NCBI GenBank assembly: GCA_016841525.1
Contig: JAENYZ010000004.1
Location: 62,001-126,000, forward strand
Direction: 5' to 3'
DNA: 64,000 nt
Origin: Anaerolineaceae bacterium
Lineage (GTDB): Bacteria; Chloroflexota; Anaerolineae; Anaerolineales; Anaerolineaceae
The position numbers and the translations under genes are program-made. Positions within the stretch are counted from its first letter, which is position 1. Every line of letters begins with the position of its first letter. The notes beneath the pieces were generated by a model. The model saw nothing but the letters and a program-made list of their open reading frames with translations. It did not search any database and was not told the origin of the DNA. Below, piece by piece: positions 1-64,000 of the stretch.

Positions 1-1022
1 GCGACGCATTATCCTGGCTTTTAGAAATGGACCAACCCGGCGTCCGCTATTTAGCATTGAGAGATCTTTCAGACCTCCCCCAAAACACATCAGAATTCAA
101 TGAAGCCCGTAAGAAAGCCCATCAAGAAGGTCCAATTGCCGTCATTTTAGATCAAATGGATCAGGCTGGTTATTGGGTTGAACCGGGACCAGGCTATTTA
201 CCAAAATATCGAAGCACGGTATGGTCGCTGATCATGCTTGCCCAATTGGGTGCGAGGGTTGATCAGGATGAGCGAATTGGGACAGCCTGCCAATATCTTT
301 TAGATCATGCATTGACAGATTACGGACAATTCAGTGCTTCCGGCACACCGGGCAGTACCGCAGACTGCTTGCAGGGTAATCTGTGCGGCACATTGCTTGA
401 CCTGGGATTTGAAGACCCTCGATTGGAAGGTGCCTTCGATTGGATGGCTCGCAGCCTGACCGGTGACGGCATTGCTCAAATGGGAGATAAAAGCACACCC
501 GTCCGCTATTATTCCGGAAATTGCGGACCAGGTTTCGCCTGTGGGTCAAATAATAAACAGCCCTGTGCATGGGGGGCAGCCAAAGTCATGCTGGCATTTG
601 GCAAATTACCGAAAGAAAAATGGACGCCCCAAATCAAGGATGCTGTGAAGGAGGGGATTGATTTTCTTTTCAGCGTTGATCCTGCAGATGCAAACTATCC
701 CTCAGGGTGGAATGAAAAACCCAGCACCAATTGGTGGAAGTTCGGTTTCCCGGTTTTTTACGTGACGGATATTTTGCAAATTGTTGAAGCGCTGGTTCGT
801 TTGGGATATGGCCAGGACCCACGATTGATCAATGCCATCAATCTCATCAAAGACAAACAAGATGCCCAGGGACGCTGGACTCTTGATTACAGTTATATCG
901 GAAAGACCTGGGTCGATTTTGGTAAAAAAAGACAGGCTAGCAAATGGGTCACTTATCGCGCCGCCTGGGTCCTAAAAAATCTATACGAATATAACAATTT
1001 GCCCCTCAACATCACCACCTGA
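1..1022 (+). CDS. Alpha/alpha-toroid (prenyltransferase/squalene cyclase-like repeat) protein, 5' partial
   Basis: The frame is open through the left edge of the window, so the first visible ATG at 27 is probably internal. The residues before it continue the same WLL...VRYLALRDL style of sequence. The product looks like a cytoplasmic protein of the terpenoid cyclase/protein prenyltransferase alpha/alpha-toroid superfamily, built of paired helices. Several Trp-, Gly- and Asp-rich repeat loops are visible, such as QDAQGRW near the end. Many cysteines sit in the middle (DCLQGNLCG, NCGPGFACG). No signal peptide or catalytic DxDD motif is visible, so it should not be called a squalene-hopene cyclase. 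The substrate is unknown. It ends at TGA. Confidence 0.7.
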   Translation, partial: DALSWLLEMDQPGVRYLALRDLSDLPQNTSEFNEARKKAHQEGPIAVILDQMDQAGYWVEPGPGYLPKYRSTVWSLIMLAQLGARVDQDERIGTACQYLLDHALTDYGQFSASGTPGSTADCLQGNLCGTLLDLGFEDPRLEGAFDWMARSLTGDGIAQMGDKSTPVRYYSGNCGPGFACGSNNKQPCAWGAAKVMLAFGKLPKEKWTPQIKDAVKEGIDFLFSVDPADANYPSGWNEKPSTNWWKFGFPVFYVTDILQIVEALVRLGYGQDPRLINAINLIKDKQDAQGRWTLDYSYIGKTWVDFGKKRQASKWVTYRAAWVLKNLYEYNNLPLNITT

Positions 1023-1026
1023 CTGC

Positions 1027-1054
1027 CCAATCACTAATCACCACTCACTATTCA
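1027..1054. repeat. Degenerate heptamer repeat (CCAATCA type)
   Basis: Four consecutive 7-bp units read CCAATCA, CTAATCA, CCACTCA and CTATTCA, immediately after the stop of the first gene. The same type of heptad recurs at 21235-21295. It resembles the short tandem heptanucleotide repeats described in cyanobacterial intergenic DNA. The function is unknown. Confidence 0.6.
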
Positions 1055-1096
1055 CTTTCTCACAAAATTTCTTATATCCCCCTCACAAAACTAAGC

Positions 1097-1102
1097 TAAA
1101 AT
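1097..1102 (+). promoter_or_regulatory. Putative -10 element (TAAAAT) of the histidine kinase gene
   Basis: TAAAAT lies 6 nt before the ATG at 1109 and there is no Shine-Dalgarno sequence, which suggests a leaderless transcript. No convincing -35 hexamer is visible. Confidence 0.4.
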
Positions 1103-1108
1103 TAGTTC

Positions 1109-2650
1109 ATGTTACCTGATATCCGCGTACGCCAGAGAGATTATCTTTTAGAAATCTCGAGGGCTGTGACTGAAGAATTGGACCTGGACAAGCTCCTTGG
1201 ACGTATTTTGAAATACAGTATTGAGCTGTTGGCCGGGCATGCTGGCTTTATCGCCCTGAGCAACCCTAACGGCCACTGGTCACTGGCTGTTTCCAACGGT
1301 TTACCCGAGGCTATCGAGCGATTTTTGGATGCCTGGCTCGACCGTATCCCCCCCATCAAAGACCCCAAAGATATCCAGATCCCTGAGATCAACAATATTC
1401 TTTCTCAAATAAGCATGGGAACCCTATCAGCAGTTGGGCTGCCTCTGGTCGCACAGGGTGAAGTTATCGGCTTCATTTATATTTTCCGAAACTACCGCGG
1501 TTCTTTTTCAGCCAATGACCGCTCACTATTATCCAGCTTTGCCAATCAAGCTGCTATCGCAGTTCGGAATGCACGCCTTTATAGGGAGGTCAACCGCGAA
1601 AAACAACGTATTACCGCCATGCTCGACTCTGCAGCCGACGGCATCCTGATCCTCAACCCGGATCACAGCATCGAACGCACCAACGCAGCTTTTGCCCGCA
1701 TGTTCGGGCTGTCCCAGGAAATGCTGCAGTCGATGACCCATGAAGATGTCATCCATTGGGCAAAGGATCCCCACGGCATCACCCTGGGGGAGGCAGAAGC
1801 TGGTGGATGGCCGCTCTCGCCCCAGGCACACCTTTACGTAGAAGGGGACCTGCGCCGTCCAAGCGGCCAACCTCCCTTGCCAGTAGGAATCACCTATGCG
1901 CCACTGATCTCAACGGAAGGATCGCTGCTCAATACCATCGCTACCATTCGGGATATCACCCGTTTCCGCCAGGCGGATGAACTCAAAAGCGAATTCGTCT
2001 CCATCGTCAGCCACGAACTCAAGACCCCTGTTGCGTTGATCAAAGGCTATGTGAGCACCTTGCGCCGTGATGACGTGCAGTGGGACCCGGAAATCATGGG
2101 CGAAAGCCTGCAGGTGATCGAAGAAGAAGCCGACCAACTGACGCGATTGATCGAAGATTTGCTGGATGCTTCACGCCTCCAGGCAGGTGGGATGCCGCTC
2201 AAGCGATCCGACATCGCAATGAAATCAATGGCAGAGCGCCTGGCAGAACGTTTCCAGGTTCAAACTGAAGATCACCAAATTATCGTGGATTTACCTGACG
2301 ACCTCCCGGTGGTCATGGCGGATGAAATCCGCATCGAGCAGGTGCTTTCAAACCTCATCTCCAATGCCATCAAATATGCCCCGGACGGCAAGATCACCAT
2401 CAATGGCTGCGGTCGACCGCAGGAGATCCTGATCTGCGTGGCTGATGAAGGTCCTGGCATCCATGCCGGTGATTTGCCCCACATCTTCGACCGGTTCTAC
2501 CGTTCCCCTGAGACCAGCCGAAAAACCAAGGGCGCCGGGCTGGGCTTATACCTGGCACGCGCTATCATCGAAGCCCACGGTGGTCGTATCTGGGCGGATC
2601 CCAAGCCGGATAAAGGCGCCAGGATCTGCTTTTCACTGCCAAGGGATTGA
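1109..2650 (+). CDS. Sensor histidine kinase (GAF-PAS-HisKA-HATPase)
   Basis: A soluble two-component sensor kinase of 513 residues. The order is a GAF domain (about 15-160), a PAS domain (about 165-280), a HisKA dimerisation domain whose phospho-accepting His is near residue 302 in FVSIVSHELKTP, and a HATPase_c domain. The ATPase domain has an N box (NLISNAIKYAP, near 415-425), a G1 box (DEGPGI) and a G2 box (GAGLGLYLAR). There is no transmembrane segment, so the signal is probably cytoplasmic. A ligand or redox cue for GAF/PAS is only a guess. No response regulator gene is adjacent, so it is an orphan kinase here. The ATG has no ribosome-binding site but has a -10-like TAAAAT 6 nt upstream. 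Confidence 0.93.
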   Translation: MLPDIRVRQRDYLLEISRAVTEELDLDKLLGRILKYSIELLAGHAGFIALSNPNGHWSLAVSNGLPEAIERFLDAWLDRIPPIKDPKDIQIPEINNILSQISMGTLSAVGLPLVAQGEVIGFIYIFRNYRGSFSANDRSLLSSFANQAAIAVRNARLYREVNREKQRITAMLDSAADGILILNPDHSIERTNAAFARMFGLSQEMLQSMTHEDVIHWAKDPHGITLGEAEAGGWPLSPQAHLYVEGDLRRPSGQPPLPVGITYAPLISTEGSLLNTIATIRDITRFRQADELKSEFVSIVSHELKTPVALIKGYVSTLRRDDVQWDPEIMGESLQVIEEEADQLTRLIEDLLDASRLQAGGMPLKRSDIAMKSMAERLAERFQVQTEDHQIIVDLPDDLPVVMADEIRIEQVLSNLISNAIKYAPDGKITINGCGRPQEILICVADEGPGIHAGDLPHIFDRFYRSPETSRKTKGAGLGLYLARAIIEAHGGRIWADPKPDKGARICFSLPRD

Positions 2651-2706
2651 AGAGAGCAAGCCTTTATTTATCCAGGGAAAATAATTAGCAGAGAATCACA
2701 TATTTT

Positions 2707-2832
2707 GGAGCGAGGGCCTTTAGGCTGACCTTCACCAAACTCGTGATAAATAAAGATTAACGCTAAAAAATCATCAAGTGTTTAGATAAAACACCTGAAA
2801 AGCCAATAATATCGGGCTAAAGCCCTCACTCC
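2707..2832. repeat. Imperfect inverted repeat flanking about 80 bp (REP/MITE-like)
   Basis: The left arm at 2707-2728 (GGAGCGAGGGCCTTTAGGCT) matches the reverse complement of the right arm at 2811-2832 (GGAGTGAGGGCTTTAGCCC) with few mismatches. The right arm contains the self-complementary GGGCTAAAGCCC. The interior is AT-rich and non-coding. This looks like a small non-autonomous mobile repeat or REP-type element in the 317-bp gap between the kinase and the next gene. Nothing else is recognisable in that gap. Confidence 0.55.
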
Positions 2833-2967
2833 AGTCCAATAATCCTCAAAGCAACAAATTCAATCTAAGCGTTAATTAATTTAAAGAAACAAATAATTCT
2901 TCCTTCTCAAAATTCAAAACATCATATAAAATAGAATAACAACACAGCCATAAAAAGGGGCGGCATA

Positions 2968-3903
2968 ATGCCAACGCGGTCTCACCTTCGATCAACCATT
3001 ACCCTCCTGCTGACAATCTTTTTGTCCACACTGACCGGCTTGCAAGAAACCTATGCAAGAGCTGACGACGACTGGTGGGAGCACCAATGGCCTTATCGGA
3101 TTCTTCTACAGGTAAACGAAGCGGGGACCGTCACTAACGAACTGAATTTTTCTCAAGAATTCGCAAAATTAAGGATACCCAATGCGCTCTTAGACCTTAG
3201 GTCCTTGCGACTAATTCCCACTATCGGCGGCATCCCCGGTGATCCAATACCCTTTGAAGAAACATTCAGCCAAATCATCAGCGATGCCGACGAACTGATC
3301 CTCAGCACCTCATATGATGAAACAGGTTGGGGAATATTGGAAGAGAGCACGGATTTTGAGATCAATAGCACGCCAAAAACACAGGGGGATGGATCCTTAC
3401 ACGCCCACATTGAAATTACTGAAACAACCCAATTTGAATTCGGTTTTTATTACAATTTAGTTGGCTCTCCCTTTTTTGATTTATCCGACTATGATGTTTT
3501 ACTTTATGACATCTACCCATCAATAAGCGAAGGTTTGATTAATACGAAACCCGAATTGTTCTATTTTGAATTTGAGGGAGTTAAAAATTGTCGGGATGAA
3601 TATATCAATGGTCCCGAATTGACTATGAACGCCTGGAATAAAATTGACTTTCCGCTGAGACCTTACGGGATTTGTGCAGGACCTGACCTATCACGTATTA
3701 ATAAAATTAAATTCTTTTTCAAGAAAGACAACTTCAATTATATTGATGCGGCTGTCATGGATTTTTGGATGGATTACCTGCGCTTATATGACCAGGAAGC
3801 AGACGGCCAAATCACCTGGGATGCCGAAGAAAATGTCGATGCGTATTATTTATATTTTGATGTCCTCAGGTATCAATATATTCTTCCCCTGGTGTTTCGC
3901 TAA
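2968..3903 (+). CDS. Exported protein of unknown function with C-terminal YILPLVFR tail
   Basis: A 311-residue protein with a classical signal peptide (basic MPTRSHLR, then a hydrophobic stretch to about residue 30 ending near TYARA). The mature part is acidic and rich in aromatic residues and short beta-strand-like segments. The start WWEHQWPYRILLQV resembles the DUF2341-like or concanavalin-type start of exported adhesins and carbohydrate-binding proteins. This is similarity by eye only. The last residues, YQYILPLVFR, resemble the tail of the exported protein at 22806-24134. The ATG follows a GGGGCGG purine-rich site. No catalytic motif was recognised. Confidence 0.8.
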   Translation: MPTRSHLRSTITLLLTIFLSTLTGLQETYARADDDWWEHQWPYRILLQVNEAGTVTNELNFSQEFAKLRIPNALLDLRSLRLIPTIGGIPGDPIPFEETFSQIISDADELILSTSYDETGWGILEESTDFEINSTPKTQGDGSLHAHIEITETTQFEFGFYYNLVGSPFFDLSDYDVLLYDIYPSISEGLINTKPELFYFEFEGVKNCRDEYINGPELTMNAWNKIDFPLRPYGICAGPDLSRINKIKFFFKKDNFNYIDAAVMDFWMDYLRLYDQEADGQITWDAEENVDAYYLYFDVLRYQYILPLVFR

Positions 3904-3979
3904 TGTCTTTCTAGAAAATTGGCGCTTCAAAAAATCCCTTTCATTCCATAATCTTCATTTCCAAAGTTATCAGTGTCTA

Positions 3980-4009
3980 TTGTCGATTCATTGTCCAATG
4001 TGTTAAAAT
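3980..4009 (+). promoter_or_regulatory. Putative promoter TTGTCG-18-TAAAAT for the metallopeptidase gene
   Basis: TTGTCG (3980-3985) and TAAAAT (4004-4009) are separated by 18 bp. The -10 ends 6 nt before the ATG at 4016, which implies a leaderless mRNA. Confidence 0.45.
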
Positions 4010-4015
4010 CCGTTT

Positions 4016-5314
4016 ATGATTGCCTTTGAGAATTTCAAACCGATACTGCGTTTTGCCTGGCGTTTGTTGCGGCTGGGGATCCTGCTGTTGCTGCTGGTCT
4101 TTTTTACAAGTGGGTCCGTTTTGCCCCCCTCCGGTTTGGAAAGCCAGGCATACGCCTACACCCGGCACATCGAGTTTGATTACGGCGCCTGGACCCTGGA
4201 TGCCATCGCTGCCAAGCTCTCAAGCTGGTCGCTGAGCCTGAACCGCTTCCTCCCCGGTGAGGCGCAATCCCAATTGGTGCTGGATACCCTTTCGCAGGTC
4301 AGCCTTGTCAACACCATGCAAACCGATCTTTTGCTAATCTACGCAGACCCCAATATTGAAGACCCGCACACAGCCTCCAAAGTCGTCCAGATCGAACTTG
4401 AAAAAGCACAGCAGAAGCTGAGCGACCTGGCACCCGTTGCCGAATCGATCCTGCAAAGCCATTTGATGAGCATCGTCAGTGAAGCAGGCCTGGGACAGTT
4501 TGGTCAGGTCTTCCCACCCTCGCTCTACCAATTCAGCGACACGCCCCAATCCCTGGTGATCTCCCCACGGGAAGAAATCTCCCAGGTGCTGGATATATCC
4601 CTGCTGCCTGTTTTGGATGCCGATGATATGGACGCCCTTGAAACACGTGTCTTTCAGGATTTGAACCATGCCGCCCTGGTTGTGCCCATCGGCGGCGTTG
4701 GAACCTATCCCACCATGGTCATGCAGACCGCCGATATTGTCTGGCTGACCGAGGTGATCGCCCATGAATGGATCCATAACTACCTGACCCTGCACCCCCT
4801 GGGGATTAATTATTACACCACTCCTGAACTGCGCACGATTAATGAGACCACAGCCTCCTTAGCCGGCAAAGAACTGGGAAAGTTGATCCTGCAAAAATAT
4901 TATCCCGCTTACCTCCCGCCTGAAGAGGAACCGGATCAAAATAAAGCTGCCCCTTCAACCAGCGCCCTTGAAATGGCACCTGAAGCCTTTGACTTTCGTG
5001 CAGAAATGCGAAAAACGCGCGTTGAAGTGGACCGGCTTTTAGCGCAGGGGCAAATTGAACAGGCTGAGTCCTACATGGAAGCAAGGCGCCAGGTGTTTTG
5101 GGAAAACGGTTTCTTAATACGCAAACTCAACCAGGCATATTTTGCCTTTTACGGCGCCTATAATGACGCCCCGGGCGGCGGTGCCGCAGGGGAAGACCCG
5201 GTTGGCCCTGCAGTCCAGGCATTCAGGGAAAAATTCACCTCCCTGTCCGATTTCCTGAAAACAATCGCCTGGGTTAATTCTTATGCTGATCTTTTAGAAC
5301 ATCTTTCGGGTTGA
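4016..5314 (+). CDS. Membrane-anchored putative zinc metallopeptidase (HExxH)
   Basis: A 432-residue protein with an N-terminal hydrophobic anchor or signal at about residues 15-35. It carries an HExxH zinc motif, HEWIH (H250, E251, H254). About 23 residues later NETTA supplies a candidate third ligand (E277), as in gluzincins. The rest is helical and polar, with a Pro/Glu-rich insert (PPEEEPDQ) and a Gly-rich loop near residue 390. It probably acts outside the membrane on peptide or protein substrates, but the family is not recognised. There is no Shine-Dalgarno sequence; a -10-like TAAAAT sits 6 nt upstream. Its stop abuts, end to end, the stop of the convergent FmdB gene. Confidence 0.78.
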   Translation: MIAFENFKPILRFAWRLLRLGILLLLLVFFTSGSVLPPSGLESQAYAYTRHIEFDYGAWTLDAIAAKLSSWSLSLNRFLPGEAQSQLVLDTLSQVSLVNTMQTDLLLIYADPNIEDPHTASKVVQIELEKAQQKLSDLAPVAESILQSHLMSIVSEAGLGQFGQVFPPSLYQFSDTPQSLVISPREEISQVLDISLLPVLDADDMDALETRVFQDLNHAALVVPIGGVGTYPTMVMQTADIVWLTEVIAHEWIHNYLTLHPLGINYYTTPELRTINETTASLAGKELGKLILQKYYPAYLPPEEEPDQNKAAPSTSALEMAPEAFDFRAEMRKTRVEVDRLLAQGQIEQAESYMEARRQVFWENGFLIRKLNQAYFAFYGAYNDAPGGGAAGEDPVGPAVQAFREKFTSLSDFLKTIAWVNSYADLLEHLSG

Positions 5315-5707
5315 TTAATCATCCCAGCCAGGGTCGCTTTCGTCCCCCAGATCTGCTAGTTCCGGCAATTCCCGTTCGATCTGTTCCGGGTCCTGTCCTT
5401 TTTCCAGCCTCGAGACCACTTCATCAAACTCAGGTCCCACTTCTTCACCCAATTCAGATTGCATCTGCCGCATGAGCCTTCCCATCGCCTTTGGATCGTC
5501 CTCAATGCCATCCAAACTTGAGGGGTCCACTAAATTTTCCATGCGGCTTTCCTCTGATTTTGCGATCCGAATTCTCCCAATCCTCCGTCTCACCTGTCCA
5601 CTCCCGCAGGCTGGGCAGTGCACCTCAGCCGCATCATATTCTGCATAGGTTAAAAATACAGCAAATCTCTTATGACATTCTTCGCAAAGATATTCGTAAG
5701 TTGGCAT
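5315..5707 (-). CDS. FmdB-family zinc ribbon protein
   Basis: A small regulatory-type zinc ribbon. The N terminus MPTYEYLCEECHKRF, followed about 20 residues later by CPACGSG, forms the CxxC...CxxC ribbon typical of the FmdB/CxxC_CXXC_SSSS family. The remainder is acidic and probably disordered. A longer frame exists, but the ATG at 5707 starts the conserved MPTYEY and has GGAG 8 nt upstream. An upstream in-frame ATG lies only 2 nt from that GGAG. The family is linked to amide and formamide metabolism in name only; its function here is unknown. Confidence 0.9.
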   Translation of the reverse strand: MPTYEYLCEECHKRFAVFLTYAEYDAAEVHCPACGSGQVRRRIGRIRIAKSEESRMENLVDPSSLDGIEDDPKAMGRLMRQMQSELGEEVGPEFDEVVSRLEKGQDPEQIERELPELADLGDESDPGWDD

Positions 5708-5834
5708 TGGCATTTCTCCGGTTGGTAACCTAAAATACATTATAATCAAAGTCTGGTACGGTTTCGATCAACAATCATTCCCAGCCCTTTTTGGCTGAAA
5801 ATCCTAATCTCCAGGAAATATAACAAAACTATCT

Positions 5835-6467
5835 ATGAATAATATTAAAATTGATTTCGAATTAAAACAACCTGAACACAGCCCCCTGCTAATCGTCATC
5901 TCCGGTCCATCCGGCATCGGCAAAGATACCGTCGTCCAGGGGATGAAAGATCGGAACCTTCCCTTTCATTTTGTGATCACCGCCACCAGCCGTCCCCCAC
6001 GAGATTATGAGGTTGACGGTGTGGATTATTTCTTTTACAGCCAAGAAACCTTCGAAAAGATGATCGAGGAAGGCGAGTTCCTGGAACATGCCTGGGTGTA
6101 CTCAGCATATAAAGGCGTCCCAAAATCACAGGTTCGCCAAGCCATGGCTTGCGGCGAAGATGTCGTCATGCGCCTGGATGTACAGGGCGCAGAAACCGTC
6201 CATAATCTTGCCCCCGATGCCATCCTGATCTTCCTGACAGCAAACAGCAAAACTGAATGGCTGAAACGCTTAAGAGATCGCCGAAGCGAAACCGATGAAG
6301 AGCTTGAATTGAGGATTGAGACAGCAAAAGAGGAATATAAAACCCTGGATATCTTCGATTATATTGTCCTCAATGAAGAGGATAAGCTGGATGAGACATT
6401 GGATGTGATAGAGAGCATCATAACTGCAGAGCATCACCGCGTTCATACCCGCCAGGTCAAATTATGA
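5835..6467 (+). CDS. gmk: Guanylate kinase
   Basis: Phosphorylates GMP to GDP with ATP in purine nucleotide salvage and synthesis. The P-loop GPSGIGKD (residues 24-31), the GMP-binding TSRPPRDYEVDGVDYFF segment and the lid RLRDRRSETDEELELRI are all present. The length of 210 residues is normal for the family. The Lys-Asp ending of the P-loop (usually KST) is a known variant. Its TGA overlaps the ATG of the rhomboid gene (ATGA), so the two are probably translationally coupled. Confidence 0.96.
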   Translation: MNNIKIDFELKQPEHSPLLIVISGPSGIGKDTVVQGMKDRNLPFHFVITATSRPPRDYEVDGVDYFFYSQETFEKMIEEGEFLEHAWVYSAYKGVPKSQVRQAMACGEDVVMRLDVQGAETVHNLAPDAILIFLTANSKTEWLKRLRDRRSETDEELELRIETAKEEYKTLDIFDYIVLNEEDKLDETLDVIESIITAEHHRVHTRQVKL

Positions 6468-7225
6468 ACGACGAATCTCCCCGACCGGACACTAGCGCAA
6501 ACCGCGAATCTTTCCGTATAAAATTCCCGGGCACAAAACCGACAGCCACATACGTCCTGATTGGCATTTCAATCGCGTTTTTTATCCTCCAAACCATAAC
6601 TGAAACAATCAGCGGTTATGACCTCTTGTTCCTGTATGGCGGCAAGATCAACAGCCTGATCACAGCAGGCCAGGTCTGGCGCCTGATAACCCCTGTTTTG
6701 CTTCATGGATCAATATTGCATATTGCCATGAACATGTACGCCCTTTACATCCTCGGCCGCAGGATGGAAAGATTTTACGGCCACAAGCGCTTTTTGCTGC
6801 TGTACCTGATTTCCGGTTTTGCAGGCAACGTCCTGTCCTTTGTGCTGACTGACGCACCTTCTTTAGGCGCTTCAACCGCCATCTTTGGGTTATTCGCAGC
6901 AGAAGGGATCTTTATCTTTCAAAATCGAAAGCTGTTTGGCTCAGCCCAAACACGGCAAGCTTTGATGAACCTTGGGATTGTTTTAGTGATCAACATGGTT
7001 TATGGCTTTGCACCGGGGTCCAATATTGATATTATGGGGCATATTGGGGGGCTGATCGGTGGGGCATTTTTCGCCTGGAAAGCCGGACCTATCCTTGGTA
7101 TAACCGGAGAACCGCCCTTTTTCGATATGATCGACAAACGAAAAACAAAAGATGTGACCCTTGCCAGCGTAGTGGTTCTGATAGGTTTCACAATTATCGC
7201 GTTAATCCCCTTTATCACCGGGTAA
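6464..7225 (+). CDS. Rhomboid family intramembrane serine protease
   Basis: A polytopic membrane protease that cleaves transmembrane substrates. The rhomboid hallmarks are present: VWRLITP, HIAMNMY (H86 to N90), the catalytic serine S137 in GASTAIFG, and the catalytic histidine H193 in GHIGG. Six or seven hydrophobic segments span residues 28-253. The polar N-terminal tail of about 25 residues is predicted to be cytoplasmic. The start overlaps the gmk stop by 4 nt. Substrates are unknown. Confidence 0.94.
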   Translation: MNDESPRPDTSANRESFRIKFPGTKPTATYVLIGISIAFFILQTITETISGYDLLFLYGGKINSLITAGQVWRLITPVLLHGSILHIAMNMYALYILGRRMERFYGHKRFLLLYLISGFAGNVLSFVLTDAPSLGASTAIFGLFAAEGIFIFQNRKLFGSAQTRQALMNLGIVLVINMVYGFAPGSNIDIMGHIGGLIGGAFFAWKAGPILGITGEPPFFDMIDKRKTKDVTLASVVVLIGFTIIALIPFITG

Positions 7226-7251
7226 AACTTTAAATTCACTTATAAAAACAG

Positions 7252-7287
7252 ACAAGGCCGCCTGGTTTCCCAAGCGGCCTCTTGTTT
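7252..7287. terminator. Bidirectional intrinsic terminator
   Basis: A GGCCGC/GCGGCC stem is extended by ACAA/TTGT and flanked by A and T runs on the two sides. It lies between the converging rhomboid and macroglobulin genes. Confidence 0.75.
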
Positions 7288-7301
7288 TCACTTACAAATC
7301 A

Positions 7302-10300
7302 TCAATCAATTGTAAACAAGTTTCCAGCTGAAGTGCCCTGAACTTCGGGGTAGAAGTACATCCAGGCGCGGCTGGGTAAAACCTGGAAGGTTCCTCGCTG
7401 TAAGGGGATCAGAGTATAAACCAGGGTGTAGGTCCCGGCTGGCACATAATCCGCCGTCCACAAGATATGGTCGTCATAGATTTGCGGCTGATTAAAGTAC
7501 CACCACCCCCATCCATTTTCAAAAGGCGATCGAGGGAGATAAGTGTCAATCGGTGCTTCCTGAACCGTTTGCGATGTCAGAAAATCCTGGTTGAGAATTT
7601 CAGTGCCAGAAGGGATGAAATCCTCCAGCATCAAATTGATCATATCGCTGGACAGAGTAAGCGTTAGTGCAGCGGTGATCATCTGTGAAGGGCCATCCGT
7701 ACCCAGGGAAATTGTATCAATCGGTGTGCAATCATCCACCCCGGGGCAGCCTTCACCAGAAAGGTAATACGCCCGGTGAACGCTGATCCCCCTGTTAATC
7801 GCTTCAGCGTTAGCTGCTGGTTGATAAGTTTGCAGATCGACACGATAATACAACGTCCCAGGGCCATCACCCCGCTCAATCACCAATGCATTCGGTGACG
7901 CCGGATGCAGATCAAGAATTGAGGTGCTTGTTCTGATGCTGGTCGAATCTGCCTCCCCTTCTGCAAAAAGACGATCATTCAAAAATGCCTGGAAGGGGTA
8001 ATCAGCCTGGTAATCCCCAGTCCCTTTTAACGCAGACGTGGCAGCCATCAGTACCCAGGCAGATTCAAAAGGTGAGCTAGCAGGGTTCAACGCATTTCTA
8101 TGAGTCATCAAATAACGCAATGCCGGAACAAGGCTGGTGGAGGCAGGGTCAAGCGCTGAAAGCGTCAGCACCCCTACAGCAGTGTTGAAAAGCGGTGTTC
8201 CCGGCAGCATCCATGAAACCTCCTGGCTCTCCCAGTGGACACCCGTCTCAGATCGCACGGCGGCGGCTTCCAAATCGCCAATCAAGACGTTTATCCGTGC
8301 AGAAGATCCTTCAATATGATCCACCGCCAGGGTGAACAAACCCAGTGCCCAGGGGTTCAGATCCGATCGGCGATTGTAGACAGCAGCGATGTAATTATCC
8401 AGGCTAAAATTGCTCTCCCGTAAAGCATATATCTGGAAAGCCAGGCGATCCAATTCCCAGGTTTCTTCAATATTTCCGGGATCGATAAGATGATTAAAGA
8501 GATATTCAACAGCCCGATCCATGTAATAAACGCCAACCTCAAACCCCACATCTGAGGCAAGCTGCAAACCATGGAGGACGTAAGCCGTAATGAAGGCATC
8601 CGAGCTGAGAAAACCTGCTCCCGAACCGCCCCACCACGACCATCCGCCATCAAATTTCTGGATTTCCAACAATTCTTGCAGGCTCTCACCAACCAGGATG
8701 GACAAGTCTGATTCGAGCTTCGGTGTTTCAATCCCCAGGTCCTGTAAAACCTGGTAGGTATTGACATTTGCCAGCATTCTCGAAACGATTGAGATCGTAT
8801 CAGAAAAACCTGGTGAATCAAAGGCTTGCAAGGTATCAAGAATGGAGGCGGTCAGGGATGGCTGTAATTCCAGTGAAAGGGAACCGGATGATGGATCTGT
8901 CGAAATTGGCAGACTAACCAGTTCCAGCACCTGCCCCTCTTCCCCAATCTGACCTGCTGTACTGAAGGTGGCAGGCATCGCATAACGCAGTACTTGCAAG
9001 TCGCCCCAAACCGGTTTTGCAGCATCTTCGTACCCATCTGATTCAGCCTGGAAAATTAATTCGACACTTTCCCGGCTTTCCACCAGGCACCACCAGTTTA
9101 CCCGGGCATTTGTGCCGGCATCAATAACAAGCCTTTGGCTCTGGTCCGTCCCTTCCTCCAAAGTAAATCCGCTTCCCAGAAGTGAGACATCTACTTCCAT
9201 TGACTCACTTGTGTTGTTGTGGACAATGGCTGCCAGTTCAACCCGGTCGCCATCAACAAGAAATCTTGGCGTAACAGGTCGAACCATCAATTCCTTTTGG
9301 GTAACAATTTCGCCTTCCGCCTGCCCAACCAAATAATCTTCAGTCAAGCCGCGCACATCCACCACCCAGGTGGTCAATGAATCCGGCAGTGGGATCGTGA
9401 GCTGGGCAGTCCCGTCAGATCCTGTCACAACACGTCCTTCCCAAAGGGCTGTGTCAGGGAAGTTTTCCCGCAGTGACTTTTCGGCAGCCATGTCACCCCC
9501 GCCCCCGCCAATCCCCAATTCTGAGGTTAAGGCAAGCTGCATGGCGTAGGTCTTTAGTGAAAAGGATGTCTGTACTGCAAGCGGCTGACTGCTGTAAAAG
9601 GCATCCAAAATCGGCTGGCTGTTAGGTTCAACCAGTGCCAGCAAAGCCTTATCAACAACAGCAACAGAAAACTCGCCCTGCACCGGATTCCCCTGTTGAT
9701 CGGTGACCAGCAGTCGAGCAGAAGCAGGCGCTCCCGGGCTTGTGATTTGCGGGTCAAGGATCAATTCAACATTCAGGGTCTTGATTTCTGGTGAAACCTT
9801 GATATTATGTATCCCCTGTCGGAAACCGGGATTGCCATTCTCATCCCGCCCAAATAACATCACCGACATATAAACATTGGGAATGGAATCGTTGGCTATA
9901 GGTACCTCAAATGAATAGCCTGCACCCGTCACCTCAACGACTCGTGTCTCCATCACCTGACCTCTTTCAAGAGTGATCAATGCTTTTGCATCTCCCGGGA
10001 AGGGGTTTGGGAAGAAAATATTAGCACTATGACCGGGCTGGTAAAGCTCGGCATCCGGTGTCAATTCAATCAGGTTCTGTGTCTGCTTGGGCCAAACCGC
10101 GGTACCTTCTCCTGCAACCCAAACCATGGACTCGGTCACTGAATCCCCGGATGTAACAGTCAGCAGGTAGGTGCCTGGCTTTGGTGGAACAAAAGACAGT
10201 CGTGAAAGCCCATCATCTCCCGTAATTGGATTCGCTGTGTCGATCAAACTTCTTCGTTGGACATACTGGTAGGGCATTTCCATCCTGCCAGTTTCCTCAA

Positions 10301-13274
10301 CCTCCCACTCAATCGCCTCAAAGGAAGCTTCCAGGGCAAGCTGTCCTACTGGCTCTTGTTCCCAGTCAACCGTCAAAATTGTGAAGGAGAAGGGGGAGTT
10401 CACATTACCAAAATAGGTTTCTGGCTTAACACCAATATAGAAAGTATCAGGATGAATCTTTGCAGATTCCCGGTAAGAAACGGGGAACCCACTCTCATCG
10501 GCTATCGTAACTTCCAGAGTCAGTTCCTGCATGCTGCCAGATTGCACTTCATCCAGCACCATATCTGTTTCTGAGAAGACTAAGTTCGACTGCCCCTGAT
10601 CATCAGTAAAACCTTCCCCATACGCGACACGCTCCCCAAAAACAGAATACTCTGGCAAGCGCGGCATGAGCCAATCCGAGCTCATCGGTCCAACCTGGTA
10701 ACCCGGGAGTTCAAACCGTCCTTCATCCCTGAAAAGCGACCATGAATAAGCCTGGTCTGCAACAGGCAGCCCAAAATAATAGGCTGCTTGAAATTGGGCG
10801 TTCAAATTCTCCCCAAAAACAATCTCGTCCGGGGTCAAATCCAGCGTGATTTCAATTTCAGGCTTCCGATATGCAGCGACATCAAAATACAGGCTTTCGA
10901 TCGCTTGTTCGCCCTGTGTCAGGGCAATCTGGAACATGCCAGGGGATGCATCGGGGGGAATATCAACAACCCCTTCCAGCGTACCAAATTGGCTCAGCGT
11001 GAGCCTGTTGGAATAGAGGTTCACAGGAATTCCCGACATACCCGGGTCACCATAAACAGCTACATCCACCTGTTCCATGCCTGAAGGCACCGGTAATCCG
11101 TTTTCTCGTGAAAACAACACAGCCTTAAAGTGCACTGTATCACCCGGGCGATAAATCGGCCGATCCGTATAAATATAGGCTTCAATTTCTCTCGGCAGGG
11201 TATTTTGCCGGATACCCAGTTTATAAAGCGCATAGCCCTGTCCCCAGGTTGAAATTGAAAAAGCAAAGTCATTCTGCCCGGGTTTGCCAATCACTGCCAT
11301 GAAATTGGCGTAGGGTTCCTCAGACCTTGTGATGTCTTCAATGAAAAAGCCGTCCGAATCCGTTTTTCCGCTGGCAAGAATATCACCCTCTGTGTTATAA
11401 ACCGTCACGGATGCCCCTGCCAGGGGAGCGTGATCAGAAAGGGTCGTTCCCCAAATAAAAGCTTGCTCAGGTGCAATCTTCATGACAGCATGATTATCAC
11501 TGACGATCAGGTAATACCGCTGATAGACCTGTTCACCATTCTCGACCAAATCAGCTGACGTCATTCCAAGGAAATACACGCCTGGAGATAATGGATTTCC
11601 CTGGTAAGTCAGGGGAAGCCGTACAGCCTGGCTGATATTTCGTGTCAGCTCGAGATTGTGCGTGCTTATTTCTGTACCGCTGGGCAGGAAAATCTGGCGG
11701 TATTCATAATTATCCGGATGTACCAGGGTAAGCAGATCACTCACCGTGATGGGGGCGATTTCAAAGGTCAGGGTATTGATATTCATCGCCTGCAAAACAA
11801 CATCAGAGCTTTCAGCAGGAACAAACATAAGATTGTAGCTGGTATAACCGGTGACCAAACTGAGGGCAGGTGGAGCTGATGGCGTCACAAATGTGTAAGA
11901 TAAGGATCGTCCTAATGCACCGCCCCATCGATCTTGTAAATTTGGATCCAGTGTCAATGTGTACTCTGTGTCAGGTTTGAAGTAACCGTTTAAGACAAGG
12001 TTCATATCATTATTACTCAACTGCAAACCTTCAGAACCCACTTCTGGATTGATTCGAACATGATCCTTAAAATTCTCCCTGGAAATAGGGGTTGTTAACT
12101 GGATCTCATACTGACCATACTGTCCATAATAGCTCCTGAATTCAGGCTGCACCGAGGATAAAACATTCAAAGCTGGATAGGTCGTCCGTGAGGTTTCAAA
12201 AGGTGCTTCAACAAGCAAGCCGCCGTAGGACTGTGCACCGGTATCAAGCCTGATGACATAGCGCGTGTTTCGATCAAGATTGTCTTCCGGTGTAAATAGA
12301 AAGCCCTGGAAATCTTCCTGCCATTCAAAATGACCGTTGACTCTTCTCCCGTTTGGCGCAAGCAGGTAAAAATGCTCCTCTACACTTTGCTGGTCCATCC
12401 TGATATTAAACCTGACCTTGATCGGACCGTCCAAACTCAAAAATTTTGACCCAATTGGCAGCACCTCCAGAACCTGGGGTGTTGTTGTTGTAAAGCTAAA
12501 CGCAAGATCCTGAGTATCGAAACCTGCGCCAGAGGTGCCGGTTAAAGACTCGTTGAGCGTAACATTGTAGTTAGTACCTCCAGTCATCGAAGGTTCAGGT
12601 CTGAAAACATAAGTGGTCGTATTAAGCCAAGTGCCTTCCCCGGGGACTTCCGGTGAAAGTGAAAAGGCGGGCGGACCTGCCTGCCCATCCCCCAATGCTA
12701 CAACAGGCTGATTGAATGTCACAAACACCAGGCTCTCCGGATCAACATCCTGAGCAAAATCCTCTGGCACCACTTGCAAGACCAATAATTCGTCTGCGGT
12801 CTGATAATTGACAGAAACAGGGGCTTGTAAGCCCTTTTTATTAGCTGCCTGGGCACTGGTGTCAATCACCATAGAAATCTCTGTGCCGGGTTCAAGATCT
12901 TGGTCTGGTGTGAAGGTCAGGATCTGGTCATCTTGCCATGTGAATCGCCCGTTGACTCTTGGTTCAAAATGAATGGCAGCTTCAACAGAACTGGCGTCCA
13001 TCGCTTGATTGAAGTAAAGAGAAATTGCTTGATTGAGCTTGATGGCACTGCCTGACAGAGGAGAAACCTCAACGAGAGCAGGTGGCAAATCCTGACGGGG
13101 TTCTGAAGTTGCTTCAGGTTCATCTTCTCTGACCTCGAGGCTCTCAGGGGTTGATAATTCCTTCGATCGTCCCCAGGGCAAATTGCACCCGGCTAATAGG
13201 CTGAAAATGGTTACAAGTGAAATTAATACTCTTATCCAATGAAGGTGAGATTTTCTTTTAGGCACAATGATCAT
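7302..13274 (-). CDS. Bacterial alpha-2-macroglobulin family lipoprotein lacking the thioester
   Basis: A 1990-residue exported lipoprotein. A signal peptide with lipobox LLAGC (Cys about residue 30) is followed by an acidic Ser/Glu/Pro linker and several Big_5-like Ig domains (PLSGSAIKLNQAISLYFNQAM and similar). Macroglobulin MG domains come next (YTDRPIYRPGDTVHFKAV), then a Gly-rich stretch (GIGGGGG) before the conserved TALWEG...LPDSLTTWVVDVRG segment. The C-terminal part is an alpha/alpha thioester-type domain. Family members with a protease trap carry CxEQ. Here the matching place reads AFDSPGFSDTISIVSRML, and no CxEQ occurs anywhere in the protein. A protective or structural periplasmic/surface role is likely but unproven. 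GAGGAG lies 6 nt before the ATG. Confidence 0.93.
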   Translation of the reverse strand: MIIVPKRKSHLHWIRVLISLVTIFSLLAGCNLPWGRSKELSTPESLEVREDEPEATSEPRQDLPPALVEVSPLSGSAIKLNQAISLYFNQAMDASSVEAAIHFEPRVNGRFTWQDDQILTFTPDQDLEPGTEISMVIDTSAQAANKKGLQAPVSVNYQTADELLVLQVVPEDFAQDVDPESLVFVTFNQPVVALGDGQAGPPAFSLSPEVPGEGTWLNTTTYVFRPEPSMTGGTNYNVTLNESLTGTSGAGFDTQDLAFSFTTTTPQVLEVLPIGSKFLSLDGPIKVRFNIRMDQQSVEEHFYLLAPNGRRVNGHFEWQEDFQGFLFTPEDNLDRNTRYVIRLDTGAQSYGGLLVEAPFETSRTTYPALNVLSSVQPEFRSYYGQYGQYEIQLTTPISRENFKDHVRINPEVGSEGLQLSNNDMNLVLNGYFKPDTEYTLTLDPNLQDRWGGALGRSLSYTFVTPSAPPALSLVTGYTSYNLMFVPAESSDVVLQAMNINTLTFEIAPITVSDLLTLVHPDNYEYRQIFLPSGTEISTHNLELTRNISQAVRLPLTYQGNPLSPGVYFLGMTSADLVENGEQVYQRYYLIVSDNHAVMKIAPEQAFIWGTTLSDHAPLAGASVTVYNTEGDILASGKTDSDGFFIEDITRSEEPYANFMAVIGKPGQNDFAFSISTWGQGYALYKLGIRQNTLPREIEAYIYTDRPIYRPGDTVHFKAVLFSRENGLPVPSGMEQVDVAVYGDPGMSGIPVNLYSNRLTLSQFGTLEGVVDIPPDASPGMFQIALTQGEQAIESLYFDVAAYRKPEIEITLDLTPDEIVFGENLNAQFQAAYYFGLPVADQAYSWSLFRDEGRFELPGYQVGPMSSDWLMPRLPEYSVFGERVAYGEGFTDDQGQSNLVFSETDMVLDEVQSGSMQELTLEVTIADESGFPVSYRESAKIHPDTFYIGVKPETYFGNVNSPFSFTILTVDWEQEPVGQLALEASFEAIEWEVEETGRMEMPYQYVQRRSLIDTANPITGDDGLSRLSFVPPKPGTYLLTVTSGDSVTESMVWVAGEGTAVWPKQTQNLIELTPDAELYQPGHSANIFFPNPFPGDAKALITLERGQVMETRVVEVTGAGYSFEVPIANDSIPNVYMSVMLFGRDENGNPGFRQGIHNIKVSPEIKTLNVELILDPQITSPGAPASARLLVTDQQGNPVQGEFSVAVVDKALLALVEPNSQPILDAFYSSQPLAVQTSFSLKTYAMQLALTSELGIGGGGGDMAAEKSLRENFPDTALWEGRVVTGSDGTAQLTIPLPDSLTTWVVDVRGLTEDYLVGQAEGEIVTQKELMVRPVTPRFLVDGDRVELAAIVHNNTSESMEVDVSLLGSGFTLEEGTDQSQRLVIDAGTNARVNWWCLVESRESVELIFQAESDGYEDAAKPVWGDLQVLRYAMPATFSTAGQIGEEGQVLELVSLPISTDPSSGSLSLELQPSLTASILDTLQAFDSPGFSDTISIVSRMLANVNTYQVLQDLGIETPKLESDLSILVGESLQELLEIQKFDGGWSWWGGSGAGFLSSDAFITAYVLHGLQLASDVGFEVGVYYMDRAVEYLFNHLIDPGNIEETWELDRLAFQIYALRESNFSLDNYIAAVYNRRSDLNPWALGLFTLAVDHIEGSSARINVLIGDLEAAAVRSETGVHWESQEVSWMLPGTPLFNTAVGVLTLSALDPASTSLVPALRYLMTHRNALNPASSPFESAWVLMAATSALKGTGDYQADYPFQAFLNDRLFAEGEADSTSIRTSTSILDLHPASPNALVIERGDGPGTLYYRVDLQTYQPAANAEAINRGISVHRAYYLSGEGCPGVDDCTPIDTISLGTDGPSQMITAALTLTLSSDMINLMLEDFIPSGTEILNQDFLTSQTVQEAPIDTYLPRSPFENGWGWWYFNQPQIYDDHILWTADYVPAGTYTLVYTLIPLQRGTFQVLPSRAWMYFYPEVQGTSAGNLFTID

Positions 13275-13430
13275 CGCCAGCTCCTCATTTTGATGTTACG
13301 TAAATCCCCAAATATTTGATAATGTCAAAAAATGCCCTCGATGAAAAGGGCAAAATCCAATTCTTCTATATTATAGTTTATAACGTTCGTATTGCTGCAA
13401 TTTATGTTCACCAATAAACAATATCTAATG

Positions 13431-14084
13431 CTAAGCTAAATTCCCAATTGCATCTAATAATGGCGTCCTAAAATCATCCACAAGCAGGTCTGCCGCAGTT
13501 AGCTGCGATTTCGTGTGACTCGTCAGCACTGCGATACAGGTCATCCCTGCCTCTTTGGCAGCTTGGACACCTGCCGAAGAATCCTCGATTACAAGACATT
13601 CTGCTGGAGAAAGCTCGATCAGTTTCGCCGCTTCCAGGAAAACGTCAGGTTCTGGCTTTGCCGGTAAATTCGCGCCTGATACCAGCAAATCAAAATACCC
13701 TAATAGCCCAAAAGCAGAGAGCATGGTTGTGATATTCTTCATCCCAGAAGAAGATGCGATCGCCTGTTTGATTCCCAATTGATTTGCCGACCTCATCCAC
13801 GATTCGACACCAGGAACCATAGCCCCCTTTTTTACAACCTCATCTCTGAAAATTTCTTCCTTTTCAATATTTATTTTTTCAAAAAGCTCTGGATCAGGTT
13901 CAAATCCGAGATACAATGGCAAAACAGATTGGGTATTTCTGCCGTAATGTGCATCAAAGATCTCTCGGGTAATGGTATAACCGTGACTTTTCAATGCTTG
14001 CGACCAGGATTCAAAATGGCACTCGGTTGAATCAATAATCGTGCCGTCCAGGTCCCAGAGGATCGCTTTTGGTAAGTGTCTCAA
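13431..14084 (-). CDS. HAD superfamily phosphatase (beta-phosphoglucomutase-like), TTG start
   Basis: A cytoplasmic HAD hydrolase. Motif I is LWDLDGTIIDST, motif II is ASSSG, the motif III lysine is in PAKPEPDVF, and motif IV is VIEDSSAG. The helical cap between motifs I and II matches subclass IA beta-phosphoglucomutase/sugar-phosphatase proteins. I chose a TTG start (MRHLPKAI...) because AAGGAG lies 7 nt upstream. The longer ATG/TTG candidates lie on or upstream of a TATAAT-like element near 14110-14115. The substrate is probably a phosphorylated sugar or another small metabolite. Confidence 0.88.
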   Translation of the reverse strand: MRHLPKAILWDLDGTIIDSTECHFESWSQALKSHGYTITREIFDAHYGRNTQSVLPLYLGFEPDPELFEKINIEKEEIFRDEVVKKGAMVPGVESWMRSANQLGIKQAIASSSGMKNITTMLSAFGLLGYFDLLVSGANLPAKPEPDVFLEAAKLIELSPAECLVIEDSSAGVQAAKEAGMTCIAVLTSHTKSQLTAADLLVDDFRTPLLDAIGNLA

Positions 14085-14299
14085 TTCATTTCTCCTTAGA
14101 ATACTGCTGTCCATTATACCTGCAGCCAAATTAACGATTTTCCATGAATTGGAAGTAAAATATCACCTGTTTTGCTAACCGATTTCCATGCTGCCAAAAT
14201 TTCTAATATTTACGGCAGAAAAAAATGCGATCAAATGCGTAAACATGTTAACACGTTTCTGGTAGCATTATTGGTAATGATTTAGTTGGATCAAAACCT

Positions 14300-14851
14300 A
14301 TGAAAAATTGCTTGTTAAAAATTTTAAATTGGGATGCGCTTGCTTCAAAAACTTTGCATGTGAAGCCTAATCAAAAGCTCCTTGCGCTGATTTTAAAATT
14401 CTTCGCGCACTCTGGTGATTCCTGGTTCTGGTTAGCCGGCTTATTTATTGCATGGTTGTTCAGCGGGGACGAGTGGCGTGAACGCATTGTTTTTATCACC
14501 GTAGGGCTGGTCATCATGGCAGCAGCAGTGATTGCATTGAAGTTCTCCATCAGGCGGCCGCGTCCCGAAGGAAAATGGGGTCAAATTTATCGCATCACAG
14601 ATCCCCATTCCTTCCCCTCAGGTCATGCTGCGCGCTCAGCCGCACTGGCAGTGATGGGCATTGCTGTTGGTCCGCCCTGGTTTGGGCTGGCAGTAAGCCT
14701 ATGGGCGCCCTGGGTGGGAATCTCACGGATTGCCCTTGGCGTCCATTATCTGTCTGATGTTTTGGTAGGCTGGCTTGTCGGGGCAGCCATGGCGGGCCTT
14801 GCCGTGCTGGCAAAGCCTCTGATCCTCAATCTATTTTCCTTTTTCATCTAA
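14300..14851 (+). CDS. PAP2 family membrane phosphatase
   Basis: A 183-residue membrane protein with the three PAP2 signature motifs: KFSIRRPRP, PSGHAARS and SRIALGVHYLSDVLVG. These bind and dephosphorylate lipid phosphates such as undecaprenyl-diphosphate or phosphatidic acid, but the substrate cannot be told from sequence. Four to five hydrophobic segments are visible. The upstream 170 bp separates it from the divergent HAD gene and contains no recognisable gene. Confidence 0.9.
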   Translation: MKNCLLKILNWDALASKTLHVKPNQKLLALILKFFAHSGDSWFWLAGLFIAWLFSGDEWRERIVFITVGLVIMAAAVIALKFSIRRPRPEGKWGQIYRITDPHSFPSGHAARSAALAVMGIAVGPPWFGLAVSLWAPWVGISRIALGVHYLSDVLVGWLVGAAMAGLAVLAKPLILNLFSFFI

Positions 14852-14865
14852 AGACTGAACCAGGC

Positions 14866-16482
14866 TCAATCAAGATCCTTGATCATATAATAATCCCCCA
14901 GCTTATAACCTCTATCCGCATAATATCCACGGGTGCCAACAGCAGCAATCACCGCTAATTTTTTAAAGCCTGCATCCTTAGCAATTCTTTCTGCCTCTCC
15001 CAGTAACCGCGTCCCCAATCCGCTGTGCTGTGCCATACCCAAGCGATCTTCCCCCACTTCCAGTGACTGCCCATAAACATGCACTTCACGAATGATCCCA
15101 GCATTTTCTAATTCTCCAATGCCGCTCATCTTTGTATCCGTTGGTAATGATAAACGCAGAAAGCCAGCTAAATGATCATCTGGAGTATCAAAGGAAAGGA
15201 AACGCTCCTCTGCATAGGCAGGTTTGTAAACAAGATATTTCAGTTCGACTTTTTCCGCTGTTACCTCTTGTTTACGGATTTCCCGGCAGCGGATGCATTC
15301 GCATTTTGTACCGCGTTTAGTCATTTCTCGTTGAACATCCTGGCGCAAGCTGCTGTTTTTATTACCTTCCACAACATATGTTGAAGGAATATCCCGGATA
15401 ATGCGGTTGATGCGGCAATATCGGGGCACACCTGTTTTGATATCGGCAATAAGGTCCAGCAGCGTTTTTTCGGAAAATGGCTGATACTGACCTTTTTTCC
15501 AAATATCATAGAGCTCGGTGTTTTCCAGTAACTGGCAAGGATAAATTTTCAGCTCATCCGGGCAATAAGCGCCATCACCCCATAAACGTTTAAAATCCTC
15601 CCGGTCCGATTCCGGGGTCGCACCTAATAAATTCGGCATCCAGTGCAAAACAACCTTAAAGCCCCCGGCACGCAATAATGCCGTCGCCTCCAGGGTCTCC
15701 TGGGATGTGTGGCCGCGTTTATTAATTTTGAGAATGTGATCATCCAGGCTCTGGGCGCCCAATTGAACCTTGGTCACCCCCAAATATCGGTACCAGCGTA
15801 AGGCATTACGGTTCACAAGGTCGGGCCTGGTTTCAATCACCAGCCCCACATTGCGGTGTTTGGCATTCACATTTTGTGTTTGCGCTTCTTGCAATGATTC
15901 GAAATCCGGAAGATCATCAGGGTTGACCTCGTTCATTGCCTCAAAACAGCGTCGAACAAACCATTCCTGGTAATCCCGGGGATAAGCGCTGAAGCTCCCC
16001 CCTAAGATCAATAATTCAATTTTATCCGTGGGATGACCAACTGCAGTCAGCGCACCAATCCGATTTTTGACCTGTGCGTAGGGGTCAAAATTATTTTGCA
16101 AACCGCGCATCGCGCCCGGTTCCTGGCGTAGATAGCTCTTTGGCATTTGGTCTTCCTGGGGGCAGAAGATGCAATTACCGGGGCAGGGATGAAAACGGGT
16201 CAAAACGGTGACCGTGGTGACACCAGACAGCGTCCGGGTTGGTTTCATACGGATTTTTAACAACAAGGCGTCATCCTCATCCCACTGACCGCTGTTCACC
16301 ATTTCATGGTAGACTGCCACCAGGGCATGTTTGGGGATAAAGCCGCCGCCATCCGGTTTGGGGTGTTCCCGCTGGGACGTGCTCAGGTCAAGACCATTCT
16401 TCAGGTCCTCTAATATTGCCAGCGCCAGGTCTTTTTCAACCTTGCTGTAATTTCGCTTCTTTTGCCAGCTCTCTGCTTTCAT
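14866..16482 (-). CDS. tRNA uridine(34) acetyltransferase Elp3 (radical SAM/GNAT)
   Basis: A homologue of the catalytic subunit of Elongator, found in some bacteria. It modifies the wobble uridine of tRNA to the carboxymethyl type. The radical-SAM cluster motif is CPGNCIFC (CxxxCxxC, about residues 100-107), followed by the TIM-barrel region with IETRPD and QLGAQS. There are basic tRNA-binding segments (INRIIRDIPSTYVVEGNKN), cysteines CECIRCREI, and a C-terminal GNAT domain (GLGTRLLGEAERIA, GTRGYYADRGY). A GTG two codons upstream is an alternative start. A TACAAT box lies 8 nt before this ATG with no ribosome-binding site. Confidence 0.94.
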   Translation of the reverse strand: MKAESWQKKRNYSKVEKDLALAILEDLKNGLDLSTSQREHPKPDGGGFIPKHALVAVYHEMVNSGQWDEDDALLLKIRMKPTRTLSGVTTVTVLTRFHPCPGNCIFCPQEDQMPKSYLRQEPGAMRGLQNNFDPYAQVKNRIGALTAVGHPTDKIELLILGGSFSAYPRDYQEWFVRRCFEAMNEVNPDDLPDFESLQEAQTQNVNAKHRNVGLVIETRPDLVNRNALRWYRYLGVTKVQLGAQSLDDHILKINKRGHTSQETLEATALLRAGGFKVVLHWMPNLLGATPESDREDFKRLWGDGAYCPDELKIYPCQLLENTELYDIWKKGQYQPFSEKTLLDLIADIKTGVPRYCRINRIIRDIPSTYVVEGNKNSSLRQDVQREMTKRGTKCECIRCREIRKQEVTAEKVELKYLVYKPAYAEERFLSFDTPDDHLAGFLRLSLPTDTKMSGIGELENAGIIREVHVYGQSLEVGEDRLGMAQHSGLGTRLLGEAERIAKDAGFKKLAVIAAVGTRGYYADRGYKLGDYYMIKDLD

Positions 16483-16632
16483 ACGCACCCATTGTACCCA
16501 TTATTGATATTCAATGCGAATAACACCCCTTAAACCTTATATAATCTTTTTACAATAAGTTGATGATGGTCTAATATTAAGATGAGATACTGGATACGAA
16601 GAAAAGTAGATATTGAATTTAAAGGTGCAAAA

Positions 16633-17742
16633 ATGAAAAGCTCCATAAGTCTCGGAAAAATATTTGGGATTGACCTGAAAATGAACATCACGTTTCTGTT
16701 TTTGCTGCTGTGGGTGGGATTTTCCAGCCTGTTTTCTGGCGCATCAGCAGGTGCTGCAGTAACAGAAATCGTTTTTATCATTGCCTTATTTGTGCTGGTT
16801 GTTTTGCATGAATTGGGTCATGCGCTAATGGCGAAGCGATATGGGATCAAAACCCAGGACATCACTTTGCTGCCCATTGGCGGTTTAGCGCGGCTTGAAA
16901 AAATGCCTGAAGATCCCAAACAAGAGTTCTTCGTCGCCATCGCTGGACCATCTGTCAATTTAGTGATAGGTGCCTTGATGTTTGTTGGGCTCTTATTGGC
17001 GGGTTTTTTCAACCAGCCGCTTAGCCTTTCCCTGCTTGAGGAAAATCTCTGGATCCAGTTGCTTACAGCGAACATCACCCTGTTCCTTTTCAACCTGATT
17101 CCCGCTTTCCCCATGGACGGCGGACGCGTTTTGCGATCTTTGATGTCACTGCGTATGGACCCGGTCAAAGCAACCAGTATCGCAGCCAATATCGGCAAAG
17201 GCGCAGCACTGCTTATCGGCCTTGCCGGGTTCTTTTTCAACCCCTGGTTAGTCTTGACGGCGATTTTCATTTGGGTAGGTGCAAATTCAGAAGCAGATTC
17301 AGTCAGGATTCAGGCAAGCATCAAAGGCTTACAGGTACAGGATGCCATGATGACAAAGTTCTTCCAGGTTGAAGGCAATCAATCCCTGGAAACTGTAATG
17401 AGCCTATCCATTCAATCCGGTCAGCATCATGTCCCGGTGACATCCAACGGTCATTTCCTGGGGATCATTCAACGACAGGATTTGCTGAATGCGCTTCAGC
17501 GGCTGGGCAACCGCGCCCCCGCTTATGCAGCGATTGGCATCGAGCCGAAAGGACTGTCACCAACAGCACCGCTCAATGACGCCCTGGAAAGCTTAAAGAA
17601 AACCCGTGTGCAACCCGTGATCGAAGATGGACAATTGATTGGGTTGGTCACCCTTGAAAGCATTCAGCAGCGGATGTGGCTCGATCAGAAGATGAAAAAT
17701 TCGCAAAAACCTACGCCAGATGAAAAAACGGATATGGTGTAA
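16633..17742 (+). CDS. Site-2 protease family (M50) metalloprotease with CBS domains
   Basis: An intramembrane zinc protease. HELGH (residues 59-63 from the chosen start) and the second zinc/aspartate motif NLIPAFPMDGG are both within hydrophobic segments. Four to six transmembrane helices span residues 15-225. After residue 230 a CBS pair follows (VQDAMMTKFFQVEGNQSLE, then LSPTAPLNDALESL), usually adenylate-sensing. A longer frame exists, but the start MKSSISLGKIFGIDLKMN matches family N termini and has AAAGG about 7 nt upstream. It may act in regulated intramembrane proteolysis; the substrate is unknown. Confidence 0.93.
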   Translation: MKSSISLGKIFGIDLKMNITFLFLLLWVGFSSLFSGASAGAAVTEIVFIIALFVLVVLHELGHALMAKRYGIKTQDITLLPIGGLARLEKMPEDPKQEFFVAIAGPSVNLVIGALMFVGLLLAGFFNQPLSLSLLEENLWIQLLTANITLFLFNLIPAFPMDGGRVLRSLMSLRMDPVKATSIAANIGKGAALLIGLAGFFFNPWLVLTAIFIWVGANSEADSVRIQASIKGLQVQDAMMTKFFQVEGNQSLETVMSLSIQSGQHHVPVTSNGHFLGIIQRQDLLNALQRLGNRAPAYAAIGIEPKGLSPTAPLNDALESLKKTRVQPVIEDGQLIGLVTLESIQQRMWLDQKMKNSQKPTPDEKTDMV

Positions 17743-17793
17743 GTACATCTGAACAAAGTAAAAATCAAAATTTATGAGCTTACATAACACAAA

Positions 17794-17824
17794 ATCCCTT
17801 CCCGAAAAGGAAGGGGTTTTTTCT
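17794..17824 (+). terminator. Intrinsic terminator after the site-2 protease
   Basis: A CCCTTCC/GGAAGGG stem with a 6-nt loop (CGAAAA) is followed by TTTTTT. Confidence 0.85.
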
Positions 17825-17923
17825 TCTCAAACACATAGGTACAAGCTTGGTGGCGCAATTGCCTGGTGGGTAATGTGCAGATTCAAGCATAAGAAACTCA
17901 AATCAAGAAATTAAACTTCATAT

Positions 17924-17952
17924 TTGCGATGTCTACCAGACTGCAATATACT
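17924..17952 (+). promoter_or_regulatory. Promoter TTGCGA-17-TATACT
   Basis: TTGCGA (17924-17929) and TATACT (17947-17952) are spaced by exactly 17 bp. The predicted start lies about 3 nt before the ATG at 17963, so the transcript should be nearly leaderless. The same -35 hexamer occurs in front of the S1 gene at 42787. Confidence 0.6.
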
Positions 17953-17962
17953 TTATTTCAAC

Positions 17963-18700
17963 ATGAATGCAGACACAAGAAATAAATTATTAGCCATCAA
18001 TTGCAAATTTTATGACCAATTTGCGGGTTCCTTCAGCGCAACCCGCCACCAGGTTCAGCCAGGTGTTCACAAACTGATCCACCGGATGTTACAAAGCAAG
18101 GCTATCCTGGATGTCGGCTGCGGCAACGGTACCCTGGCAAGGATGCTGGCAGTTGAGGGCTTCCAGGGCAGCTATTTGGGCCTTGATATGAGCGAGGGTT
18201 TGCTCACAAGCGCCATCGAGTTGCTTGAAGAACCATCAAAAGGAACTTTCAATTTCATGCCCCTTGACCTGGCTGACCCCAATTGGCATCAATCCCTCCC
18301 TGGGAGTTCTTACGATTGGCTAGCTTGTTTTGCAGTCCTGCATCACATACCAGGAGAAGAACTGCGCGCACAAACAGCTCGCAATTTTGCATTTCTGGCG
18401 TCAAATACAGAACGGGTTGCCCTTTCTGTCTGGCAGTGGCAAAACAGCCCCCGGCTGAAAAAACGCGTTGTGCCGTGGTCAACAGTGAACATTGACCCGG
18501 AAGACCTCGATGACGGGGACGTTTTGCTGGATTGGCGTGCAGGAAAAACAATCGGCTTGCGCTATGTGCACACCTTTAGCGAAGATACCCTATCCAAGCT
18601 TGCACAAAAAGCAGGCTTCAAGGTGATAGAAAGTTTCTACTCCGACGGGAAAGAAGGCGATCTTGCCTTGTATCAGATCTGGCAAAAAGAACAATTATAA
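17963..18700 (+). CDS. Class I SAM-dependent methyltransferase (Trm9/ALKBH8-like)
   Basis: A 245-residue cytoplasmic methyltransferase. The SAM-binding loop is ILDVGCGNGTLARML, the acidic motif is YLGLDMS, and the post-I motif is WLACFAVLHHI. The second half (SVWQWQ...VPWSTV...GLRYVHTFSEDTLSKLAQKAGF) resembles the Trm9-type tRNA wobble-uridine methyltransferases, by eye only. If that is right, it could complete the tRNA modification begun by Elp3, encoded 1.5 kb away. The ATG at 17963 is preferred because an upstream in-frame TTG coincides with the -35 hexamer. Confidence 0.85.
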   Translation: MNADTRNKLLAINCKFYDQFAGSFSATRHQVQPGVHKLIHRMLQSKAILDVGCGNGTLARMLAVEGFQGSYLGLDMSEGLLTSAIELLEEPSKGTFNFMPLDLADPNWHQSLPGSSYDWLACFAVLHHIPGEELRAQTARNFAFLASNTERVALSVWQWQNSPRLKKRVVPWSTVNIDPEDLDDGDVLLDWRAGKTIGLRYVHTFSEDTLSKLAQKAGFKVIESFYSDGKEGDLALYQIWQKEQL

Positions 18701-18738
18701 AAAAAGCTGGCGATCTCTTGAAAATCACCAGCTTTTCT
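18701..18738. terminator. Bidirectional terminator
   Basis: AAAAGCTGG...CCAGCTTTT forms a stem of about 12 bp with one mismatch. It is flanked by A and T runs and lies between converging genes. Confidence 0.8.
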
Positions 18739-18759
18739 TTTACTTAACCAAAATTTCAT

Positions 18760-19572
18760 TTAACCGAGTGCGACATCCAAAAGCATCATCACAGCAAACC
18801 CAAGCATTACACCAATGGTCGGGATGTCAGAGTGCCCTTCACATTTAGATTCCGGGATCAATTCTTCTGCTACCACGTAAATCATCGCACCTGCAGCAAA
18901 AGAAAGGGCGTAGGGTAATAAAGGCCGCATCAGCAATGTAGCTGCTGCACCAATCAGACCCGCAATGGGCTCCACCATACCGGAGAATTGACCGTAAAGG
19001 AAAGCCTTACCAGTTTTCCATCCCTCACGTCTGAGGGGCGCTGAAACGGCCAATCCCTCCGGAAAATTTTGAATTCCAATACCAAGAGCAAGTGCAATAG
19101 CCGAAGCAACCCCTGCTTCTCCGATTCCTGCTGCAGCCGCACCAAAAGCCACACCTACTGCCAATCCCTCCGGGATATTATGCAAAGTGATAGCAGTGAT
19201 CAACAACACGCTTCGCTGCCAGGATGTTTTAGGACCTTCTGCCTCACTAATATCCATACCCATATGCAAGTGCGGCAGCAATTTATCAGTCAGGAAAAGA
19301 AAAACGCCTCCCAAAATAAAGCCAGCAACTGCAGGAACCCAGACAGGGACGGGAAAATCATAAGACATCTCGATCGCTGGTGCTAACAACGAAAAGAAGC
19401 TGGCAGCAATCATCACGCCTGCAGCAAATCCCAACATGCCGTTTAAAAGTTTGCGGCTTACTTCTTTGGTAAAAAAAACCAGAGCAGCCCCCAAGGCGGT
19501 CACACCCCAGGTAAAAAGTGTACCTATCAATGCCTGCATGATGGGTGAAAATTGTTCAAAAAAAGCAACCAT
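18760..19572 (-). CDS. ZIP family divalent metal transporter
   Basis: A membrane transporter for zinc or another divalent metal. About eight hydrophobic segments are present. The ZIP signature helices carry [10 protein letters not shown] and QNFPEGLAV, the paired metal-binding motifs of helices IV and V. A short His-containing loop ([10 protein letters not shown]) lies before them. The length of 270 residues fits ZupT/GufA-type proteins. GGAGATAAATA precedes the ATG. The gene diverges from the rRNA methyltransferase-like gene. Confidence 0.93.
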
Positions 19573-19696
19573 TATTTATCTCCTTTTTTCAATCTAATTG
19601 TAATTCATCAAATTATAACATTAAATTAGTCAAATATAAATAATTATTTATTAATAACTAAATTTTGATTTCCTGAGTTGCGAGTAAAATAATTAT

Positions 19697-20701
19697 ATGA
19701 CAGCAGATACCGAGATTTTACAACATATCAAACATGCAATTGTTCAAAGGAAATTTATTGCCGATAAAACCACGGCATATCGCTTGTTCAACGGCTTTTA
19801 CGAAGGCTGTCCCGGGCTGGCGATTGATCGCTACGAGGAAACACTGGTCATCCTTGAGCATGGGTCACCAGGCGAGAATCATGAAATAATTGAGAAAATA
19901 AGCCATTGGGCAATGGAAAGCCTGGAGAATATCACCTCATTAATCCTCAAACAACGACAGTCATCAGACTCAAGATTGGTGAATGGGATTTTAATTGAAG
20001 GCAGCAAAATATGCCAATCGATTGTGGAATTCAATGTAAAATATGCCGTCGATCTGCAGATAAACCAGGATGCCAGCTTCTACCTGGATACGCGCAATCT
20101 TCGTCGCTGGCTGCTGGACCATTCGGAGGGATTAAGGGTGCTGAATACTTTTGCTTACACCGGCAGCCTTGGGGTTGCAGCAGGGGTTGGCAATGCATCC
20201 ATGGTCGTCCAAACTGACCTTAACAAGAACTTCCTGGATATCGCACAGAAATCCTGGGATCTTAACAATCTTGACCCGGACAAAAGCAAGGTCATCACCG
20301 GCGACTTCTTCAGGATCACCGGGAAAATGCGCAATGAAGCGCGCCTGTTTGATTGTGTCATCGTGGATCCCCCTTATTTTTCAACAACAGAAGCAGGGCG
20401 GATTGATCTGCAAAATGATTTTTTACGGCTGATCAACAAAGTCCGGCCGCTTGTTGCACACCAGGGATGGTTGATCCTGATCAACAACGCCCTGTTCCTT
20501 TCCGGGGAAGCCTTTACGCAGGAATTAAATAAGATTTGCGAAAGTCCCTATCTTTCTTTTAAAAAGATCATCCCTGTCCCCCAGGATGTGACCGGTTACC
20601 CAAACACCATCCTCGATGCCCCGCCCGTAAACCCTGCGCCTTTCAATCACCCCACAAAGATCGCGATTTTACAGGCTTTCAGAAAAGATAAGCGGAAATA
20701 A
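19697..20701 (+). CDS. Class I rRNA methyltransferase of the RlmI/RlmK type
   Basis: A SAM-dependent RNA methyltransferase, probably acting on C5 of an rRNA cytosine. Motifs seen are RLFNGFYEGCPGLAIDRYE near the N terminus (the PUA-like/EEHEE region of the family), VLNTFAYTGSLGVAA as SAM motif I, a VVQTDLNK acidic loop and DPPYFS as motif IV. There is no clear TCxxxS(C) catalytic cysteine motif, so the exact chemistry is uncertain. A TAAAAT box lies 6 nt before the ATG and there is no Shine-Dalgarno sequence. Confidence 0.85.
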   Translation: MTADTEILQHIKHAIVQRKFIADKTTAYRLFNGFYEGCPGLAIDRYEETLVILEHGSPGENHEIIEKISHWAMESLENITSLILKQRQSSDSRLVNGILIEGSKICQSIVEFNVKYAVDLQINQDASFYLDTRNLRRWLLDHSEGLRVLNTFAYTGSLGVAAGVGNASMVVQTDLNKNFLDIAQKSWDLNNLDPDKSKVITGDFFRITGKMRNEARLFDCVIVDPPYFSTTEAGRIDLQNDFLRLINKVRPLVAHQGWLILINNALFLSGEAFTQELNKICESPYLSFKKIIPVPQDVTGYPNTILDAPPVNPAPFNHPTKIAILQAFRKDKRK

Positions 20702-20736
20702 AAAGCAATCATTACCTATAAAAACAGGAAGTGACG

Positions 20737-21141
20737 ATGAAATCCAATGAAAAAATGTTGAAAAGAATACACATCATGCGCTGGGCTGCAAGGATATGGA
20801 GCATCCTGGCTTTCTTATTTGGAGTTATCCTTCTTATTTCGGTCCTGGTAGAACGTCGGGCTGAACCACAATCATCAATCTACTGGCTGCTTTTTGGATT
20901 GTGGTTTGCATCACTATTAGGCTTATTGGCTGGCTGGCGATGGGAAATGGTGGGCGGCGTCATTGCACTCACCAGCCTGATTTCCCGCGAATTAATGTAC
21001 TATTTTTTTAGCGGACAGGTGCTTGTTAGTTTTTGGATGGTTTGGCTGCCAATTTTGCCGGCGGCAGTCTTATTTATGGAAACCTGGCGCTTGGAAAATA
21101 AACTAAAGGAGTCTCAATTCCCCCGCGAGGTATACGATTGA
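20737..21141 (+). CDS. Small membrane protein of unknown function
   Basis: A 134-residue protein with four hydrophobic segments (about residues 18-38, 48-64, 70-88 and 98-116) separated by short loops, and basic at the N terminus. No known family is recognised. The ATG at 20737 is chosen over an in-frame GTG at 20731 because AGGAAGTGACG places a ribosome-binding site at the right distance. It follows the rRNA methyltransferase-like gene by 35 nt on the same strand and may be cotranscribed. Confidence 0.75.
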   Translation: MKSNEKMLKRIHIMRWAARIWSILAFLFGVILLISVLVERRAEPQSSIYWLLFGLWFASLLGLLAGWRWEMVGGVIALTSLISRELMYYFFSGQVLVSFWMVWLPILPAAVLFMETWRLENKLKESQFPREVYD

Positions 21142-21234
21142 GGATTACCCATCAATAATGTTACAGCTTGGCACAAGGCTATCAACCATTTCTACCGATC
21201 CGGTTTTTGGGAATATATCAATCAGGACAAGTGA

Positions 21235-21295
21235 CCACTCACCAATTACCACTCTCCAATCACAATTCTCCTAATCACCACTCCCCATTCACCAT
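21235..21295. repeat. Degenerate heptamer repeat array (consensus CCAMTCA)
   Basis: About eight consecutive units read CCACTCA, CCAATTA, CCACTCT, CCAATCA, CAATTCT, an 8-nt CCTAATCA, CCACTCC and CCATTCA. This is the same repeat type as at 1027-1054. It lies between the stops of two converging genes. Confidence 0.6.
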
Positions 21296-21297
21296 CT

Positions 21298-22758
21298 TTA
21301 TTCTTCAACCGGTTTGAATATCGCCCCCTCCCAGGGTGCCAGGTTCCAATTCCTCAAATAACCATCAACCAGGCGTGCTTCGCCCCCGCCAACCAGGTCC
21401 TTGAGAAGCGTACCGTCTGCAATGTGAGACTCTGTTTGAATATTCAATTCCCAATTCCCGTCACCAGCGTTGATCACCACCAGCATACGTTTGTCCTCAA
21501 GATGGCGCAAAAAAGCGAGGTGACGCCCCTCGGAATGCACAGGCACATATTCACCGGTTCGCAGCACCCGGTTCTCTCGGCGGATCTGGATAAATTTCTT
21601 GAAGTCATTGCGTAAATCATGGTTCCACCGGGATTCATCCCATGGGAACGGTGCCCTGTTCTCAGGGTCACGCCCGCCCTTCATCCCAATCTCGTTGCCG
21701 TAATAAATGCACGGCGCTCCGGGATATGTCATCTGAAACAGGGTCGCCAGGCGGAATGCCCGGGTATCCCCGCTGACCATGCTCAAAAATCGGGGCATAT
21801 CGTGACTGTCCATCAAATTAAGCTGGGCTAAGGCATTTTGTTTTGGATAGATTTCTAGCAGTTCTTTTGTCCGTTTACTAAAACTGGCTGCATCCAATTC
21901 TGGCACTTCCGGCAATCCCATCATGCCTGAAATCATATGTTCGTCCCTGCGGCCATTTCCAAAGAAACCCACTAAAGCAGCCGTAAACTGGTAGTTCATC
22001 ACACCGTCGAACATATCACCCTTGAGCCATTCTTGCGCCTCAGAAGGGATTTCCCCAACCAGGTAAGCATCTTTATTGGGGAGCTTTGTCGCAATGCGGA
22101 ATTGGCGCCAGAAGGATTCGTCCTTGATCTCAAAGGGGACGTCCAGCCGCCAACCATCCACACCCATCTCAATCCAGTGATTGGCAACATCAAACAGGAA
22201 GGATCGCACCTGGGGATTATCGGTATTGAATGTGGGCAAAGCAGGCAGGTTCCACCAGCAGGCATAATTTGGTTTGCCCTGGTAGGCGTTCATTGGATAG
22301 CCGTATACCTTGAACCAGTCCAAATAAGGAGATTTTTCGCCATTTTCCAGGATGTGGTTGAATTGGAAAAATCCCCGGCTGGCATGGTTAAAAACGCCGT
22401 CAAGAATAATGCGGATATCCCTGCGATGTGCTTCTTCTAATAGCTTGAAAAAGGCTTTATTGCCGCCAAGGATCGGGTCAACCTGGTAATAATCAAAAGT
22501 ATGATAGCGATGATTTGCGGCGGACATAAAAATCGGGGTGAAGTAGATCGCGTTGATCCCCAAATCCTGGAGATAATCCAGCTTTTCATATACACCAACA
22601 AGGTCACCACCCTTGAAGCCATAGCGGGTGATGGGAGAATCCCAGGGTTCTATATGGGTGGGTTTTTCTAAAGAGTCCGATTTCGCAAAACGGTCGGGAA
22701 AAATCTGGTAAAAGATTGCGTCCTTAACCCAATCGGGGGTATGCGTCATTTCAGTCAT
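21298..22758 (-). CDS. Glycoside hydrolase family 13 alpha-glucosidase (neopullulanase/cyclomaltodextrinase-like)
   Basis: A cytoplasmic alpha-amylase superfamily enzyme. The catalytic residues are in place: nucleophile D206 in GWRLDVP, acid/base E236 in VGEIP, and transition-state stabiliser D320 in DSHD. Conserved region I is DGVFNH (120-125). It begins directly with WVKDAIFYQIFPDRF, so the N-terminal beta domain of classical neopullulanases is absent. There is no signal peptide, so it probably acts on imported maltodextrins. A GGAGA lies about 12 nt before the ATG, a long spacing. A 10-bp inverted repeat upstream (22779-22803) may be an operator. Confidence 0.92.
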   Translation of the reverse strand: MTEMTHTPDWVKDAIFYQIFPDRFAKSDSLEKPTHIEPWDSPITRYGFKGGDLVGVYEKLDYLQDLGINAIYFTPIFMSAANHRYHTFDYYQVDPILGGNKAFFKLLEEAHRRDIRIILDGVFNHASRGFFQFNHILENGEKSPYLDWFKVYGYPMNAYQGKPNYACWWNLPALPTFNTDNPQVRSFLFDVANHWIEMGVDGWRLDVPFEIKDESFWRQFRIATKLPNKDAYLVGEIPSEAQEWLKGDMFDGVMNYQFTAALVGFFGNGRRDEHMISGMMGLPEVPELDAASFSKRTKELLEIYPKQNALAQLNLMDSHDMPRFLSMVSGDTRAFRLATLFQMTYPGAPCIYYGNEIGMKGGRDPENRAPFPWDESRWNHDLRNDFKKFIQIRRENRVLRTGEYVPVHSEGRHLAFLRHLEDKRMLVVINAGDGNWELNIQTESHIADGTLLKDLVGGGEARLVDGYLRNWNLAPWEGAIFKPVEE

Positions 22759-22778
22759 AGATACTTTTCATCTCCTGT

Positions 22779-22803
22779 TAATCAATTAATACATAATTGA
22801 TTA
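22779..22803. promoter_or_regulatory. Perfect 10-bp inverted repeat upstream of the GH13 gene
   Basis: TAATCAATTA (22779-22788) and TAATTGATTA (22794-22803) are exact reverse complements around a 5-bp spacer. The site sits between the GH13 ATG and the stop of the next upstream gene. There is no U-tract, so a protein-binding operator is more likely than a terminator. Confidence 0.4.
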
Positions 22804-22805
22804 TT

Positions 22806-24134
22806 TTATTTGATAATCAAGGGTAAGTATACCGGGATTACATCAAGAATCCCTTCAAAGGCACCGGTATCACATGCGCCATCGTCCCGCAAATAATGAC
22901 GCTGATCTTCAGTCAACGGCATGGGAGGAAGTGTAGGGCCTTCCGGGATAGTCATGCATTCACCTGGTCGGTGATCTTCTGCAGGAGAGCCTGTCTGTAA
23001 TGGCATCGTCAGCGTTGATCCGCCCCAGTCACCCAGGGCACCCAGCAGTGCATCCGTATTCACAAGATCCGTCCCGGTAGAAGGACAGGTATCGTCGCTG
23101 TAGATGCTATAACCCTCTGAATTCCAGGTGCCATTATTCTCACAATTCCGACTTCCAGAAGCGCCATCATTCTGCAGAATGCTGTCCTTGACCCTTACAG
23201 ATCCACTCACATAATTAAAAATGCTTGAACTTCTGCCAGCATTTGCAACGGTTGTTGATTCCAGGACCAACATGTCATGATTTGCAATACCTGAAATATA
23301 ACCTGGGGGGGCAGTATTTCCGCTGATGGTCGAATTTCTGATGTGCAGATAGGCGAAGCTATCGATAGTAAAAGCCCCTGAAGCGTGATTGCCATATATG
23401 GTTGAGTTCTTAATGACGACGCCAAATGACCCACCCGCATTGGCAATCGCTGAAGCCCCTACACTTTTATTGTTTCTGATCATCGAGTCAACGATGGTCA
23501 TTTGTCCCGCATTCAGGATGCCGCCTCCGCTGATATAGAATGTACAGGTTTCCTGACCACAACGCGCCTCATTATTTTCAACCACCACATTAGTAAGGGA
23601 AGACGTCCCATAATTCAGGATACCTGCGCCGTCAAACATGTCGACACTGCCTGTCCAGGATAATAAACCGCCCCGAACAACGATGTTCTCAAGGTAAACA
23701 ATTGTATCAGGTTCAATCCGTAAAACGCGGTCCAGAAGCTTAGCATCAATCACCGCAGGCTGTGGGTCTGAACACCTCAAGGTGATTGAATGCAGGTTCA
23801 CATGACCTATAAAATTCAAATCACCGGATGTGATGTCATTAACGCCCTCCGGTGGGATCGACAGAACATAGTTCCCCGATGGTATGTCGATGACAATATC
23901 AAAGGTATCGATAATAGCATTAGCCTCTGCTATTGCCGCTCGTAGGGTACAGGGACCTCCAGTAACCGCTCCAACGCTGCATACACTGTTGGTGACAAAA
24001 TCATTAATATCCTCATAGCTGTCAACATAGAAAAGAGATGGGGTGTCTGCCCTTGTAGGTTGAAATCCCAGGTTAAGGGAGAGGATTAAAATCACTAAAC
24101 TTACCCATATTAAATGGCGAAATGATTGGGTCAT
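22806..24134 (-). CDS. Exported CSLREP/right-handed beta-helix protein with choice-of-anchor Q-type C terminus
   Basis: A 442-residue secreted protein. The signal peptide is MTQSFRHLIW plus a hydrophobic core ending near TRA (about residue 29). A CSLREP-type motif, CSVGAVTGGPCTLRAAIAEANA, then leads into a right-handed parallel beta-helix. The helix has recurring short turns such as VVENNEARC, MIRNNKSVGAS and STISGNTAPPG. It ends in the DDGACDTGAFEG segment of choice-of-anchor Q proteins and a last tail of VIPVYLPLIIK. It probably binds or modifies surface polysaccharide; no catalytic residue can be assigned. AGGAGATCAA precedes the ATG. Confidence 0.88.
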   Translation of the reverse strand: MTQSFRHLIWVSLVILILSLNLGFQPTRADTPSLFYVDSYEDINDFVTNSVCSVGAVTGGPCTLRAAIAEANAIIDTFDIVIDIPSGNYVLSIPPEGVNDITSGDLNFIGHVNLHSITLRCSDPQPAVIDAKLLDRVLRIEPDTIVYLENIVVRGGLLSWTGSVDMFDGAGILNYGTSSLTNVVVENNEARCGQETCTFYISGGGILNAGQMTIVDSMIRNNKSVGASAIANAGGSFGVVIKNSTIYGNHASGAFTIDSFAYLHIRNSTISGNTAPPGYISGIANHDMLVLESTTVANAGRSSSIFNYVSGSVRVKDSILQNDGASGSRNCENNGTWNSEGYSIYSDDTCPSTGTDLVNTDALLGALGDWGGSTLTMPLQTGSPAEDHRPGECMTIPEGPTLPPMPLTEDQRHYLRDDGACDTGAFEGILDVIPVYLPLIIK

Positions 24135-24318
24135 TTGATCTCCTATGAAGTTGTAATTGCCCCTGTGTAAATGGGTTTAGTAAAATGGTTATGAGAAGGA
24201 GTAGATTGAATTTATTATAACTTATTTCGCTTATATTTAACGCAAAATAATCAACCCCGCATTATATCAATCGTATCGAAGACTTCATTTTTAACAGGAT
24301 TAAAGCATGTTCAATCAG

Positions 24319-24347
24319 TTGACATTCAGGGGTGTGAAAGTTATTCT
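24319..24347 (+). promoter_or_regulatory. Promoter TTGACA-17-TATTCT of the tRNA-Sec gene
   Basis: TTGACA (24319-24324) and TATTCT (24342-24347) are spaced by 17 bp. The -10 ends 6 nt before the first base of the tRNA, so transcription may start at or very near tRNA position 1. Confidence 0.6.
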
Positions 24348-24353
24348 TAAGTT

Positions 24354-24447
24354 GGGAATGGTTAGGTCCTGGTGGGCCTCCCGGTCTTCAACACCGGTGT
24401 CGGGTCGCGTTGCGAACCGTGGTGGGTTCGACTCCCATCCATTCCCG
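24354..24447 (+). tRNA. selC: tRNA-Sec (anticodon UCA)
   Basis: A 94-nt tRNA with the diagnostic bacterial tRNA-Sec architecture. The acceptor stem has 8 bp (GGGAATGG/CCATTCCC). The D stem has 6 bp (AGGTCC/GGGCCT) closed by a 4-nt loop. The anticodon stem CCGGT/ACCGG has the loop CTTCAAC and so the anticodon TCA. A long variable arm forms its own hairpin around CGGGTCGC. The T arm is GTGGG/CCCAT with the loop TTCGACT. The discriminator is G, CCA is not encoded, and a T-rich run follows. It implies UGA recoding to selenocysteine in this organism. Confidence 0.93.
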
Positions 24448-24502
24448 TTTTGTTTATAAAAATCCAATCATCCCCCTTAAATAGATTAATAAAATTTCTC
24501 AG

Positions 24503-26074
24503 TTACTCTTGAACTTCAACCCGCTGCTCTAGTTTCGTTTTCCCTTTTGCCATGTCCCCTAACGCATTCCTGACAACCAAACCCCCAGCAGAAATCAAGC
24601 CCGTCATCACCCACTGGTAGGGCATGGCAAAAGAATCCATGCTGAAGCCTTCCACCAGGTATGCCAGGATGAAAAATTGCCCTGCCAGACCCAAAATCCG
24701 CAAGACTTCTGACTGGCTTTTGCGAATAAAAGTTGTGCTTTTCCATAATAAATACAACCAGGTTAGAAAAATTGCGAAACCCAAAAAACCGGTCTCGGAG
24801 AGCAAACGCGTCCATAAGTTCTTGGTGTTGGCAAGGTAACCAGCACGCCAGATCAGGTTGCGCATTTCAATCGACTCAAATGCCGCCCCATGCACCCGGT
24901 CAATAAAGTAAAAGCCGGCATTCCCCAAACCGACACCAAAGGGGTAATCATTAAAGGTGTTCCAGCCCCCAAACCAGAATATCATTCGCTCGAAAAATGC
25001 CAGTGAACGTGCCGCATAGATCAGGTTGGTTTCAGTCACAGGAAAGATATTTAGGGATTCCAATGTGTAATCTTTGAGTAAGAGTTCAAAACGGTAATCC
25101 CAGCGGCTGGCAAATCGAATGTAGCCAAGCAAAGCACCCGCTGTTGCAGCAAGAACCACCAGGACCATCAAAACAGCTAAACCAATTTTGACCAGGATCA
25201 TTCGCCTGGGTGGATTCTTGCGGCGGCGCAGGTACCAGGCAGTCAGCTTTCGATGCAAACCCCGCATGAGCAGAAATGCCAGGTATGCCAGGGTCGCCAT
25301 GAAAGCCAGCAAGCCAATCCTTGGCGAGCTGAAGGCAAAAATGATCAGCCCACCTAAAAACAAAAGGTCTTCAAGCTGGAACTTCCACAGTCTGAATTTA
25401 TAAATTGATTTTCGCTGATACACCGCCGACAGCCAGATTGGAAACAAAATCAAGTTGAACTGGCGCACAAACCAGGAGGGTTCGTAGGCAAACCCCGTCA
25501 CGCGGTTAATGAAGTTCACCGACGGCGATTGAACCGCCAGTGCCGAGCGTATGGCTCTGAACCATTCAGGCAGTGCCTGGGCGCTGGTGTAGATCCGCAG
25601 CATCACCACTTCAAAACCGGTCCATAATATCAGCAAAGCGCCCCCAATGTAGATGAATTGCAAGATCATCCGGATGGCTTTTTTGCTTTGTGCATAGGCT
25701 GAAAACACCAGGTAGAAGCTCAAGCCAATACACAGGGTCACGAAAGCCCGAACGCTCTGGTCAAAGAAGTTGCGCCCCCGATCGTAGAACCCATCCAGGA
25801 AAAATGCCCCTGCCGAAATGATGACTGCAAAGGCTGTGAAATACAAAATTGGCAGAACCTCTGATGGAAGCTTCCCGCGGCTGAAAATGAAGGGGATCAT
25901 CCACAAAACCAGCAGCAGTACAAGAGGAATAAATGAGAATGGGGCAACAATCGCGCCTGTCAATTCGCTGAAGATTGGAAAACTCGTCAGCGGCAAGCCC
26001 ACAATCAGCACGAACCACAGAAAAATGATGACTGCTTTATAAAGGGGATTTTTAGAAAGCGATTCTAAAATCAT
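24503..26074 (-). CDS. O-antigen ligase/polymerase-like membrane protein
   Basis: A 523-residue integral membrane protein with at least ten hydrophobic segments. A large extracytoplasmic loop lies before the last helices (about residues 330-430). It contains YPFGVGLGNAGFYF and NTKNLWTRLLSETGFLGF, matching the H/R-rich catalytic loop region of Wzy/WaaL-type O-antigen polymerases and ligases. It probably joins or polymerises undecaprenyl-linked glycans. Its ATG overlaps the stop of the upstream chain-length regulator by one base (TGATG), so the two form an exopolysaccharide operon. Confidence 0.82.
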   Translation of the reverse strand: MILESLSKNPLYKAVIIFLWFVLIVGLPLTSFPIFSELTGAIVAPFSFIPLVLLLVLWMIPFIFSRGKLPSEVLPILYFTAFAVIISAGAFFLDGFYDRGRNFFDQSVRAFVTLCIGLSFYLVFSAYAQSKKAIRMILQFIYIGGALLILWTGFEVVMLRIYTSAQALPEWFRAIRSALAVQSPSVNFINRVTGFAYEPSWFVRQFNLILFPIWLSAVYQRKSIYKFRLWKFQLEDLLFLGGLIIFAFSSPRIGLLAFMATLAYLAFLLMRGLHRKLTAWYLRRRKNPPRRMILVKIGLAVLMVLVVLAATAGALLGYIRFASRWDYRFELLLKDYTLESLNIFPVTETNLIYAARSLAFFERMIFWFGGWNTFNDYPFGVGLGNAGFYFIDRVHGAAFESIEMRNLIWRAGYLANTKNLWTRLLSETGFLGFAIFLTWLYLLWKSTTFIRKSQSEVLRILGLAGQFFILAYLVEGFSMDSFAMPYQWVMTGLISAGGLVVRNALGDMAKGKTKLEQRVEVQE

Positions 26075-26727
26075 CAGGCTGTCCTTGCGGCTTTGCCACG
26101 AACCCTTTGTGAAAAATCGACCAGGACCACACCAGCCACAAAGCCAATCAAAGTCCCTGCCAGGATGAGGTTATTGCGATTCAGATAAATATCCACCTGG
26201 GGCAGCTCCGCTGTAGACACCAAATCCACGATGACAAAGGTCTCTGCCTTCCCATTGGTCTGCGCATCCTGCAAAGCCTGCCACCCTAAATCCGCCCAAT
26301 AATTAACGATGGATTGAGCAATTTCAGGATCTGTGTGCCGGTACCTCAAATACCATTGGGCGTGGTACCGACGAATTTGCGAATTGCGAACAAAGGTGGT
26401 GATATCCAGGTCCGGGTCCAATGTTTGAGCATATCGAAAAGCTTCATTCCTTGTCGCGAGCAGCATGCGTTGGACAACCTGCAGGGCGATATCCTCATCG
26501 TATTGGGTAAATGTCAGAGGGGCATTATTTCCAGATTGAAGGTTCTCAAAATTGATTTCAGTAAAATCGATGCTGGCGTGAAAAACCGCTTCAGCCTGGT
26601 ACAGCCCCGGCTTAAGGTAAGAAAAGCCAAACGCAAGTAAGCCCCCAAGAAAAGCCGCTAATACAATCACCCACCAGCGCTTAATTATTTGCTTGTAGCT
26701 CTTTAGAAGTTCTAAATCATCCTGCAT
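26074..26727 (-). CDS. Wzz/YveK-type polysaccharide chain-length determinant protein
   Basis: A 217-residue membrane protein. Transmembrane segments at about residues 17-38 and 186-204 flank a periplasmic helical domain, the Wzz layout. The N terminus LELLKSYKQIIKRWWVIV is typical of the family. There is no C-terminal tyrosine kinase domain. The second helix ends in a short basic tail. The partner polymerase-like gene follows with a one-base overlap. AAGGA lies 7 nt before the ATG. It is predicted to set the length of an exported polysaccharide. Confidence 0.85.
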   Translation of the reverse strand: MQDDLELLKSYKQIIKRWWVIVLAAFLGGLLAFGFSYLKPGLYQAEAVFHASIDFTEINFENLQSGNNAPLTFTQYDEDIALQVVQRMLLATRNEAFRYAQTLDPDLDITTFVRNSQIRRYHAQWYLRYRHTDPEIAQSIVNYWADLGWQALQDAQTNGKAETFVIVDLVSTAELPQVDIYLNRNNLILAGTLIGFVAGVVLVDFSQRVRGKAARTA

Positions 26728-26921
26728 GGAGCAGTCCTTCCATATTAAGGATATAAAATCACGTCCATTATAACGTATCTAAATCAGATAAGGTGAATCA
26801 AGTAAAAAATTTGCTGTGCCTTCCTTCAAGAGATTGTTATGAGCGCGTTTGTGTCTTTTCTATGAAAATGAGGTAAATTCATAAGAAATAAATTCAACAA
26901 ATCTTTTCAAAGAGAAAATTT

Positions 26922-28949
26922 ATGGACAACAAAACAAAAGCACTTCCCATTATCGTCACCATATTATTGATCCTGGCAGTGTGCTGCCTGGGAATTTGCC
27001 TTGTATTAATCTTCTCGGGCAATGCCTTAATCTCATGGTTTGATACTGCCTCAATTGACATCCCACAATCCACCCCGGTTGTGGTAACTGAGGATTTGAC
27101 CCCGATCATCTCAACACCCATGCCCACGGCTAAACCCGGTGCCGTGCTGGCAGCGATTGAGTCCCTGGAAATACTTGAGCAAGCACTGGTCCCAATCAAT
27201 GACCCAATTGACCTTGGGCAGCGTCTCGCAGGGAAAGAAGTCATCCCTGAAATCTTAGTGGATGAAAATGCGCCTTATGTGGTTGGTGATCCCCAATCAT
27301 TTTGGGTGACAGATGTCGACACCAATGAAAACTTTAAAGTCGATACTACCCTGCGCTACCTGGGTGACCACGTTTATATCTGGATAGAAGACGGCGTGGA
27401 ATATGATGAATATGACCTGCGCTCGCTGGGTGATACCTTTGATAAAGAAATCTACCCGACCAACCGAGAGTTTTTCGGCAGTGAATGGTCCCCGGGTGTG
27501 GATGGCGATCCCCGCATTTATATTGTCTATGCCGGCGGATTGGGCAATTCACTGGCTGGTTATTTTTCATCCGCTGACTCCCTTCACCCTGAGGCACATG
27601 AATTCTCAAATGCCCACGAGATGTTCCTGATCAACGCTGACAATGTGTACCTTTGGGAAGATTATATTTACGGCACCCTGGCTCATGAATACCAGCACAT
27701 GATTCACTGGTACACGGATAAAAACGAGGAAACCTGGCTTAATGAAGGCTTTTCAATGCTGGCAGAACTGATCAACGGCTTTGACCCGGGCGGTTTTGAT
27801 TACAGCTACATCAACAACCCGGACCTGCAATTGACCGATTGGGGCACCAACGTCGGCGGCAATGGACCGCATTATGGCGCATCATTACTCTTTACAACCT
27901 ATTTCCTTGAGCGCTTTGGCGACGAAGCAAGCCAGGCAGTGGTGGCACATGACAAAAACGGCATGGAAAGCATCGATATCGTTCTTGAAGAAATGGGGGT
28001 TATTGACCCCTTGACGGGCGAGCAGGTCACAGCAGAAGACGTCTTTGCAGATTGGGCTGTCGCCAATAATTTAGGTGATAGTGATGTTGCCGACGGTCGT
28101 TATGATTATTACCTGTATCCAAGCGCCCCCGTAGCAAACCCGGGGATCACATTCCCGAGCTGCCCAATGAGCCAGACCGATTATGATGTGGCTCAATTTG
28201 GCGTGGATTACGTGGAGATCACATGCCCTGGTCAGCACACCCTGACATTTAATGGCAATACCGCCATCAGCATTCTGCCTGTCTCACCTTATTCCGGCGA
28301 TTATTTTTTCTGGTCAAATATGGGCGACCATTCAAATATGTCCCTTGAACAGCGGTTTGACCTGAGAGACGTCAACGCCCCGGTTGAGATGCGCTACCAG
28401 ACCTGGTATGACCTTGAAGAAGATTATGACTATGTTTTCATTTCGGCTTCAACAGACAAAGAGGAATGGCAAATCCTGAACACCAGCTCCTGCACCAATG
28501 AAGACCCCTCCGGAAACAGTTATGGCTGCGGATTAAACGGACAGACAAATGGATGGCAGCTTGAAACTGTTGATCTGAGTCAATTCGCTGGGGAAGAGGT
28601 TACCATCCGCTTTGAATACGTCACCGATGCTGCTGTTAACGGCCTTGGCATGGTGGTTGATGACATTCAAATCCCTGCCATCGATTATTTCTCCGATTTC
28701 GAAGCGAACCAGGGCGGTTGGGATGCAAAAGGTTTCGTACGCATTCAGAACCTCCTGCCCCAGGAATTTAGAATATCAATGATCACCTTTGGCAATGAAG
28801 TCGAAGTGATCCCGATTGAATTGAATGAAGCCAACGTGGCAGAAATTGCCTTACAAATTGGTGATGATGTAGATTCCGTCATCCTGGTGATCAGCGGCAC
28901 AAGTCCGGTAACCCGTCAAAAAGCACAATATTCAATTGAGATCGATTAA
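26922..28949 (+). CDS. Exported gluzincin-type metallopeptidase (immune inhibitor A/M6-like)
   Basis: A 675-residue protein with an N-terminal signal anchor (about residues 9-35) and a Thr/Pro-rich linker. The catalytic domain has the zinc motif HEYQHMIHW (H255, E256, H259), with a third ligand candidate E275 in LNEGFSML. The C-terminal part (YSGDYFFWSNMGDHSNMSLEQRFDL to QIPAIDYFSDFE) resembles the immune-inhibitor-A/MAM-type beta-sandwich domains that follow M6 peptidases. It probably degrades extracellular protein. A purine-rich AGAGAAAA precedes the ATG. A terminator follows at 29029. Confidence 0.86.
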   Translation: MDNKTKALPIIVTILLILAVCCLGICLVLIFSGNALISWFDTASIDIPQSTPVVVTEDLTPIISTPMPTAKPGAVLAAIESLEILEQALVPINDPIDLGQRLAGKEVIPEILVDENAPYVVGDPQSFWVTDVDTNENFKVDTTLRYLGDHVYIWIEDGVEYDEYDLRSLGDTFDKEIYPTNREFFGSEWSPGVDGDPRIYIVYAGGLGNSLAGYFSSADSLHPEAHEFSNAHEMFLINADNVYLWEDYIYGTLAHEYQHMIHWYTDKNEETWLNEGFSMLAELINGFDPGGFDYSYINNPDLQLTDWGTNVGGNGPHYGASLLFTTYFLERFGDEASQAVVAHDKNGMESIDIVLEEMGVIDPLTGEQVTAEDVFADWAVANNLGDSDVADGRYDYYLYPSAPVANPGITFPSCPMSQTDYDVAQFGVDYVEITCPGQHTLTFNGNTAISILPVSPYSGDYFFWSNMGDHSNMSLEQRFDLRDVNAPVEMRYQTWYDLEEDYDYVFISASTDKEEWQILNTSSCTNEDPSGNSYGCGLNGQTNGWQLETVDLSQFAGEEVTIRFEYVTDAAVNGLGMVVDDIQIPAIDYFSDFEANQGGWDAKGFVRIQNLLPQEFRISMITFGNEVEVIPIELNEANVAEIALQIGDDVDSVILVISGTSPVTRQKAQYSIEID

Positions 28950-29028
28950 TAGCAGGGAAAACAAGTGATTTTATGGAAGCAGCCAGATTTCTGTCTGCAC
29001 CCATATAAACTTTCAATCAATAATAATG

Positions 29029-29062
29029 AAAAAGAGGCTGCAAAAATCAGCCTCTTTTTTTA
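29029..29062. terminator. Intrinsic terminator
   Basis: AAAAGAGGCTG/CAGCCTCTTTT forms a stem with a 6-7 nt A-rich loop and a long T run. It can serve the metallopeptidase gene and, by its A run, the converging STAS gene. Confidence 0.85.
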
Positions 29063-29097
29063 TTCTATAGAATATGAGATTCACTCAAGCGTAGAAA

Positions 29098-29433
29098 TTA
29101 CATATTCCCAACCGCTTCAAGCAAGTCATCGTAGATTTTAAAGTAGGGGCTAATTCCAACCAAATCCATGGATTCGCGTATGCGCTGATCCAATTTAACC
29201 AGCACTAATTCACCACGGTTCATTTTCTTGACTTCTTTCTGAACCCGAATTAACGCCCACCACCCGGCACTTGAAATAAAGGTCACATCTCTCATATCAA
29301 AAATGATATTGTACTGACCCTTTTCCATTAATTGATTGAGTGCCTCTTCTACTTCAGGAGCCGTATAGCTATCGATACGTCCGCTGGTGTAAATAACCGT
29401 ACTTCGTTTGTATTCCGTTAATTCAAAATCCAT
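29098..29433 (-). CDS. STAS domain anti-sigma factor antagonist
   Basis: A 111-residue single STAS domain protein of the SpoIIAA/RsbV type. Seen are the beta-strand TVIYTSGRIDSYTAPEVEEAL, the phosphorylatable serine region FISSAGWWALI and the C-terminal ELVLVKLDQRIRESMDLVG. Such proteins bind anti-sigma kinases to free a sigma factor, controlled by Ser phosphorylation. No partner kinase or sigma gene is in the window. GGAG lies 8 nt before the ATG. Confidence 0.92.
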   Translation of the reverse strand: MDFELTEYKRSTVIYTSGRIDSYTAPEVEEALNQLMEKGQYNIIFDMRDVTFISSAGWWALIRVQKEVKKMNRGELVLVKLDQRIRESMDLVGISPYFKIYDDLLEAVGNM

Positions 29434-29611
29434 AGTACTTTCTCCATGATAAATTAATGACGATACCTAATTGAATTTATTCAATTATAACCTAAAACAT
29501 TGATGAAATTGCCCATCAACAGGACATTATAACATCAATATTGATTACCTTTCCTTATTATATATTAAATTTTACAAATCGCGCAAATTATGCTCTGTTT
29601 GACCCGTCGAG

Positions 29612-29617
29612 TATAAT
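29612..29617 (+). promoter_or_regulatory. Putative -10 element (TATAAT) of miaB
   Basis: TATAAT ends 8 nt before the miaB ATG, and no Shine-Dalgarno sequence lies between them. A leaderless transcript is implied. The nearest TTGACC is only 7 bp upstream and cannot be the -35. Confidence 0.45.
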
Positions 29618-29625
29618 ACGCCCCT

Positions 29626-30942
29626 ATGAAATATCACATTTGGACAGAAGGCTGCCAGATGAACGTGGCAGATTCACGACGTTTAGCATCCGCCCTTGAA
29701 AAACTGGGCTATCAACCCACACGTGTTCCCAAAGAAGCGGATGTCATTGTGCTTAATACCTGTGTTGTGCGCCAAAGCGCTGAAGACAAAGCAATCGGCA
29801 GACTCAGTTCACTTAAGCCTTTAAAGGATAAAAATCCCGATCTGGTGATCAACCTGATGGGATGTTTGATCGGTGTCCGCGGCAACACAAAAATCCAGGA
29901 AAAATTCCCCTGGGTGGATGTGGTTTCTCCCCCATCCCACCCGGAACCCCTGATTGAACTGCTTATTCAACGCAACGCAAAAAACCAATCCCTGGAAAAG
30001 CAAAGTGAACTCAACGCTATCCTTGATGAGGAAATTAGCTTGCCTGAGGATGAAAAAGGGAGATTGGTTTCGGCTTACATCCCTATCGTGTACGGCTGCT
30101 CCCATGCTTGCACATATTGCATCATCCCCAGCAAACGTGGGGTCGAGCATTCACGTCCCTATGATGAAATTATGGCTGAGGCGCGTGCCCTTGTTAATCA
30201 GGGTGTAAAAGAACTCACATTATTGGGTCAAATCGTCGATCGTTATGGGCTGGACCTTCCAGAAAAGCCAACATTAGCATCGCTCTTGAGAGACCTGCAT
30301 TCAATTGAAGGTCTGAAGCGAATCCGCTTCCTGACATCGCATCCCAACTGGATGACAGAGGAATTGCTTGATGCTGTCGCTGAGCTTCCCAAGATATGCC
30401 CACACATCGAAGTGCCAATCCAGGCAGGTGATGATGAGATACTGCGCGCCATGAGGCGCGGCTATACCGCCGCCCAATACCGTGAACTGGTTCACAATAT
30501 TCGTGAGCGCATCCCGGGTGTTTCCATTGCGACCGATATCATTGTGGGATTCCCCGGGGAAACTGAAGAACAATTCCAAAAAACCTACGAGGTACTGGAT
30601 GATCTTCGGATGGACGTCGCCCATTTAGCCCGATATTCACCACGGACAGGCACCTATTCTGAGCGAAAAATGGAAGATGATGTTCCTGAAGCTGAAAAAA
30701 TGCGCCGGTTTCGAATGTTGGAGTCCCTCCAGGAAGAAATCGCGACTGAAATCAACAGCCGATTAATGGGAAAAACCGTAAACGTGTTGTTCGAGGAAAA
30801 ATCCCGCGGACGCTGGCGCGGCAGAACGCCCACCAACAAGCTGGTCTTCGTTGAAAGTGAAGAAGACCTTCTTGGTCAGGAACGCGACGTCAACATCACA
30901 TGGACCGGTCCATGGTCCTTAATTGGCTCCTTACAGGAATAA
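29626..30942 (+). CDS. miaB: tRNA-2-methylthio-N6-dimethylallyladenosine synthase MiaB
   Basis: A radical-SAM methylthiotransferase acting on i6A37 of tRNAs. The N-terminal UPF0004 domain carries the three auxiliary-cluster cysteines C10 (EGCQMN), C46 (LNTCVVR) and C80 (NLMGC). The radical-SAM cluster is CSHACTYC (C158, C162, C165). A TRAM domain closes the protein (KTVNVLFEEKSRGRWRGRTPTNKLVFV). The length of 438 residues is normal. MiaB is preferred over MtaB/RimO because of EGCQMNVADS and RGVEHSRP. The start has no ribosome-binding site but has TATAAT 8 nt upstream. Confidence 0.95.
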   Translation: MKYHIWTEGCQMNVADSRRLASALEKLGYQPTRVPKEADVIVLNTCVVRQSAEDKAIGRLSSLKPLKDKNPDLVINLMGCLIGVRGNTKIQEKFPWVDVVSPPSHPEPLIELLIQRNAKNQSLEKQSELNAILDEEISLPEDEKGRLVSAYIPIVYGCSHACTYCIIPSKRGVEHSRPYDEIMAEARALVNQGVKELTLLGQIVDRYGLDLPEKPTLASLLRDLHSIEGLKRIRFLTSHPNWMTEELLDAVAELPKICPHIEVPIQAGDDEILRAMRRGYTAAQYRELVHNIRERIPGVSIATDIIVGFPGETEEQFQKTYEVLDDLRMDVAHLARYSPRTGTYSERKMEDDVPEAEKMRRFRMLESLQEEIATEINSRLMGKTVNVLFEEKSRGRWRGRTPTNKLVFVESEEDLLGQERDVNITWTGPWSLIGSLQE

Positions 30943-30988
30943 TTCTCGATTATTCAAACGCAAATAATAAGTTTTCCCAACGCGGGAT

Positions 30989-31693
30989 TTAATAGGCTCT
31001 GCTGTTGTCATCCTCAAAGTTTTTCTCATCATAAGAACAGAGGTCTTCGATTGGGCAGCGGTAACAATTCCACTTTCGTGCCCCGCACACCTCACGTCCC
31101 AAGCGGATCAGGTTCAAATGCAGGTCATAATAAGCGTCTTCGGGAATGCAATCTTCTAAATAATCATGTGTCTTTTCAACAGTTAATTTTTTAGGCCTGA
31201 CCCCAATCCGACCTGTAACGCGATAAATGTGGGTATCAACAGGAAAAGCGGATATTCCCATAGAAAACAACAGCACGATGGCAGCTGTCTTCGGTCCAAC
31301 GCCTTTTATCGACATCAGCCAATCTCGAGCTTCTTCATGCGGCATATCCCGTAAAAATTCCAGGTCAATCTTTCCACCGTTATGGGCTTTGATTTCTTTC
31401 AGTGCTCCCTGGATTCGCGGACCTTTCTGGTTTGCCAACCCTGCAGTTCGAATGGCATCAATCACATCTTCGGTGTTCGCTGCTGCAACTGCCTCCCAAT
31501 CCGGAAAAGCCATTTTTAATTGGTTAAAAGCCACGTCACGATTATCATCATTGGTATTTTGCGACAGGATGGTTGAAACCAGCTCATCCACTGGCGGCAG
31601 CGGCTCTCGCCACTCAGGCATGCCAAAGGCATCAATCAATTGCTGCCGAATTTTTATAATCTTATGATCGTATTTTGAATTGCCATCATTCAT
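30989..31693 (-). CDS. nth: Endonuclease III (DNA glycosylase/AP lyase)
   Basis: A base-excision repair enzyme removing oxidised pyrimidines. The helix-hairpin-helix GVGPKTAAIV carries catalytic K135, the catalytic aspartate D153 is in PVDTHIYRV, and the 4Fe-4S loop C-x6-C-x2-C-x5-C is intact (CGARKWNCYRCPIEDLC). LSQNTND is also typical. A longer frame exists, but the start at 31693 overlaps the upstream asparaginase stop by one base (TAATG). It is the third gene of an MBL-asparaginase-nth operon. Confidence 0.94.
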   Translation of the reverse strand: MNDGNSKYDHKIIKIRQQLIDAFGMPEWREPLPPVDELVSTILSQNTNDDNRDVAFNQLKMAFPDWEAVAAANTEDVIDAIRTAGLANQKGPRIQGALKEIKAHNGGKIDLEFLRDMPHEEARDWLMSIKGVGPKTAAIVLLFSMGISAFPVDTHIYRVTGRIGVRPKKLTVEKTHDYLEDCIPEDAYYDLHLNLIRLGREVCGARKWNCYRCPIEDLCSYDEKNFEDDNSRAY

Positions 31694-32748
31694 TATGAAA
31701 TACCCATTTCGTTCATCTGGAACGCCGGCTGTAATTTGCCCACTTCCAAGCCGCGCCAATTTTTAACCAAAGCTTTTTCTTTAAACGCAAGCGCTTCTAA
31801 ATCCTGATCGCTCAATACCCCCAAGGCCTTAAGAAGCAGCAAGCTAATAAATGTACGCGCCCTGCCCTGCGTATCACCATCGGCTATCTTAATCGCGATC
31901 CCCAATCCGGGTGATCCTCGTTTGAGAACATCAGGCTTTACCCCAATAATTTGATATCCTTCTGCACCGCCCTTGGAAAAAACCTTCCCGGCTGCGGTTG
32001 TCATTAAATCCGTGTCGAACTTTCCGGGTCCGGCAACCATTACAGGATGTGACATCATCGCAGAAGTAATCGTGTTGCACACTTTTTTCCTGGATTCACT
32101 CAGGTCCTTTGGATCTGCCAAGAGCGCAACTGCCTTTGCCATATTTTGCAAAGGAATGCCATAGACCGGTGCCGAACAGCCATCAATACCCAGTGGTAAA
32201 TCCTCCGGGCTCATGCCAAGCATTTCAGCCAGGGTCTCTCGAATGCGAACCTGCACAGGATGCGCAGGATCAAGATATGATTTCTTATCAAAACTCTCCA
32301 TCTGTGCATAGGCCAACATACCCGTATGCTTGCCAGAACAATTATGTCGAAAAGGGGTCGGCGTTTTACCAGCAGCCCGCATCGCCTGACGGGTTTTTGA
32401 ATCGCTCGGCCAATGAACCCCGCACTTCAGGTCATCTTCTCGAATACCAATTTTCTTGTGCATGCCCTCAAGAACTGAAACGTGTAAATCCGTTCCCGCA
32501 TGTGAAGCGCACATAATGGCAATTTCTTTTTGTGTAAAACCAAAATGTTCGCTGCCCCCGCTCTCAAGAAAGGGCATTAATTGGAAGGGTTTCATCGAGC
32601 TGCGCGGATAGGTCAATAAATCAGGTGCGCCTCGGGAGGCAAGAACTTTGCCATCTAAATCCACCACAATAAAAGCACCAAAATGGATGGATTCGACCGT
32701 GCTTCCTCGGGTTACTTCCGCTAAAGCTTCGCAATCGGAAGGATTCAT
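31693..32748 (-). CDS. L-asparaginase II family (Rhizobium etli type, pfam06089-like)
   Basis: A 351-residue cytoplasmic asparaginase of the serine-lysine type. The SxxK motif (S50 to K53 in RSSMKPF), NCSGKHTGML and the metal-binding cysteine region GIDGCSAPVYGIPL are those of the R. etli ReAV family, which is unrelated to E. coli-type asparaginases. It hydrolyses asparagine to aspartate and ammonia. An AAGGAG lies 7 nt before the ATG, inside the end of the MBL gene, which it overlaps by 4 nt. The downstream nth gene overlaps its stop by one base. Confidence 0.92.
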   Translation of the reverse strand: MNPSDCEALAEVTRGSTVESIHFGAFIVVDLDGKVLASRGAPDLLTYPRSSMKPFQLMPFLESGGSEHFGFTQKEIAIMCASHAGTDLHVSVLEGMHKKIGIREDDLKCGVHWPSDSKTRQAMRAAGKTPTPFRHNCSGKHTGMLAYAQMESFDKKSYLDPAHPVQVRIRETLAEMLGMSPEDLPLGIDGCSAPVYGIPLQNMAKAVALLADPKDLSESRKKVCNTITSAMMSHPVMVAGPGKFDTDLMTTAAGKVFSKGGAEGYQIIGVKPDVLKRGSPGLGIAIKIADGDTQGRARTFISLLLLKALGVLSDQDLEALAFKEKALVKNWRGLEVGKLQPAFQMNEMGIS

Positions 32749-33611
32749 TCCGCTTCTCCTTTTGATTCAAGTTCCTGGTCTGCAAAGTTTCTTAAGTAAT
32801 ACTGCTCCAGGCCCCATGTCAAACGATTGACGTGCCGTTCATGGGACTGTGGATCATAATCGAACTTCTTCAACAAATGTGAAACCAATTCCGGGATGGC
32901 TTCCAATGGAGAATCTTCAAGCGCTAAATCATTCAATAATTCTTTTGTTTTGGCCAAAAACTCGGCCATCTTTTTAACCACGTTAAAATCGATCACACCA
33001 TTTCTGCTGGAAATCAATTCAAAATTTGTAAATCGATCAGATTGAAGCCAATTTAATTCTGAAATCCAGGCTTCGATGTCTGCCTGGGCGAAAAATGGCG
33101 GCTGTGCTTCCAGGACGCTGTCGCCGATAAAGGCAACTTTTCTTGTCTCATCGATCAACCAGGTGCCCGCGCTGTGAGCGCCCGGTTTATGGGTGACAAG
33201 GATTGGGTTTTCATCCCAATGGAGCAAAACCTCGTCAGTAAAAGTCACCTGTGGTTTAACACATCTATAACCGGCGGGGAATTCCGTATGCGTCCAATCT
33301 GGACCAGGTTCTAAATCCTGGTTTTTTGAAGCTGTGGATCTGCTGCGAATGATCTCGACCACATTTTCATGAGCTAAAACATTGGTTTCCATTGCCCGAA
33401 TTGTCATCGTGCGATCAACATGGGCATCCAGCAAGACCAACAGCCTTTCCATACCCGCACCGAGTTGACTTAACTCGGACTGCCATGACGGCACATCTTC
33501 ATGCCTGAAAGGCGAATCGACCAGGAGTAAACCCTGCTCTAATTTCAATACCCCAAGAACAACCCTTGGATATCCCTGTTCAATAAAGACATTCTCTGCA
33601 ATTTCCTCCAT
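32745..33611 (-). CDS. MBL fold metallo-hydrolase with degenerate metal motif
   Basis: A 288-residue metallo-beta-lactamase fold protein, first gene of a three-gene operon. Recognisable pieces are GLLLVDSPFRHED, a degenerate first metal loop LLDAHVDRTM in place of HxHxDH, KPGAHSAGTW with the later histidine, and FIGDSV with the bridging aspartate. The last metal histidine is replaced (SSRNG). The altered ligands suggest a mono-metal or different activity. GGGAG lies 5 nt before the ATG. The substrate is unknown; linkage to asparaginase and endonuclease III gives no clear clue. Confidence 0.83.
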   Translation of the reverse strand: MEEIAENVFIEQGYPRVVLGVLKLEQGLLLVDSPFRHEDVPSWQSELSQLGAGMERLLVLLDAHVDRTMTIRAMETNVLAHENVVEIIRSRSTASKNQDLEPGPDWTHTEFPAGYRCVKPQVTFTDEVLLHWDENPILVTHKPGAHSAGTWLIDETRKVAFIGDSVLEAQPPFFAQADIEAWISELNWLQSDRFTNFELISSRNGVIDFNVVKKMAEFLAKTKELLNDLALEDSPLEAIPELVSHLLKKFDYDPQSHERHVNRLTWGLEQYYLRNFADQELESKGEAE

Positions 33612-33703
33612 AAAGACTCCCTATGTTTCATATGTAATGTGCACAACGAGAACTAATTATACGATTAACGGCTTGCTTTCAAAGTGATCGATCTATTTTG
33701 GTA

Positions 33704-34405
33704 CTAAGGACAGGTGGGAATCTCACCGGGGTTATCATGGGCATTAAGGGACATGCCAAAATAAGCTGAGGGATCCAATGTGTTTTCAATCGCCAATTCA
33801 CTCAGAAAATTTCCGTGACTATCGTCTTTTACGATTGAAAAATGCAGGTGCACCCCTGTTGGATTCCCGGATGTCCCTGAATAATTTCCCTGGTATCCCA
33901 ATAAGGTTCCGGCAGGGACAAACACATCCGTTGTCCCAGGTGGAAAATTATCCGCAATAAAGGATTTCCCATCAGGATCTGCCATGTGTGTGTAATAAGT
34001 CCAAATTTGCCGATCTGGATTTAGAGGGTCCGAAGGAATACGAATGATCACGCTGGATTTCCAATCCGGTAAACGGCTGAGATAGCCGTCATAAACTGAA
34101 TAAATCGGAGTGACACCGCCCTCGGTGCCGGCGAAAATATCAATACCCGTATGCCGATGGCCTATGCGAAAAGAATCGTCCCAAATAAAGCCGATCATTC
34201 CCTGGGTCGGCATTGTAAAAGGTGCATCCCCACAGCGAGAGCCTGCCGGGATGACCAGGCTTTCTTTAGACTCAGGATTTCTGATAAATGCAATAACCTG
34301 GCGTGACCGGGCATTCGTCAACAGCGATCCTCTGTAGATGACAAAAAGACCCAGCAGGAGGCTGGAAATAATAATAAATGCCAGAACGATCCATCCTTTT
34401 CTCAT
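33704..34405 (-). CDS. M23 family metallopeptidase (membrane-anchored)
   Basis: A probable peptidoglycan endopeptidase with a single N-terminal transmembrane anchor (MRKGWIVLAFIIISSLLLGLFVI). The LytM zinc ligands are seen in HTGIDIF (H and D) and GVHLHF (HxH), with WTYYTHM between them. The frame extends 47 residues further upstream, but that part is AT-rich and unlike the family. The ATG at 34405 begins directly at the membrane anchor. The ribosome-binding site is weak (AGAGAG). It diverges from hsp20. Confidence 0.87.
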   Translation of the reverse strand: MRKGWIVLAFIIISSLLLGLFVIYRGSLLTNARSRQVIAFIRNPESKESLVIPAGSRCGDAPFTMPTQGMIGFIWDDSFRIGHRHTGIDIFAGTEGGVTPIYSVYDGYLSRLPDWKSSVIIRIPSDPLNPDRQIWTYYTHMADPDGKSFIADNFPPGTTDVFVPAGTLLGYQGNYSGTSGNPTGVHLHFSIVKDDSHGNFLSELAIENTLDPSAYFGMSLNAHDNPGEIPTCP

Positions 34406-34578
34406 ATCTCTCTGCCGCCAATTTCGTTGACTGAAGAATGGTAATTGTAACGACTCAAGCAAAACATTTCCAGTCGATCCTCCAATTCTTATATTTCTCC
34501 AATTTTTTTCAAACAAGGTGTTAATAATAAAAAAATAAAATAGCATTGATAATAAAAAAGTACTAAATGGAGGATACG

Positions 34579-34995
34579 ATGACCTTATATATTAATCCTG
34601 TTCGCAGAAACACCCGACGCCGAGCCATCGAAGAAATCATGCGCGATTGGGACGATGATTATTCAGCAATGATCAGCTTCCCCATCGATATTGTTGCAGA
34701 CAGTGATGGTTACACCATCAAAGCCCTGCTTCCTGGCGTCAAACCAGAAGATCTCGACATACAGATCGTCAATGAAATTGTGACCATCTCAGGCAGCCTG
34801 GATGCGGATCGCAAAGAAGGCGAAAATTACCTGCTGGCAGAACGCCCAAGCGGCACCTTCCACAGGGTCCTCACCCTTCCCACACCTTTGGATTCTTCGA
34901 AGGTTGAGGCAAGTTTGGTAGATGGTGTTTTGACCCTTGAGGTCCCAAAGACAGAAGAAGCCAAACCACGAACCATTAAAGTCAAACAGAAGTAA
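34579..34995 (+). CDS. Hsp20/alpha-crystallin family small heat shock protein
   Basis: A 138-residue ATP-independent holdase chaperone. The alpha-crystallin domain runs from FPIDIVADSDGYTIKALLPGVKPEDLDIQI to VDGVLTLEVPKTEE, including the conserved A-x-L-x-DGVL-x-L/I motif as ASLVDGVLTLEVPK. The C-terminal IxI-like element is TIKVKQK. The ATG at 34579 is chosen because GGAGG lies 6 nt upstream; the longer ATG at 34567 overlaps that site. No heat-shock operator was recognised. Confidence 0.93.
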   Translation: MTLYINPVRRNTRRRAIEEIMRDWDDDYSAMISFPIDIVADSDGYTIKALLPGVKPEDLDIQIVNEIVTISGSLDADRKEGENYLLAERPSGTFHRVLTLPTPLDSSKVEASLVDGVLTLEVPKTEEAKPRTIKVKQK

Positions 34996-35011
34996 ATCTA
35001 AGTAAATCAAT

Positions 35012-35048
35012 AACGACCACTTCAGTGACGAAGTGGTCGTTTTGTTTA
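35012..35048 (+). terminator. Strong intrinsic terminator after hsp20
   Basis: AACGACCACTTC pairs perfectly with GAAGTGGTCGTT around a 6-nt loop and is followed by TTTGTTT. Confidence 0.9.
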
Positions 35049-35078
35049 ATTTTTAATTAATTAAGCACGGCCTAAATA

Positions 35079-35107
35079 TTGATGTCGTTCTATGAATACT
35101 GTATAAT
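35079..35107 (+). promoter_or_regulatory. Promoter TTGATG-17-TATAAT with a long leader
   Basis: TTGATG (35079-35084) and TATAAT (35102-35107) are separated by exactly 17 bp. The next start codon on this strand is at 35468, so the transcript would carry a 5' leader of about 350 nt. Confidence 0.65.
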
Positions 35108-35271
35108 TTAATTAGATTCAATTGGAGGAGACCGCTACTCTTTTAAGGTCATTAAAAATTTTATCTTGCTGAGACTGGCATTCAGGAAGGGATATTGGAG
35201 GAAGTATCACCCTGAAGGCAGATATTGCAAATACCAACCGTCATTTATGAAATTTGTTTTTTCAATAAATG

Positions 35272-35398
35272 GCATGCACCTTGCACATTAAACACAAGAA
35301 ATACCTGGGTTTTGACCAGTAAAACTATTCGGTTAAAGCAAATCTGATCCGAAAGAATGTTAATTGGTCATAAAAACAAATTCAGTGCAAGGCAATGC
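35272..35398 (+). promoter_or_regulatory. Candidate structured leader RNA (possible riboswitch)
   Basis: Nested complementary segments can form one long structure. GCAT (35272-35275) plus CCTTGCAC (35279-35286) pair with GTGCAAGG (35385-35392) plus ATGC (35395-35398). Inside, TGACCA (35313-35318) pairs with TGGTCA (35365-35370), and TTCGG (35328-35332) with CCGAA (35349-35353). It lies 70 nt upstream of the exported repeat-protein gene and downstream of its promoter. It does not match a riboswitch class I recognise. Confidence 0.5.
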
Positions 35399-35467
35399 GT
35401 TCAACTTGAAGCACCTGTGGTTTGGTAGAAGATAAAACGAAATGAATAAATACAAAGAGGTTACAAA

Positions 35468-36832
35468 ATGAAAAAATTATTGATTATTTACATCGCAATA
35501 TTTAGCCTCGCCCTCATCCCTTTAAGCAATGTCGTTAATGCAGGGACAATCCCAACATTTTCGATCCAGGGTGTAACTGAAGGTGAAAAAGTCACCATTG
35601 TGACACAGAACTATCCTGCTGATAAGGACTTTGTCGCGCGAATGGGTCTGCTTGGTACGCAGGGAATTGACGGCATTGTTGTTGTCACAGTGAATTCCGC
35701 TGATGGCGGCAGCCTGGTATTCAGCTTCGATATTCCAGCCGAGCTTCAAGCAGAAGACGCAATAGCCATCCGTCTTGATTCAACCACAGGCGGCTACTAT
35801 TCCTACAATTGGTTTTACAATAATGATTTCGGTTCCCATGAGGGTGGGACACCCGCAGAGGATGCAGATGAAACACCCGAAGAACCAGGTGAAACCCCTG
35901 AGGAACCCAGTCCCTACACGGGCATCCCGACATTCACCATTACCGATGTCGTCGAAGATGAAAATGTCACGATTGTTACCGACAATTTCCCGGCTGAATA
36001 TAATTTTGATGTGCTCATGGGTAAAATCGGTACCCAGGGTGTCAACGGCATTTATGTAACAACGGTGAACTCGGGGGATGGCGGCGCACTAACAGGCACA
36101 TTTGACATCCCGGATGAATTAAAGGGCGAAAGCAAAATTGCCATACGGCTGCAGTCTGACACCGACAATTACTATGCCTACAACTGGTTTTACAATAATG
36201 ATGGGAATGAACCAGATCCTATATACACTGGCATTCCTGCTATAAGCATCACATCTGTCGAACCCGACGAAAGTGTGACGGTAGAGATGCATAATTTCCC
36301 CTATGAAAAAGAATTTATCGTCTTGATGGGGAAGATTGGCACACGGGGTATCGGCGGTATTGAAGTCACAAGGATTGATTCTGGTGACGGCGGAGATTTC
36401 ACAGAAACCTTTGATATCCCTGCCGAGCTGGAAGGTTTGTACCAGATTGCAATACGTCTCCAAACATCTGACGGGGTTTTCTTTGCCTATAACTGGTTCT
36501 ATAACAACACAGAAAGTGCGTCAACACCTGAAGCATACACTGGCATCCCGACCTTCACAATATCTGAGGTTGTAAAAGACGAATCGGTTTCAGTCCTGAC
36601 AAATAATTTCCCTGCCAATTACGACTTTGACGTACTGATGGGAAAGATGTTCACCAGGGGTATCAACGGCATTTATGTTACGACCGTAAACTCTGGCGAA
36701 GGCGGGGCACTCTCTGGCACCTTCAGCATCCCTGAAGCCTTACAGGGTGACGACAGGATTGCAATTCGTTTACAATCAACCATCGGTGGATTCTACGCCT
36801 ATAACTGGTTTTTCAATGCTGATTACCCATAA
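35468..36832 (+). CDS. Exported protein of four tandem beta-rich repeats
   Basis: A 454-residue secreted protein. After the signal peptide (cleavage near VNAG, residue 25) come four repeats of about 90 residues, starting near residues 28, 152, 250 and 355. Each opens with an IPTFTI-like strand, has NFPA and DVLMGKIGTQGINGI in the middle, then a glycine-rich turn (NSGDGGAL), IPxxL, IAIRLQS, and closes with YNWFYNN. A Glu/Pro/Thr linker (residues 121-150) separates repeats 1 and 2. I recognise no named domain; an Ig-like surface, binding or structural role is inferred. No anchor is visible. Confidence 0.83.
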   Translation: MKKLLIIYIAIFSLALIPLSNVVNAGTIPTFSIQGVTEGEKVTIVTQNYPADKDFVARMGLLGTQGIDGIVVVTVNSADGGSLVFSFDIPAELQAEDAIAIRLDSTTGGYYSYNWFYNNDFGSHEGGTPAEDADETPEEPGETPEEPSPYTGIPTFTITDVVEDENVTIVTDNFPAEYNFDVLMGKIGTQGVNGIYVTTVNSGDGGALTGTFDIPDELKGESKIAIRLQSDTDNYYAYNWFYNNDGNEPDPIYTGIPAISITSVEPDESVTVEMHNFPYEKEFIVLMGKIGTRGIGGIEVTRIDSGDGGDFTETFDIPAELEGLYQIAIRLQTSDGVFFAYNWFYNNTESASTPEAYTGIPTFTISEVVKDESVSVLTNNFPANYDFDVLMGKMFTRGINGIYVTTVNSGEGGALSGTFSIPEALQGDDRIAIRLQSTIGGFYAYNWFFNADYP

Positions 36833-36957
36833 AAATTAGGTGTACCTATCCGCAAAATTTTAATCTATTAATAAATCGTAAAATCGGTCAAAAATCGCTT
36901 CATATATCTGGTCTCGCGTCTCCTAATGTGGTAAGATGCAGTCGAGGTAAATGATAT

Positions 36958-37338
36958 ATGGAAAACAAAATTACAATCATTGAAGGCCCTACCCCAAATT
37001 TTGACTCCGTTGAAACGGATTTCATTATGGGCATTAACGGCTGGACGGCAGGACTGAGCGAAGGCCCTTACCTTTACGACACCGCCAGGACAACCTTGCG
37101 AACCTTCAACGGACCTGCTTTGCTCGAACGCTGTCACAAAGCCTGGGCACACAAAGCGACCATGTTCCTCGAGTACCGCGATCCCATTGGTATGAAGAAG
37201 GAAGTGCCGATTGTTGCAGCCAGAACCGTTGATGCTGAAGATGGCGATCTGTTGATTTTATGGGTTCGAAAGGAACCTGAAGAAGATGAGGAAGCAGATT
37301 TCAACATCGATTTTGATGACATGGATGATGATTGGTAA
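36958..37338 (+). CDS. Conserved-looking acidic hypothetical protein
   Basis: A 126-residue soluble protein with no signal peptide. It has a folded-looking N-terminal part (TIIEGPTPNFDS, GLSEGPYLYDTARTTLRTFNG, VPIVAARTVDAEDGDLLILWV) and a strongly acidic C-terminal tail of about 20 residues (EEDEEADFNIDFDDMDDDW). The family is not recognised. GAGG lies about 10 nt before the ATG. A strong terminator and a tRNA gene follow. Confidence 0.8.
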   Translation: MENKITIIEGPTPNFDSVETDFIMGINGWTAGLSEGPYLYDTARTTLRTFNGPALLERCHKAWAHKATMFLEYRDPIGMKKEVPIVAARTVDAEDGDLLILWVRKEPEEDEEADFNIDFDDMDDDW

Positions 37339-37360
37339 ACAAAGCTGAAAAAGTAAAAGT

Positions 37361-37386
37361 AAAAGCGCCCATCGGGGCGCTTTTTT
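37361..37386 (+). terminator. Intrinsic terminator
   Basis: An AAGCGCCC/GGGGCGCTT stem with a 3-nt ATC loop is followed by TTTTTT. Confidence 0.88.
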
Positions 37387-37396
37387 GATTTAATGA

Positions 37397-37470
37397 TGCT
37401 CCAGGAGGGACTCGAACCCCCAACCTAGGCGTTAGGAGTGCCTTGCTCTATCCATTTGAGCTACTGGAGC
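37397..37470 (-). tRNA. tRNA-Arg (anticodon CCU)
   Basis: A full cloverleaf on the minus strand: acceptor GCTCCAG/CTGGAGC, D stem GCTC/GAGC, anticodon loop CTCCTAA giving anticodon CCT, T stem GGGGG/CCCTC with loop TTCGAGT, discriminator A. CCA is not encoded. The last anticodon-stem pair (31-39) is an A-C mismatch. Confidence 0.93.
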
Positions 37471-37496
37471 TTTTCCGTTTTGAATTATAGCACACA

Positions 37497-38594
37497 TCAA
37501 GGTAATACGGTCCAAGGATTCAGGAAACCACCCAGGTAACGAACCTCAAAGTGCAGGTGAGGACCGGTTGAGTTTCCGGTTGACCCGGCATAACCAATCA
37601 CCTGCCCCTGCACAGCATTAGAACCGCAGGAAACAACCATTGAGGAAAGGTGGGCATATAGTGTATGGTAACCATTCTGATGGTCAATCATGATCACATT
37701 ACCGTAACCATTACTGTCCCATCCAGAAAATACCACAACACCAGAATCTGATGCATATATCGGTGCACCGGTGCCAGCGGCAATATCAATCGCTAGGTGA
37801 CCGGACCAGAAATCATTGCCAGACAGGTAGTGATTGCCAGCAGGCCAAATAAAGAAGCCACCACCCCACAAACCAGGCCCGTCAACGGTACATCCGCCGG
37901 GAAGCGAGGCATTGGTGCCTGAGCGCCCTACAGCATAGGTTGGCACAACCCACTGTTGAAATTCTCGCTGACCATTTGGTATCATCACCAATTCGCCTTC
38001 TTCAATTTCAGGGTTTGTGATATCTAATTTGTTTCCTGACCAATTCAAAATTTCATCCACATCCGCTCGAAAATCCCTGGCGACATTCTCCAGGGTGTCC
38101 CCCTCTCGCCACTCATATAGAATACCGTTGGTTGGTGGGATAATTAATTCCTGCCCGGGGGAAATGGAGTGCGGATCATCTTTGAGAACGTCATAGTTTG
38201 ACCACAAAAGGGTTTCGGGCGAAATATTGAACTTGCTAGCAATACTGAACACGGCATCGCCGGTGTCAACCACATACTTAACAGGCTCGCTTCGTGGACG
38301 CGTGGGCGCTATTGTGCGTGGTTCAGGGTACCGTATCAAGTGGTCGTCTTCTACCTCGGCCTCAAAATACGGCATACTTGCCAGCGCTTCAGCAGAAGCA
38401 TCTGAAACTGTGCCAACTGAAATGGCTTCAGTTTCGCCATTCATCTCTGCCATTTGCTGCGCTAAGATCGGCTGCCAGTAAAGCATTGAGACAAGAATCG
38501 CAACAAGCAATGCTGTCACAGCCCAGGATCCCCAAAGCCGCAGGTTTTTATTTTTTTCTTCCAATGGATTGACTGTTTCTGATTGAGTATCCAA
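37497..38594 (-). CDS. LysM and M23 domain cell-wall peptidase
   Basis: A membrane-anchored peptidoglycan hydrolase or regulator. There is one transmembrane segment (WGSWAVTALLVAILVSMLYW). Two LysM-type modules follow (YVVDTGDAVFSIASKFNISPE to LIIPP, and YEWREGDTLENVARDFRAD to VMIP). The C-terminal LytM domain has zinc ligands in HLAIDIAAG and GPHLHFEV plus the YHTLYAHLS motif. The start is uncertain. A TTG at 38594 has AGGTGA 5 nt upstream, while a GTG at 38603 has only a weak site. Either start falls just after the rho stop, so the gene probably shares the rho transcript. Confidence 0.87.
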   Translation of the reverse strand: MDTQSETVNPLEEKNKNLRLWGSWAVTALLVAILVSMLYWQPILAQQMAEMNGETEAISVGTVSDASAEALASMPYFEAEVEDDHLIRYPEPRTIAPTRPRSEPVKYVVDTGDAVFSIASKFNISPETLLWSNYDVLKDDPHSISPGQELIIPPTNGILYEWREGDTLENVARDFRADVDEILNWSGNKLDITNPEIEEGELVMIPNGQREFQQWVVPTYAVGRSGTNASLPGGCTVDGPGLWGGGFFIWPAGNHYLSGNDFWSGHLAIDIAAGTGAPIYASDSGVVVFSGWDSNGYGNVIMIDHQNGYHTLYAHLSSMVVSCGSNAVQGQVIGYAGSTGNSTGPHLHFEVRYLGGFLNPWTVLP

Positions 38595-38619
38595 AAGTGT
38601 CACCTGAATCTTTTTTCGA

Positions 38620-39891
38620 TCAGTCGGTGTTGAGTGTTTCAAGGAATTCAAGATTGGTCTTCGTGCGTGCGATTTGTTGAACAATGGCTTCCATGGCAAC
38701 GGCTGTATCCATTCCAGCACCTTGCGGCGGTGAGCTGATCATCTGCAAATACATTCGCCGCATCAACCAGGCACGTTTGAGGATGTCTGGGCCAAGCAGC
38801 AAATCTTCTCGACGTGTGGAAGATCGCTCAATATCAATTGCAGGAAAGGTCCTGCGTTCCTGCAGCCGCCTTGAAAGATGGAGTTCCATGTTACCCGTTC
38901 CTTTGAATTCTTCAAAGACAACGTCATCTAATCGAGAACCTGTGTCCACAAGGGCTGTTGCAATAATTGAAAGAGAGCCGCCCTCTTCGAGATTTCGAGC
39001 TGCACCAAAGAAATTCTTTGGTGGATAAAGTGCTGAAGGATCCAAACCGCCAGAGAGCGTCCTGCCTGAGGGATTGACAACAAGGTTATAAGCACGTGCT
39101 AATCTTGTCAATGAGTCCATTAAGATCACAACATCATGTCCTGACTCGACCAGGCGTTTTGCCCGTTCCAGGGCAATTTCTGCCATGCGAACATGGGCGG
39201 TCACGGGCTCATCAAAGGTCGAAGCAACAACCTCTGCCTCAACAGAACGATCCATATCCGTCACCTCTTCAGGTCGCTCGCCAATTAAGGACATGATCTG
39301 GCGAACATCCGGGTGATTCGTATAAATCGCGTTTGCGATGTCCTTTAATATCGTGGTTTTGCCTGCTTTGGGAGGTGAGACGATCATTCCGCGCTGACCA
39401 CGCCCAATGGGGGCAATCAGATTGATTATTCTTGTGGAAAGGACTTTTGGATCAAATTCCAAATTGAATCTTTGATCCGGGAAAATAGGCGTCAATTTGC
39501 CAAATTGCGGCCGCTTTCGAGCATCTTCAGGTGTCATACCATTAACATATTCCACCTTTAGCAGTCCATAGTGCCGTTCTGACTCTCTGGGCGGGCGGAC
39601 ATGCCCAATAACCATATCGCCAGAGCGCAGTTCATAACGGCGCAATTGTGCCTGGGAGACATAAACATCCTCGGACCCGATCCGATAATTCTGGCGCAAG
39701 AAACCTATACCTTCATTCATGATTTCCAACACACCGCCCCGGATTTCAAGGCCCTCAGTTTCACCCATTGCCCTGGCTATGAGTAAGATCAAACTTTCTT
39801 TTTTATGTCGTTGTGGTCGGGGAATACCCAAATCATGGGCGATCGTGCGCAGTTCAGTGAGCGTTTTCTGTTCTAATTCTAATATTTCCAT
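38620..39891 (-). CDS. rho: Transcription termination factor Rho
   Basis: An RNA-dependent hexameric ATPase/helicase, 423 residues. The N-terminal Rho_N helix bundle ([28 protein letters not shown]) precedes the cold-shock RNA-binding domain ([18 protein letters not shown]). The Walker A is SPPKAGKTT and the Walker B region is [16 protein letters not shown]. The Q and R loops follow, with [30 protein letters not shown]. All active-site motifs are intact. A promoter at 40191-40219 gives a leader of about 290 nt. Confidence 0.97.
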
Positions 39892-39937
39892 TGTTCAATT
39901 CTTCTTTTCTAAAAATCCTTATTAATAATTACTAAAA

Positions 39938-39972
39938 ACGTGTGAATTTCTCCCACATACACGTTGTATGTG
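39938..39972 (-). promoter_or_regulatory. Alternative hairpins in the rho leader
   Basis: On the minus strand CACATACA and TGTATGTG (39954-39972) form a perfect 8-bp hairpin. ACGTGT within it can instead pair with ACACGT (39938-39943), followed by a TTTTT run. The two foldings exclude each other, as in an attenuator. They lie about 45-80 nt before the rho ATG. Confidence 0.35.
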
Positions 39973-40190
39973 CCCCATAAATTTCAAGAAGGGTAGATAA
40001 TTATAAGCAGTAAAAATACCATTAGGCAGTTAGCCATCCCGCGCGTAGAACAAGGTCGATATCAGTCTGTTGAGAAAATTTTGTTAGTTCTTATGTTAAA
40101 GACATTCGGGAAACGTTCTTTCGCACGGCAGCTGAAATAAGTATTGTTATTTACATCAGCAACTTGAAGCCCACATTGGATAGCTCAAGT

Positions 40191-40219
40191 ATTATATCAG
40201 ACTTTCAAATCCCAGGCAA
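40191..40219 (-). promoter_or_regulatory. Promoter of rho (TTGCCT-17-TATAAT)
   Basis: On the minus strand TTGCCT (40219-40214) and TATAAT (40196-40191) are separated by 17 bp. The -35 overlaps a 10-bp inverted repeat (AGGCAAGCAA/TTGCTTGCCT, 40214-40247), which could be an operator. The remaining sequence between rho and ftsK shows no gene. Confidence 0.6.
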
Positions 40220-40363
40220 GCAAAAACAAGGCTTAGATTGCTTGCCTATTTCCATTTCATATTACTTGAAATTTTTATTTGGTCAAGGGTCTTTATTAAA
40301 TGAAATTCCTTGAATTGTAGGCGCTTCTGTCAGAACGCCAAATACGAAGATTAAGATTTGGTG

Positions 40364-40372
40364 TGCTATAAT
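40364..40372 (+). promoter_or_regulatory. Extended -10 promoter of ftsK (TGCTATAAT)
   Basis: A TG-N-TATAAT extended -10 lies 42 nt before the ftsK ATG. No good -35 is seen, as is usual for extended -10 promoters. Confidence 0.5.
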
Positions 40373-40414
40373 CCATTCCAGAAAGAACGGCTTTATTCTT
40401 ATCAGGAGCGCTGG

Positions 40415-42676
<2,262 letters not shown>

Positions 42677-42786
42677 AGCCTTTTCAGGAATCTCACCCTC
42701 AAATTAAATTGACAACCAGCCGCAAAACGGTACAATAGTGGAAGCTGATTGTATTCCTTTGGAAGAAAACAATTAAAGTTTTTGGG

Positions 42787-42815
42787 TTGCGAAGTTCAAA
42801 ATAAACCCTTATAAT
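42787..42815 (+). promoter_or_regulatory. Promoter TTGCGA-17-TATAAT of the S1 gene
   Basis: TTGCGA (42787-42792) and TATAAT (42810-42815) are spaced by exactly 17 bp, 34 nt before the ATG. Confidence 0.65.
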
Positions 42816-42849
42816 CAGCGAGAAAATCAACTCTGGAGTTATAACTTTT

Positions 42850-44541
42850 ATGGACCAAAACGAAATATTAAACACAACGGGGGAAGAAGAAGGCGAAGAG
42901 GAATCCACCAACAAGATGGAAGCCCTACTGGCTGAGGAAGGTTTAACAATTGACTTTCCTAAACGCGGCGAAATCCGCAAAGGCACCATTGCGAGCATCA
43001 GTGACGGGCAAATCCTCGTCAGTGTCGGCGCAAAATCAGAAGGAATCCTAGCTGGAAAAGAACTTGATTCGATCGATGATGAAACGGTTGAATCATGGAA
43101 AGTTGGGGATGAGATCAAAGTTTTTGTCGTTACACCTGAAGACTCAAACGGCAACCTGATCCTTTCCTTTAACCGTGCCCTCGAAGAAGAGAACTGGCAA
43201 ACAGCCGAAGAACTTTTGGAATCGGATGATTCATTCACTTCCAAAATCGAAGGCTACAATAAAGGCGGCTTACTGGTACCTCTGGGTACCATTCGCGGCT
43301 TTGTGCCCGCTTCTCAAATTGGCCTTGGACGCCGATTGACCATCACAGGCAACTCACCTGACGAGCGCTACAGCGAAATGGTTGGTGAGGAAATTGAGGT
43401 ATGTGTGATCGAAGTTGATCGCGAACGCCGTCGATTGATCCTCTCCGAACGCGCTGCCAGCAGCGAGACACGTGATTCCATCAAGGAACGTGTGATTGAT
43501 GAACTGGAAGAGGGCGAAATCCGCACCGGTCGTGTGACCAGTCTTGCAGATTTTGGCGCTTTCGTCAATATCAACGGTGCTGACGGGCTTGTGCACCTCT
43601 CTGAGCTGTCCTGGGAGCACATCAACCATCCAAGTGAAGTGCTGGAGGTTGGGCAGGAAATCAAGGTTAAGGTCATCAGCATTGATGAAGATCGAAAACG
43701 CATTGGTCTGTCCATCCGAAGATTGAAGGATGATCCATGGGAAGATCAAATCGAAGCACTGACCGAAGGCCAGCTGGTTGAAGGCAAAATCACCCGCCTG
43801 ACCAACTTTGGTGCCTTTGCAAGACTGCTGCTTGATGATGTCGAAGGTGACCTCGAAGGTCTGATCCACATCTCAGAAATCAGCGAACGACGCATCGAAC
43901 ATCCCAAAGAGGTTCTCAAAGAAGGTGAAGTTGTTACTTTGCGAATCATCAAGATTGAAGAAGAAACACATCGCATCGGTTTGAGCATGCGACGAGTTGA
44001 TTCTCCCGCATATACCGACCTCGACTGGAAAACCCTCACAAATGAGTTTGACGTCGAAGATCTCTCAGATGAACTTGCTGAAGCTAAAGCAAAAGTTGAA
44101 GAAACATCTGAAGACCTGGTAGAAGATGCCGGTGATAAGGTTGAAGAAACCAAAGAACAGGCTGAAGAAGTCGTCGAAGACGTCGCCCAAGAGGTTGAAG
44201 AAGCCGAAGAACAGGCAGAAGAGACTATTGAAGACGTTGCCGAAGAGGCTGAAGAGACTATTGAAGACGTTGCCGAAGAGGCTGAAGATCTGGTTGAAGA
44301 TGCCGATGAAACAGTTGAAGAAGCCGAAGAACAGGCAGAAGAGACCGTTGAAGACGTCGTCGAAGAAGCTGAAGAACTGGTCGAAGAAACCCTTGATAAG
44401 GCAGAAGATGCTGGAGAAAAGGTTGCAGAGACCGTTGAAGACGTCGTTGAAGACGCCAAAGATCTGATCGAAGAAGTTGTCGAAGACGTGAAAGCCGAAC
44501 TCGAACCTGAAGATGACAGCGAAGAAGAAAAAGCTGAATAA
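42850..44541 (+). CDS. rpsA: Ribosomal protein S1 homologue (four S1 domains) with long acidic tail
   Basis: An RNA-binding translation initiation protein of 563 residues. Four S1 OB-fold domains lie at about residues 40-108, 127-199, 222-291 and 307-382. The third and fourth show the canonical GxVTxLxxFGAFV and HISEIS pattern. From about 405 to the end the sequence is an almost purely Glu/Asp/Ala/Val helix with an 11-residue period (such as IEDVAEEAEET), ending in EPEDDSEEEKAE. Such a tail is not part of the usual S1. Gram-positive-type four-domain S1 proteins are known. Long reading frames antisense to the tail are artefacts of the repeat. Confidence 0.9.
   Translation: MDQNEILNTTGEEEGEEESTNKMEALLAEEGLTIDFPKRGEIRKGTIASISDGQILVSVGAKSEGILAGKELDSIDDETVESWKVGDEIKVFVVTPEDSNGNLILSFNRALEEENWQTAEELLESDDSFTSKIEGYNKGGLLVPLGTIRGFVPASQIGLGRRLTITGNSPDERYSEMVGEEIEVCVIEVDRERRRLILSERAASSETRDSIKERVIDELEEGEIRTGRVTSLADFGAFVNINGADGLVHLSELSWEHINHPSEVLEVGQEIKVKVISIDEDRKRIGLSIRRLKDDPWEDQIEALTEGQLVEGKITRLTNFGAFARLLLDDVEGDLEGLIHISEISERRIEHPKEVLKEGEVVTLRIIKIEEETHRIGLSMRRVDSPAYTDLDWKTLTNEFDVEDLSDELAEAKAKVEETSEDLVEDAGDKVEETKEQAEEVVEDVAQEVEEAEEQAEETIEDVAEEAEETIEDVAEEAEDLVEDADETVEEAEEQAEETVEDVVEEAEELVEETLDKAEDAGEKVAETVEDVVEDAKDLIEEVVEDVKAELEPEDDSEEEKAE
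44221..44286 (+). repeat. Perfect 33-bp tandem duplication inside the S1 tail
   Basis: Two exact copies of a 33-bp unit (44221-44253 and 44254-44286) encode ETIEDVAEEAE twice. The unit equals one 11-residue period of the acidic tail, which suggests growth by slippage or unequal crossover. Confidence 0.85.
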
Positions 44542-44555
44542 TCCAAGATAATCGA

Positions 44556-44581
44556 AGCGCACCGGGTCACCCCGGTGCGCT
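44556..44581 (+). terminator. GC-rich hairpin after the S1 gene
   Basis: GCGCACCGGG pairs perfectly with CCCGGTGCGC around a 4-nt loop, 15 nt after the stop. The following sequence is AT-rich but has no long T run, so the terminator may be imperfect. Confidence 0.65.
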
Positions 44582-44594
44582 ATGCATTTAATTT

Positions 44595-45692
44595 ATGAAT
44601 TTTCTGATTGATTCTCACGAAGACATTGCCTGGAATATCCTAAACCTGAAACGTGATTATACGCTATCCGCGTATGACACTCGTCAGGCTGAGAAAAACA
44701 CGCCCATCCCTGCCTTTAATGGCAGTACTTTACTAGGATGGCCGCAGTACGTGGAGGGGAACGTATGCATCATTTTTGGCACCTTGTTTTGTGAGCCCCG
44801 CAGGTTGGACAATGGTAAATACCCCGTCCTGAATTACGAAACACCTTCTGAAGCCCATCAATGCTATCGAAAAAACCTGGATGCGTACCAACGATTGACG
44901 GATGAAAACCCAGAGAAATTCAAGCTCATTCTGAATCAATCTGACCTTGCCCAGCATCTCAGCGCCTGGGATACCCATATAAACGCACCAAAGGACACGC
45001 CCCCGCCGGTTGGCATCGTGATCCTGATGGAAGGTGCCGAAGGCATTACAGAACCCGCACAGGTGGAGGACTGGTATTATTGGGGCGTTAGGATCATCGG
45101 CCCAGCCTGGGCTGGTAACGCTTATTGCGGCGGCACCCGGGAACCCGGTCCGTTGACCAAAACCGGCTATGCTTTGCTTGAAAACATGGCAGACCTGGGC
45201 TTCATCCTGGATATCAGCCACATGGACCATCAATCTGCCCGTCAGGCGCTCGACTTTTACCCGGGACAGGTAATTGCTTCACATTCAAACGCTGAAGCAC
45301 TGATCAAAAATATCCCTATCAACCGCCACCTTAAAAACAAAACCATTCAACAACTAATCGAACGCGATGGCGTTATGGGTATTGTGCCTTTGAATAGCTT
45401 TCTTGACTGGGATTGGCGTTCACATGGCGGCCGCCAATCGCTCAGCCTGAATAACATCATTGCCCAAATTGATTATGTTTGCCAGATCGCCGGGAACACA
45501 CGCCATGTCGGCATCGGCACAGATTTTGACGGGGGTTATGGTGTTGAATCGGTACCACCGGAAATTGACACAATTGCTGACTTGCAAAAAATTGCCCCTA
45601 AACTTGCTGAAAAAGGTTACAATGATGAGGATATTAACCGCATCTTTAACGGCAACTGGCTCAGGATCCTGAAGAGTAACTTACCCACCTGA
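44595..45692 (+). CDS. Membrane dipeptidase family (M19) metallopeptidase
   Basis: A 365-residue zinc dipeptidase of the renal dipeptidase type. Metal ligands are seen in DSHEDI (D6, H8), the bridging glutamate in LMEGAEGI, LDISHMDH, and VIASHSNAEAL. GIGTDFDGG is the usual C-terminal motif. There is no signal peptide, so it is cytoplasmic. It lies right after the S1 hairpin with no clear ribosome-binding site. Its stop overlaps the next ATG by one base (TGATG). Confidence 0.92.
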   Translation: MNFLIDSHEDIAWNILNLKRDYTLSAYDTRQAEKNTPIPAFNGSTLLGWPQYVEGNVCIIFGTLFCEPRRLDNGKYPVLNYETPSEAHQCYRKNLDAYQRLTDENPEKFKLILNQSDLAQHLSAWDTHINAPKDTPPPVGIVILMEGAEGITEPAQVEDWYYWGVRIIGPAWAGNAYCGGTREPGPLTKTGYALLENMADLGFILDISHMDHQSARQALDFYPGQVIASHSNAEALIKNIPINRHLKNKTIQQLIERDGVMGIVPLNSFLDWDWRSHGGRQSLSLNNIIAQIDYVCQIAGNTRHVGIGTDFDGGYGVESVPPEIDTIADLQKIAPKLAEKGYNDEDINRIFNGNWLRILKSNLPT

Positions 45693-46276
45693 TGATAGAA
45701 AAAGAAGATAAAACACAAAAACAAACACAGATTTTCAACGATGAAATCCTGCCTGATATCGAGGATACCGATCTAACCCTCCCAAAGACAAGGATTCGCC
45801 TTGGTTTGATAATGGCTGTCGTGGGGTACTTTATATTTTTACTTGGCGCCCGTCCAGGATTATTTGGTTTGGATCGAAGTCGCGTGATTGGATTTGTGCA
45901 AATTTCCGTCTTTTTAGTCGGGCTTGCCTTCATCTCCCTTGGCAGCTACCTTACGCTAAACGCAATGTGGCCAAACGGAAAAAAGACCATTGCGGCCGAT
46001 ATTGGAATCCGATTGATCAGCACAGGATATGTTGTATCTGTATTTACATCAATGGCGGATATCTTTGGCATGGGCAGTCACCCCCTTCCAGATGTCTTCT
46101 TTGGGCCATTACAGGCAAGAGGTATGGAACTTGGGATGATAACCATTGCCATTGGATTCTTGTTACTCATTCGTTATAAAAGAACGAATAATCATACTGC
46201 TTTCTCGGAAGGAAATGGCCAGGAAGAAACGGATGCTGTAAATGAAATCCCATCAAACGAGATCAGCCAGCCTTAA
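45692..46276 (+). CDS. Four-helix membrane protein of unknown function
   Basis: A 194-residue protein with an acidic cytoplasmic N terminus (about 35 residues). Transmembrane segments lie near residues 35-55, 70-90, 105-125 and 145-162, and the C-terminal tail is polar. The family is not recognised. Its start overlaps the dipeptidase stop, so it is translationally coupled to it. Its stop overlaps the stop of the convergent flavoprotein gene by 4 bp. Confidence 0.8.
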   Translation: MIEKEDKTQKQTQIFNDEILPDIEDTDLTLPKTRIRLGLIMAVVGYFIFLLGARPGLFGLDRSRVIGFVQISVFLVGLAFISLGSYLTLNAMWPNGKKTIAADIGIRLISTGYVVSVFTSMADIFGMGSHPLPDVFFGPLQARGMELGMITIAIGFLLLIRYKRTNNHTAFSEGNGQEETDAVNEIPSNEISQP

Positions 46277-47613
46277 TCCTCTTCAATCACTTTCAACATC
46301 GCTTCTTTTGTATCAAATTTAAATTCTGGCAGCCCTTTTTCGGCTGCTGTTTTTTCCTCAAAAGCCCACAATTTTTGTAATCCGGATAAGTCAACCACAG
46401 GTTTACCGCTTCTTGCGATCTGATTAAAGATATCCTGAATGCTGGGTTTGTCTTTCGCAGGCAGGGTGCCCAAAAACTGCAGCACTGCCCTGGCACCGCG
46501 TTCAGCATCCTTTCTCGCCAGGCCTACCACACCTTCCCCGGCAACCCTTGCCCAACCACTGACAAACACATCCTCGCATGTAGAACAAAGGTCTTCGTTA
46601 TAGACCTCGTAAGAAATGCCATCAATTGGAAAACGCGGTGTTTCAGTGGTGACGAAATTCGAGCGGGAAACAGGCAGCCCAAAGCCGGTATCAACCCGGG
46701 ACCCAATGGAAAAAACAACCGTTTCAGCCGGCGCTGTTTCCATCTCCCCCGTACCAACTGGCAGGATGCTGTCACCCTTTCGAACCAATTGATTGCGTTC
46801 AAATTGAATCGCCTTAAGCCTGCCGTTCTCATCACCAATGAGCGCCTTTGGCGACAGCAAAAACCGCATTCGGAAATTTAATTTTGAATGGCAGTCTTCT
46901 GCCCGGTCGCATGCCTTTTCTAATAAAGAAAAAAAGGTTTCGACATCCTCACCGATTTTTTCAAGTTCAGGATAGGCATCGTCAACAGCTTTTCTGGTCG
47001 CTTCCAAATCCAAGCATTCTGCAATTGGCTCAAGTGATTTGTCGTCAAACTTCACATGGGTAGGTCCACGCCGCGCATATGCGGTCACCCTGAATTCCTG
47101 ACCCAATTGTTTGAAATAATGAACAATATCAAGCATGACATTGCCCACACCAATTACAGCGATCTCAGAACCAAAGAATAATTTTTTATCAGCGTATCTT
47201 GGCAGGCGATTGTAATGAAAAACAATATCGTTGGCATGGTAAACACCTTCTAAATCCGCACCGGGCAGATCTAAACTCGTGTTCACCTGTGCTCCCGTTG
47301 TTACCATAAAAGCGTCAAATCCGGCTTCTCGTAATTGGTCCACACGAATATCACCAGACTGACCAACGTTTACATTCCCAAAATAATGCACATTCGGCAT
47401 TTCGAGAATGCGTTTAAATTGTGATATTAAACCCTGGCGTAATTTATGCTTGCTTGGATAGATACCATATTCAACAAGCCCGCCAGGTTTTATTTCCCGG
47501 TTAAACAGAACAACTTCTACACCCTTACGAGCTAAATACTGGGACGCATATAATCCTGCTGGACCGGCACCAATAACAGCGACTAGATGATTTTTATCCA
47601 TTGAATTTTGCAA
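46273..47613 (-). CDS. FAD/NAD(P)-dependent oxidoreductase, ferredoxin-NADP reductase (FprA/adrenodoxin reductase)-like
   Basis: A flavoprotein with two dinucleotide folds: VIGAGPAGLYASQYLARKGVEV for FAD near the N terminus, and EIAVIGVGNVMLDIVHYF for NAD(P)H in the middle. YARRGPTHVKF and the final GWARVAGEGVVGLARKDAERGA match adrenodoxin reductase/GltD-like enzymes that move electrons between NADPH and ferredoxin. The TTG start at 47613 has GAGG 6 nt upstream. The ATG four codons later (47601) is the alternative and has no site. Confidence 0.86.
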   Translation of the reverse strand: MQNSMDKNHLVAVIGAGPAGLYASQYLARKGVEVVLFNREIKPGGLVEYGIYPSKHKLRQGLISQFKRILEMPNVHYFGNVNVGQSGDIRVDQLREAGFDAFMVTTGAQVNTSLDLPGADLEGVYHANDIVFHYNRLPRYADKKLFFGSEIAVIGVGNVMLDIVHYFKQLGQEFRVTAYARRGPTHVKFDDKSLEPIAECLDLEATRKAVDDAYPELEKIGEDVETFFSLLEKACDRAEDCHSKLNFRMRFLLSPKALIGDENGRLKAIQFERNQLVRKGDSILPVGTGEMETAPAETVVFSIGSRVDTGFGLPVSRSNFVTTETPRFPIDGISYEVYNEDLCSTCEDVFVSGWARVAGEGVVGLARKDAERGARAVLQFLGTLPAKDKPSIQDIFNQIARSGKPVVDLSGLQKLWAFEEKTAAEKGLPEFKFDTKEAMLKVIEED

Positions 47614-47755
47614 AAAATACCTCGATAAGCAACAAAAAGCCCATAGGCTCAACTCTACATTTAATTTTTAGGTACAATACTGAAGGAATTATACTGGATT
47701 CGTCCAATTTTCCATCTTAATTATTTATAAGAAGGATGCAAATAAAACACGATCA

Positions 47756-49036
47756 ATGACAAATCAAACGCAATTTTCAACCCTGCCTAACGGCTTAACC
47801 ATTCATCTTAAAGAGATTCACACCGCCCCCATCATCAGCACCTGGATCTGGTATAAAGTCGGGTCTCGTAATGAAATCCCGGGGAAAACGGGCATCTCAC
47901 ATTGGGTCGAACATATGCAATTCAAAGGTACTGAGAGATTTCCCTCGGGGTATCTTGATCGGGAAATTTCAAGAACAGGCGGCATTTGGAATGCCATGAC
48001 CTATCTTGATTGGACCACATATTTCACCACCCTACCCGCCCATGCCGCCAACATCAGCCTCGAAATGGAAGCGGACCGTATGATAAACAGCCGCTTCGAT
48101 GTGGATGAGGTGGAACGTGAACGAACCGTGATCATTTCTGAACGTGAAGGAAACGAAAACCAGCCCCATTTCCTGCTGGGCGAAGCTGTCCAGGAGGCAG
48201 CTTTTGCACGCCATCCTTATAAATATGAAGTGATCGGTTTAAAAGATGACCTGCGAGAAATTACAGCAGAAGATTTGAAATCGCATTATCAGAAGTACTA
48301 CCAACCCGCAAACGCGGTATTAGCCATCGCTGGCGATTTTGACAGTGAAAAAATGCTTGGAAAAATTGAAGAACACTTCAATCAAATTCCGCAGGACAAT
48401 ATTGAAAGCCCTGAAATCCAGCAAGAGCTGCCGCTTAGGGGCGAAAAACACGTGCACGTCACCGGACCAGGCGAGACGAGCTACGTCCAAATCGCTTATC
48501 GCGCCCCTTCTGCAAGCGCAAAAGACTTTCTGACACTGACCGTGCTGGACAGCTTGCTCACCGGTCCCAGCAGTTTGAATATGTTTGGAGCTGGCGGAAC
48601 TTCAAACAAAACCAGCCGCCTGTACCGCGCGCTGGTCGAATCCGAGATTTCAGTTTCATGCCACGGCGCTTTGCAAGCCACACGGGATCCATACCTTTAT
48701 GGGATTAACTTAACAGTTCACCCTGAACACGCACCAGAAGATGTTCTGACAGCTGTCAATGCAGAAATTGTACGCTTGCTTGAAACGCCTGTCACACAGG
48801 TTGAGATCGATCGTGCTATCAAACAAGCTAAAGCCCTGTTCGCCTACAGCAGTGAAAACATCACCAACCAGGCTTTTTGGTTGGGTTATACAGAAATGTT
48901 TGATCATTACGACTGGTTTGAAAATTATGTTGACAATCTTTCCCGGGTTTCACCAAAAGAAGTGATGGAAACTGCCCGGACTTACCTCTCCCCTGATAAT
49001 CGGGTGGTTGGATTCTATACGCCTCAAGAAAGTTAA
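47756..49036 (+). CDS. M16 (pitrilysin) zinc peptidase, catalytic subunit type
   Basis: A 426-residue M16B-type peptidase. The inverted zinc motif HWVEH (H49, E52, H53) is complete. The third ligand is expected in the glutamate-rich stretch RTVIISEREG near residue 129. The second half holds the R/Y pair region typical of the family (NKTSRLYRALVE). There is no signal peptide, so it should act in the cytoplasm. An inactive partner gene follows 8 nt after its stop, as in heterodimeric M16B enzymes. Confidence 0.93.
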   Translation: MTNQTQFSTLPNGLTIHLKEIHTAPIISTWIWYKVGSRNEIPGKTGISHWVEHMQFKGTERFPSGYLDREISRTGGIWNAMTYLDWTTYFTTLPAHAANISLEMEADRMINSRFDVDEVERERTVIISEREGNENQPHFLLGEAVQEAAFARHPYKYEVIGLKDDLREITAEDLKSHYQKYYQPANAVLAIAGDFDSEKMLGKIEEHFNQIPQDNIESPEIQQELPLRGEKHVHVTGPGETSYVQIAYRAPSASAKDFLTLTVLDSLLTGPSSLNMFGAGGTSNKTSRLYRALVESEISVSCHGALQATRDPYLYGINLTVHPEHAPEDVLTAVNAEIVRLLETPVTQVEIDRAIKQAKALFAYSSENITNQAFWLGYTEMFDHYDWFENYVDNLSRVSPKEVMETARTYLSPDNRVVGFYTPQES

Positions 49037-49043
49037 TTCTAAA

Positions 49044-50330
49044 ATGGATCAAAGAATATACAAAGAACAACGCAACGCCTTGCCCGGTCCGGATGATATC
49101 GCCCGGGTGAAATTAGATAACGGCATCATAGTTTTATCGCGATCGAACTTCAACAGCCCAAGCCTATCTATCAAAGGTTACTTTTCAAGCGGCAGCATCT
49201 TCGACCCCGATGAAAAACTGGGACTGGGCTACTTAACAGCAGCAGCCTTAATGACCGGCACAGCAAATCACGATTTTCAATCCATGTATAACCAAATCGA
49301 GTCCATAGGAGCCCGCCTGGGGTTTTCCCCGGGCACACTGAAAACATCCTTCAGCGCACATTCATTGAGCGAGGATCTGCAGCTCATGCTTGAGCTTATT
49401 TCTGAAAGTTTGCGGTCACCAAGCTTCCCGCAAAAAGAATTCCATCGGCTCAAAAACCAGATGTTGACTGGCCTGGCTATCCGTGCACAGGACACCGTAG
49501 AGATGGCTTCGCTTCTCTTTGACCAGATCATCTATGCTGCCCATCCCTATCAACGACCTGATGAAGGCTACCCGGAGACAGTCCAGACGATTCAAAGGGA
49601 TGACCTTGTGAATTTCTACCAGGAAACCTACGGTCCTGAAGCTATGGTGATAGCAATCGTCGGTGCGGTTGAACCAGCCCAGGCTGTGGATGCTGTCAGG
49701 GAAGTCCTTGGAGATTGGAAAAATGAAAACCTGCGTCCCTTGCCTGAAATTCCGGGACAGCAAGCCCTGCAGGAAAGCGCGAAAAAAACCCTCAGTATTC
49801 CCGGGAAATTCCAGGCGGATATTGTCATGGGCAGCCTGGCACCTGAACGTCTTTCACCCGATTATCATGCCCTCAGGATTGGCAATAACATCCTTGGGGA
49901 GTTTGGCATGATGGGACGTTTAGGGGAGCGTGTGAGAGAAAAAGAAGGCTTGGCTTACTACGTTTATTCCTCACTGAGTTTAGGTACAGGACCGGGTGCC
50001 TGGGAAATGATCGCAGGTATCAACCCGGAAAACATAGATAAGACAATTGCCCTGATCACAGATGAGGTGCGAAGATTTGTCAACGAACCCGTTACCGAGG
50101 AAGAGCTTTTGGACAATAAATCCTATTTTCTTGGTAGGATGCCGCTCCTGTTAGAGTCCAACAGCGGTGTCGCTATATCACTGCTGAACCTGGAACGGTT
50201 CAAATTAGGGCTTGATTATTTCCTTGAATACCCAAAACATGTCCAGGCAGTAACTGCAGACCAAATTCTTGAAGCCAGCCGAAAATATCTTAACCCTGAC
50301 GCTCTGGCAATTGCCGTGGCAGGACCGTGA
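49044..50330 (+). CDS. M16 family peptidase, inactive partner subunit
   Basis: A 428-residue M16 fold protein. The position of the zinc motif reads GLGYLTAAALMTGTANHDF, with no HxxEH, so it cannot bind catalytic zinc. The second domain keeps the family residues (FGMMGRLGERVREKEGLAYYV, the R/Y motif). It probably pairs with the upstream catalytic subunit to form a clam-shell heterodimer. The ATG at 49044 is chosen; a longer frame overlaps the upstream stop. Confidence 0.91.
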   Translation: MDQRIYKEQRNALPGPDDIARVKLDNGIIVLSRSNFNSPSLSIKGYFSSGSIFDPDEKLGLGYLTAAALMTGTANHDFQSMYNQIESIGARLGFSPGTLKTSFSAHSLSEDLQLMLELISESLRSPSFPQKEFHRLKNQMLTGLAIRAQDTVEMASLLFDQIIYAAHPYQRPDEGYPETVQTIQRDDLVNFYQETYGPEAMVIAIVGAVEPAQAVDAVREVLGDWKNENLRPLPEIPGQQALQESAKKTLSIPGKFQADIVMGSLAPERLSPDYHALRIGNNILGEFGMMGRLGERVREKEGLAYYVYSSLSLGTGPGAWEMIAGINPENIDKTIALITDEVRRFVNEPVTEEELLDNKSYFLGRMPLLLESNSGVAISLLNLERFKLGLDYFLEYPKHVQAVTADQILEASRKYLNPDALAIAVAGP

Positions 50331-50337
50331 GGTCGCT

Positions 50338-50724
50338 ATGCAAATACACAGTGGAATCGACATCATAGAAATCTCCCGTTTGGATGAAATCAAACCTGAG
50401 ATCAAAGAAAGGTTCATCAAGCGGGTTTATACAGAGAATGAAATTTTCCAGGCTCAGGGACGTACTGAAGTTTTGAGCGGACTGTTTGCCGCTAAAGAAG
50501 CTGTTTCAAAAGCCCTGGGAACGGGGATTGGCTATGTCCAATGGCGTGATATTGAAATTGTGCATCTGTCAACCGGTCAACCCACCCTTTTGCTCCACGG
50601 TAATGCTGATAAAGTTGCAAATCAACTTGGAATAAACAGTTGGTCAGTGAGCATCAGTCATGATCGCGATAAGGCCATCGCAATGGCTGTAGCAATCAGC
50701 GAGCAGAATAAAACCAACAACTAA
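50338..50724 (+). CDS. acpS: Holo-[acyl-carrier-protein] synthase
   Basis: Transfers 4'-phosphopantetheine from CoA to acyl carrier protein. The magnesium ligands are D8 in GIDIIEISR and E54 in AAKEAVSKALGTG, and SVSISHDRDKAIAMAVA closes the domain. The length of 128 residues is typical. The ATG at 50338 has GAGG 5 nt upstream; the longer frame overlaps the M16 gene. It forms the end of an M16-M16-acpS run. Confidence 0.93.
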   Translation: MQIHSGIDIIEISRLDEIKPEIKERFIKRVYTENEIFQAQGRTEVLSGLFAAKEAVSKALGTGIGYVQWRDIEIVHLSTGQPTLLLHGNADKVANQLGINSWSVSISHDRDKAIAMAVAISEQNKTNN

Positions 50725-50755
50725 AATTCCCCTACCGTTTTGATTGTTAATGTCA

Positions 50756-50761
50756 TAGAAT
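50756..50761 (+). promoter_or_regulatory. Putative -10 element (TAGAAT) of the metallophosphoesterase gene
   Basis: TAGAAT ends 6 nt before the ATG at 50768, and no Shine-Dalgarno sequence is present. Confidence 0.35.
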
Positions 50762-50767
50762 AATGTT

Positions 50768-51424
50768 ATGGAAATATTAACAGTCAGCGACCGGGAATGT
50801 TTGCGCGTTTACAGCAACAAAATCAAAGATAGATTTAAAAATGTTGACCTGGCTGTTAGCTGTGGGGACCTCTCTTATTATTACCTTGAATTCATCATCA
50901 GTTCTTTAGATATCCCGCTTTATTACATTCGAGGCAACCATGCGAAAGAAATTGAATATGGCTGTGATGGATACAGGAAATCCCCCTGGGGTGCGATTGA
51001 TTTACACAAAAAAGTCATCCATGATAAAAAAACAAACCTGATACTGTCTGGAATCCAGGGTTCACTGCGGTATAACAGCGGTGATTATCAGTACTCACAG
51101 GCAGAAATGTGGGCGGTGGTCATGCAATTGGTGCCAGCCCTGCTCTGGCATAAAATTCGTTATGGACGCTTCCTGGATATCCTTGTAACCCATGCGCCAC
51201 CCTGGGGCATTCATGATCAGAAAGACCCTGCCCACCAGGGTGTAAAAGCCTTTAACTGGTTGATAAAAACCTTCAAACCTTCATATCACCTGCACGGCCA
51301 TGTCCATGTGTATTCACCCAACACAGTCACTGAAACCCTGCTGGGGGATACCTTAATCATGAATTCCTACGGCTTTCGCAAATTAATCCTGCTCGACCAA
51401 AAAGAACTGCAAACCGCGACTTAA
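50768..51424 (+). CDS. Calcineurin-like metallophosphoesterase
   Basis: A 218-residue phosphoesterase. Four of five metal motifs are present: SCGDLSYYY, IRGNHAKE, VTHAPPWGIHD and HLHGHVHVY. The first motif, usually DxH, is degenerate (VSDRECLR), which may change metal use. It is cytoplasmic. The substrate could be a nucleotide or a phosphodiester. No operon partner is apparent, and TAGAAT lies 6 nt before the ATG. Confidence 0.87.
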   Translation: MEILTVSDRECLRVYSNKIKDRFKNVDLAVSCGDLSYYYLEFIISSLDIPLYYIRGNHAKEIEYGCDGYRKSPWGAIDLHKKVIHDKKTNLILSGIQGSLRYNSGDYQYSQAEMWAVVMQLVPALLWHKIRYGRFLDILVTHAPPWGIHDQKDPAHQGVKAFNWLIKTFKPSYHLHGHVHVYSPNTVTETLLGDTLIMNSYGFRKLILLDQKELQTAT

Positions 51425-51519
51425 ATCCCCGCATAAAAAGACAAAAAAAAGCAAGGCTAAACCTGGACTTCAACGGCCTGGTTCAATATTCCATTTTTAT
51501 TGTGCCAAGATTTATCCAG

Positions 51520-51756
51520 TTAATAATGTGCTTGCTGTCCAACGCCGATCCAGAAGTGATTCGGTATGATCGTGCTGTTTGAGCAAACATCAATTGCACC
51601 GGCATGCGTTTCTTTATCCGGAATCATGCTTGGATGAACAAAACACAAGTTGGGTTCCTGTCCATATTTCTTTTGGTAATAGGCTGCTGCACGAGCAACT
51701 TTGCTGAATAAATCTGATTTAGGGTCATTATCAAACCATAACATCCCAATATCCAT
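51520..51756 (-). CDS. Small protein of unknown function, partner of the SOS-linked ATPase
   Basis: A 78-residue soluble protein. Visible features are an acidic aromatic start (MDIGMLWFDND), a helix with KVARAAAYYQKKYGQ, then a central LCFVHPSMIP and a C-terminal segment rich in N, I and H (NSTIIPNHFWIGVGQ). The family is not recognised. AGGAGG lies 5 nt before the ATG at 51756, and a GTG one codon earlier is too close to it. It follows the ATPase gene by 25 nt and has no promoter of its own, so it is the second gene of the LexA-box operon. Confidence 0.78.
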   Translation of the reverse strand: MDIGMLWFDNDPKSDLFSKVARAAAYYQKKYGQEPNLCFVHPSMIPDKETHAGAIDVCSNSTIIPNHFWIGVGQQAHY

Positions 51757-51781
51757 CACGTCCTCCTGTGAAATTTATCCT

Positions 51782-52615
51782 TTAATCGCCTAACAAAGGC
51801 AAATGATAAGAAAGCCAATTTGATCCGGTCCAAACCTGGAAAAACCCTGGTTCTAAACTCTCAGCAAGGGAATTCTTCCCAATAGCAAGTATATCCAGGT
51901 CGGTTCTTGATTTTGTTAAACCAAGAATTCTTGTGCGAAAACTATCAATCCAGTAACGAAAACTCTCAGCATAAGTAGATTTTATCGCTGCAGTAATCCA
52001 TATTCCCGATTGAGCACCATAAGCCAGCAGCCAGTGCAAATTGACCTGGGCTGAGTAGCTGAGTTCTTCCACAAAATTGAAATCATCAAGGACCAATAAA
52101 ATTGATGCGCCTTCACGCTGTCCATCACGCCGAGCTTCTGCTAAAGTTACCAGCCCTTCGATCAAGGCTTCAGCGCCTGGTTCGTACCAAGCTTTGATCT
52201 GGTATAAATATTTTTCCTGTTGTGCCCTGCTCCAAAACGATCGCCATTCATTTGTCTTATGGGTCAGAATCGAGACCTGAAGATCATGCGGCTCGTTCAA
52301 GCGCGTGGCAGAATCTACCAGTACCTGCAGTTGATGGGTCTTCCCGCACGCTGTATCTCCGCTGATTAATAGCGCTCCTATTTCTGGATCAACCAGCTGC
52401 ATCAAAAATGGCAGACCATCCTTGCATTGACCCAATAAAAAAGAATGTTTGGGTATGGGTTTTACAGCAGATAATAATTTTCCAACAGTGAGACTTCGGG
52501 CGGGTTGTTTTTCCCTGGCAGGCATAAAGACATCCCGCCGCATTCGGTTGAATAAGCCAGGTAAACCCTGATAGCTTGTTCGAGGCCTGCTGATTACGAT
52601 GTTTGAAGAAGTCAT
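51782..52615 (-). CDS. FtsK/HerA-like P-loop ATPase, putatively SOS-regulated
   Basis: A 277-residue soluble ATPase. Walker A is GDTACGKT (86-93), a beta-strand plus K element SILTHKTNEW follows, Walker B is ILLVLDD (172-178), sensor-like WITAAIKS comes next, and a terminal GKNSLAESLEPGFFQVW mirrors the arginine/PG motif at the end of FtsK motors. It lacks membrane, linker and gamma domains. Compared with FtsK at 40415-42676, the motif order is identical but the protein is compact. The ATG has AGGAG 6 nt upstream. The promoter carries two LexA-type boxes, so a role in the DNA-damage response is inferred. Confidence 0.85.
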   Translation of the reverse strand: MTSSNIVISRPRTSYQGLPGLFNRMRRDVFMPAREKQPARSLTVGKLLSAVKPIPKHSFLLGQCKDGLPFLMQLVDPEIGALLISGDTACGKTHQLQVLVDSATRLNEPHDLQVSILTHKTNEWRSFWSRAQQEKYLYQIKAWYEPGAEALIEGLVTLAEARRDGQREGASILLVLDDFNFVEELSYSAQVNLHWLLAYGAQSGIWITAAIKSTYAESFRYWIDSFRTRILGLTKSRTDLDILAIGKNSLAESLEPGFFQVWTGSNWLSYHLPLLGD

Positions 52616-52637
52616 TTCATGCTCCTGTTCTAATATT

Positions 52638-52680
52638 CGAACTTATGTTCTAATTATATAGAATTTTTGTTCTATGTCAA
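52638..52680 (-). promoter_or_regulatory. Consensus promoter with two LexA (SOS) boxes
   Basis: On the minus strand, TTGACA (52680-52675) and TATAAT (52658-52653) are separated by 16 bp. A GAAC-N4-GTTC-type site with one mismatch (GAATTTTTGTTC, 52661-52672) fills the spacer. A perfect site, GAACTTATGTTC (52639-52650), lies just downstream over the expected start. The two centres are 22 bp apart. This matches the LexA box of Gram-positive and related bacteria. Confidence 0.75.
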
Positions 52681-52850
52681 GAGTGAATTTAGATTAACAA
52701 AGCTTAACAATTCATCTCATGTTCAAAATTAGAATCTATGGTATAAAAAGTCTCAGTCAGGGTAATATGATTTGCGTCTGGCTTGTGTGATGATAACCAA
52801 CTAGGTCGGGGATTAAGAAAATAGAATAATGGGAAATTAAGCGGCTGAAT

Positions 52851-52971
52851 CTCAATTGTTAGTCATTGAGACGACGAGGTGGAGGTTCCTCTCCGGTAAG
52901 AGAGTGCTAACCCGGTTTTCCGGGAAAAATCGAGCAATCAGCGGAAGCCTCCTGGGCCTGAACACGGGTCC
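52851..52971. promoter_or_regulatory. Structured stretch upstream of glnA (candidate RNA element)
   Basis: Hairpin CTCAAT/ATTGAG (52851-52870) is followed by a closed set of helices. GGAGG (52881-52885) pairs with CCTCC (52948-52952). Inside, CTCTC/GAGAG (52889-52904) and TGCT/AGCA (52905-52908/52933-52936) enclose CCCGG/CCGGG (52911-52924). A further GGGCC/GGTCC hairpin follows to 52971. The strand of any transcript is not certain. It lies 175-295 nt before glnA. The rest of the 530-bp gap holds the SOS promoter and nothing else I can name. Confidence 0.4.
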
Positions 52972-53145
52972 AATTTTTCCTTTCAATCAAATGGGCGTTC
53001 AAAACTGTGTGGTGACACGCAGGACAAATCAACCATAGTGGGGTAGACACCTGGTTGTGTGCATCCATGCTGGTATGCAAATTCATTCCTTCAATGTATT
53101 GATGTCCTGACAGACAACTCATTCATCATTTAATATGGAGGCAAA

Positions 53146-54486
53146 ATGAACAGCAAGGATGTACTTAAACGGATTAAAGAAGATCATATCAAATTCATCT
53201 CTTTTCAATTCACCGATGTGAACGGTGTCGTTAAGAGCGTGGATGGTCCTGTCAACCAGTTGGAGAAAGCGTTGGAAGACGGCATTTGGTTTGACGGCTC
53301 TTCTGTGGAAGGTTTTGCGAGAATCCAGGAAAGTGACATGCACCTGGTCGTCGACCCGGACACCTACGCTATCCTACCCTGGACGCCGGACGACATGAAG
53401 CGCGCCCGGGTTTTATGCGACATTTATCAACCCAATGGAAAGCCCTTCGATGGTGACCCTCGAGGTGTGCTAAAACGACGCCTTGCCCGTTTGAAGGAAG
53501 AACAAAAATGGATCATGAACGTTGGACCTGAGCCAGAGTTTTTCCTTTTTCTACAAAATGGCAAAGAAAATATCCATCCTGTGCCGCACGATGTTGGCGG
53601 CTATTTTGATTTTTCTGCGAATGATGAAGCCGTTCAGGTGCGGACTGAATTAATGAGCGCTCTCAATGAAATGGGGCTCGAAATTGAAGTCGGGCACCAT
53701 GAAGTCGCCCTGGGACAGCACGAGATCGATTTCCGATTTGCTGATGCCCTGAAAACAGCAGACAACGTTCTGACCCTCAAGTATGCGGTCAAGGCAATAG
53801 CTGCACAGCATGGCTTGATCGCCTCTTTTATGCCAAAACCTGTCTTTGGTATCAACGGCTCCGGGATGCACTGCCACCTTTCCATATTCGATTTAGAGGG
53901 TAATAACCTCTTTTATAGTGGGGATGACCCATTCAAATTATCTGACTTGGCTTACAAGTTTATTGCCGGTCAATTACGCCATGCAAGGGCAACTAGTGCC
54001 GTGGTTGCACCAACAGTAAATTCCTACAAGCGATTGGTGCCGGGTTATGAGGCACCGGTTTATATCGGGTGGGCGCAGGTGAACCGTTCAGCGTTGATCC
54101 GCATTCCCCAACCAATGAAAGAAAAACAGGACACCGTTCGCCTTGAATTGCGTTTCCCGGATCCTTCATCCAATCCCTACCTGGCGTTCAATGCAATACT
54201 GGCTGTCGGTCTGGACGGCATTGAAAAAGCTTTGCCCTGCCCCAAGCCATTAAACCAATTGAATGTCTATGATCTTTCAGAGAATGAACGTGTTGAATTA
54301 GGGATTGAAATGTTACCCGGCTCTTTATTCGAAGCCTTGAGTGCTTTTGAAGGGGATAAGGTCCTTCAAGATGCATTGGGTGATAGCCTGACAGGTGCAT
54401 TCTTAAAATCACGCTATGCAGAGTGGGATGATTTCAGAACCCACGTTACAGACTGGGAAATTTCCCGATACCTTACGACTGCATAA
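53146..54486 (+). CDS. glnA: Glutamine synthetase, type I
   Basis: Makes glutamine from glutamate, ammonia and ATP. The metal and substrate motifs are present: WFDGSSVEGFARIQESD, GPEPEFFLF, EVGHHEVALGQHEIDFRF, NGSGMHCHLSIF, and SYKRLVPGYEAPVYIGWA with RIPQP. The length of 446 residues, without the GSI-beta insertion, indicates the GSI-alpha subtype, often regulated by feedback rather than adenylylation. GGAGG lies 5 nt before the ATG. A strong terminator follows. A structured stretch lies upstream. Confidence 0.96.
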   Translation: MNSKDVLKRIKEDHIKFISFQFTDVNGVVKSVDGPVNQLEKALEDGIWFDGSSVEGFARIQESDMHLVVDPDTYAILPWTPDDMKRARVLCDIYQPNGKPFDGDPRGVLKRRLARLKEEQKWIMNVGPEPEFFLFLQNGKENIHPVPHDVGGYFDFSANDEAVQVRTELMSALNEMGLEIEVGHHEVALGQHEIDFRFADALKTADNVLTLKYAVKAIAAQHGLIASFMPKPVFGINGSGMHCHLSIFDLEGNNLFYSGDDPFKLSDLAYKFIAGQLRHARATSAVVAPTVNSYKRLVPGYEAPVYIGWAQVNRSALIRIPQPMKEKQDTVRLELRFPDPSSNPYLAFNAILAVGLDGIEKALPCPKPLNQLNVYDLSENERVELGIEMLPGSLFEALSAFEGDKVLQDALGDSLTGAFLKSRYAEWDDFRTHVTDWEISRYLTTA

Positions 54487-54523
54487 ACTTAAGAATATCT
54501 TCTCAAGTATTAATTTTCACTCA

Positions 54524-54557
54524 CAGCCAGAAGAACTAAGTTCTTCTGGCTTTTTTG
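54524..54557 (+). terminator. Strong intrinsic terminator after glnA
   Basis: AGCCAGAAGAAC pairs with GTTCTTCTGGCT around a 3-nt loop and is followed by TTTTT. Confidence 0.92.
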
Positions 54558-54676
54558 ATTCCTTTTTTACTTCACAAAGCGGCATATCACACTCAAATTA
54601 TTGCAAAGGTGTATAATCATGCCCTGAAACCAAATCATCGGGTGTTCATCGCGGGAAAAAATTAAAAAGGACCTCA

Positions 54677-55906
54677 ATGAAATTTATTACTAAAGTCAAG
54701 AATTACCCTAAACTCGGATTGATTTTGCTGGCATTTATCGCCTTTATAGCACTGGGTTTGCCAGACGGTCTGCTGGGAGTTGGCTGGCCTTCCATCAGAG
54801 CTGATTTTTCTATTCCCCTGGATGCCATTGGCTTATTGCTTTTTGCCTCTGTCACCGGATATATGACCTCAAGTTTTCTCAGCGGATGGCTGCTCACAAA
54901 GGTCGGCGTTGGGCGCATTCTGGCAACCAGCTGCCTGTTGACTGGATTAGCACTGATCGGTTACACCCTGGTTCCACAATGGTGGATGATGGTTTCATTG
55001 GGTATTTTTGCAGGCTTAGGTGCTGGTGCAATTGACGCCGGCTTGAACACCTATGTCGCCGCACATTTTAGTGAAGGCTTGATGCAATGGCTGCACGCCA
55101 GTTGGGGGGTGGGCGTCACCATTGGGCCAATCATCATGACTCTCGGTCTAACAAACATGAACACATGGCGCTTTGGCTACCGGGTGGTTAGCATATTTCA
55201 AATTATTCTGGCAGTATGTTTTGTGTTGACCCTGGGGATGTGGCGCCAAAATGATGCGCCAAGCACAGGAAAAAGTGAAAAACGACTGACAGAATACCAA
55301 ACGCCTATGGGTGAGACTCTGCGACAGCCGCAAGTTTGGTTAAGCATTCTTTTGTTCTTCCTATATGTCGGCGCGGAACATTCGCTGGGAACCTGGACCT
55401 ACACACTCTTAACCGTGTCACGTGGGGTTAATGAAACCTTAGCAGGATTTTTCGCTGGCAGCTATTGGTTTACATTTACAATCGGGCGGATTGTAGCAGG
55501 AATGTTCGCCAGTCGGATAGGCGTTAATAAGCTGGTGCATGCTGGATTAATAGGGGCAATCTTAGGAGCAATACTGCTGATCTGGAATCCTTCTGAAATT
55601 GCAAATGTGCTCGCAGTAGGAATAATTGGGCTCGCCATTGCCCCCATCTTCCCGGCAATGACCTCGGGCACCAGGATGCGGGTGGGCGACCATAATGCAG
55701 CCAACACCATTGGGATGCAAATAACAGCAACAGGTCTTGGCACGGCTGTCATCCCCAGCCTGATGGGCGTGCTCGCACGACGAATCTCCTTAGAAATTAT
55801 CCCGGTATTCCTGCTTGCTTTGTATGGTAGCCTTTTAGGGATCTACATCCTGGCAGTCAAGCTTCATAAGCCAAAATCTATAAAGACTCCTGTTGAAGTA
55901 AATTAA
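54677..55906 (+). CDS. MFS transporter
   Basis: A 409-residue polytopic membrane protein with 12 hydrophobic segments in two halves and a central polar loop (QNDAPSTGKSEKRLTEYQ). GLPDGLLGVGWPSIR near the N terminus and the loop LLTKVGVGRI fit the FucP/sugar-transporter-like or DUF-type MFS proteins. The substrate is unknown. AAAGGA lies 5 nt before the ATG. Confidence 0.9.
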   Translation: MKFITKVKNYPKLGLILLAFIAFIALGLPDGLLGVGWPSIRADFSIPLDAIGLLLFASVTGYMTSSFLSGWLLTKVGVGRILATSCLLTGLALIGYTLVPQWWMMVSLGIFAGLGAGAIDAGLNTYVAAHFSEGLMQWLHASWGVGVTIGPIIMTLGLTNMNTWRFGYRVVSIFQIILAVCFVLTLGMWRQNDAPSTGKSEKRLTEYQTPMGETLRQPQVWLSILLFFLYVGAEHSLGTWTYTLLTVSRGVNETLAGFFAGSYWFTFTIGRIVAGMFASRIGVNKLVHAGLIGAILGAILLIWNPSEIANVLAVGIIGLAIAPIFPAMTSGTRMRVGDHNAANTIGMQITATGLGTAVIPSLMGVLARRISLEIIPVFLLALYGSLLGIYILAVKLHKPKSIKTPVEVN

Positions 55907-55911
55907 AAAGG

Positions 55912-57210
55912 TTATCCCTTCAAATACCGCAAAGGCAGCGCGTAAAAAGGAACCAGCATCTCTTCTTTGCTGAGTCCGCCGTGACGCCCAGCCATCGGGT
56001 TCGGTTTTGGTGCCCACCACAAATAAGCATCACCCTTAGGAACAGCTATCAGGTTTCCCAACCGATCCTGGACCTCTTTAATAAACGGATCCTCACCAAA
56101 CAAGCCGCTTTCAAGCGCAGTTTTGGAATCAATCAACACAAATTTATCCGGCCAGGTCTTTTCAAAATATGCCCGCACATCGGTCACTTTACCGGGTTTG
56201 ATGTAAAAGAAAGCCAGGCGGTTTTCACATGTAGGCTGCATTACAAGCATATCCAAAAGAGCAGGATGGTTTGAAAGATCATAATGATTGTAAACTGGTG
56301 TTGCAATCGAGCCGTGGTCTGCCACCAGGATCAGCAGGATATCCTCAGCAGCTGATTTGGATAAATTATTCAAAAAAGCTTTCTCAAACATCGATGAAAA
56401 TGCCTCAAACTGGAAGAAAACTCGGGGGTCCTTCGCCGTGAATCGATGCATCAGGGTATCCACATCGCTGTAATAAACATAAATATATTCTCGCAGACCT
56501 CGCTGGCTGTTGATGTAATTAGCCAGGCTGATGCACAAATCGGCTTCATCGACAAAAGTATGAACATCCACATCTTCCATTTGCATTACTGAAAGCCCTG
56601 AATGGGCAATCCTGGAATGAATGAATGTCGTCGGCTGTACACCATTATTCCGGAGATGCGTGCCGAGCAAAGGTTTTCGAATGAAGTTATTAGGATCAAA
56701 GCCAGACCTCAATAAGCCCCCTGTATCGTTCCTGGCACTGGCAGGCGAATGTAAAATATTATTAATGATCATGCCTAATTCTTTTGACCACATCTCATAA
56801 CCGATAATGCCATGGGTGGCAGGGCCTTCACCTGTCCACAAAGTGGAAAGGGCTGAAGCCGTCGTGCTCGGTGAAATGCTTGTGATCGGGCTGAAAATCG
56901 CTTTGTCAAAATAGCGACCCCAAAACAAATCTCTCCCTGGGGCTAACATTTCCTGGAACAAATCATCTCCCAATGCATCCACCAGCATCAGGACAACTTT
57001 CTTATAAGGTCCGCCCAGGTGGCTTGTAATCGCGTCATCCAAAGGGGCTTTGCCAAAAGCAGGCGCTCCCAATAATCGGGTGATCGTGCCCGGGATATTC
57101 ACGAGAGATAAACCATCATAATAGGGCATAATAAATTCATCCCCCAGGGGAAGTCCGCCTAATGTGTGCTGTTTTATTCGAGGAAAAATTTGAGATCTTA
57201 AATCTGGCAT
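55912..57210 (-). CDS. Alkaline phosphatase superfamily phosphodiesterase (nucleotide pyrophosphatase-like)
   Basis: A 432-residue metal-dependent phosphodiesterase or phosphatase. The first metal aspartate lies in LMLVDALGDD (D78). The nucleophile is a threonine in SPSTTASALSTLWTG (T116 or T117). Further ligands are in YYSDVDTLMHRF and VADHGS, and GRHGG closes the site. There is no signal peptide, so it is probably cytoplasmic. AAGGAG lies 5 nt before the ATG. It converges on the MFS gene with only 5 bp between stops. Confidence 0.88.
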   Translation of the reverse strand: MPDLRSQIFPRIKQHTLGGLPLGDEFIMPYYDGLSLVNIPGTITRLLGAPAFGKAPLDDAITSHLGGPYKKVVLMLVDALGDDLFQEMLAPGRDLFWGRYFDKAIFSPITSISPSTTASALSTLWTGEGPATHGIIGYEMWSKELGMIINNILHSPASARNDTGGLLRSGFDPNNFIRKPLLGTHLRNNGVQPTTFIHSRIAHSGLSVMQMEDVDVHTFVDEADLCISLANYINSQRGLREYIYVYYSDVDTLMHRFTAKDPRVFFQFEAFSSMFEKAFLNNLSKSAAEDILLILVADHGSIATPVYNHYDLSNHPALLDMLVMQPTCENRLAFFYIKPGKVTDVRAYFEKTWPDKFVLIDSKTALESGLFGEDPFIKEVQDRLGNLIAVPKGDAYLWWAPKPNPMAGRHGGLSKEEMLVPFYALPLRYLKG

Positions 57211-57308
57211 CTTTGCTCCTTAATCTTTCTTGCCCATTAATACATTATTTCATACGAAAGAATTTCTTCAAAATATACGATGAGGAAATCAAACTGGACT
57301 TATCGACC

Positions 57309-57473
57309 ATGGCAGTAATTGTGCTGGCGATTATCGCCACATTGACTGCTTTCACTGTTCCTGAACAATCACAAAATCCGCGCACAGTGCTGCACGAAAT
57401 CAGTCAAAATCCGACACTTATTGTACCCGCTGCTGGAATCCAAACCACCATATCAAGAAGCACCCCTGCCTAA
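57309..57473 (+). CDS. Possible small membrane or exported peptide (54 aa)
   Basis: An open frame with a hydrophobic N-terminal segment (MAVIVLAIIATLTAFTV) and a polar remainder rich in Pro, Ser and Thr. It has no clear ribosome-binding site. It lies in the 268-bp gap between two genes on the other strand. It could be a genuine single-span peptide or a chance frame; the longer upstream part looks non-coding. Confidence 0.22.
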   Translation: MAVIVLAIIATLTAFTVPEQSQNPRTVLHEISQNPTLIVPAAGIQTTISRSTPA

Positions 57474-57478
57474 TTTAC

Positions 57479-58246
57479 TCACATTTCAAAGACGGCTTCT
57501 GCTGCTAACCAGAACAAATCCTCCCGAATATCCTTTCGGCTCGTCCATACTCGACCGTCCCATGCATTCGGGATGACGGCATCACCGCCATACAAAATCT
57601 GTCCAAAATGAACATTTCTGAATTGAGCAACAGCAAAAAAAGCAGCCGCTTCCATTTCTACAGCCAGACAGCCTTCTTCCAAATACATCCTTGCCTTATC
57701 TGCTGTCTCTCTGTAAATTGCATCCGTCGTCCAGGTTTTTGTTCGCAAGTATTCAATCCCATGGCGTAGTAAAACACGTTCAATTGCCGCCAGCGCGTGG
57801 GGATCAACGTCTACTTCACGTGAGGATGGCAAATAATGATACGAGGTGCCCTCATCTCGCAGCGCGGATACGGGTACAAGCAAGTGCCCAACAGCGATAT
57901 CTTTCTCCAAAACGCCGCATCCGCCGCAAGCAATAAACTTTCTGCAGCCGCGTGCTATCATCTCTTCCAGGAGAGCAGCAGCCAGAGGTGCACCAACACC
58001 CGGGTGGAAGAAAGCCAATCGTTCCCCCTGAAAATCAATTTCGTATAAAGGATGGTATCCCATCTCAGAAATCGAATTCACAAGAAATCGTGCACCCTTC
58101 TCGTCAATAAGGTTTTGGATGACATCCCCGAAAAAGCAGATCACACAGCATTCCGGGACATCAATCGCCTGGAGGAGTTTTGAGGGCTCAAGAATTGCCT
58201 CCCTGTTTTCGTCAAATTCTAAAATTGGATACGCTTCCTTTTTCAT
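57479..58246 (-). CDS. Nucleoside phosphorylase (PNP/UDP family)
   Basis: A 255-residue enzyme of the trimeric/hexameric nucleoside phosphorylase fold. FFHPGVGAPLAAALLEEM holds the phosphate-binding glycine loop, FIACGGCGVLEKDIAVG the base-site strand, and CLAVEMEAAAFFAVA the ribose-binding Met-Glu. YGGDAV is near the end. It is expected to cleave uridine or purine nucleosides with phosphate for salvage. A TTG two codons earlier is an alternative start. GAGG lies upstream at either 4 or 10 nt. Confidence 0.9.
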   Translation of the reverse strand: MKKEAYPILEFDENREAILEPSKLLQAIDVPECCVICFFGDVIQNLIDEKGARFLVNSISEMGYHPLYEIDFQGERLAFFHPGVGAPLAAALLEEMIARGCRKFIACGGCGVLEKDIAVGHLLVPVSALRDEGTSYHYLPSSREVDVDPHALAAIERVLLRHGIEYLRTKTWTTDAIYRETADKARMYLEEGCLAVEMEAAAFFAVAQFRNVHFGQILYGGDAVIPNAWDGRVWTSRKDIREDLFWLAAEAVFEM

Positions 58247-58405
58247 ATGCAAAAAGCCTCACAAAAGATGTTTTTAGTAAAGCCAATCATAATGTAAACT
58301 TTCAAAATTGGGGCTGGTAATTTCTGCCTTTTAGAATTGCAGCACTGTTTCTTTATCTGGTGTAAAATTGAACCTGGCAAGCCCTTTCAAAATGGACTTT
58401 TAGTT

Positions 58406-59872
58406 ATGTCAGAGATCGACGAAAATTCTCACCAAGATAAGCATTCAAGAAAGACACTTCGATTTGGCGAAGAGATCACAATGACACAATGCGGATACTC
58501 ATTCCAACCTGTTCTCGATCTGGAATTGGAAATTGACGATCGCGTATACATGTATTCTGATGACGGGAACCTGGAGATCAACCTTTTAGGAGGTGCACTG
58601 GATGATAATGCCTCCATCGCTGAGATCAATGATTCACTTGCTGCTGAACTATTGGGAAACGTGGACCGCTTCGAACTCATCGAAGCTGGCACTGACGCCA
58701 TCCAGGATGTGAGAGGTTTTCTTAACGAAGTCTATTACCAGGACGCAGGTGAAGAGGGCATCGGAAGGGCGTTCATCTGTTCACCGCACATCAATCAATA
58801 CTTTTTCCTTTTGCTCATTGCCTCCGTTGATTTCTGGCAAAATTATGGGCAAGAGATTTTTGACCAATTAAAGGGAAAAATTCAATTTCATCCCCAATTT
58901 TCAACAGATGTAAACCGAGAAAGCCGCCCCTCGTTTGCAGATCTGACCCTCGAAACCTTTGAAACAGTCGAACCTGGGGAGGATTTTTTACTCACAATAC
59001 AAAAAAGTGATATTTCAATTCTTCTTTCTGCACAAGCAGATACGCAAGACGTTAAAGTCACGGTCACTCAAATAAATGCCCCGGATGGCACCCCATTTTA
59101 TCATTATGACTCTGCATCTGGAGAATTTACCAGTTCCATCTTTAACAAACCTCTGATCGGGGACCATGGCGAAGTCTGTGTTTATCTGCCCAGGGACAAT
59201 CAAAATCCCCTCATACCAGGACAATACGTCTTTTCATTTGAAGCAGAATCAGGTGCTGGATTGGATCAGGTCCAGGTTATCATCCGCAGCGGGCGAACTG
59301 TTGAAATGCAAACCCTGGATATGAATTTTTGGCTGGCTGTTGAGGATGATCGATTTTATGACCAGGACGATTTAGGTGACTTAGAAAAAGATATTAGAGA
59401 ATCACTGGAAGAAAAGATGCTTCCTTTCAACTTGAGACCTGGAAAAATTGAATTTATCCACCCCGCAATGGATGAGCTGGAAGCCTTCACCTCTATAAAT
59501 CTTCAAACCGACCTGGCTGACTGCAGTTATATGATTTTGGAAAGTATCAACAATACAAGAGCGCTAAACATCGGCCTTGTCAATCAATTTTACGACAGCG
59601 ACCCAGATATTGAAGACAATATAACAGCCATTAGCAGTGGATCGCCAGGCATGATCTTGGCGTCTGGTTCCCCTCACAGCTGCATCTTAATCGAGTGGCC
59701 TGCTTATAAAGATAATCTGACCAAATTTACCGATGCCGTCATTGAACAAATGATCATCTTCAGCGGCATTGATACCCGCAATACTCAAAGCCAGGGCTCT
59801 GGGGGATTGCATTTGAGCCACGAAATTGCCTGGCGGATTCGCCGGCATCCCCTCTTCTATGAGTCAGATTGA
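58406..59872 (+). CDS. Large acidic hypothetical protein
   Basis: A 488-residue acidic soluble protein without a signal peptide; no named domain is recognised. The N-terminal third includes the beta-rich FGEEITMTQCGYSFQPVLDLELEIDDRVYMY. The middle has a beta-sandwich-like block (VKVTVTQINAPDG to IPGQYVFSFEAESG). The C-terminal part (RALNIGLVNQFY to NITAISSGSPGMILASGSP) recalls a strand-turn pattern of some exported metalloprotease-like proteins, but no HExxH is present. The ATG at 58406 is preferred; a longer frame opens at 58337. Its last 16 bp overlap the end of the convergent methyltransferase gene. Confidence 0.7.
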   Translation: MSEIDENSHQDKHSRKTLRFGEEITMTQCGYSFQPVLDLELEIDDRVYMYSDDGNLEINLLGGALDDNASIAEINDSLAAELLGNVDRFELIEAGTDAIQDVRGFLNEVYYQDAGEEGIGRAFICSPHINQYFFLLLIASVDFWQNYGQEIFDQLKGKIQFHPQFSTDVNRESRPSFADLTLETFETVEPGEDFLLTIQKSDISILLSAQADTQDVKVTVTQINAPDGTPFYHYDSASGEFTSSIFNKPLIGDHGEVCVYLPRDNQNPLIPGQYVFSFEAESGAGLDQVQVIIRSGRTVEMQTLDMNFWLAVEDDRFYDQDDLGDLEKDIRESLEEKMLPFNLRPGKIEFIHPAMDELEAFTSINLQTDLADCSYMILESINNTRALNIGLVNQFYDSDPDIEDNITAISSGSPGMILASGSPHSCILIEWPAYKDNLTKFTDAVIEQMIIFSGIDTRNTQSQGSGGLHLSHEIAWRIRRHPLFYESD

Positions 59873-60711
59873 TTTGGTGCTTCAATCCATTCAATAGAAT
59901 CAACACCATCAAACCGTTTGTGCATCACATGGATTGCCTGGGGATTATTATCCACCATGATAAAATTACGCCCCAGGTCTAAGCACACTTCACCAATCGT
60001 GCCGCTTCCAGCAAAAAAATCCATCACAAGATCGCCGCGCTTTGAAGAGGCTGCCACGATCCTCTGCAATACCCCTGCCGGTTTTTGTGTGGGATAGCCG
60101 GTTTTTTCCTTGCTGTTTGTACCCACAATGGTGTGCCACCAGGTGTCCGTGGGGAATTTTCCCCGGGCTGCCTTTTCCTTTCCGACCAAACCTGGTGCCA
60201 TGTATGGAATACGATCCACTTCCTCGCGGTTGAAGGTGTAATTTTCGGGATCTTTTACATAATAAAGGATATTATCGTGTTTTGCCGGCCACCTTGTTTT
60301 CGATCTGCCGCCAAAATCATACGCCCAGATGATTTCATTGAGAAAAGAGTCCCTCCCAAAAATCTCATCCAGTAAAATTTTGCAGTAATGAACTTCACGA
60401 TAGTCGATATGAAAATATAAACTACCATCTGCTTTTAATGCCCGATAGGCTTCTTCAAGACGCGGCTCAAGGAAACTCAAATAATCGTCAAAATAATCCC
60501 GGTAAGCCCGTTCACCGATCACCGTGGTTTGGTATCGATTGCCGCCAAAGCCGACCCTATCGCCGTTTTCATCCAGGGCAACACGAATTTGTTTCCGTGC
60601 TTGTTTTTTGCCCGTGTTAAATGGCGGATCGATGTAAATCAGATCGACCGTCTCATCCTTGAGGGATTTTAATACTTCTAAATTATCACCAAAATATATT
60701 TTATTTTTCAT
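59857..60711 (-). CDS. DNA methyltransferase, beta class (N6-adenine/N4-cytosine), solitary
   Basis: A site-specific DNA methyltransferase of 284 residues. Catalytic motif IV DPPFNTG (residues 28-34) precedes the SAM motif I DFFAGSGTIGEV (about 231-242), the beta-class order. The target-recognition region lies between them. No restriction endonuclease gene is adjacent, so it may be an orphan regulatory or protective methylase. TAAAAT lies 6 nt before the ATG, with AAGG between. Stops of this gene and the convergent neighbour overlap by 16 bp. Confidence 0.92.
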   Translation of the reverse strand: MKNKIYFGDNLEVLKSLKDETVDLIYIDPPFNTGKKQARKQIRVALDENGDRVGFGGNRYQTTVIGERAYRDYFDDYLSFLEPRLEEAYRALKADGSLYFHIDYREVHYCKILLDEIFGRDSFLNEIIWAYDFGGRSKTRWPAKHDNILYYVKDPENYTFNREEVDRIPYMAPGLVGKEKAARGKFPTDTWWHTIVGTNSKEKTGYPTQKPAGVLQRIVAASSKRGDLVMDFFAGSGTIGEVCLDLGRNFIMVDNNPQAIHVMHKRFDGVDSIEWIEAPNQSDS

Positions 60712-60923
60712 ATCCTTATTTTACATTATCTGGGTTTCAAGGTCAGATAAAATTGTGCTTGGAAAGCATTGTAATGTTTATTAAAAAGGCACAGGCTTTC
60801 CGGGCCACCTATATTCACCCATTTACTAGCCGGATGCGTTTTTACAAGACATAGAAAACCTATGTTCGGAGACATGGGGTAACAGTTAATTTGCCTGGTC
60901 TTGTACCATCTGTAATTTCCCAG

Positions 60924-60983
60924 CCTCACCTCAATCCTCTCCCTCCCTGAGGTTGTATAGACCGGGGAGAGGGTAGGGTGAGG
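60924..60983. repeat. Dispersed-type inverted repeat (CCTCACC...GGTGAGG)
   Basis: CCTCACCTCAATCCTCTCCC and GGGGAGAGGGTAGGGTGAGG face each other with a short spacer. Such elements occur in many copies in bacterial intergenic DNA and give a false reading frame with NPHPTLSP. The rest of the 465-bp gap holds the PadR promoter and nothing else recognisable. Confidence 0.65.
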
Positions 60984-61103
60984 GTTCCCATTGCTGACCA
61001 AAGCTCTCCTGATCGCAGCGGGATGAGCCCATATCCCATTATTCACCTTTTGGAATATAAACACAATAACCCTAAATTGGATTATTAAAACCTAACAAAA
61101 CAC

Positions 61104-61149
61104 TTGACATACTGTGTGATATATACTATAATGTTTATCAGTATAACAT
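61104..61149 (+). promoter_or_regulatory. Consensus promoter and operator of the PadR operon
   Basis: TTGACA (61104-61109) and TATAAT (61127-61132) are separated by exactly 17 bp, with both hexamers perfect. ATGTT (61131-61135) and AACAT (61145-61149) form an inverted repeat with 9 bp between them, overlapping the -10 and start, as expected for autorepression by a PadR protein (ATGT-N8-ACAT-like sites). Confidence 0.65.
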
Positions 61150-61176
61150 GTATATCATTATGAAAGGCTATGTATT

Positions 61177-61530
61177 ATGACAGATGATGCCGTAGGAGAA
61201 CAAACCCAGAACCTGGTACAGGAACTCCGCCGAGGCGTGATTGTCCTGGCCGTCCTCAGCCAGCTTGATCAGGAACAATACGGTTACTCCCTGATGAAAG
61301 GTCTTGAAGACCGGGGGCTGCAAGTTGACCAGGGCACCCTTTATCCCCTGCTAAGACGCCTGGAAGAGCAGAACCTGCTTACAAGCGATTGGCGTGTAGA
61401 TACTTCACGCCCACGTCGCTACTATATCTTGAGTGATTTCGGTAAAAAGGTTCTGCACGAAATGACAACTGAGTGGACACGGATTAAAACAACCGTGGAC
61501 AATTTATTACAAAATGAAAAGGAGAATTAG
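61177..61530 (+). CDS. PadR family transcriptional regulator
   Basis: A 117-residue winged-helix repressor. The PadR N-terminal domain is seen as RRGVIVLAVLSQLDQEQYGYSLMKGLEDRGLQVDQGTLYPLLRRLEEQNLL, including the GTLYPLLRRLE recognition helix, and a short C-terminal dimerisation helix. The gene is followed with one base of spacing by a membrane protein with a HAAS-like N terminus, a common pairing. The operator over its own promoter suggests autoregulation by an unknown signal. Confidence 0.93.
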   Translation: MTDDAVGEQTQNLVQELRRGVIVLAVLSQLDQEQYGYSLMKGLEDRGLQVDQGTLYPLLRRLEEQNLLTSDWRVDTSRPRRYYILSDFGKKVLHEMTTEWTRIKTTVDNLLQNEKEN

Positions 61531-61531
61531 A

Positions 61532-62560
61532 ATGAAACTCGTAGAATTATATTTGGATGAAATAAGGCGCCACCTGCCGCCCCGTAACAGGGAGGATATC
61601 GTCAAGGAAATCAACTCCACATTGCTGGATATGATCGAAGACCGCAATCCAAACCCCTCCCAACCGGTCGATGAGGAGACAGTTAAGGCCGTGCTGAAAG
61701 AATTTGGAGCACCACGAGATGTGGCAGTTCAATATGGTGCAAAAACGTACCTCATTGGACCACATATGTTCCCGACCTATGTCCAGGTCCTGAAAATCGT
61801 GCTGATCGTCATCGCAGCTTTGAACATCCTGGGTTTCGTTGTGACGATCCTCAGCAAATCCAGCTTGGATGCCGGCCTATTTGATACGATTTTTCAAATC
61901 GTCGGCGGTTTGATGAGCAGCCTGTTCACCGGCTTCGGCATTGTGACATTATCTTTTGCAGCAATCGAATGGACCACGCCAGAAGAATGGAACATCAAAG
62001 CAGGCGAAGAATGGGAGCCTGAACAGCTCATTAAGGAAGAACACACCCAGAAAGTGAATTATGCCGGACTTGCTTTCGAAATCACATTAACCCTGGTGTT
62101 CATCGCTGTGTTAAATTTTTTCCTTGATCGAATCGGGATTTATTACTTTGATGAGTCAGGATGGGTTTCAACCCCAATTCTAAACCAGAATTTTAACAGA
62201 TATGTCCCCTGGATCACAGCCTATGCCCTTCTCGATATAGGATTAAACTTTTATCTCCTTCGGACAGGTGTTTGGGATAAATTTGCAATTATTGGCAGGC
62301 TTCTGATCAATGTCATCAAAATGGCCGTAAACATCGCCATCATCGTTGGTCCTGCCATTATCACTGTCAGCGAGAGCGCCTGGCGCAATCTGAACTTTGA
62401 CATTGATATCAAAGCGCAGCAATTAACCCAGGGTTTGAACATTGGCATAGATATCGTACTTGGGTTGGCAATTTTCGGACTGGTTGTTGAATCCATCAAA
62501 CTCCTTTACACAAATTTCATCAAAGGTAAACATGCTTATATAGAAATCTCAAACAAATAA
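61532..62560 (+). CDS. Membrane protein with HAAS/permease-prefix-like N terminus
   Basis: A 342-residue protein. The N-terminal cytoplasmic helical module (LVELYLDEIRRHLPPRNREDIVKEINSTLLDMIEDR...EETVKAVLKEFGAPRDVA) is of the HAAS/DUF1700 type, found beside PadR regulators. Five or six transmembrane segments follow (about residues 90-115, 120-150, 185-205, 230-250, 255-285, 295-325). The ATG at 61532 has AAGGAG 7 nt upstream and starts one base after the PadR stop. The function is unknown; a membrane stress or sensing role is inferred from the PadR partner. Confidence 0.86.
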   Translation: MKLVELYLDEIRRHLPPRNREDIVKEINSTLLDMIEDRNPNPSQPVDEETVKAVLKEFGAPRDVAVQYGAKTYLIGPHMFPTYVQVLKIVLIVIAALNILGFVVTILSKSSLDAGLFDTIFQIVGGLMSSLFTGFGIVTLSFAAIEWTTPEEWNIKAGEEWEPEQLIKEEHTQKVNYAGLAFEITLTLVFIAVLNFFLDRIGIYYFDESGWVSTPILNQNFNRYVPWITAYALLDIGLNFYLLRTGVWDKFAIIGRLLINVIKMAVNIAIIVGPAIITVSESAWRNLNFDIDIKAQQLTQGLNIGIDIVLGLAIFGLVVESIKLLYTNFIKGKHAYIEISNK

Positions 62561-62578
62561 TTCTTGCCAGAGAATACC

Positions 62579-62612
62579 TAATAATCCCGAAGACATCTTC
62601 GGGATTATTTTA
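62579..62612 (+). terminator. Intrinsic terminator after the PadR operon
   Basis: TAATAATCCCGAAG pairs with CTTCGGGATTATT (3-5 nt loop) and is followed by TTTATA. Its partial A-run also suits the opposite strand. Confidence 0.85.
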
Positions 62613-62847
62613 TATAAAGACTTTTAATTGCAATTCCCCAAGTTGCTATTTGTGGTGTAAGCCTGGAAACACAACCCAAAAAACACCCAAAAATGATTTA
62701 TCTCCTGCTTTAGATTTTTTATGATTTGCTGCATTAACGAATCGAAATTATGTGCACTTTTGGAAATTTTTTGTAACCCTATAGTATAATTAGACAATAT
62801 AGATAATATTTATATTAATATAAGGAATCGTACAAATAAAAAACTAA

Positions 62848-63732
62848 ATCTTTCTACTGCTAATAATAACCGGCTCTTTGCTGCTATATTCTTGCGGAAC
62901 AAAAAATCTATCAGAGCAGGACAATAATCCACCAGCCGCCCTACTCGAAGAAGAGAACATCGAGATTGCAATTGAAACGACATCAGTACCTCAAGAAGCA
63001 ATCACCAAAGAAGCAACCCCATCAGCATCACCAACAAACATGCCTGACACATCTCAAATCAACCCCCCATTAGATTCCAAAAGTCTGTGCTACCATCCTT
63101 ATTTTCCAATTATCGATGGAGCTTCATGGACCTTTAATGCCATGGATGATGAAGATTACACATTGAGAATTGAAGAGACTGGTGAAAATTCTTTTACGAT
63201 GATCCAGGAAATGACTCAGAGCGATGCCATATATTCGGCAGAATGGTATTGCTCAGAAGAGGGAATCTTGAGAGGAACATTTGGACAATTAGATCTCCTG
63301 AACCAGGCTGCGGGTGGGGAAGAAACACCTGAATTTGAGTTCGAAGCCATTGAATGGGAAGGAGAAACCTTACCATCACCTGAATTATTCGAGCTGAGTT
63401 ACGCTTGGACGTCGAACTACTAACTCTCTGCCAATCTCGAGATTGAAGGGATTTCACAAACCTAAGAGGTCAGGGTAAGTATAAACCATAAAATTAGTGC
63501 CATTGAATCAGTGACCGTCCCTGCTGGCACCTTTCCTGAAGCAGTGCGTGTTGATAGTCATGGTGAAATTGAAATGATCCTGGTTATAGGTGAGAGCACC
63601 ATACCATTCAGCGGCTTAGATTTTGATTACAGCACCTGGTACGTGGAGGGTTTGGGCATGGTCAAAAGCAGTAACATTTTTTCTGGTTACGCAAATGATG
63701 TTGTCCTGACCGAATCCTCTTTGATCGATTGA
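62848..63732 (+). pseudogene. Decayed lipoprotein gene with two nonsense codons
   Basis: One frame reads through 62848-63732 but is broken by TAA at 63421-63423 and TAA at 63463-63465. Both halves are clearly one protein (an SYAWTSNY segment, then LSANLEIEGISQT, then VSINHKISAIESVTVPAGTFPEAV). The N terminus reads IFLLLIITGSLLLYSC, a lipoprotein signal with lipobox, but no start codon lies in this frame. AATAAAAAACTAAAT just upstream is in another frame, suggesting a frameshift too. AAGGA at 62822-62826 and TATAAT at 62785-62790 remain. The mature protein looks secreted and beta-rich. Sequencing errors are an alternative to true decay. Confidence 0.72.
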
Positions 63733-63841
63733 CAAGGAAATCAAACAAAAAAAGTCAATTTCCTTTATAATAGAATTCTCAAAGAAATTAAAATCGTTTT
63801 TATCTTGAAATTAAAGATATACAAGAACAATGGAGAACACT

Positions 63842-64000
63842 ATGGGACATATCCCTGAAGACGAGAATTTTGAAGAATTTATGGATGCCTCAGCTGAGGA
63901 ATGGAGCGAACCCGAGGAAACTGCGCCTGTACCAGAAAGCGAACCAGAACCAAGTAATCGATGGGGTTCACCGATCCCTGATCCTGGTGAAGCAGTGGAA
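63842..64000 (+). CDS. Hypothetical acidic protein, 3' partial
   Basis: An open frame of 53 codons running off the right edge. It begins with MGHIPEDENFEEFMDASAEEW and is rich in Glu, Pro and Ser, then NRWGSPIPDPGEAV. GGAG lies 6 nt before the ATG. The N terminus looks disordered; a folded or membrane domain may follow outside the window. The family is not recognised. Confidence 0.7.
   Translation, partial: MGHIPEDENFEEFMDASAEEWSEPEETAPVPESEPEPSNRWGSPIPDPGEAVE

Follow-up and report, generated by a model that had tools for sequence, protein, structure and literature searches.

A LexA-boxed operon of a single-domain FtsK-type ATPase and a small protein in an Anaerolineaceae genome, and its place in a putative modular SOS machine of Chloroflexota

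A compact two-gene operon in the genome of an Anaerolineaceae bacterium near Brevefilum raises the question of whether a detachable FtsK motor is deployed upon DNA damage and, given the natural loss of the Walker A motif in some of its relatives, whether the activity of that motor is needed. The operon spans positions 51520–52680 on the minus strand of the window, i.e., the whole 64,000-nucleotide stretch of this genome which was analysed. The first gene (51782–52615, minus strand, with its ATG at 52615) encodes a 277-residue FtsK/EccC-type single-domain motor ATPase, of which a 90% identical copy is present in a Brevefilum record. The second (51520–51756, minus strand) encodes a 78-residue partner with a predicted beta-alpha-beta-beta-beta fold and no accepted family match, and lies downstream of the first across an intergenic gap of 25 nt (51757–51781). 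The promoter on the same strand consists of a −35 element, TTGACA (52675–52680), and a −10 element, TATAAT (52653–52658), separated by a 16-nt spacer. A LexA-type box (GAAC-N4-GTTC) with one mismatch, GAACAAAAATTC, is located inside this spacer (52661–52672) and a second, perfect box, GAACATAAGTTC, covers the expected start (52639–52650), both reading on the minus strand. Direct reading of the sequence thus placed the promoter, the two boxes and the order of the genes where the initial annotation had put them. The operon is bordered by a glutamine synthetase gene on one side and a calcineurin-type phosphoesterase gene on the other, and the same kinds of neighbour, named by eye, were seen at a second locus (L003). 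On the basis of these flanks and the similar neighbours in L003, the possibility of the operon being the remnant of a mobile element was rejected.

The initial annotation had taken the boxes to be binding sites of LexA. A lexA gene is indeed present in the genome, as a single match of 163.8 bits, along with a single recA match of 545.3 bits. In the promoter of this lexA gene, a perfect box occupies the spacer directly after TTGACA; the recA promoter likewise has a TTGACA, with a box of one mismatch in the corresponding region. It should be noted that one box alone, without its promoter setting, is not significant. The window contains 21 boxes with at most one mismatch versus 22.6 expected, and therefore the evidence must come from the position within the promoter and from relatives. 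The bare box is also not enriched genome-wide, as AGAACN4GTTCT gave 75 sites with at most one mismatch, four of them exact, versus 96 in the reversed control. When the box was combined with the −35 element (TTGACN3GAACN4GTTC), the lexA promoter was the sole exact occurrence in the 3.2-Mb genome, and allowing one mismatch added just the window operon and one other place; when up to two were tolerated, the 73 sites obtained were on a par with the 69 of the reversed control. On sequence grounds, the operon is thus distinguished solely by the position of its boxes in the promoter and by their conservation.

Within the family, a box behind TTGAC was present in all 42 readable lexA promoters, that of the genome itself included (50 loci fetched, eight of them unusable), with 28 perfect and six one-mismatch boxes in one batch and eight perfect boxes in a second. 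This bears on whether the boxes bind a repressor other than LexA, with the operon answering a different signal. The boxes of the operon mostly read AGAAC...GTTC(T) and that of the genome's own lexA reads CGAAC...GTTCG, but their core and promoter position match those of the 42 lexA promoters, many of which have AGAAC or TGAAC, making another repressor highly improbable.

Relatives of the operon were surveyed for the box using one locus per genome and the 250 nt upstream. The promoter TTGACA-16-TATAAT with its spacer box was retained in all 16 congeneric loci examined. The family sample comprised 60 of the 98 genomes carrying either gene, of which 59 were usable, the sixtieth being cut by a contig end; the sample from outside the family comprised 43 of the 79 genomes in which the small gene had been found there. 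Among the family loci, consisting of either the operon or a solo small gene, a perfect box was found at 35 of 59 (shuffle mean 0.18) and a box with at most one mismatch at 53 of 59 (shuffle mean 4.58). The corresponding values for the loci of other Chloroflexota were 27 of 43 (shuffle mean 0.16) and 32 of 43 (shuffle mean 3.99). No box with at most one mismatch was found in the 250 nt upstream of six of the 59 family loci (L067, L069, L085, L086, L090, and L091) and of 11 of the 43 loci outside the family. An additional set of 20 ATPase loci, drawn for the most part from other families, had a perfect box in 11 cases and one with at most one mismatch in 15 (shuffles 0.05 and 1.65), becoming 13 and 16 in a wider stretch, a difference that stems from the choice of start codon; some of these loci share the layout of one spacer box and one downstream. 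Related genomes were counted singly in these figures, and the locus counts are not independent events. A chance match was rejected on this conservation, which lies far above the shuffles despite the chance-level count in the window. With lexA present, the box and the gene pairing (see below) conserved, and the same box in the lexA promoters, the proposed LexA control held as far as it can be checked in sequence data; regulation of the operon by LexA through a putative operator is considered well supported by sequence.

The kinship of the ATPase to FtsK, proposed initially from its motifs, was confirmed by its predicted fold. The model of the motor (pLDDT of 87, residues 9–38 below 50) aligned to an FtsK structure with a Z of 25.0 and an rmsd of 2.4 over 230 residues, residues 38–277 aligning to 417–700 of 6t8o_D, and to EccCb1 with a Z of 23.5 over 223 residues. 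Identity to FtsK is about 17%. Profile searches with the motor returned EccC and FtsK, with Rho weaker, and its score against PF01580 (FtsK) was 17.2 bits, under the Pfam cut-off of 24. In the FtsK proteins proper, the motor is accompanied by an N-terminal membrane part and by additional domains, whereas the window protein represents the RecA-like motor part only, as a single domain, and no membrane-type hydrophobic stretch was detected in its 277 residues, in agreement with the initial annotation.

The closest named relatives by database rank were the EccC/EssC proteins of type VII secretion, EccC being the top NCBIfam match (E 2.5e-6, far below the cut-off of the model) and the EccC/EssC motor domain the top Foldseek rank. 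EccC of type VII secretion has several tandem ATPase domains and a WXG100-type helical hairpin as partner. The window motor differs in having one domain, a beta-alpha-beta-beta-beta partner and a LexA-boxed operon, and type VII secretion was rejected on this architecture. The motor also shares a fold superfamily with the HerA-type motors (Z of about 15–19) and, with HerA-NurA and SIR2/HerA, a motor-plus-partner layout. It differs from the HerA systems in scoring higher with FtsK, and PADLOC matched neither the motor nor the small protein, on which basis a defence system was rejected.

Both Walker motifs are intact in the window motor, Walker A (GDTACGKT) at residue 86 and Walker B (LVLDDF) at residue 174. 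This part of the FtsK motif order described initially was upheld; the terminal PG motif, however, was found by alignment to be mainly a genus-level trait and no feature of the family. Among 64 motors from 63 genomes, 50 keep the Lys and Ser/Thr of Walker A; the motif is lost or degenerate in the other 14, among them each of the four g3 and each of the three g40 sequences sampled. The acidic residue of Walker B was kept in 63. Degenerate ATPase domains occur in EccC/EssC also. On a quick tree the state of Walker A changed at least five times, two of these changes being forced by well-supported branches, with gain and loss indistinguishable. As Walker A is lost or degenerate in 14 of the 64 motors, motor activity is probably dispensable for retention of the module in those lineages and probably not needed for whatever maintains it there. 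The initial suggestion of a DNA pump is thereby weakened as a general function, although the window copy itself is intact. In the lineages without Walker A the motor may act as a structural partner, with no pumping.

The initial annotation had further proposed a two-protein machine. Of the 147 family genomes, 55 yielded the motor, 97 the small gene and 134 lexA; no small gene was found in 50. In 52 of the 55 motor genomes, as judged from tables compared by hand, the two genes lie together on the same strand. In G017 and G030 a contig end separates the pair, the contig of the small gene in G030 ending inside the motor tail, and G062 has a motor fragment with the small gene absent. The pair is thus conserved, but a machine of two proteins is too narrow a description, given solo small genes, a membrane partner in place of the small protein, and rows of three genes. 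In 19 genomes with the small gene and no motor hit, a motor profile also found no motor in the locus; the surroundings of these solo genes differ, several lying beside frr (by eye). The small gene was present in 84 of 400 evenly drawn Chloroflexota genomes, and its product is the more widespread part of the module. In genera g9 and g26, the genomes listed were without a match to the small gene, though most have lexA. It was also observed that loci L081 and L082 (G005, contig 4) are inverted copies of the operon about 28 kb apart, with identical scores and upstream sequence, and possibly represent an assembly palindrome.

The membrane partner was detected in a search of 400 Chloroflexota genomes with the motor alignment. 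Strong matches were obtained in other families, together with many weak ones mostly having ordinary FtsK/EccC frame lengths, and 20 loci from 19 genomes, being strong matches in other families or second copies, were fetched. Sixteen of the 20 come from families f4, f5, f10, f11, f12, f14, f24, and f82. Each of these has, within about 300 nt downstream of the motor, a gene for a two-helix membrane protein of 127–205 residues with two or three hydrophobic windows and, in several cases, a proline-rich tail. These 16 proteins form one BLASTP cluster, and none of the ten scanned passed a Pfam cut-off; a seventeenth candidate (f2) was unrelated to them by BLASTP. The Walker A of all 16 associated motors reads GxTGSGKT. 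Among these genomes, the small gene was seen in two only, G328 and G429, where it stands third in a row after the motor and the two-helix protein, with further copies elsewhere in G328. The whole reads as a single module from which parts may have been dropped in different lineages, and a membrane-linked FtsK-like machine is the likely ancestral form, a direction which we infer from these gene contents.

The genome itself encodes two full-length FtsK proteins which could be targets of the module, one in a 773-codon frame within the window (40355–42673, plus strand) about 10 kb from the operon and the second on contig C4. Their presence, the occurrence of the motor fold with no other domains, and the loss of Walker A in several lineages would all suit a dominant-negative subunit, by which the one-domain motor joins the rings of full-length FtsK and halts them during damage. 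Since the identity to FtsK is just about 17%, and all 16 motors with a membrane partner retain a canonical Walker A, this explanation is regarded as distinctly unlikely.

The small protein offers fewer points of comparison. Its model (pLDDT of 85) predicts a beta-alpha-beta-beta-beta fold for which Foldseek gave no clear structural relative (best E 0.19). The top VIA-align score, a Z of 5.4, was to phage-capsid domains and falls short of what that tool treats as meaningful, so that no kinship is read from it. No accepted match was found in Pfam, NCBIfam, PHROGs or PADLOC, the best stray family hit having an E of 0.0061 in one member among 54 scanned. SulA, YneA, SosA, and SidA are SOS division inhibitors, small products of LexA-controlled genes, and such inhibitors are unrelated in different phyla. 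The small protein resembles them in being a small product behind a LexA-type box, and it might similarly block division, the motor relative only docking it to FtsK or the septum. Its widespread gene, often solo with a LexA box (17 of the 19 solo loci in the family), is in keeping with such a role, as are the two boxes over a consensus promoter, which suggest a product that is kept off, and the use of unrelated inhibitors across phyla. However, YneA, SosA, and SidA have a membrane-type hydrophobic stretch, and none was detected in the small protein of the window. Unlike the known inhibitors, the protein also has no accepted family match and is linked to a motor ATPase. As work on DNA fits better with the replication, partition, and methylation genes beside its copies in viral contigs, a division inhibitor is considered unlikely.

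These viral-contig copies comprise 27 loci; in plasmid and phage records, no relative of the small protein was found at E 0.01. The motor was absent from the fetched flanks of all 27, and a box (at most one mismatch, within 300 nt) was present at two. Of 26 neighbours, hand-picked by eye from a longer list and not an unbiased count, 17 matched DNA-related families, some below Pfam cut-offs. These included ParA, ParB, a RuvC-like protein, a sliding clamp, a helicase loader and a helicase, as well as polymerase X, a DNA methyltransferase and an integrase. At one viral contig (L223, 4295–7379), a row of genes encodes JAB, ThiF (E1-like), small protein and DndC-like PAPS-reductase. At L226 (4429–5140), the first 28 or so residues of a small-protein gene are joined in frame to a sequence resembling a tyrosine recombinase (by eye).

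In family f48, the domain of the small protein is accompanied by basic Ala/Pro-rich tails. A Q-x(1,3)-L-W motif was found in five of ten f48 proteins versus 0.019 by shuffling, the pattern having been chosen post hoc, and it resembles the clamp-binding motif QLPLWG given for mycobacterial ImuB (PMC10421592). Both tail and motif are absent from the window's own small protein. The mobile-element neighbours and the basic f48 tails with their clamp-type motif are two indirect pointers to DNA for the small protein, which most likely acts on DNA or DNA replication.

A role at the clamp or fork is the main rival for the small protein. As a replication-fork or lesion-tolerance factor analogous to ImuA-ImuB, the small protein would have the sliding clamp or single-stranded DNA as its site of action, where the motor would remodel DNA or protein. 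The motif in half of the ten f48 tails, alike to that of ImuB (PMC10421592), agrees with this, together with the replication and resolvase genes near the viral-contig copies and the finding of a single Y-family protein in the genome. A motif match does not equal binding, however, the pattern was post hoc, the neighbours were hand-picked, and the window protein has neither the tail nor the motif. The operon itself is without an ImuB-type gene, and the one IMS-domain protein of the genome could be of the ImuB or the DinB kind. Overall, a fork factor is considered unlikely.

For the motor side, a role in segregation or division is the most likely, its sole basis being kinship. The reading preferred here, held with even confidence, is that the operon represents one version of an FtsK-type machine, modular and SOS-induced, in Chloroflexota, composed here of the motor and the small protein, which would probably act on segregation or division after damage. 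In the undamaged cell, LexA on the two boxes across the consensus promoter would keep the operon shut, and the conserved boxes shared with lexA suggest that RecA-triggered loss of LexA upon damage would open it. The first gene would then supply a soluble, single-domain protein related to the FtsK motor and the second a small protein most likely working on DNA or replication. At its most complete, as in the two three-gene genomes from other families, the motor, the two-helix membrane protein and the small protein would amount to an FtsK-like machine in pieces. Its most likely job would be to hold or clear chromosomal DNA or to modulate full-length FtsK, and thereby to delay segregation and division until repair is done. 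A more specific form of this reading is offered tentatively, in which the module is a damage checkpoint of Chloroflexota's own: a LexA-switched split FtsK made up of motor, two-helix anchor and a small DNA-acting protein captured by mobile elements, present as lineage-specific subsets, with a pseudo-ATPase motor in several anchor-less lineages and the small protein perhaps forming a link to the clamp.

A precedent exists in E. coli, where the essential promoter of ftsK is the SOS promoter dinH (PMC4080785). The window operon is similar in placing an FtsK-type motor under putative LexA control. It differs from E. coli FtsK in that the motor is a separate motor-only protein of 277 residues, sharing its operon with a small protein and existing besides two ordinary FtsK genes; in other families, moreover, a separate membrane-protein gene follows the motor. 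Among the titles and abstract openings retrieved from open-licence literature, none on the LexA regulon of Chloroflexota was found, nor any describing an FtsK-like SOS module of such a shape. The module is a likely core effector of the SOS response in this large, mostly uncultured phylum and brings two protein families without an accepted model match. The combination of box, motor, and small or membrane protein could also serve as a tag by which SOS regulons might be located in uncultured genomes.

Within the present genome the regulon may be small, since its sole Y-family polymerase has no box nearby. Elsewhere, a perfect AGAACAGATGTTCT palindrome (L035, 1501–1514) overlaps the ATG of mraZ (by eye), the first gene of the division cluster, and may be due to chance. 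In the same genome as the operon, a perfect AGAACAAGTGTTCT box (L036, 1501–1514) lies just upstream of a gene at 1557–2312 with a membrane-protein-like frame of 251 residues, which is a possible further LexA target.
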